Assembly: GCA_027062325.1 (NCBI GenBank) | Contig: JAMOTN010000077.1 | Span: forward strand, 1-15,429 | Source of the DNA: a bacterium | GTDB taxonomy: Bacteria; JAMOTN01 | DNA length: 15,429 nt | Direction of reading: 5' to 3' | Shown: one piece after another, positions 1 to 15,429 of the stretch | How positions within the stretch are numbered: position 1 is the stretch's first letter | Layout: each line of letters starts with the position of its first letter | Made by a program: the position numbers and the translations under genes | The notes under the pieces: generated by a model | Databases searched by the model: none | Told to the model about the DNA's origin: nothing | The model's input: the letters and a program-made list of their open reading frames with translations, nothing else

Positions 1-242
1 TTCATATATGGAAACGTGTGTCCGTGTTGAAAGTAACCGTGCACGTAATAAAAGGTTGTGTAAAAATTCAGCAGATTCCAATCACTTGCAGCAGATATAA
101 AATTTAAAAATCTCGCTCTTTCTGCCCAATACGGCAATACATACAAATTTCCAACGGTTCTAAGCCTCCAAAACCATAAATTGTAGTTAAGTATTGTACT
201 TAATATCCATGCCACAAAGCCTATCACAAACGCTTTCCTCAT
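1..242 (-). CDS. Partial membrane protein of unknown function (N-terminal 80 residues)
   Basis: An open frame enters from the left edge, so only the N-terminus is present. It begins with Met-Arg-Lys and one hydrophobic segment (about residues 4-20), followed by an aromatic-rich stretch with many Trp, Tyr and Phe. This looks like a membrane-anchored or multi-span protein. The start is set at the ATG at 242-240 because GGAG lies nine bases upstream. In-frame ATGs at 248, 251 and 260 would add two to six residues but fit that site less well. The gene follows the ABC-2 permease with a gap of about 36 bases, so it is probably in the same operon. It may be a second membrane subunit of the exporter or a protein the exporter serves. 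I do not recognise the family. Confidence 0.6.
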   Translation of the reverse strand, partial: MRKAFVIGFVAWILSTILNYNLWFWRLRTVGNLYVLPYWAERARFLNFISAASDWNLLNFYTTFYYVHGYFQHGHTFPYM

Positions 243-278
243 TCTCATCATCTCCAGCATAAAAACTATAACCGAACC

Positions 279-1055
279 TTAAAGTAAATCCTTATCTTCA
301 AATCTCCAAATTCCAAATCCCAAAAATGCCATCACGTAAAACAAAGCATAGGCTGCCAATCCCACATAGTAGTGCCACGGCATTATTCCCGGTGCTAAAA
401 CAAAATCCTCTAAGTTGAAGTAATCCAGAACTGGAAATACAAACGAGAGAATCAAAGCTGGTACCTTCCACTGAGCCATGTAAAACTCAATTCTACTTGC
501 ATTCAAAACCAAACCAACCACGTGGCCAATTATCACAAATGTTGTAGCTAAAAAGATTGCTATTATAGTTCCACTTGATAAAGCAGCAATGACTGTGGAT
601 ATAGCAACTATCACAGGTATTTCAATGAATAGGCCGTAAATTGATGTAAAAAAATTCTTAGGTAATGTTCCAAACATCTTTATAGAAATAACAAATAAAA
701 GGCTTATTATTACGTATATTAACCATGAAAGGATAGTGTACCCAATGAATTTTCCAAACAAAAATTCTGACCGTGTAAAACCTAAACCCAACGTTGTATG
801 ATAAACTCTTGTTTCTATCTCACGCCTTAAATTAAAAATGGGATACACAACAGAAATTGCAGCAATACCAATAAATATGACAAAGTGACCAAACTCAAAA
901 ACTCCACGCGCAGTATCATCTACAGTAATTCTTCCAAGCATTATAGCTCCAAAAAAGATAACAACAGAAAGTAACAACAATGCCAAAAGCAACTTATTTC
1001 TAAGCCCTTCTTTTACCGTGAATCTAACAAGTGCCCTTACCTTTTCACACTTCAT
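279..1055 (-). CDS. ABC-2 type transporter permease subunit
   Basis: This is the membrane subunit of an ABC transporter of the NosY/GldF/ABC-2 kind, which usually exports substrates or assembles envelope components. About 258 residues contain roughly six hydrophobic segments. Between the second and third lies the conserved loop seen in this family: an Arg-Arg-Glu-Ile-Glu-Thr run, then Gly-Phe-Thr-Arg-Ser-Glu-Phe-Leu-Phe-Gly-Lys. The ATPase gene lies immediately upstream, and its TGA stop (1063-1061) overlaps a possible GTG start at 1064. The ATG at 1055 is preferred because AGGAG at 1068-1064 sits eight bases before it. ATPase and permease are clearly a pair. The substrate cannot be told from sequence. 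Confidence 0.85.
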   Translation of the reverse strand: MKCEKVRALVRFTVKEGLRNKLLLALLLLSVVIFFGAIMLGRITVDDTARGVFEFGHFVIFIGIAAISVVYPIFNLRREIETRVYHTTLGLGFTRSEFLFGKFIGYTILSWLIYVIISLLFVISIKMFGTLPKNFFTSIYGLFIEIPVIVAISTVIAALSSGTIIAIFLATTFVIIGHVVGLVLNASRIEFYMAQWKVPALILSFVFPVLDYFNLEDFVLAPGIMPWHYYVGLAAYALFYVMAFLGFGIWRFEDKDLL

Positions 1056-1060
1056 ATATC

Positions 1061-1834
1061 TCACTCCTCTTCAGCCTTTGACAAGTAAATTTTCTTTATC
1101 CTTTTAACAAAATACTCCTCCAAATCTCCTTCCAATTTACTCAAATCCAGCACTTCTACAATTTCTCCTCCGTGAACAATAGCAATCCTATCACACAAAT
1201 CTCTCACATCCTCTAGCAAGTGAGAAGAAAATATAACCGTAACTCCCTTAGCATTTAACTCCTTAATCAAATTCTTAAATTCATACCTGTGCAATGGATC
1301 AAGTCCACTTGCTGGCTCATCAAGTATTAAAACTTCCGGATTTCCCATAACCGCAAGAGTCAATCCAACTTTCTGCCGCATTCCTTTAGAAAGCTGCTTC
1401 ATCTTCTTCGGAAAGTAATCTCTTATCCCTATCCTATCCACAACTTCTAAAATTTCATTCTCAGAAAGCTCCGTTGCCGCTTTCTTCGTCGCCACTGCAA
1501 AATTCACAACCTCCTCCACAGTCATCTCATCATAAGCCTGAAAATTCTCTGCTAAAAAACCGCATCTACCCTTTAAAACAAATTGCTTAGGCAAAATCTT
1601 ATTATCACCTTCGTAGAAAAAAACCTCTCCACTATCTGGTTTAAGATACCCCATCGCTATCTTCAATATTGTGCTTTTACCAGCTCCATTCTGCCCTACA
1701 AAACCAAAAATTTCACCCTTTTTCACAGCAAAGCTTACTTCTTTCAAAACACGATTATAAGTTGCAGGTCCCACTTCTAAAATTTTAGAAATCCCCTCGA
1801 ATTTTAGAAGAGTCCTTAGCTCTTTATTACTCAT
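1061..1834 (-). CDS. ABC transporter ATP-binding protein (partner of ABC-2 permease)
   Basis: Cytoplasmic ATPase that powers the permease encoded just downstream. All the nucleotide-binding motifs are visible: Walker A GQNGAGKST (residues 47-55), signature LSKGMRQ (148-154), Walker B VLILDEP (168-174) and an SSH switch histidine (203-205). The Q-loop position reads FLAENFQAY, with Glu where most ABC proteins have Gln. This is common in the NosF/CcmA/GldA-like exporter group and fits the ABC-2 partner. Length (257 aa) is normal for a single domain. The open frame extends to an ATG at 1858, but GAGGTG at 1846-1841 favours the ATG at 1834 (1837 is possible). The call as an ABC ATPase is firm; the transported substrate is unknown. 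Confidence 0.93.
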   Translation of the reverse strand: MSNKELRTLLKFEGISKILEVGPATYNRVLKEVSFAVKKGEIFGFVGQNGAGKSTILKIAMGYLKPDSGEVFFYEGDNKILPKQFVLKGRCGFLAENFQAYDEMTVEEVVNFAVATKKAATELSENEILEVVDRIGIRDYFPKKMKQLSKGMRQKVGLTLAVMGNPEVLILDEPASGLDPLHRYEFKNLIKELNAKGVTVIFSSHLLEDVRDLCDRIAIVHGGEIVEVLDLSKLEGDLEEYFVKRIKKIYLSKAEEE

Positions 1835-1868
1835 CATCTCCACCTCTTTCAAAAACATTCAAATTTAC

Positions 1869-2363
1869 TTAAGCCCTTGCAATTATTTTACAATACCCGA
1901 CCCCTGCTATATTCAGCCACACTACAAAAAAAGCCTTTTTCTTCTCCAAATATTCTGCATACTCTTTATTGACCAATCTCACGTAAAAATCCAATCTTTT
2001 GTTAAATTCCACTACAAAATCCTCCCAAAACTCTTTAAAAAGTTCAGAATAATCAACAATGTAATGACCAAAAAACCTCTTTAGCAAAGCAACTTTCAAA
2101 TTTTCAGAAAACACAAGAACAAAATTGTAGGGGCTCTTAAAAAAAACATTTTTGAGCTTATCAGCACATTCATCAGACAACCCTAAATCTTGAGTAATAA
2201 ATCTATTTTCCAAAGTTCCTAACATTAGCTGTCTGGAGATATCAACTTTCAAATTAAAGCTCTCCAAAGCCAAAGAGGTAGCCATCTGCAGTGCTTCAAA
2301 ACCTCCAAAGTCATCTATTCTGTAAATCAACTCGCAACCACCCACGATCTCCTTTCTAAACAC
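1869..2363 (-). CDS. Uncharacterised 164-aa protein, possibly a degenerate CheX-like domain
   Basis: I do not firmly recognise this protein. It has no signal peptide or membrane segment and looks like a soluble alpha/beta domain. Its middle part (FVLVFSENLKVALLKRFFG, then a long acidic-aromatic helix ending FNKRL) follows the pattern of CheC/CheX chemotaxis phosphatases, where a strand leads into a helix ending in a Gly and then into the catalytic helix. The E-x-x-N catalytic motif of that family is not present, so any such relation would be to an inactive copy. It lies between nadK (42-base gap) and the ABC ATPase, on the same strand. The start is GTG at 2363 with GGAGG eleven bases upstream, a rather long spacing; a GTG at 2345 behind AGGAG is the alternative. 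Confidence 0.7.
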   Translation of the reverse strand: MFRKEIVGGCELIYRIDDFGGFEALQMATSLALESFNLKVDISRQLMLGTLENRFITQDLGLSDECADKLKNVFFKSPYNFVLVFSENLKVALLKRFFGHYIVDYSELFKEFWEDFVVEFNKRLDFYVRLVNKEYAEYLEKKKAFFVVWLNIAGVGYCKIIARA

Positions 2364-2405
2364 CGATCAACAAACCTCCAGTTTTAGGCTATCTTTTACA
2401 GCCTC

Positions 2406-3362
2406 CTATTGATGCAGCAACTTCTCATTTATTCGCTTCAAATAATTATATCCCTCAAAGTACAAAACCCTTGCCTCTTTCCAAGAGCTTACTTCCACAA
2501 CTTCACCAACCTCAAACTGCCAGAATCTTTGGCCATCCACAACTATCAAACCATCACTCAAAGCTCTAACAGAAATCTTTGATTCAACCCCTAGTACCAA
2601 ACTCCTAGGCAACATTGCACTGTGTATTGCCACTGGCACCACTATCAAAGCATCAATATTGACAACAGGTCCCCCTGTAGATAAAGCATAACCCGTAGAA
2701 CCACTTTGTGAAGAAACAATTAAGCCATCTCCTCTAAATCTTCCCCACCTTACATCATCTACCCAAACTTCAAACTCAAACACTCTCCCAGGCACTGCTG
2801 TCGTAAGATAAATTTCATTCAAACCAAAGTCAAAATTCTTAACACACCTTTTTTCTCCACCTTCGACATCTTTTTTCAACCAAAACGCTACCATTCGTCT
2901 CTTTATAATTCCAGGTTTGACCTCTCTTTTTAGCAATTGGGCATTTATCTCATCCAGATAATCAACTGAAAAACTTTTAACTCTCTCCTCTTTTAAATTA
3001 GCCATAACCTTCAGAGCAGTTATCAACTTCTCTCCGCTGAAATTGCTACAATCCCACTTATTAGTGAGAAAACCTATCTTACCAGCATTAATTGGTATAA
3101 AAACTCCAACACTATAGTAAAAAGCACGTAAAATTTTCAAAAAAGTTCCATCTCCTCCAAGGGAAATCAATACATCAAAATCTACACCAACCACTCCATT
3201 TAAAACCTGTAAAAATTTTGCACTTGCGTACTCAAAAAGCAAAACCTTTTCCCTCAACAAATCCACAATACTTTCATAAATCTCACTCTCATATCGTGAC
3301 AAAATGGCACACTTTAATAAAGCACTATTATCAAATTTGTTTCTATTACCCAAGTTAACCAC
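2406..3362 (-). CDS. nadK: NAD kinase
   Basis: Phosphorylates NAD to NADP in the cytoplasm using ATP or polyphosphate, supplying the cell's NADP pool. The diagnostic motifs appear in order: GGDGT (residues 69-73) with the catalytic Asp, NAGKIGFLTN (92-101), the Asn-Glu pair before IYLTT (182-183), and a glycine-rich GDGLIVSSQSGSTGY segment followed by a Ser-Thr-Gly-Gly-Pro run (211-232). The last motif reads SSQSGSTGY where most family members have a form close to TPTGSTAY, a mild divergence. At 318 aa it is somewhat longer than the usual 260-300, with an insertion of about 30 residues (roughly 130-165). The start is GTG at 3362, since AGGAG at 3374-3370 lies seven bases before it; an upstream TTG at 3383 has no comparable site. 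It leads the minus-strand set. Confidence 0.94.
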   Translation of the reverse strand: MVNLGNRNKFDNSALLKCAILSRYESEIYESIVDLLREKVLLFEYASAKFLQVLNGVVGVDFDVLISLGGDGTFLKILRAFYYSVGVFIPINAGKIGFLTNKWDCSNFSGEKLITALKVMANLKEERVKSFSVDYLDEINAQLLKREVKPGIIKRRMVAFWLKKDVEGGEKRCVKNFDFGLNEIYLTTAVPGRVFEFEVWVDDVRWGRFRGDGLIVSSQSGSTGYALSTGGPVVNIDALIVVPVAIHSAMLPRSLVLGVESKISVRALSDGLIVVDGQRFWQFEVGEVVEVSSWKEARVLYFEGYNYLKRINEKLLHQ

Positions 3363-3445
3363 CCTAATGCTCCTATTTTTCAAAACGTTTTGTTAAAAAT
3401 ACCCTTTTAATCTCACTCCTCCAAACTTCATCATTAAGATTTACT

Positions 3446-3454
3446 TGTTATAAT
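3446..3454 (+). promoter_or_regulatory. Extended -10 promoter candidate for the sugar ABC importer
   Basis: A TG dinucleotide, one base, then a perfect TATAAT hexamer (3449-3454) stands about 55 bases before the first permease start. The -35 region near 3426-3431 (CTTCAT) is poor, as is typical when an extended -10 compensates. No other plus-strand hexamer in the gap is as good. Confidence 0.6.
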
Positions 3455-3510
3455 TTTATTAGTATTTTTCCACCTTTTCATTAAAAAGAATTGCTGTAGG
3501 AGGAGCAGAG

Positions 3511-4461
3511 ATGAGTAATTCCAACCACGTAGATAATAACAAACTTTCAACCTCACTAGCTACAAAAGTAAAGTCAAATAGTATCCGTTCGTTGAGCACT
3601 ACTGATATTTTTATAATGACCCCCTTTATAGTTGCTTTCTTCGCATTTCTGTTACTCCCATTTCTCTACTCCTTATATATGAGTTTTTTTAAGATGACAA
3701 AGTTTGACATAAACTCATTAAAATTTGTCGGCCTTGAAAATTACAAAAGTGTACTTTCCAATCCCAAAACGCTTTTTTCATTGCTTATCACAATTCTATA
3801 CGCAGTCCTTGTCATACCCTCCACAGTAATAATCGCTCTGATCACAGGTTATGGACTTTTTAAAATACGCAGCAAGTTCCTAAAAAGCAGCCTAAGGGCT
3901 TTCCTTTTATTCCCAAACATTGCCGATCTATTGGCAATCTCTGTCGTATGGTCGTTGATCTACTCTCAATCATCTCCGCTGGTGAAGCTCTTGCATATGG
4001 CAACATCCCCCCTTTCAAATAAGTGGTTTGCTCTTCCATCTGTTGCACTAGTGGTTGTATTAAAAGGAGCAGGCTTTGCCGCTTTTTTAGTTTATATAAG
4101 TCTTATGAACATGGATAAATCCATAATAGAAGCAGCATATCTTGATGGAGCTACAGAATTTCAAACATTCTGGAACATTATTTTACCGCAACTTAAAAGT
4201 ATAATTTCATTTCTTGTCATAACCGGAATAGTCGGTGCATTCTCTGCCTTTGCTGAAATCTATGCTCTAACAGGTGGAGGCCCATTTGAATTTGTTAATG
4301 GAACAGCTGTAGGATTCACTACCACTATTGGATATTACCTATACCGTTTGTGGGAAGAAGCACAGTTTGGAAAAGCAACAGCTATGTCATTTATATTGCT
4401 GCTCATAGTAATCGCCGTTACTAAAATCGTATACTCCTTACTTCCTAAAGAAAACGAGTGA
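3511..4461 (+). CDS. Carbohydrate ABC transporter permease, MalF/UgpA-like
   Basis: One of two inner-membrane permease subunits of a CUT1-type sugar importer. The 316 residues begin with a polar cytoplasmic tail of about 33 residues and continue with about six membrane segments. The EAA loop that docks the ATPase is clear at residues 207-228 (EAAYLDGATEFQTFWN and following), and the LTGGGP motif typical of sugar permeases is at 253-258. AGGAGG at 3498-3503 sits seven bases before the ATG. It is the first gene of a three-gene plus-strand operon and overlaps or abuts the second permease. No ATPase is encoded in the cassette. The long charged N-terminal tail is somewhat unusual. The substrate cannot be assigned beyond a probable sugar or sugar derivative. 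Confidence 0.93.
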   Translation: MSNSNHVDNNKLSTSLATKVKSNSIRSLSTTDIFIMTPFIVAFFAFLLLPFLYSLYMSFFKMTKFDINSLKFVGLENYKSVLSNPKTLFSLLITILYAVLVIPSTVIIALITGYGLFKIRSKFLKSSLRAFLLFPNIADLLAISVVWSLIYSQSSPLVKLLHMATSPLSNKWFALPSVALVVVLKGAGFAAFLVYISLMNMDKSIIEAAYLDGATEFQTFWNIILPQLKSIISFLVITGIVGAFSAFAEIYALTGGGPFEFVNGTAVGFTTTIGYYLYRLWEEAQFGKATAMSFILLLIVIAVTKIVYSLLPKENE

Positions 4462-4499
4462 CGTCAGAAGAAAGAGTAACGCCTGAAGGGGTGAAAAAC

Positions 4500-5321
4500 G
4501 TGAAGGAAAACTCAACTTCCAACTTTTCCTCAAACCTTTTTAAAATATCAGTTATTCTCCTTTGTATTATCTCAAATCTTCCCCTCCTTTGGATGCTATA
4601 CGCCTCATTTAAACCAGCGGGCGAAGCTTTCAAATTAACAACTCACTTTACACTAGCTAACTACACAGAACTGTGGAAAAATTTTAACTTCTCAACGTAT
4701 TTTTTTAATTCAGTTTTGATCAGCTTTTTAGCAGCTTTTTTATCAACTCTCTTTGCTTTATCCGCTTCTTACGTATTCGCCAAAAAAGACTTTCCACTTA
4801 AAAATATACTGTTAGGACTCTTTTTCGCAAGTTTTGCAGTTCCAGGCTTAGTATTTTTTATCCCGCAATTTTTAATGGTGGTAAAGCTGAAGATGTATGA
4901 TACACTGTGGGCGCTTTTCGTTCCTCACCTTGCAAACGTATTTGGATTCTTCATGCTATATCAGTTTGTAAAAAAAATTCCTGATGATCTTATTGAGGCT
5001 GCATACATCGACGGAGCAACCGATTTTAAAATTTTTTCAAACATAATAATCCCTCTAACTTTTCAAGCTTCAATAACTGTATTTTTGCTCAACTTCACCT
5101 TTCACTGGGCAAACTTCCTGTGGCAGCTTGTTGTACTTAAACCATCTTCTGTGTGGACCACACTACCAGTTGCAATTGCTATGACAAAGGGACAGTACAC
5201 CACCAGTTGGGAACTTATAACTGCAGCAAGTGCAATGTCCATAATTCCACTGTTTCTTCTATTCATCTTAGCACAACGTTTCTTCATAGAGGGACTAACA
5301 CAGGGCTCGATAAAGGGCTGA
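4500..5321 (+). CDS. Carbohydrate ABC transporter permease, MalG/UgpE-like
   Basis: Second permease subunit of the same importer. About 273 residues with six membrane segments. The EAA motif is at residues 166-186 (EAAYIDGATDFKIFSN and following), and the C-terminus ends in the Glu-Gly-Leu-Thr-Gln-Gly-Ser-Ile-Lys-Gly tail characteristic of MalG-like proteins. The start is set at GTG 4500 because AAGGGG at 4486-4491 lies eight bases upstream. The frame also opens at GTG 4458, which overlaps the previous gene's TGA stop (4459-4461) and would add 14 polar residues; that start has a much weaker ribosome site. Either way translation is probably coupled to the first permease. It pairs with that subunit to form the translocation pore. 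Confidence 0.92.
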   Translation: MKENSTSNFSSNLFKISVILLCIISNLPLLWMLYASFKPAGEAFKLTTHFTLANYTELWKNFNFSTYFFNSVLISFLAAFLSTLFALSASYVFAKKDFPLKNILLGLFFASFAVPGLVFFIPQFLMVVKLKMYDTLWALFVPHLANVFGFFMLYQFVKKIPDDLIEAAYIDGATDFKIFSNIIIPLTFQASITVFLLNFTFHWANFLWQLVVLKPSSVWTTLPVAIAMTKGQYTTSWELITAASAMSIIPLFLLFILAQRFFIEGLTQGSIKG

Positions 5322-5343
5322 CAATTAAATGGGAGTGACAGAG

Positions 5344-6498
5344 ATGATTAAAAGTACAACCCTAGTTATTGCATCTTTAATCTTCGCTTATTTGCTGGCA
5401 GGTTGTCATAAAAAAGCTGACCTAGAAATATGGGTAACTTATAGCCCGCAAGAGCTAAAAGCTTTTGAAAAAATTGTAAATAACTTCGAAAACACCTACC
5501 ATGTAAAAGTACACATTGCAAGAATTCCATGGCAGGGACATCTTACAAAGATAATAATGTCTATAATTGCTAATTCAACCCCCGATTTAGCCCGAGTAGA
5601 TCCTGTATACATTCCGCAGTTATTTGAAAAAAGCAAACTCTACAAAATCGACACATCTATAATTCCAAAAGCCGCAAAATCAGCTATTTTACGGTATAAA
5701 GGCTTACCAGTTGCCATCACCGATCAAGTAACTGCCCTAGCACTCTTCTGTAGAGAAGATTTGAGAAATAAGCTTTCACTTCCTGTTCCCCAAAAATGGT
5801 CAGATTTTTTAAAACTTAGCAATTTATATAAAAAGTACAACATATATCCTCTTGGTATATACAACTCTTTATGGTGGCACATGCACTTTCTATTCTCTTT
5901 TGGCATTGATAAACTCACTAATATCGCTTCAAAAGAGGGTATAGAGTGTTTCAAATTCTTGCAAAATCTTGAAAGAGAAGATATTGAAGGGAAGGCCTGG
6001 CAAACCGGAGGACTTCCACCAGAGCGCGGCTTCATAGAAGGGCGTTATCTATTCATAGTAACAGGTTCTTGGCAACTTGCCTACTTTAACAGTATAAAGT
6101 CAGAAGCAAAAAAAGTGGGTAAAAATTTCGACTTCAAAGTATATCCTATGCCTACAGGACCCGCTGGGAGAAATACAAGCATAGGCGGAACATGTTTCGT
6201 AAAACTTTCCAACAATAAACTTGCCGATAAATTCCTCGCCTTCCTATTAACTGAACAATCACAACAGATATGGTACCGTTCAGGCCAAATTCCAATAAAT
6301 TCAAAAGTCAAAACTACGTATCCCATAAAAGTCTTTCAACAACTAATAGCAGTATCCCATCCACGTCCAATTTTGAAAAACTACCCCAAAATCGAAGAAG
6401 AAGTGAATCCCCTTTTTGAAAAAATTCTGAAACTTGAAGTTGAAGTGGAACCAACAATGCGAAAAGTAGAAGATATAATAAGGAATCTCCAGAAGTAA
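5344..6498 (+). CDS. Extracellular solute-binding lipoprotein of sugar ABC importer (family 1)
   Basis: Captures the substrate outside the membrane and delivers it to the two permeases encoded just upstream. The N-terminus is a clear lipoprotein signal: Met-Ile-Lys, a hydrophobic core, then the lipobox LAGC with the lipidated Cys at residue 21. The mature part follows the family 1 pattern, with an EIWVTYSPQELKAFEKI-like opening strand and helix, a TPDLARVD segment, and LPVAITDQVTALALF as the hinge-proximal motif. Length (384 aa) is normal. GGGAG at 5331-5335 lies eight bases before the chosen ATG; an in-frame ATG at 5329 would add five residues but has no good site. It is the last gene of the operon, whereas binding-protein genes often come first. 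The substrate may be an oligosaccharide, but this is inference only. Confidence 0.9.
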   Translation: MIKSTTLVIASLIFAYLLAGCHKKADLEIWVTYSPQELKAFEKIVNNFENTYHVKVHIARIPWQGHLTKIIMSIIANSTPDLARVDPVYIPQLFEKSKLYKIDTSIIPKAAKSAILRYKGLPVAITDQVTALALFCREDLRNKLSLPVPQKWSDFLKLSNLYKKYNIYPLGIYNSLWWHMHFLFSFGIDKLTNIASKEGIECFKFLQNLEREDIEGKAWQTGGLPPERGFIEGRYLFIVTGSWQLAYFNSIKSEAKKVGKNFDFKVYPMPTGPAGRNTSIGGTCFVKLSNNKLADKFLAFLLTEQSQQIWYRSGQIPINSKVKTTYPIKVFQQLIAVSHPRPILKNYPKIEEEVNPLFEKILKLEVEVEPTMRKVEDIIRNLQK

Positions 6499-6501
6499 AA
6501 A

Positions 6502-6528
6502 GCGGGCTTTGCAGAAAGCAAAGCCCGC
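6502..6528 (-). terminator. Rho-independent terminator of the minus-strand flagellar block
   Basis: A perfect 11-bp stem GCGGGCTTTGC / GCAAAGCCCGC encloses a five-base loop. Read on the minus strand it is followed at once by TTTTT, the classic form of an intrinsic terminator, and it lies about 50 bases past the stop of the 811-aa gene. On the plus strand the U tract is missing, though the stem could still slow polymerase leaving the binding-protein gene. Confidence 0.88.
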
Positions 6529-6536
6529 AAGCCTGT

Positions 6537-6558
6537 CGCGCACCCCTGTTGCGCGTTT
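6537..6558 (+). terminator. Terminator candidate for the sugar ABC operon
   Basis: A 6-bp GC-only-plus-one stem CGCGCA / TGCGCG with a seven-base loop (6543-6549) is followed by TTTATTG on the plus strand. It stands about 40 bases past the binding-protein stop. The T tract is short, so termination may depend on this and the preceding hairpin together. Confidence 0.6.
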
Positions 6559-6576
6559 ATTGTATCCATTCTAACA

Positions 6577-9012
6577 CTATTGATTTGCTGCCTCATTCTG
6601 ATCTGGCTGCTGATCATCCGAATTCGTAACATTTTCAAGATTTTCCAAACTCTCTTTGAACGTCTCTCTAATATTAGTTTTCACATTTGGTTCATAAACT
6701 TCCTTCTTCACACTCTTTTTCATCACCTTTTTACTGACACTATCCTGCAAATACTGTTTTATAAAGTTTGCATAAGCCTCAGTTACTAGCCGCGGATCAT
6801 CAACAGCAGCCTCCCCTGCTGCTACCTTTTTAGTAACTTCTCCTACTCCCTTCTTGAACTTCCTGAGATCTCCCAATTTTGTATTAGATGCAACTAACCC
6901 TCCTATAAGTTCAGCTTTGTACATTTCCACCCTTGATCCATACAAACTCAACGCCTGCTGCTGAGCCTCATTGTAAAATCTAACTGATAACTCCTCAGGC
7001 AACGGTTGATTAGGATGCTCTAACCTCCATTTTTTAACTTTGGCATCATAAACTTTCTGGATGTAAACACTTGGACGAGTATCTGCAACAACTGACAGTG
7101 ACTTTATATACAAATCATTCTCCTTCTCCAAAAGATCAGCATATCTCGTTCTTAACTGATCCAATCTTTTCTTATCTTCAGGAGTAAGCTTCCTCTTATT
7201 AGTCAAATTCATTATCTCCTGGGCAACTTTCTGCCTTTCAGACCTTACCTCTTTATATTCTTTACGATATTTGCCCTTATTTGGGTAATCTTCTTCAATT
7301 TGCTTTACTTTATTTAAAGCACTCTCAGCACTATTCTTAAGATCAGTCGTGTACTTCTCTTCTGCCATTTTATATAATTCCATCGGATTAATACCAGCAG
7401 GAACCTCTCCATTTTTCTTCATGTATTCAGCATAGATTTTAACAGCCTCATCCTTTGTCACATAATCAACCATCGTTTTCTTCTCTGCAAACTCAACTTC
7501 CAATTTTGCCTTTCTCTCATACTCCTTTATCTTTGCATGCAAATCTGGGTCAAATTTTGAAGAAGCCTTGATCGCCTTAACTTCCCTCTCAACCATAAGC
7601 GAGTATGCTTTGGGATTTTCCTCTATATACTTCTGCAATTGCTCATCATCAAAGTTATACTTCTTCTTTAATTTTTCTTTAACCCTGTCTTCCGCATCAG
7701 ACTTTATATAAGAATCAACCTTAGAACTGATTTTCTTCCTCCTATCAACAACATGATAAACTGCCGCATCCATCATTATATTGTAAGTCTGATCTGCAAA
7801 TCTATCAGCCACAGCATGTGTAATCTCATTTTTCAAATTTTTCTTTCTACTCTCAACAATTTTCGCCATTTCTAAATAATACTTTTTCTCAGCTTCTGTC
7901 TTCGCATTCTTAGCTTTATCATACCAATATTGTGCTTCTCTATCCTTCAAAGCATTCCATAAAACAGTCTTGGTCGTTCCCTCCACTACTCCCACAGCCG
8001 GAGCAACTCCTAACATTGCAATATCAGTAGCCTTATGAGCATTACCAAAAAGTTTCGTAGAAGTTTTGGCCAAAGCTGTCGTAATTTTTCCTCCCTTACT
8101 ACTCAATAACTTACTATCAACACCAGCTCTTACAGTAGTTCCTACTCCCGCTGAAAATATAGATCCCAAAAGATTGTTAAAAGTATCCTCTTTGAAAGTT
8201 TGAAGTGAATAGTACTCTTTGTTCTTGAGACTTTCCAACTCCTTTTCTAATTCTATCAAACGCTGAAGTTCTTCTTCTGTTATAGTTCCACTGTCCAACT
8301 TCCTCTTTAATTGATCTCTCTCCATTTCAAGATTTCTTATCTTTTTATCTAGGTGAAGAACCTTGTCGTTGTATATATTTTTAACTGCTCCTCCTGCAAG
8401 AGAGGCTACTTCTTTATTAACAAAGTTAACTACTGTAAGCTTAGCAAACGTTTTTAACAACACACCTTTTGCTACTTCTCCGCCCACCTTACCTATAAGA
8501 GCTCCACCTACTGCTCCCAATGGAGCTGTAATAGCACTTACCGTCGAACTTACAAGAACATCTCTCATTATCAAAGCATCACTCTTTTTCTTATCTCTAA
8601 ATTGATTCATCCTCTTCTCCTTAAGATACGTAAGCAATCCTGAAACAACTGCTCCTATCACCATTGAGATAACAATAGCTCCTATAACACCTGGAGCAAA
8701 AACTGTAAGCACTACAACAACAGCTAACGTAGGAATTATCATTTCAGCTGCCATCCAAGCAATTTTTTCCCACCAGGACATTTTTTTCTTTTCTTTAACA
8801 CTTTTTTTATCTACTTTTTGAGCACCTGTTCCTGCCTCTTTTCCTTGCTGCAATTTTAACTTAAAGCCACCACCTGCATCGATAGTTTGTGATCCAGTTG
8901 ATGCCACTGTACTCCCCTGCGCATAAACATAACCCTCTAAAGCCCAGAAAAAAGATGGTGCTGTTAAAAACACCGTTACTATTAGTATCCGAGCCATAAT
9001 GTGTTTCAACAT
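6577..9012 (-). CDS. Large exported coiled-coil protein of unknown function (811 aa)
   Basis: I do not recognise a family. The visible order is: a Sec signal peptide with a likely cut after Val-Tyr-Ala (residues 29-31); a Gly/Gln/Lys-rich linker (32-80); two hydrophobic segments forming a probable membrane hairpin (about 88-130); a small-residue, glycine-zipper-like stretch with GAVGGALIGKVGG (166-178); a highly charged coiled coil (218-268); a second Gly/Ala-rich hydrophobic stretch (281-345); and about 450 residues of charged helix ending in an Asn/Gln/Asp-rich tail. The whole protein has no cysteine. The start ATG has AAGGGGG eight bases upstream. It is the last gene of the flagellar block, 114 bases after the MotE-like gene and before a strong terminator. 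It is not FliK or another standard flagellar protein by sequence. A periplasmic or surface scaffold, or a membrane-inserting secreted protein, would fit. The function is unknown. Confidence 0.88.
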   Translation of the reverse strand: MLKHIMARILIVTVFLTAPSFFWALEGYVYAQGSTVASTGSQTIDAGGGFKLKLQQGKEAGTGAQKVDKKSVKEKKKMSWWEKIAWMAAEMIIPTLAVVVVLTVFAPGVIGAIVISMVIGAVVSGLLTYLKEKRMNQFRDKKKSDALIMRDVLVSSTVSAITAPLGAVGGALIGKVGGEVAKGVLLKTFAKLTVVNFVNKEVASLAGGAVKNIYNDKVLHLDKKIRNLEMERDQLKRKLDSGTITEEELQRLIELEKELESLKNKEYYSLQTFKEDTFNNLLGSIFSAGVGTTVRAGVDSKLLSSKGGKITTALAKTSTKLFGNAHKATDIAMLGVAPAVGVVEGTTKTVLWNALKDREAQYWYDKAKNAKTEAEKKYYLEMAKIVESRKKNLKNEITHAVADRFADQTYNIMMDAAVYHVVDRRKKISSKVDSYIKSDAEDRVKEKLKKKYNFDDEQLQKYIEENPKAYSLMVEREVKAIKASSKFDPDLHAKIKEYERKAKLEVEFAEKKTMVDYVTKDEAVKIYAEYMKKNGEVPAGINPMELYKMAEEKYTTDLKNSAESALNKVKQIEEDYPNKGKYRKEYKEVRSERQKVAQEIMNLTNKRKLTPEDKKRLDQLRTRYADLLEKENDLYIKSLSVVADTRPSVYIQKVYDAKVKKWRLEHPNQPLPEELSVRFYNEAQQQALSLYGSRVEMYKAELIGGLVASNTKLGDLRKFKKGVGEVTKKVAAGEAAVDDPRLVTEAYANFIKQYLQDSVSKKVMKKSVKKEVYEPNVKTNIRETFKESLENLENVTNSDDQQPDQNEAANQ

Positions 9013-9087
9013 ACTACATACCCCCTTAAATCAAACATGGATCCTACATCCTAAGCTCCCATTTTTATTTTAATTCGTAAGGGAGTA

Positions 9088-9096
9088 ATTGTACCA
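9088..9096 (-). promoter_or_regulatory. Extended -10 promoter candidate for the 811-aa protein gene
   Basis: Read on the minus strand, TG, one base, then TACAAT lies about 75 bases upstream of the 811-aa gene's start. A weak -35 (TTTTAT) lies 17 bases further up. It suggests the last gene of the flagellar block can be transcribed on its own as well as by read-through. Confidence 0.5.
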
Positions 9097-9126
9097 AAAA
9101 TCAGTTTTTTATAAAACATTCCAACT

Positions 9127-9714
9127 CTATTTAAACAAACGCACAGCATAAGTAGCTGGTAAACTGTTCAAAATTTGAGCAACAGTTTTAGAATCAACTA
9201 ACATTAAAAGCTTCTTACTCTTCACAGGATTCAATCTGACTAAAATATCTGCTGCTTTTGGGGGATCAACTTTCTTTAACGATAAAGCCAACTTTTGAAA
9301 AGCTTCTTTTTCATTAATTAACTCATTCTGCAAAGCCTTAAGATTTTTCTCCAATTCATTCAGCTTTCTTTCCCTATCTGCAAGCGCTTGTTCTCTCTCC
9401 CTAAGCTTACTCTCCTTTTCTTTTAAAAATTCTCTCTCCTTAATAAGCTTATTCTCAAATTCTCTAAGCTTTTTCAGCTTTTCTTTATACAATTTTTCCT
9501 GACGCTTTACCAACTCTCTGAACTTCTCCTCAGGAGTTTTGTGCAAGAGCTCCGACATCTCTACATAATCCTGCACAACCTTGTAACGTCTCAAAATAGC
9601 AGGTATATACGGCTTTATATTTATAATCCCTATGTAATCAAACAGAACAAGATCTGCAATACCAACAATTAGTAAAATGCTGAAAAGGAAAATTATAACC
9701 GCAAAATTTTTCAT
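9127..9714 (-). CDS. MotE-like flagellar protein with MgtE-N-like C-terminal domain
   Basis: A 195-residue protein with one N-terminal membrane segment (about 4-28), a long charged coiled coil (about 63-140) rich in Lys, Glu, Arg and Leu, and a C-terminal helical domain (141-190) beginning Lys-Val-Asp-Pro-Pro-Lys-Ala-Ala-Asp-Ile-Leu. This is the arrangement of MotE/YlxF-type proteins, which have the MgtE_N-like fold and are commonly encoded after fliJ. MotE is known as a periplasmic chaperone of MotC in alpha-proteobacteria; the role in other lineages is less settled, so here I infer only a link to the flagellar motor or stator. It follows fliJ by 27 bases, with GGAGGT ten bases before its ATG. 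A generic coiled-coil membrane protein is the alternative, but context and the C-terminal motif argue for this call. Confidence 0.8.
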   Translation of the reverse strand: MKNFAVIIFLFSILLIVGIADLVLFDYIGIINIKPYIPAILRRYKVVQDYVEMSELLHKTPEEKFRELVKRQEKLYKEKLKKLREFENKLIKEREFLKEKESKLREREQALADRERKLNELEKNLKALQNELINEKEAFQKLALSLKKVDPPKAADILVRLNPVKSKKLLMLVDSKTVAQILNSLPATYAVRLFK

Positions 9715-9741
9715 ATGGCAATTTACCTCCGCTCAACTTCT

Positions 9742-10197
9742 TTAATAATCACCTTTTCGATAATTAAATTGGACAGAGGCAACCTCATCCATTCTACTTG
9801 CTTCTCTTTTTTTATACTTCTCCATTAACCTTGCTTTTTGCCTCTCCTCAACTTTTTCAACAGTCTTCAAATCCTGCCATGCCTTCATATATTCCTTTTT
9901 AACTCTCTCTTCTTCTTCTCGTGCTCTAGCCAAAAGCATTTTAATATCTACTATCTCCTTTTTTAAATTTTGACGAGCTCGGTTGTAGAGGAAAACTCTC
10001 CGTGTATCTGGCTTTCCTTTCATGACCTCATTCATCCTTATCTCCAAATCACGTAATCGCTTTTGAGCATCCTCTAATCTATCCTCAAGCTCTTTAATGT
10101 AAGCATTTATCTTTGAAAGTTCCGCTTTCTTCAACTCCAATTCAAACTCTCTATACCTTTTCACGCTACTTATCCTCAACTTAGGAAACTTGGGCAC
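9742..10197 (-). CDS. fliJ: Flagellar export chaperone FliJ
   Basis: FliJ is a small coiled-coil protein that inserts into the FliI hexamer and couples the ATPase to the export gate, in the cytoplasm below the flagellar base. The 151 residues are almost all charged helix in two antiparallel stretches, with the C-terminal pattern typical of FliJ (a Lys-Tyr-Lys-Lys-Arg-Glu-Ala run, then MDEVAS near residue 136). Length matches the family's 140-150. It follows fliI by 19 bases. The start is GTG at 10197 with GGAGG at 10210-10206, eight bases upstream. Sequence alone would only say coiled coil; the position straight after fliI makes the assignment strong. Confidence 0.88.
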   Translation of the reverse strand: MPKFPKLRISSVKRYREFELELKKAELSKINAYIKELEDRLEDAQKRLRDLEIRMNEVMKGKPDTRRVFLYNRARQNLKKEIVDIKMLLARAREEEERVKKEYMKAWQDLKTVEKVEERQKARLMEKYKKREASRMDEVASVQFNYRKGDY

Positions 10198-10216
10198 ACC
10201 CTACCCCTCCTAATAC

Positions 10217-11527
10217 CTAACTAACAACTGTCCCCAACATCTCAACAACCTCATCAAAACTGTAAGCCTCATCAAGGCGCTGCCTTATAAAATTCCACAT
10301 ATCAGTAATTTTACTAACAGCCAAATCCAACTCTAGGTTTGCTCCCTTTCTATACGCCCCAACATTTATCAAATCCTCTGATTGCATATACGTAGCAAGA
10401 AGCCGCTTGAACTTATGAGCAAGTTCAAGATGTTCCTTGCTAACTATAGCCGGCATCAAACGACTAACACTTTCTAATACATCTATAGCAGGATAAATTC
10501 CTCTGGAGGCAAGATCCCTTTTTAAAACTATGTGTCCATCAAGTATTCCACGAACCGTATCCGAGATCGGCTCGTCAAAATCTTCTCCCTCAACTAGTAC
10601 CGTATAAAATGCAGTAATAGTCCCTTTATTCGAAGTCCCTGCACGCTCCAAAAGTTTAGGAAGAAGTTTAAAAACGCTTGGAGGATAACCTCTAAGAGTT
10701 GGTGGTTCTCCCGCATCAAGACCAATCTCACGCTGAGCCATGGCAAAACGCGTAACCGAATCCATAACAAGCAGCACATCCTTTCCTAAATCTCTGAAAA
10801 ACTCAGCAATTGCCGTTGCAACGTAAGCACTTTTTACCTTCATCATAGCTGGTTTATCTCCAGTAGCCACAACCACCACACTTCGTGCCAAGCCCTCAGG
10901 ACCAAGTATGTTATCAATAAACTCACGCACCTCTCTTCCACGCTCGCCAATCAAACAAACCACGTTAACATCAGCCGTTGAATAGCGAACCATCATACCA
11001 AGCAGTGTACTCTTTCCAACCCCGGATCCTGCAAAAATTCCAACGCGCTGCCCCTTTCCTATGGTTAGCAATCCATCTATCGCCTTGATTCCAACACTTA
11101 ACACATCTTCAATCTTGGGTTTTTTTAATGGATCCGGAGGCTCTGCATATATATTGTAATAATCCTCTACAGGATAATCGTGCCCCTCAATTAACCTTCC
11201 CAAACCATCCACAACACACCCCAACATCTTTTTTCCAACGGGCACAACAAAATTACGCCCTGTTGAAACTACACGACTATTCACAGCAATACCAGAAGCA
11301 TCTTCAATTGGAATCAAAATAACTCGATTATCCCTGAACCCAACAACCTCCGCCCATATAACCTTTCCATCTGGAGATATAACTTGACATAGGTCTCCCA
11401 ATCGGCAATCTGGACCTTCAGATCTTATACTCGATCCCAAAACCTCCTTCACTTTACCACAGTAAGCATAAAGTTTGGAACTATCAATGGATTCAATCAC
11501 AGCCTTCACTCTATTCAAAAGAGTCAT
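10217..11527 (-). CDS. fliI: Flagellum-specific ATPase FliI
   Basis: Cytoplasmic hexameric ATPase of the flagellar type III export apparatus, related to F1-ATPase beta subunits. It strips chaperones from and feeds export substrates to the gate. Visible motifs are Walker A GSGVGKST (167-174), GERGRE with the catalytic Glu (194-199), Walker B VLLVMD (251-256), YPPSVF (281-286), and the C-terminal helical region that binds substrates. The length, 436 aa, is typical. The ATG at 11527 lies inside the end of fliH, giving a 17-base overlap, with GAGGGAG at 11541-11535 as its ribosome site, so translation is very likely coupled. No key residue is missing. Confidence 0.97.
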   Translation of the reverse strand: MTLLNRVKAVIESIDSSKLYAYCGKVKEVLGSSIRSEGPDCRLGDLCQVISPDGKVIWAEVVGFRDNRVILIPIEDASGIAVNSRVVSTGRNFVVPVGKKMLGCVVDGLGRLIEGHDYPVEDYYNIYAEPPDPLKKPKIEDVLSVGIKAIDGLLTIGKGQRVGIFAGSGVGKSTLLGMMVRYSTADVNVVCLIGERGREVREFIDNILGPEGLARSVVVVATGDKPAMMKVKSAYVATAIAEFFRDLGKDVLLVMDSVTRFAMAQREIGLDAGEPPTLRGYPPSVFKLLPKLLERAGTSNKGTITAFYTVLVEGEDFDEPISDTVRGILDGHIVLKRDLASRGIYPAIDVLESVSRLMPAIVSKEHLELAHKFKRLLATYMQSEDLINVGAYRKGANLELDLAVSKITDMWNFIRQRLDEAYSFDEVVEMLGTVVS

Positions 11528-12272
11528 CTTTTCTCTCCCTCAACTTCTGCTCTATTAATGCAAATAACTTCTCTGCCCGTAGTTTGAAACTTGCATCAAC
11601 AAATCCATACTGTGTCTCAACAACTACTCCAGGTGGCATCCTCTGAACCTTAACTTCTAATGAATCCACACCCTTCAAAAGCTCTGTTGCAACTTTTAAA
11701 ACCTCACTTTTCTCCAATTCATCGTTCGAAATAATTATCCTAACCCACGGCTGATCAATAAGGTTTTCAAAATTCTCTTCAAGCACTTTCTGTACAGTGT
11801 CTAAATTTTCCGGAGTGTGAAGGCATATCACTTCTACTACCCGTTTTAAAATCTCAAACATCTCTCTCTCCATTCTAGCAACTTCTGCCCTCTGTTGATT
11901 CTTCAATTCCTCCATAAAGTACTGCACCTGATTTTTAACCTCTTCAAGCTCAACTCTAACCTCATCTAATCCCTGTCTTATCCCCTCTTCACGAGCCTGT
12001 TTCAGAACCTCTTCTCTTTTTTGCTGCAGCTGAGTTTCAAACTCTTGTCGTCTTTTTTCAAGCTCCTCCGCTAAGTTTTTTTCTGCCTGCTCTTTGTAAT
12101 TCGCAATTTCTGCCTCAAGCTGGGCTTTTTTCTTTTCCAAATCTGCAATCTGCCTTTCCAAAATTTTGAGTTTGTCTTCTAATGTATCTAATACCTTCTT
12201 TTTTTTGCTTTGTGCAGAGTAATCGACAACAACTTTTTTTTCCGTAAAACGCGGAGTCATGTGATGCAGCAT
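11511..12272 (-). CDS. fliH: Flagellar assembly protein FliH
   Basis: FliH binds FliI and anchors it to the export apparatus and the C ring; it acts as the peripheral-stalk-like partner of the ATPase. About 253 residues: a long charged N-terminal coiled coil (about 20-145, many Glu, Lys, Gln, Leu) and a C-terminal alpha/beta domain with a VRIIISNDELEK segment and a GVVVETQYGFVDAS motif typical of FliH/YscL/V-ATPase E-like proteins. The frame opens at a TTG at 12323, but AAGGAGG at 12284-12278 is five bases before the ATG at 12272, which is the likelier start; it removes 17 hydrophobic, atypical residues. It overlaps fliI by 17 bases and follows fliG. Confidence 0.93.
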   Translation of the reverse strand: MLHHMTPRFTEKKVVVDYSAQSKKKKVLDTLEDKLKILERQIADLEKKKAQLEAEIANYKEQAEKNLAEELEKRRQEFETQLQQKREEVLKQAREEGIRQGLDEVRVELEEVKNQVQYFMEELKNQQRAEVARMEREMFEILKRVVEVICLHTPENLDTVQKVLEENFENLIDQPWVRIIISNDELEKSEVLKVATELLKGVDSLEVKVQRMPPGVVVETQYGFVDASFKLRAEKLFALIEQKLRERKDDSFE

Positions 12273-12336
12273 TTTTCCCTCCTTTTGGCAAAACAGTTTC
12301 TTAGCAAAAGTAAACAAAAGCAACCTTTAAGAAGCT

Positions 12337-13356
12337 CTACACTATTAACTCTTCTCCCTTTCCACCGCGAGAAATAACAATCTCTCCTTCTTCTTCCAAA
12401 CGACGGATGATATTAATAATCCTCTGCTGTGCATCCTGAACATCTTTCAAACGCACAGGTCCCATGTATTCCATCTCCTCAAGCAATCTCTTCTGCATTC
12501 TCTTAGGCATGTTGTTCAAGAACTTCTCCTTAACACGCTCATCTTCAACTTTCTTAAGAGCAAGTGCAAGATCTTCAAGCTTTATTTCACGCAGCGCACG
12601 TTGTAAGCCACGATCGTCCACGTAGATGATATCTTCGAAGACAAACATGCGCTTTCTTATCTCCTGTGCTACTTCTGGATCCGTCTGTTCCAACTTCTCC
12701 ATTATCAATTTTTCCACACTTCTATCAACGTTGTTTAGAAGCTGAGCAGCAGCATCAAAGCCACCAACCATGGTGTAGTCAGCATTTATAACCTCCGACA
12801 ATTTCTCCTGTAACACCTCCTCAATTTCCTTAAGAATTTCCGGATTAGTTCTATCCATAACTGCAAGACGCTTAACAACCTCAACTTGCTTAGCAGAATC
12901 AAGGGCTGCAAGAAGAGTTGCCGCCTTTTCAATTGGCAGGTACGCAAGAATTATGGCAATAACCTGGGGATTCTCATTCTGTATGAAGTTTATCAACTGA
13001 CTTGGATCAACAGCCTGAATGAACTTAAATGGTGTAGTAGGGACAGCGTTTGTAAGCTTCTCGACAATTTTCTTCGCAATCTCCGGACCGAATGCCTCTT
13101 CAAGTAGTTTCTGAGCATATTTTATACCACCAGAAGCAACATATTCCTTCGCTCTCAAAAGACTTTCAAACTCATCCAAGACAATTTTAGCTACACTCGA
13201 AGGAACCTGACGCATTTTAGCAATCTCCATCATTAATGCCTCAACTATCTGCTGATCCTCAATGTGCTTTATAATCTCAGAAGCAACTTTTTTTTCCAGC
13301 ATAATCAAAATCGCAGCAGCTTTTTGTCTTCCTGTAAGTTTTTTTTGCGCACCCAT
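12337..13356 (-). CDS. fliG: Flagellar motor switch protein FliG
   Basis: FliG forms the rotor ring that touches the stator and, with FliM and FliN, sets rotation direction. The 339 residues cover all three domains: N-terminal (about 5-95, binds FliF), middle with ENPQ at 128-131 (the family's EHPQ motif, binds FliM), and C-terminal with MFVFEDI (236-242) followed by the charged VDDRGLQRALREI helix that meets the stator. The C-terminal end looks strikingly like Thermotoga FliG as I recall it. The frame opens at a TTG (13371), but GGGGGG at 13369-13364 lies seven bases before the ATG at 13356, so that start is preferred. fliF, which normally precedes fliG, is absent here. Confidence 0.96.
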   Translation of the reverse strand: MGAQKKLTGRQKAAAILIMLEKKVASEIIKHIEDQQIVEALMMEIAKMRQVPSSVAKIVLDEFESLLRAKEYVASGGIKYAQKLLEEAFGPEIAKKIVEKLTNAVPTTPFKFIQAVDPSQLINFIQNENPQVIAIILAYLPIEKAATLLAALDSAKQVEVVKRLAVMDRTNPEILKEIEEVLQEKLSEVINADYTMVGGFDAAAQLLNNVDRSVEKLIMEKLEQTDPEVAQEIRKRMFVFEDIIYVDDRGLQRALREIKLEDLALALKKVEDERVKEKFLNNMPKRMQKRLLEEMEYMGPVRLKDVQDAQQRIINIIRRLEEEGEIVISRGGKGEELIV

Positions 13357-13392
13357 ACCTATACCCCCCAAAACTTAATTTAAATCCTATTC

Positions 13393-14061
13393 TCAAAAGC
13401 CACCAATGGCTTTCAAAGTGGAAAGATAGGCCTTTACATTCCCTACTTTTAAGTAATAATACGCCTTAAGCAGAAAGTAATCTCTCTCCGGAACAAAATC
13501 AAGGTATTTCTTTCCTTTGTCTAACTGTCCCAGCATAAAATAATACTTCACCAGCACAGAAGCAAGTTTAGGATAAACACTGGCATTTTCAGAAGCGAAT
13601 CCAACCAATTCAGCCATAACTTTTCTCCACTCAAACGGCAAACTTAGCTCATCTCCAATTTCTGATAACGTCTCAAGTAATTTCGTTGACGCTACACACC
13701 TCACTAATAAACTCTTACCCGTATAAAACAAATCCCGCCAAATAGCAATGGCTTTTATGATATACGTTTTTTCCTTCGTTTTGGAAAACATCAGCCAAGC
13801 TCTTTCTGCTTCAATGAGTCTTCTCTGATCCTCATCCAATTTGGAAACAATATCATTCGGAATAGTTTCAAATTTCCTAAAATTCTCACCAGTGTATGCT
13901 CCCAATATCAACTTTGACTCATCTATCCCTAGAAGATAAACATCCTCTAGTTTCAATCTCCCAGTTAAAATTTTACTTTTTAAAGAAGTCAAATCACTTG
14001 CTTCAACAACTTTCACAAAGAAACACACTGCACAAATTAAAACAACAAACCTATTCACCAC
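13393..14061 (-). CDS. Exported helical (TPR-like) protein of unknown function
   Basis: A 222-residue protein with a signal peptide (hydrophobic core about 5-19, likely cut after Val-Glu-Ala at residue 21). The rest looks like an all-helical solenoid. The C-terminal third has the size and spacing of tetratricopeptide repeats, with Ala-Ser-Val-Leu-Val-Lys-Tyr-Tyr-Phe-Met-Leu-Gly-Gln-Leu-Asp and Tyr-Tyr-Leu-Lys-Val-Gly-Asn-Val, though no repeat is strict. TPR-type scaffolds bind other proteins, and this one would act outside the cytoplasmic membrane. It begins seven bases after the stop of the HhH+TPR gene; that stop follows directly on the GGGGAG site (14077-14072), so the two are translationally coupled. 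GTG 14061 is the start, with a second GTG next to it. I do not recognise a named family. Confidence 0.8.
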   Translation of the reverse strand: MVNRFVVLICAVCFFVKVVEASDLTSLKSKILTGRLKLEDVYLLGIDESKLILGAYTGENFRKFETIPNDIVSKLDEDQRRLIEAERAWLMFSKTKEKTYIIKAIAIWRDLFYTGKSLLVRCVASTKLLETLSEIGDELSLPFEWRKVMAELVGFASENASVYPKLASVLVKYYFMLGQLDKGKKYLDFVPERDYFLLKAYYYLKVGNVKAYLSTLKAIGGF

Positions 14062-14068
14062 TTAAAAC

Positions 14069-14824
14069 TCACTCCCCGGACACTTTCTTAATAATCTCTC
14101 TAGCCTTTTCTACAAAAGGACAATCAGGCCACATCTCTTTCATCTTTCCCCATACCAACCTCGCTCTTGCATAATCTCCGCTTTTCCAAAGGACTACACC
14201 CTTTCTCCACAACCCAAGAGCTTCCCATTTCCCGGTTAGTCGATCGTAAGAATCTGCTGCCTTTTCAAACATTCCTTTTTCTTCGTAATAAGCTCCTTTT
14301 AAATAGTAAAAAAGTTGCTTGTAATAGGCATTGCTACTCCTAGTAATTCTCTTCTGGGCAACCTTCAACCACTTCCCAGCTACATCAACATTTCCAAGTT
14401 TCAGAAAACCAAGAGCTTTTTTCACACAGTAGGAAAAGCTGTAGTTCTTCCTACTTACTCCTTTCAGTACACCCAAGCGCTTGCCAGTAGAAACTTTACC
14501 CTTACTCTTACTTCTATCTTTAAACTCATAATTTGAAGAAAACAAACTTACCATTTTTAAACTTCCCGAACCTTTTTCTCTCCTAACAGTTATCTTATTT
14601 TTTACACGCACAAAAAATTCACCATCTATTCCTGGAACTTTAAGAATATCGTAAATTGTACTGAAACCTCCAATCTTTTCACGATACTTTATGAGTTTGA
14701 CTGCCAACTTCCTTGAAAAACCTATCTGCACCAGTTCATCTACGCTTGCCACATTTATATCCACGACCTCAGCCATAATAAACTGAATAACTACAACAAC
14801 AAATAGTACAAAAGCTCTAACCAT
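14069..14824 (-). CDS. Exported protein with ComEA-like HhH domain and TPR repeats
   Basis: About 251 residues with a signal peptide (likely cut after Ile-Met-Ala, residue 18). A helix-hairpin-helix pair follows at about 21-80 and resembles ComEA: DINVASVDELVQI, a YREKIGGFSTIYDILKVPGI stretch, then a closing basic helix. The usual GIG turns read GFS and GID, so both hairpins are degenerate and DNA binding is uncertain. A Ser/Lys/Gly-rich linker (83-125) leads to about three TPR-like repeats (130-245). The frame opens at TTG 14845, but GGAG eight bases upstream of ATG 14824 decides the start. It is the first gene of the flagellar block. In competence systems such HhH domains bind DNA outside the membrane; here a protein-binding role in the envelope is equally possible. 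Function unknown. Confidence 0.85.
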   Translation of the reverse strand: MVRAFVLFVVVVIQFIMAEVVDINVASVDELVQIGFSRKLAVKLIKYREKIGGFSTIYDILKVPGIDGEFFVRVKNKITVRREKGSGSLKMVSLFSSNYEFKDRSKSKGKVSTGKRLGVLKGVSRKNYSFSYCVKKALGFLKLGNVDVAGKWLKVAQKRITRSSNAYYKQLFYYLKGAYYEEKGMFEKAADSYDRLTGKWEALGLWRKGVVLWKSGDYARARLVWGKMKEMWPDCPFVEKAREIIKKVSGE

Positions 14825-14867
14825 GCAACCCACTCCAAACTTCAAATTCTAACCTGCCCCTTATTTA

Positions 14868-14894
14868 ATTTTAACACCAATTGCCCACCTTCAA
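14868..14894 (-). promoter_or_regulatory. Promoter candidate for the flagellar block
   Basis: Read on the minus strand: TTGAAG (-35, 14894-14889), 15 bases, then TAAAAT (-10, 14873-14868) preceded by TG and one base, an extended -10. It lies about 45 bases before the first gene. The spacer is short, which the extended -10 may offset. It looks like a housekeeping promoter rather than a sigma-28 flagellar one. Confidence 0.5.
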
Positions 14895-14935
14895 ACATTC
14901 CCCCTAAACCCTCTCAATTTTGATAAAATGTTTGA
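14891..14935. promoter_or_regulatory. Inverted-repeat operator candidate between divergent promoters
   Basis: Two perfect 9-bp arms, TCAAACATT (14891-14899) and AATGTTTGA (14927-14935), are separated by 27 bases, about 36 bases centre to centre. The left arm overlaps the minus-strand -35 and the right arm overlaps the plus-strand -10. A dimeric regulator bound here could control both directions. Chance occurrence in AT-rich DNA is possible. Confidence 0.4.
14921..14929 (+). promoter_or_regulatory. Extended -10 promoter candidate for the UgpB-like gene
   Basis: TG, one base, then TAAAAT (14924-14929) lies about 37 bases before the ATG of the binding-protein gene. No convincing -35 is seen 17 bases upstream (CCCCTA). 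This is the best plus-strand candidate in the gap. Confidence 0.5.
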
Positions 14936-14965
14936 GATAAAGACTCTTTAAGGGGGGAGCAAAAT

Positions 14966-15429
14966 ATGACAAAGAAATTAATTGCTGCTATGTTAGTTGT
15001 GCTTTTTTCACTTTTCATCACATCTTGTTCTTCTCAACAATCACAAAACATGCAAGGAAAAACCGTAGTAGTTTTTTGGCACGCCATGGGAGGTCCTCTT
15101 GGCAAAACTCTAAAGGAACTTGTAAAACGTTTTAATGACACTCATCCAAAAATATATGTAAAGCTTGAAAATGTTGGTAATTACTCAGTTTTACAGCAAA
15201 AGATAGTAGCTTCTGTTCAAGCTGGAAATCCACCTGACATAGCACAAGCTTATGAATCGTGGACCGTCAACATGGCAGAAGGTGGCCGAATAGTTCCTCT
15301 CCAACAGTTCATTGATGAAGAGAAAGATTTTAACCTTAACGACATCTTTGACGTCTATATAGAAGATGTAACCTATAAAGGGAAAATTCAAGCACTACCA
15401 TTTAACAAGTCTCTTCCTGTGCTTTATTG
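14966..15429 (+). CDS. Solute-binding lipoprotein, UgpB-like (partial, N-terminal 154 residues)
   Basis: Binding protein of an ABC importer, cut by the right edge of the window. The signal peptide ends in the lipobox ITSC, with the lipidated Cys at about residue 21. The mature protein opens with VVVFWHAMGGPLGKTLKEL, followed by VGNYSVLQQKIVASVQAGNPPDIAQAYE, which strongly follows the N-terminal lobe of UgpB, the glycerol-3-phosphate binding protein. Substrate assignment within this group is loose, so sn-glycerol-3-phosphate, its diesters or a sugar are all possible. GGGGGGAG at 14952-14959, six bases before the ATG, decides the start. It points away from the flagellar block and shares its promoter gap. 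Permease genes would be expected just past the window. Confidence 0.88.
   Translation, partial: MTKKLIAAMLVVLFSLFITSCSSQQSQNMQGKTVVVFWHAMGGPLGKTLKELVKRFNDTHPKIYVKLENVGNYSVLQQKIVASVQAGNPPDIAQAYESWTVNMAEGGRIVPLQQFIDEEKDFNLNDIFDVYIEDVTYKGKIQALPFNKSLPVLY

Follow-up and report, generated by a model that had tools for sequence, protein, structure and literature searches.

The window analysed here is a whole contig-length stretch of 15,429 nt from a genome of 1.65 Mb that is 84% complete, and the sampled relatives of this genome have only the domain in common with it, none of them being close kin. On the minus strand, directly after a run of flagellar genes on the same strand (fliG, fliH, fliI, fliJ, and a gene for a MotE/FlbB-like protein), lies a gene for a protein of 811 aa, here called X, and downstream of it a sugar-type ABC transporter is encoded in the opposite orientation. 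The features of the locus are as follows.

6502..6528, minus strand: intrinsic terminator directly past the stop codon of X, with an 11-bp GC-rich stem (8 GC pairs) and a T-run
6577..9012, minus strand: gene X (811 aa), encoding a signal peptide, a hydrophobic hairpin, a Gly/Ala segment, and a long helical part
6580..8364, minus strand: helical part of X, residues 217-811, less conserved (alignment, AlphaFold2)
8365..8793, minus strand: conserved module of X, residues 74-216, made up of the hairpin (82-132) and the Gly/Ala segment; the best-conserved part, with 31-42% identity to homologs
8920..9012, minus strand: signal peptide of X, residues 1-31, probable site VYA/QG (V29-Y30-A31), judged from hydropathy and visual reading of the sequence
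9013..9126, minus strand: leader of X, with a promoter-like site and the Shine-Dalgarno sequence AAGGGGG (promoter scan and fold both near chance)
9127..9714, minus strand: neighbouring gene for a MotE/FlbB-like (E-ring) protein of 195 aa (NF047368, E 7.9e-13, under its curated cut-off; MgtE_N sub-threshold)
9742..13371, minus strand: fliJ, fliI, fliH, and fliG (Pfam and NCBIfam; fliH from position and weak matches)
12337-13371, minus strand: fliG

Two proteins are encoded ahead of fliG (13393-14845). In one, of 258 aa, a hydrophobic N-terminus precedes an HHH_3 motif and TPR-like repeats; the other, of 222 aa, also has a hydrophobic N-terminus but matches nothing in Pfam. Elsewhere in the genome BamA and FlgH are encoded, and mlaEFD and lpx genes were read by eye; on these grounds the host is a diderm with an ordinary L-ring gene. 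A Flg_hook domain was not found in this 84%-complete genome, a negative that carries little weight given the incompleteness and the divergence of FliK.

X begins with ATG, 8 nt behind AAGGGGG, and its codon usage is close to that of the adjoining flagellar genes (mean log RSCU 0.170 vs 0.09-0.17). Because the Shine-Dalgarno sequence is good, the codon usage native, and the terminator strong, the ORF is a genuine coding gene. The original prediction described it as closing the flagellar block, which holds for its position but not for its membership: 114 nt separate it from the MotE/FlbB gene, whereas gaps within the block are at most 27 nt. X is probably expressed as its own unit. The leader contains a promoter-like TTTATA-16-TACAAT with a TG ahead of the second hexamer (9115-9088, minus strand), and the promoter scan was near chance (42 sites against 36.1 expected), such sites being about as frequent as chance predicts. 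The Shine-Dalgarno sequence can base-pair with ACTCCCTTA upstream, in a leader whose fold is near chance (z -1.4). Across 9010-9086, upstream UACUCCCUUA is pairable with UAAGGGGGUA and would hide the Shine-Dalgarno sequence, the fold z again being only -1.4; if the promoter at 9115-9088 is real, the transcript would begin within or past the anti-Shine-Dalgarno segment, and only read-through RNA would be closed. A regulatory switch at this hairpin was considered and set aside as unsupported at that z value. Among the leaders of homologs, no common structure was evident.

The anatomy first described for X, a Sec-type signal followed by a hydrophobic hairpin, a Gly/Ala segment, and a helical remainder, was borne out by hydropathy and AlphaFold2. 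The hydrophobic span of the signal peptide covers residues ~4-29, and AxA-like sites were also seen by eye in several homologs. The hairpin is a hydrophobic block of ~50 residues (82-132), flanked on both sides by positive charge and followed by a weaker block at 147-176; the Gly/Ala segment spans ~147-210, and a helix-turn-helix coiled coil is predicted at ~215-270. The absence of cysteine was also correctly noted (0 in 811 aa; P about 0.009 at the cysteine frequency of the window), but it is not distinctive, since FliG, FliJ, FlbB, and MalF of the window likewise lack cysteine and homologs of X have 0-6.

As a single protein, X matches no named family in Pfam, NCBIfam, PHROGs, or PDB, and against these libraries the earlier statement that it resembles none of the hook-length or hook-cap proteins holds. 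A search of 59 genomes for relatives gave none that was reliable. Exact-peptide scans of genome and viral contigs detected no relative, nor did tblastn of X against plasmid records or of one homolog against phage records, and no PADLOC model for anti-phage defence matched. When 386 genomes were swept with X as sole query, two clear homologs were recovered in one genome of another phylum (G118; E 9e-33 and 9e-22); a match in G090 was dropped, being a multi-hairpin membrane protein aligned over the N-terminus only. With a profile built from the two G118 proteins, homologs were found in 21 of the 39 genomes of that phylum, several of which have more than one copy. The sampled genomes beyond that phylum and the genome of the window were negative with the whole-family profile and also with the N-terminal module, for which two matches at E 0.007-0.008 resemble chance hits; much the same outside genomes were sampled in each sweep, so that other phyla may also contain the family. 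Family members searched against Pfam and NCBIfam, and the family profile searched against PDB, gave scattered sub-threshold matches only.

Identity to X is 18-23% end to end among the 24 aligned members, rising to 31-42% in residues 74-216. The layout is shared by all of them: in each of the 24 rows, a hydrophobic segment at the N-terminus is accompanied by a hydrophobic block ~40-50 residues long, so the Sec-type export signal, judged by hydropathy and eye, is conserved. Ten positions are invariant across the alignment (E82, W86, P94, G120, A121, T128, R134, N136, A163, and P164). In five close pairs of homologs, dN/dS is 0.03-0.11, and in these pairs the family is under strong purifying selection. 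Homologs in 21 of 39 genomes, a common layout, and purifying selection together indicate that X is not an orphan and belongs to a genuine conserved family, which, as far as sequence comparison can tell, is undescribed and nameless in the libraries searched. In the tree, the copies of the other phylum fall into three supported groups, and the branch leading to X itself is very long, at 5.2 changes per site, and of unsure placement. Three homologs of one taxonomic family have LTAC or LTSC, a lipobox-like motif, near the end of the signal (L138:11340-11463 and counterparts in L139 and L140), which suggests a lipid-anchored variant. A 436-aa protein in G401, a genome of the same phylum as the homologs (L182:955-2265), has only a signal, the hairpin module, and a different tail, with a Pro-rich linker/tail region; judged by this architecture, the module is separable and occurs alone.

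The contexts of the homologs bear on the role of X. In two genomes of a single genus (g338), copies lie 65 nt upstream of bamA-skp-lpxD-lpxC, and at six loci of one genus X lies upstream of murD-ftsW-murG, with an LPG-synthase-like gene also in the gene order. The remaining copies have tonB/exbB or DUF445 neighbours or no recurrent neighbour, and hardly any neighbours are shared among the copies of the second paralog group. Since only about two of the gene orders seen are independent, the association with envelope genes is only suggestive.

The phylum of the homologs is also flagellated (FliG_C in 35 of 39 genomes), with the operon order flgB-flgC-fliE-fliF-fliG-fliH-fliI-fliJ-(linker)-MotE-like, most of these names being given by eye and position. 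Eight fliG loci read in this phylum contain no copy of X, and the neighbourhoods of X that were read contain no relatives of the FliG, FliH, FliI, FliJ, or MotE proteins of the window. Presence of X is independent of FliG (18/3 against 14/4; Fisher p 0.68, 39 genomes), and 14 flagellated genomes lack X, 7 of them at least 90% complete. Recurrent linkage to fliJ and MotE-like genes, for which the original prediction had proposed a neighbourhood search, is thus absent from the copies read, and homologs lie mostly away from flagellar genes. With neither linkage to flagellar genes nor an association with FliG, X is not supported as a motility component. Of the earlier description as an undescribed motility or envelope component, "undescribed" agrees with the library searches and "envelope" is plausible, but "motility" finds no backing in linkage or in co-occurrence.

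X might nevertheless be a flagellar accessory specific to its lineage, such as a partner in the periplasm for the E-ring MotE/FlbB protein encoded upstream; this lineage is represented in the sample by one genome, linkage having been judged in the other phylum only. X directly follows fliG-fliH-fliI-fliJ-MotE/FlbB on the same strand, the 114-nt gap showed no terminator, so that read-through is possible, and E-ring proteins do have periplasmic partners (PMC13023049). The known partners are rich in TPRs, however, whereas no TPR was found in X with Pfam, and multiple copies of X per genome are common; together with the flagellated genomes that lack it, this makes such a role unlikely.

Two observations on these gene orders stand apart. 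A gene for a stand-alone FliG C-terminal domain protein of ~148 aa, a second, truncated FliG, immediately follows fliG in the majority of genomes from one family of the other phylum (L148:8340-8786, L149:9638-10084, L150:9358-9798, L155:9125-9568). The order bamA-skp-lpxD-(~205-aa exported protein)-lpxC is common to both phyla (L206:3469-8866, in the genome of the window, and L124:11340-15923); the similarity between the ~205-aa proteins of the two phyla is unconvincing (E 0.019), and they may be positional equivalents only.

Structure prediction gave helices only. The AlphaFold2 single-sequence model has low confidence overall (pLDDT 50 for the whole protein), higher at residues 425-700, which are helical (pLDDT 79), and mostly under 40 in the module. 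Foldseek, suggested at the outset as a check, returned generic coiled coils for the whole model and for 425-700, with no match at E ≤0.001. Among the matches are the alpha-pore-formers AhlB, SmhB, ClyA, and XaxA, which, together with a signal peptide, a hydrophobic hairpin, coiled coils, and positive hairpin flanks that fit insertion from outside, could point to secretion of X and its insertion, by means of the hairpin, into another membrane, in the manner of a pore-former or a contact-dependent protein. Yet none of these matches is significant, and they stand among many unrelated helical proteins, with a VIA Z (8-9) within the range of generic helical matches. A housekeeping gene would fit the synteny at the level of the genus and the strong purifying selection seen in close pairs; among the genes adjoining X, reading by eye revealed no immunity-like or secretion partner, and the plasmid, phage, viral-contig, and PADLOC searches were all negative. 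We hold such a secreted role to be very unlikely.

The long helical arms that are predicted and the gene order with bamA-skp-lpxD-lpxC in two genomes would also fit a periplasmic chaperone or folding factor, tethered in the inner membrane and serving outer-membrane or wall assembly. This we consider rather unlikely: the gene order was seen in the one genus only, and the sequence searches brought up no Skp, SurA, or PpiD, none of which is among the fold matches listed.

X is probably a cell-envelope protein. The reading that we prefer, to which we give about an even chance, is that it belongs to a family of large, Sec-exported proteins of the envelope, undescribed to date, and has a hairpin in the inner membrane and a helical body in the periplasm that serves as a scaffold or assembly factor. 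The signal peptide would carry X across the inner membrane, with cleavage probably after A31, and the module (74-216) would insert its hairpin of two helices into the inner membrane from the periplasm; against this hairpin the Gly/Ala-rich helices of the module may pack or oligomerise. The remaining ~590 residues would make up a long body in the periplasm, mainly helical and in part coiled coil, acting as the envelope scaffold or assembly factor; that X adjoins the flagellar operon would be a chance outcome of gene order. The topology of the hairpin could differ from this model because its positive flanks, if periplasmic, agree poorly with the positive-inside rule. A broader idea, which we think improbable, is that the isolated phylum of the window and one other diderm phylum form a clade in which the family is an ancestral part of the envelope: a periplasmic scaffold, anchored by its hairpin, that has no counterpart in model bacteria and is needed for wall or outer-membrane assembly. 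An apparent orphan has thus become a defined conserved family with a separable membrane module, and a false flagellar lead has been removed; if X is an envelope scaffold, it would serve as a marker of the lineage and help to show how the envelope is built in poorly known diderm phyla.

Several known systems invite comparison. The model NF033872 (SidA-family T4SS effectors) matches the hairpin of X only, and weakly (E 0.0016, 17 bits against a 60-bit cut-off); 2 of 24 family members match, and the similarity looks like one of hydrophobic composition. FliK and FlgD follow the MotE-like gene ylxF in B. subtilis-type operons. Unlike these proteins, X matches neither Flg_hook nor any other Pfam or NCBIfam hook model and has a Sec-type signal in place of a type III export signal. 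MotE, FlbB, and FlgY (COG3334), which form the E-ring (PMC13023049), are, like X, exported or membrane-anchored helical proteins encoded in flagellar gene blocks, and the upstream neighbour of X is such a protein. They are about 180-260 aa long with an MgtE_N/FliG_M-like end, whereas X, at 811 aa, contains a hydrophobic block of 50 residues and lacks a domain of this kind; NF047368 and MgtE_N/FliG_M models do not match X, only its neighbour (9127-9714), and that weakly. The alpha-pore-forming toxins ClyA, AhlB, and XaxA/YaxB combine, as X does, a hydrophobic hairpin with long helices, but they share no sequence match and no significant fold match with X, which is more than twice their length and has conserved synteny.
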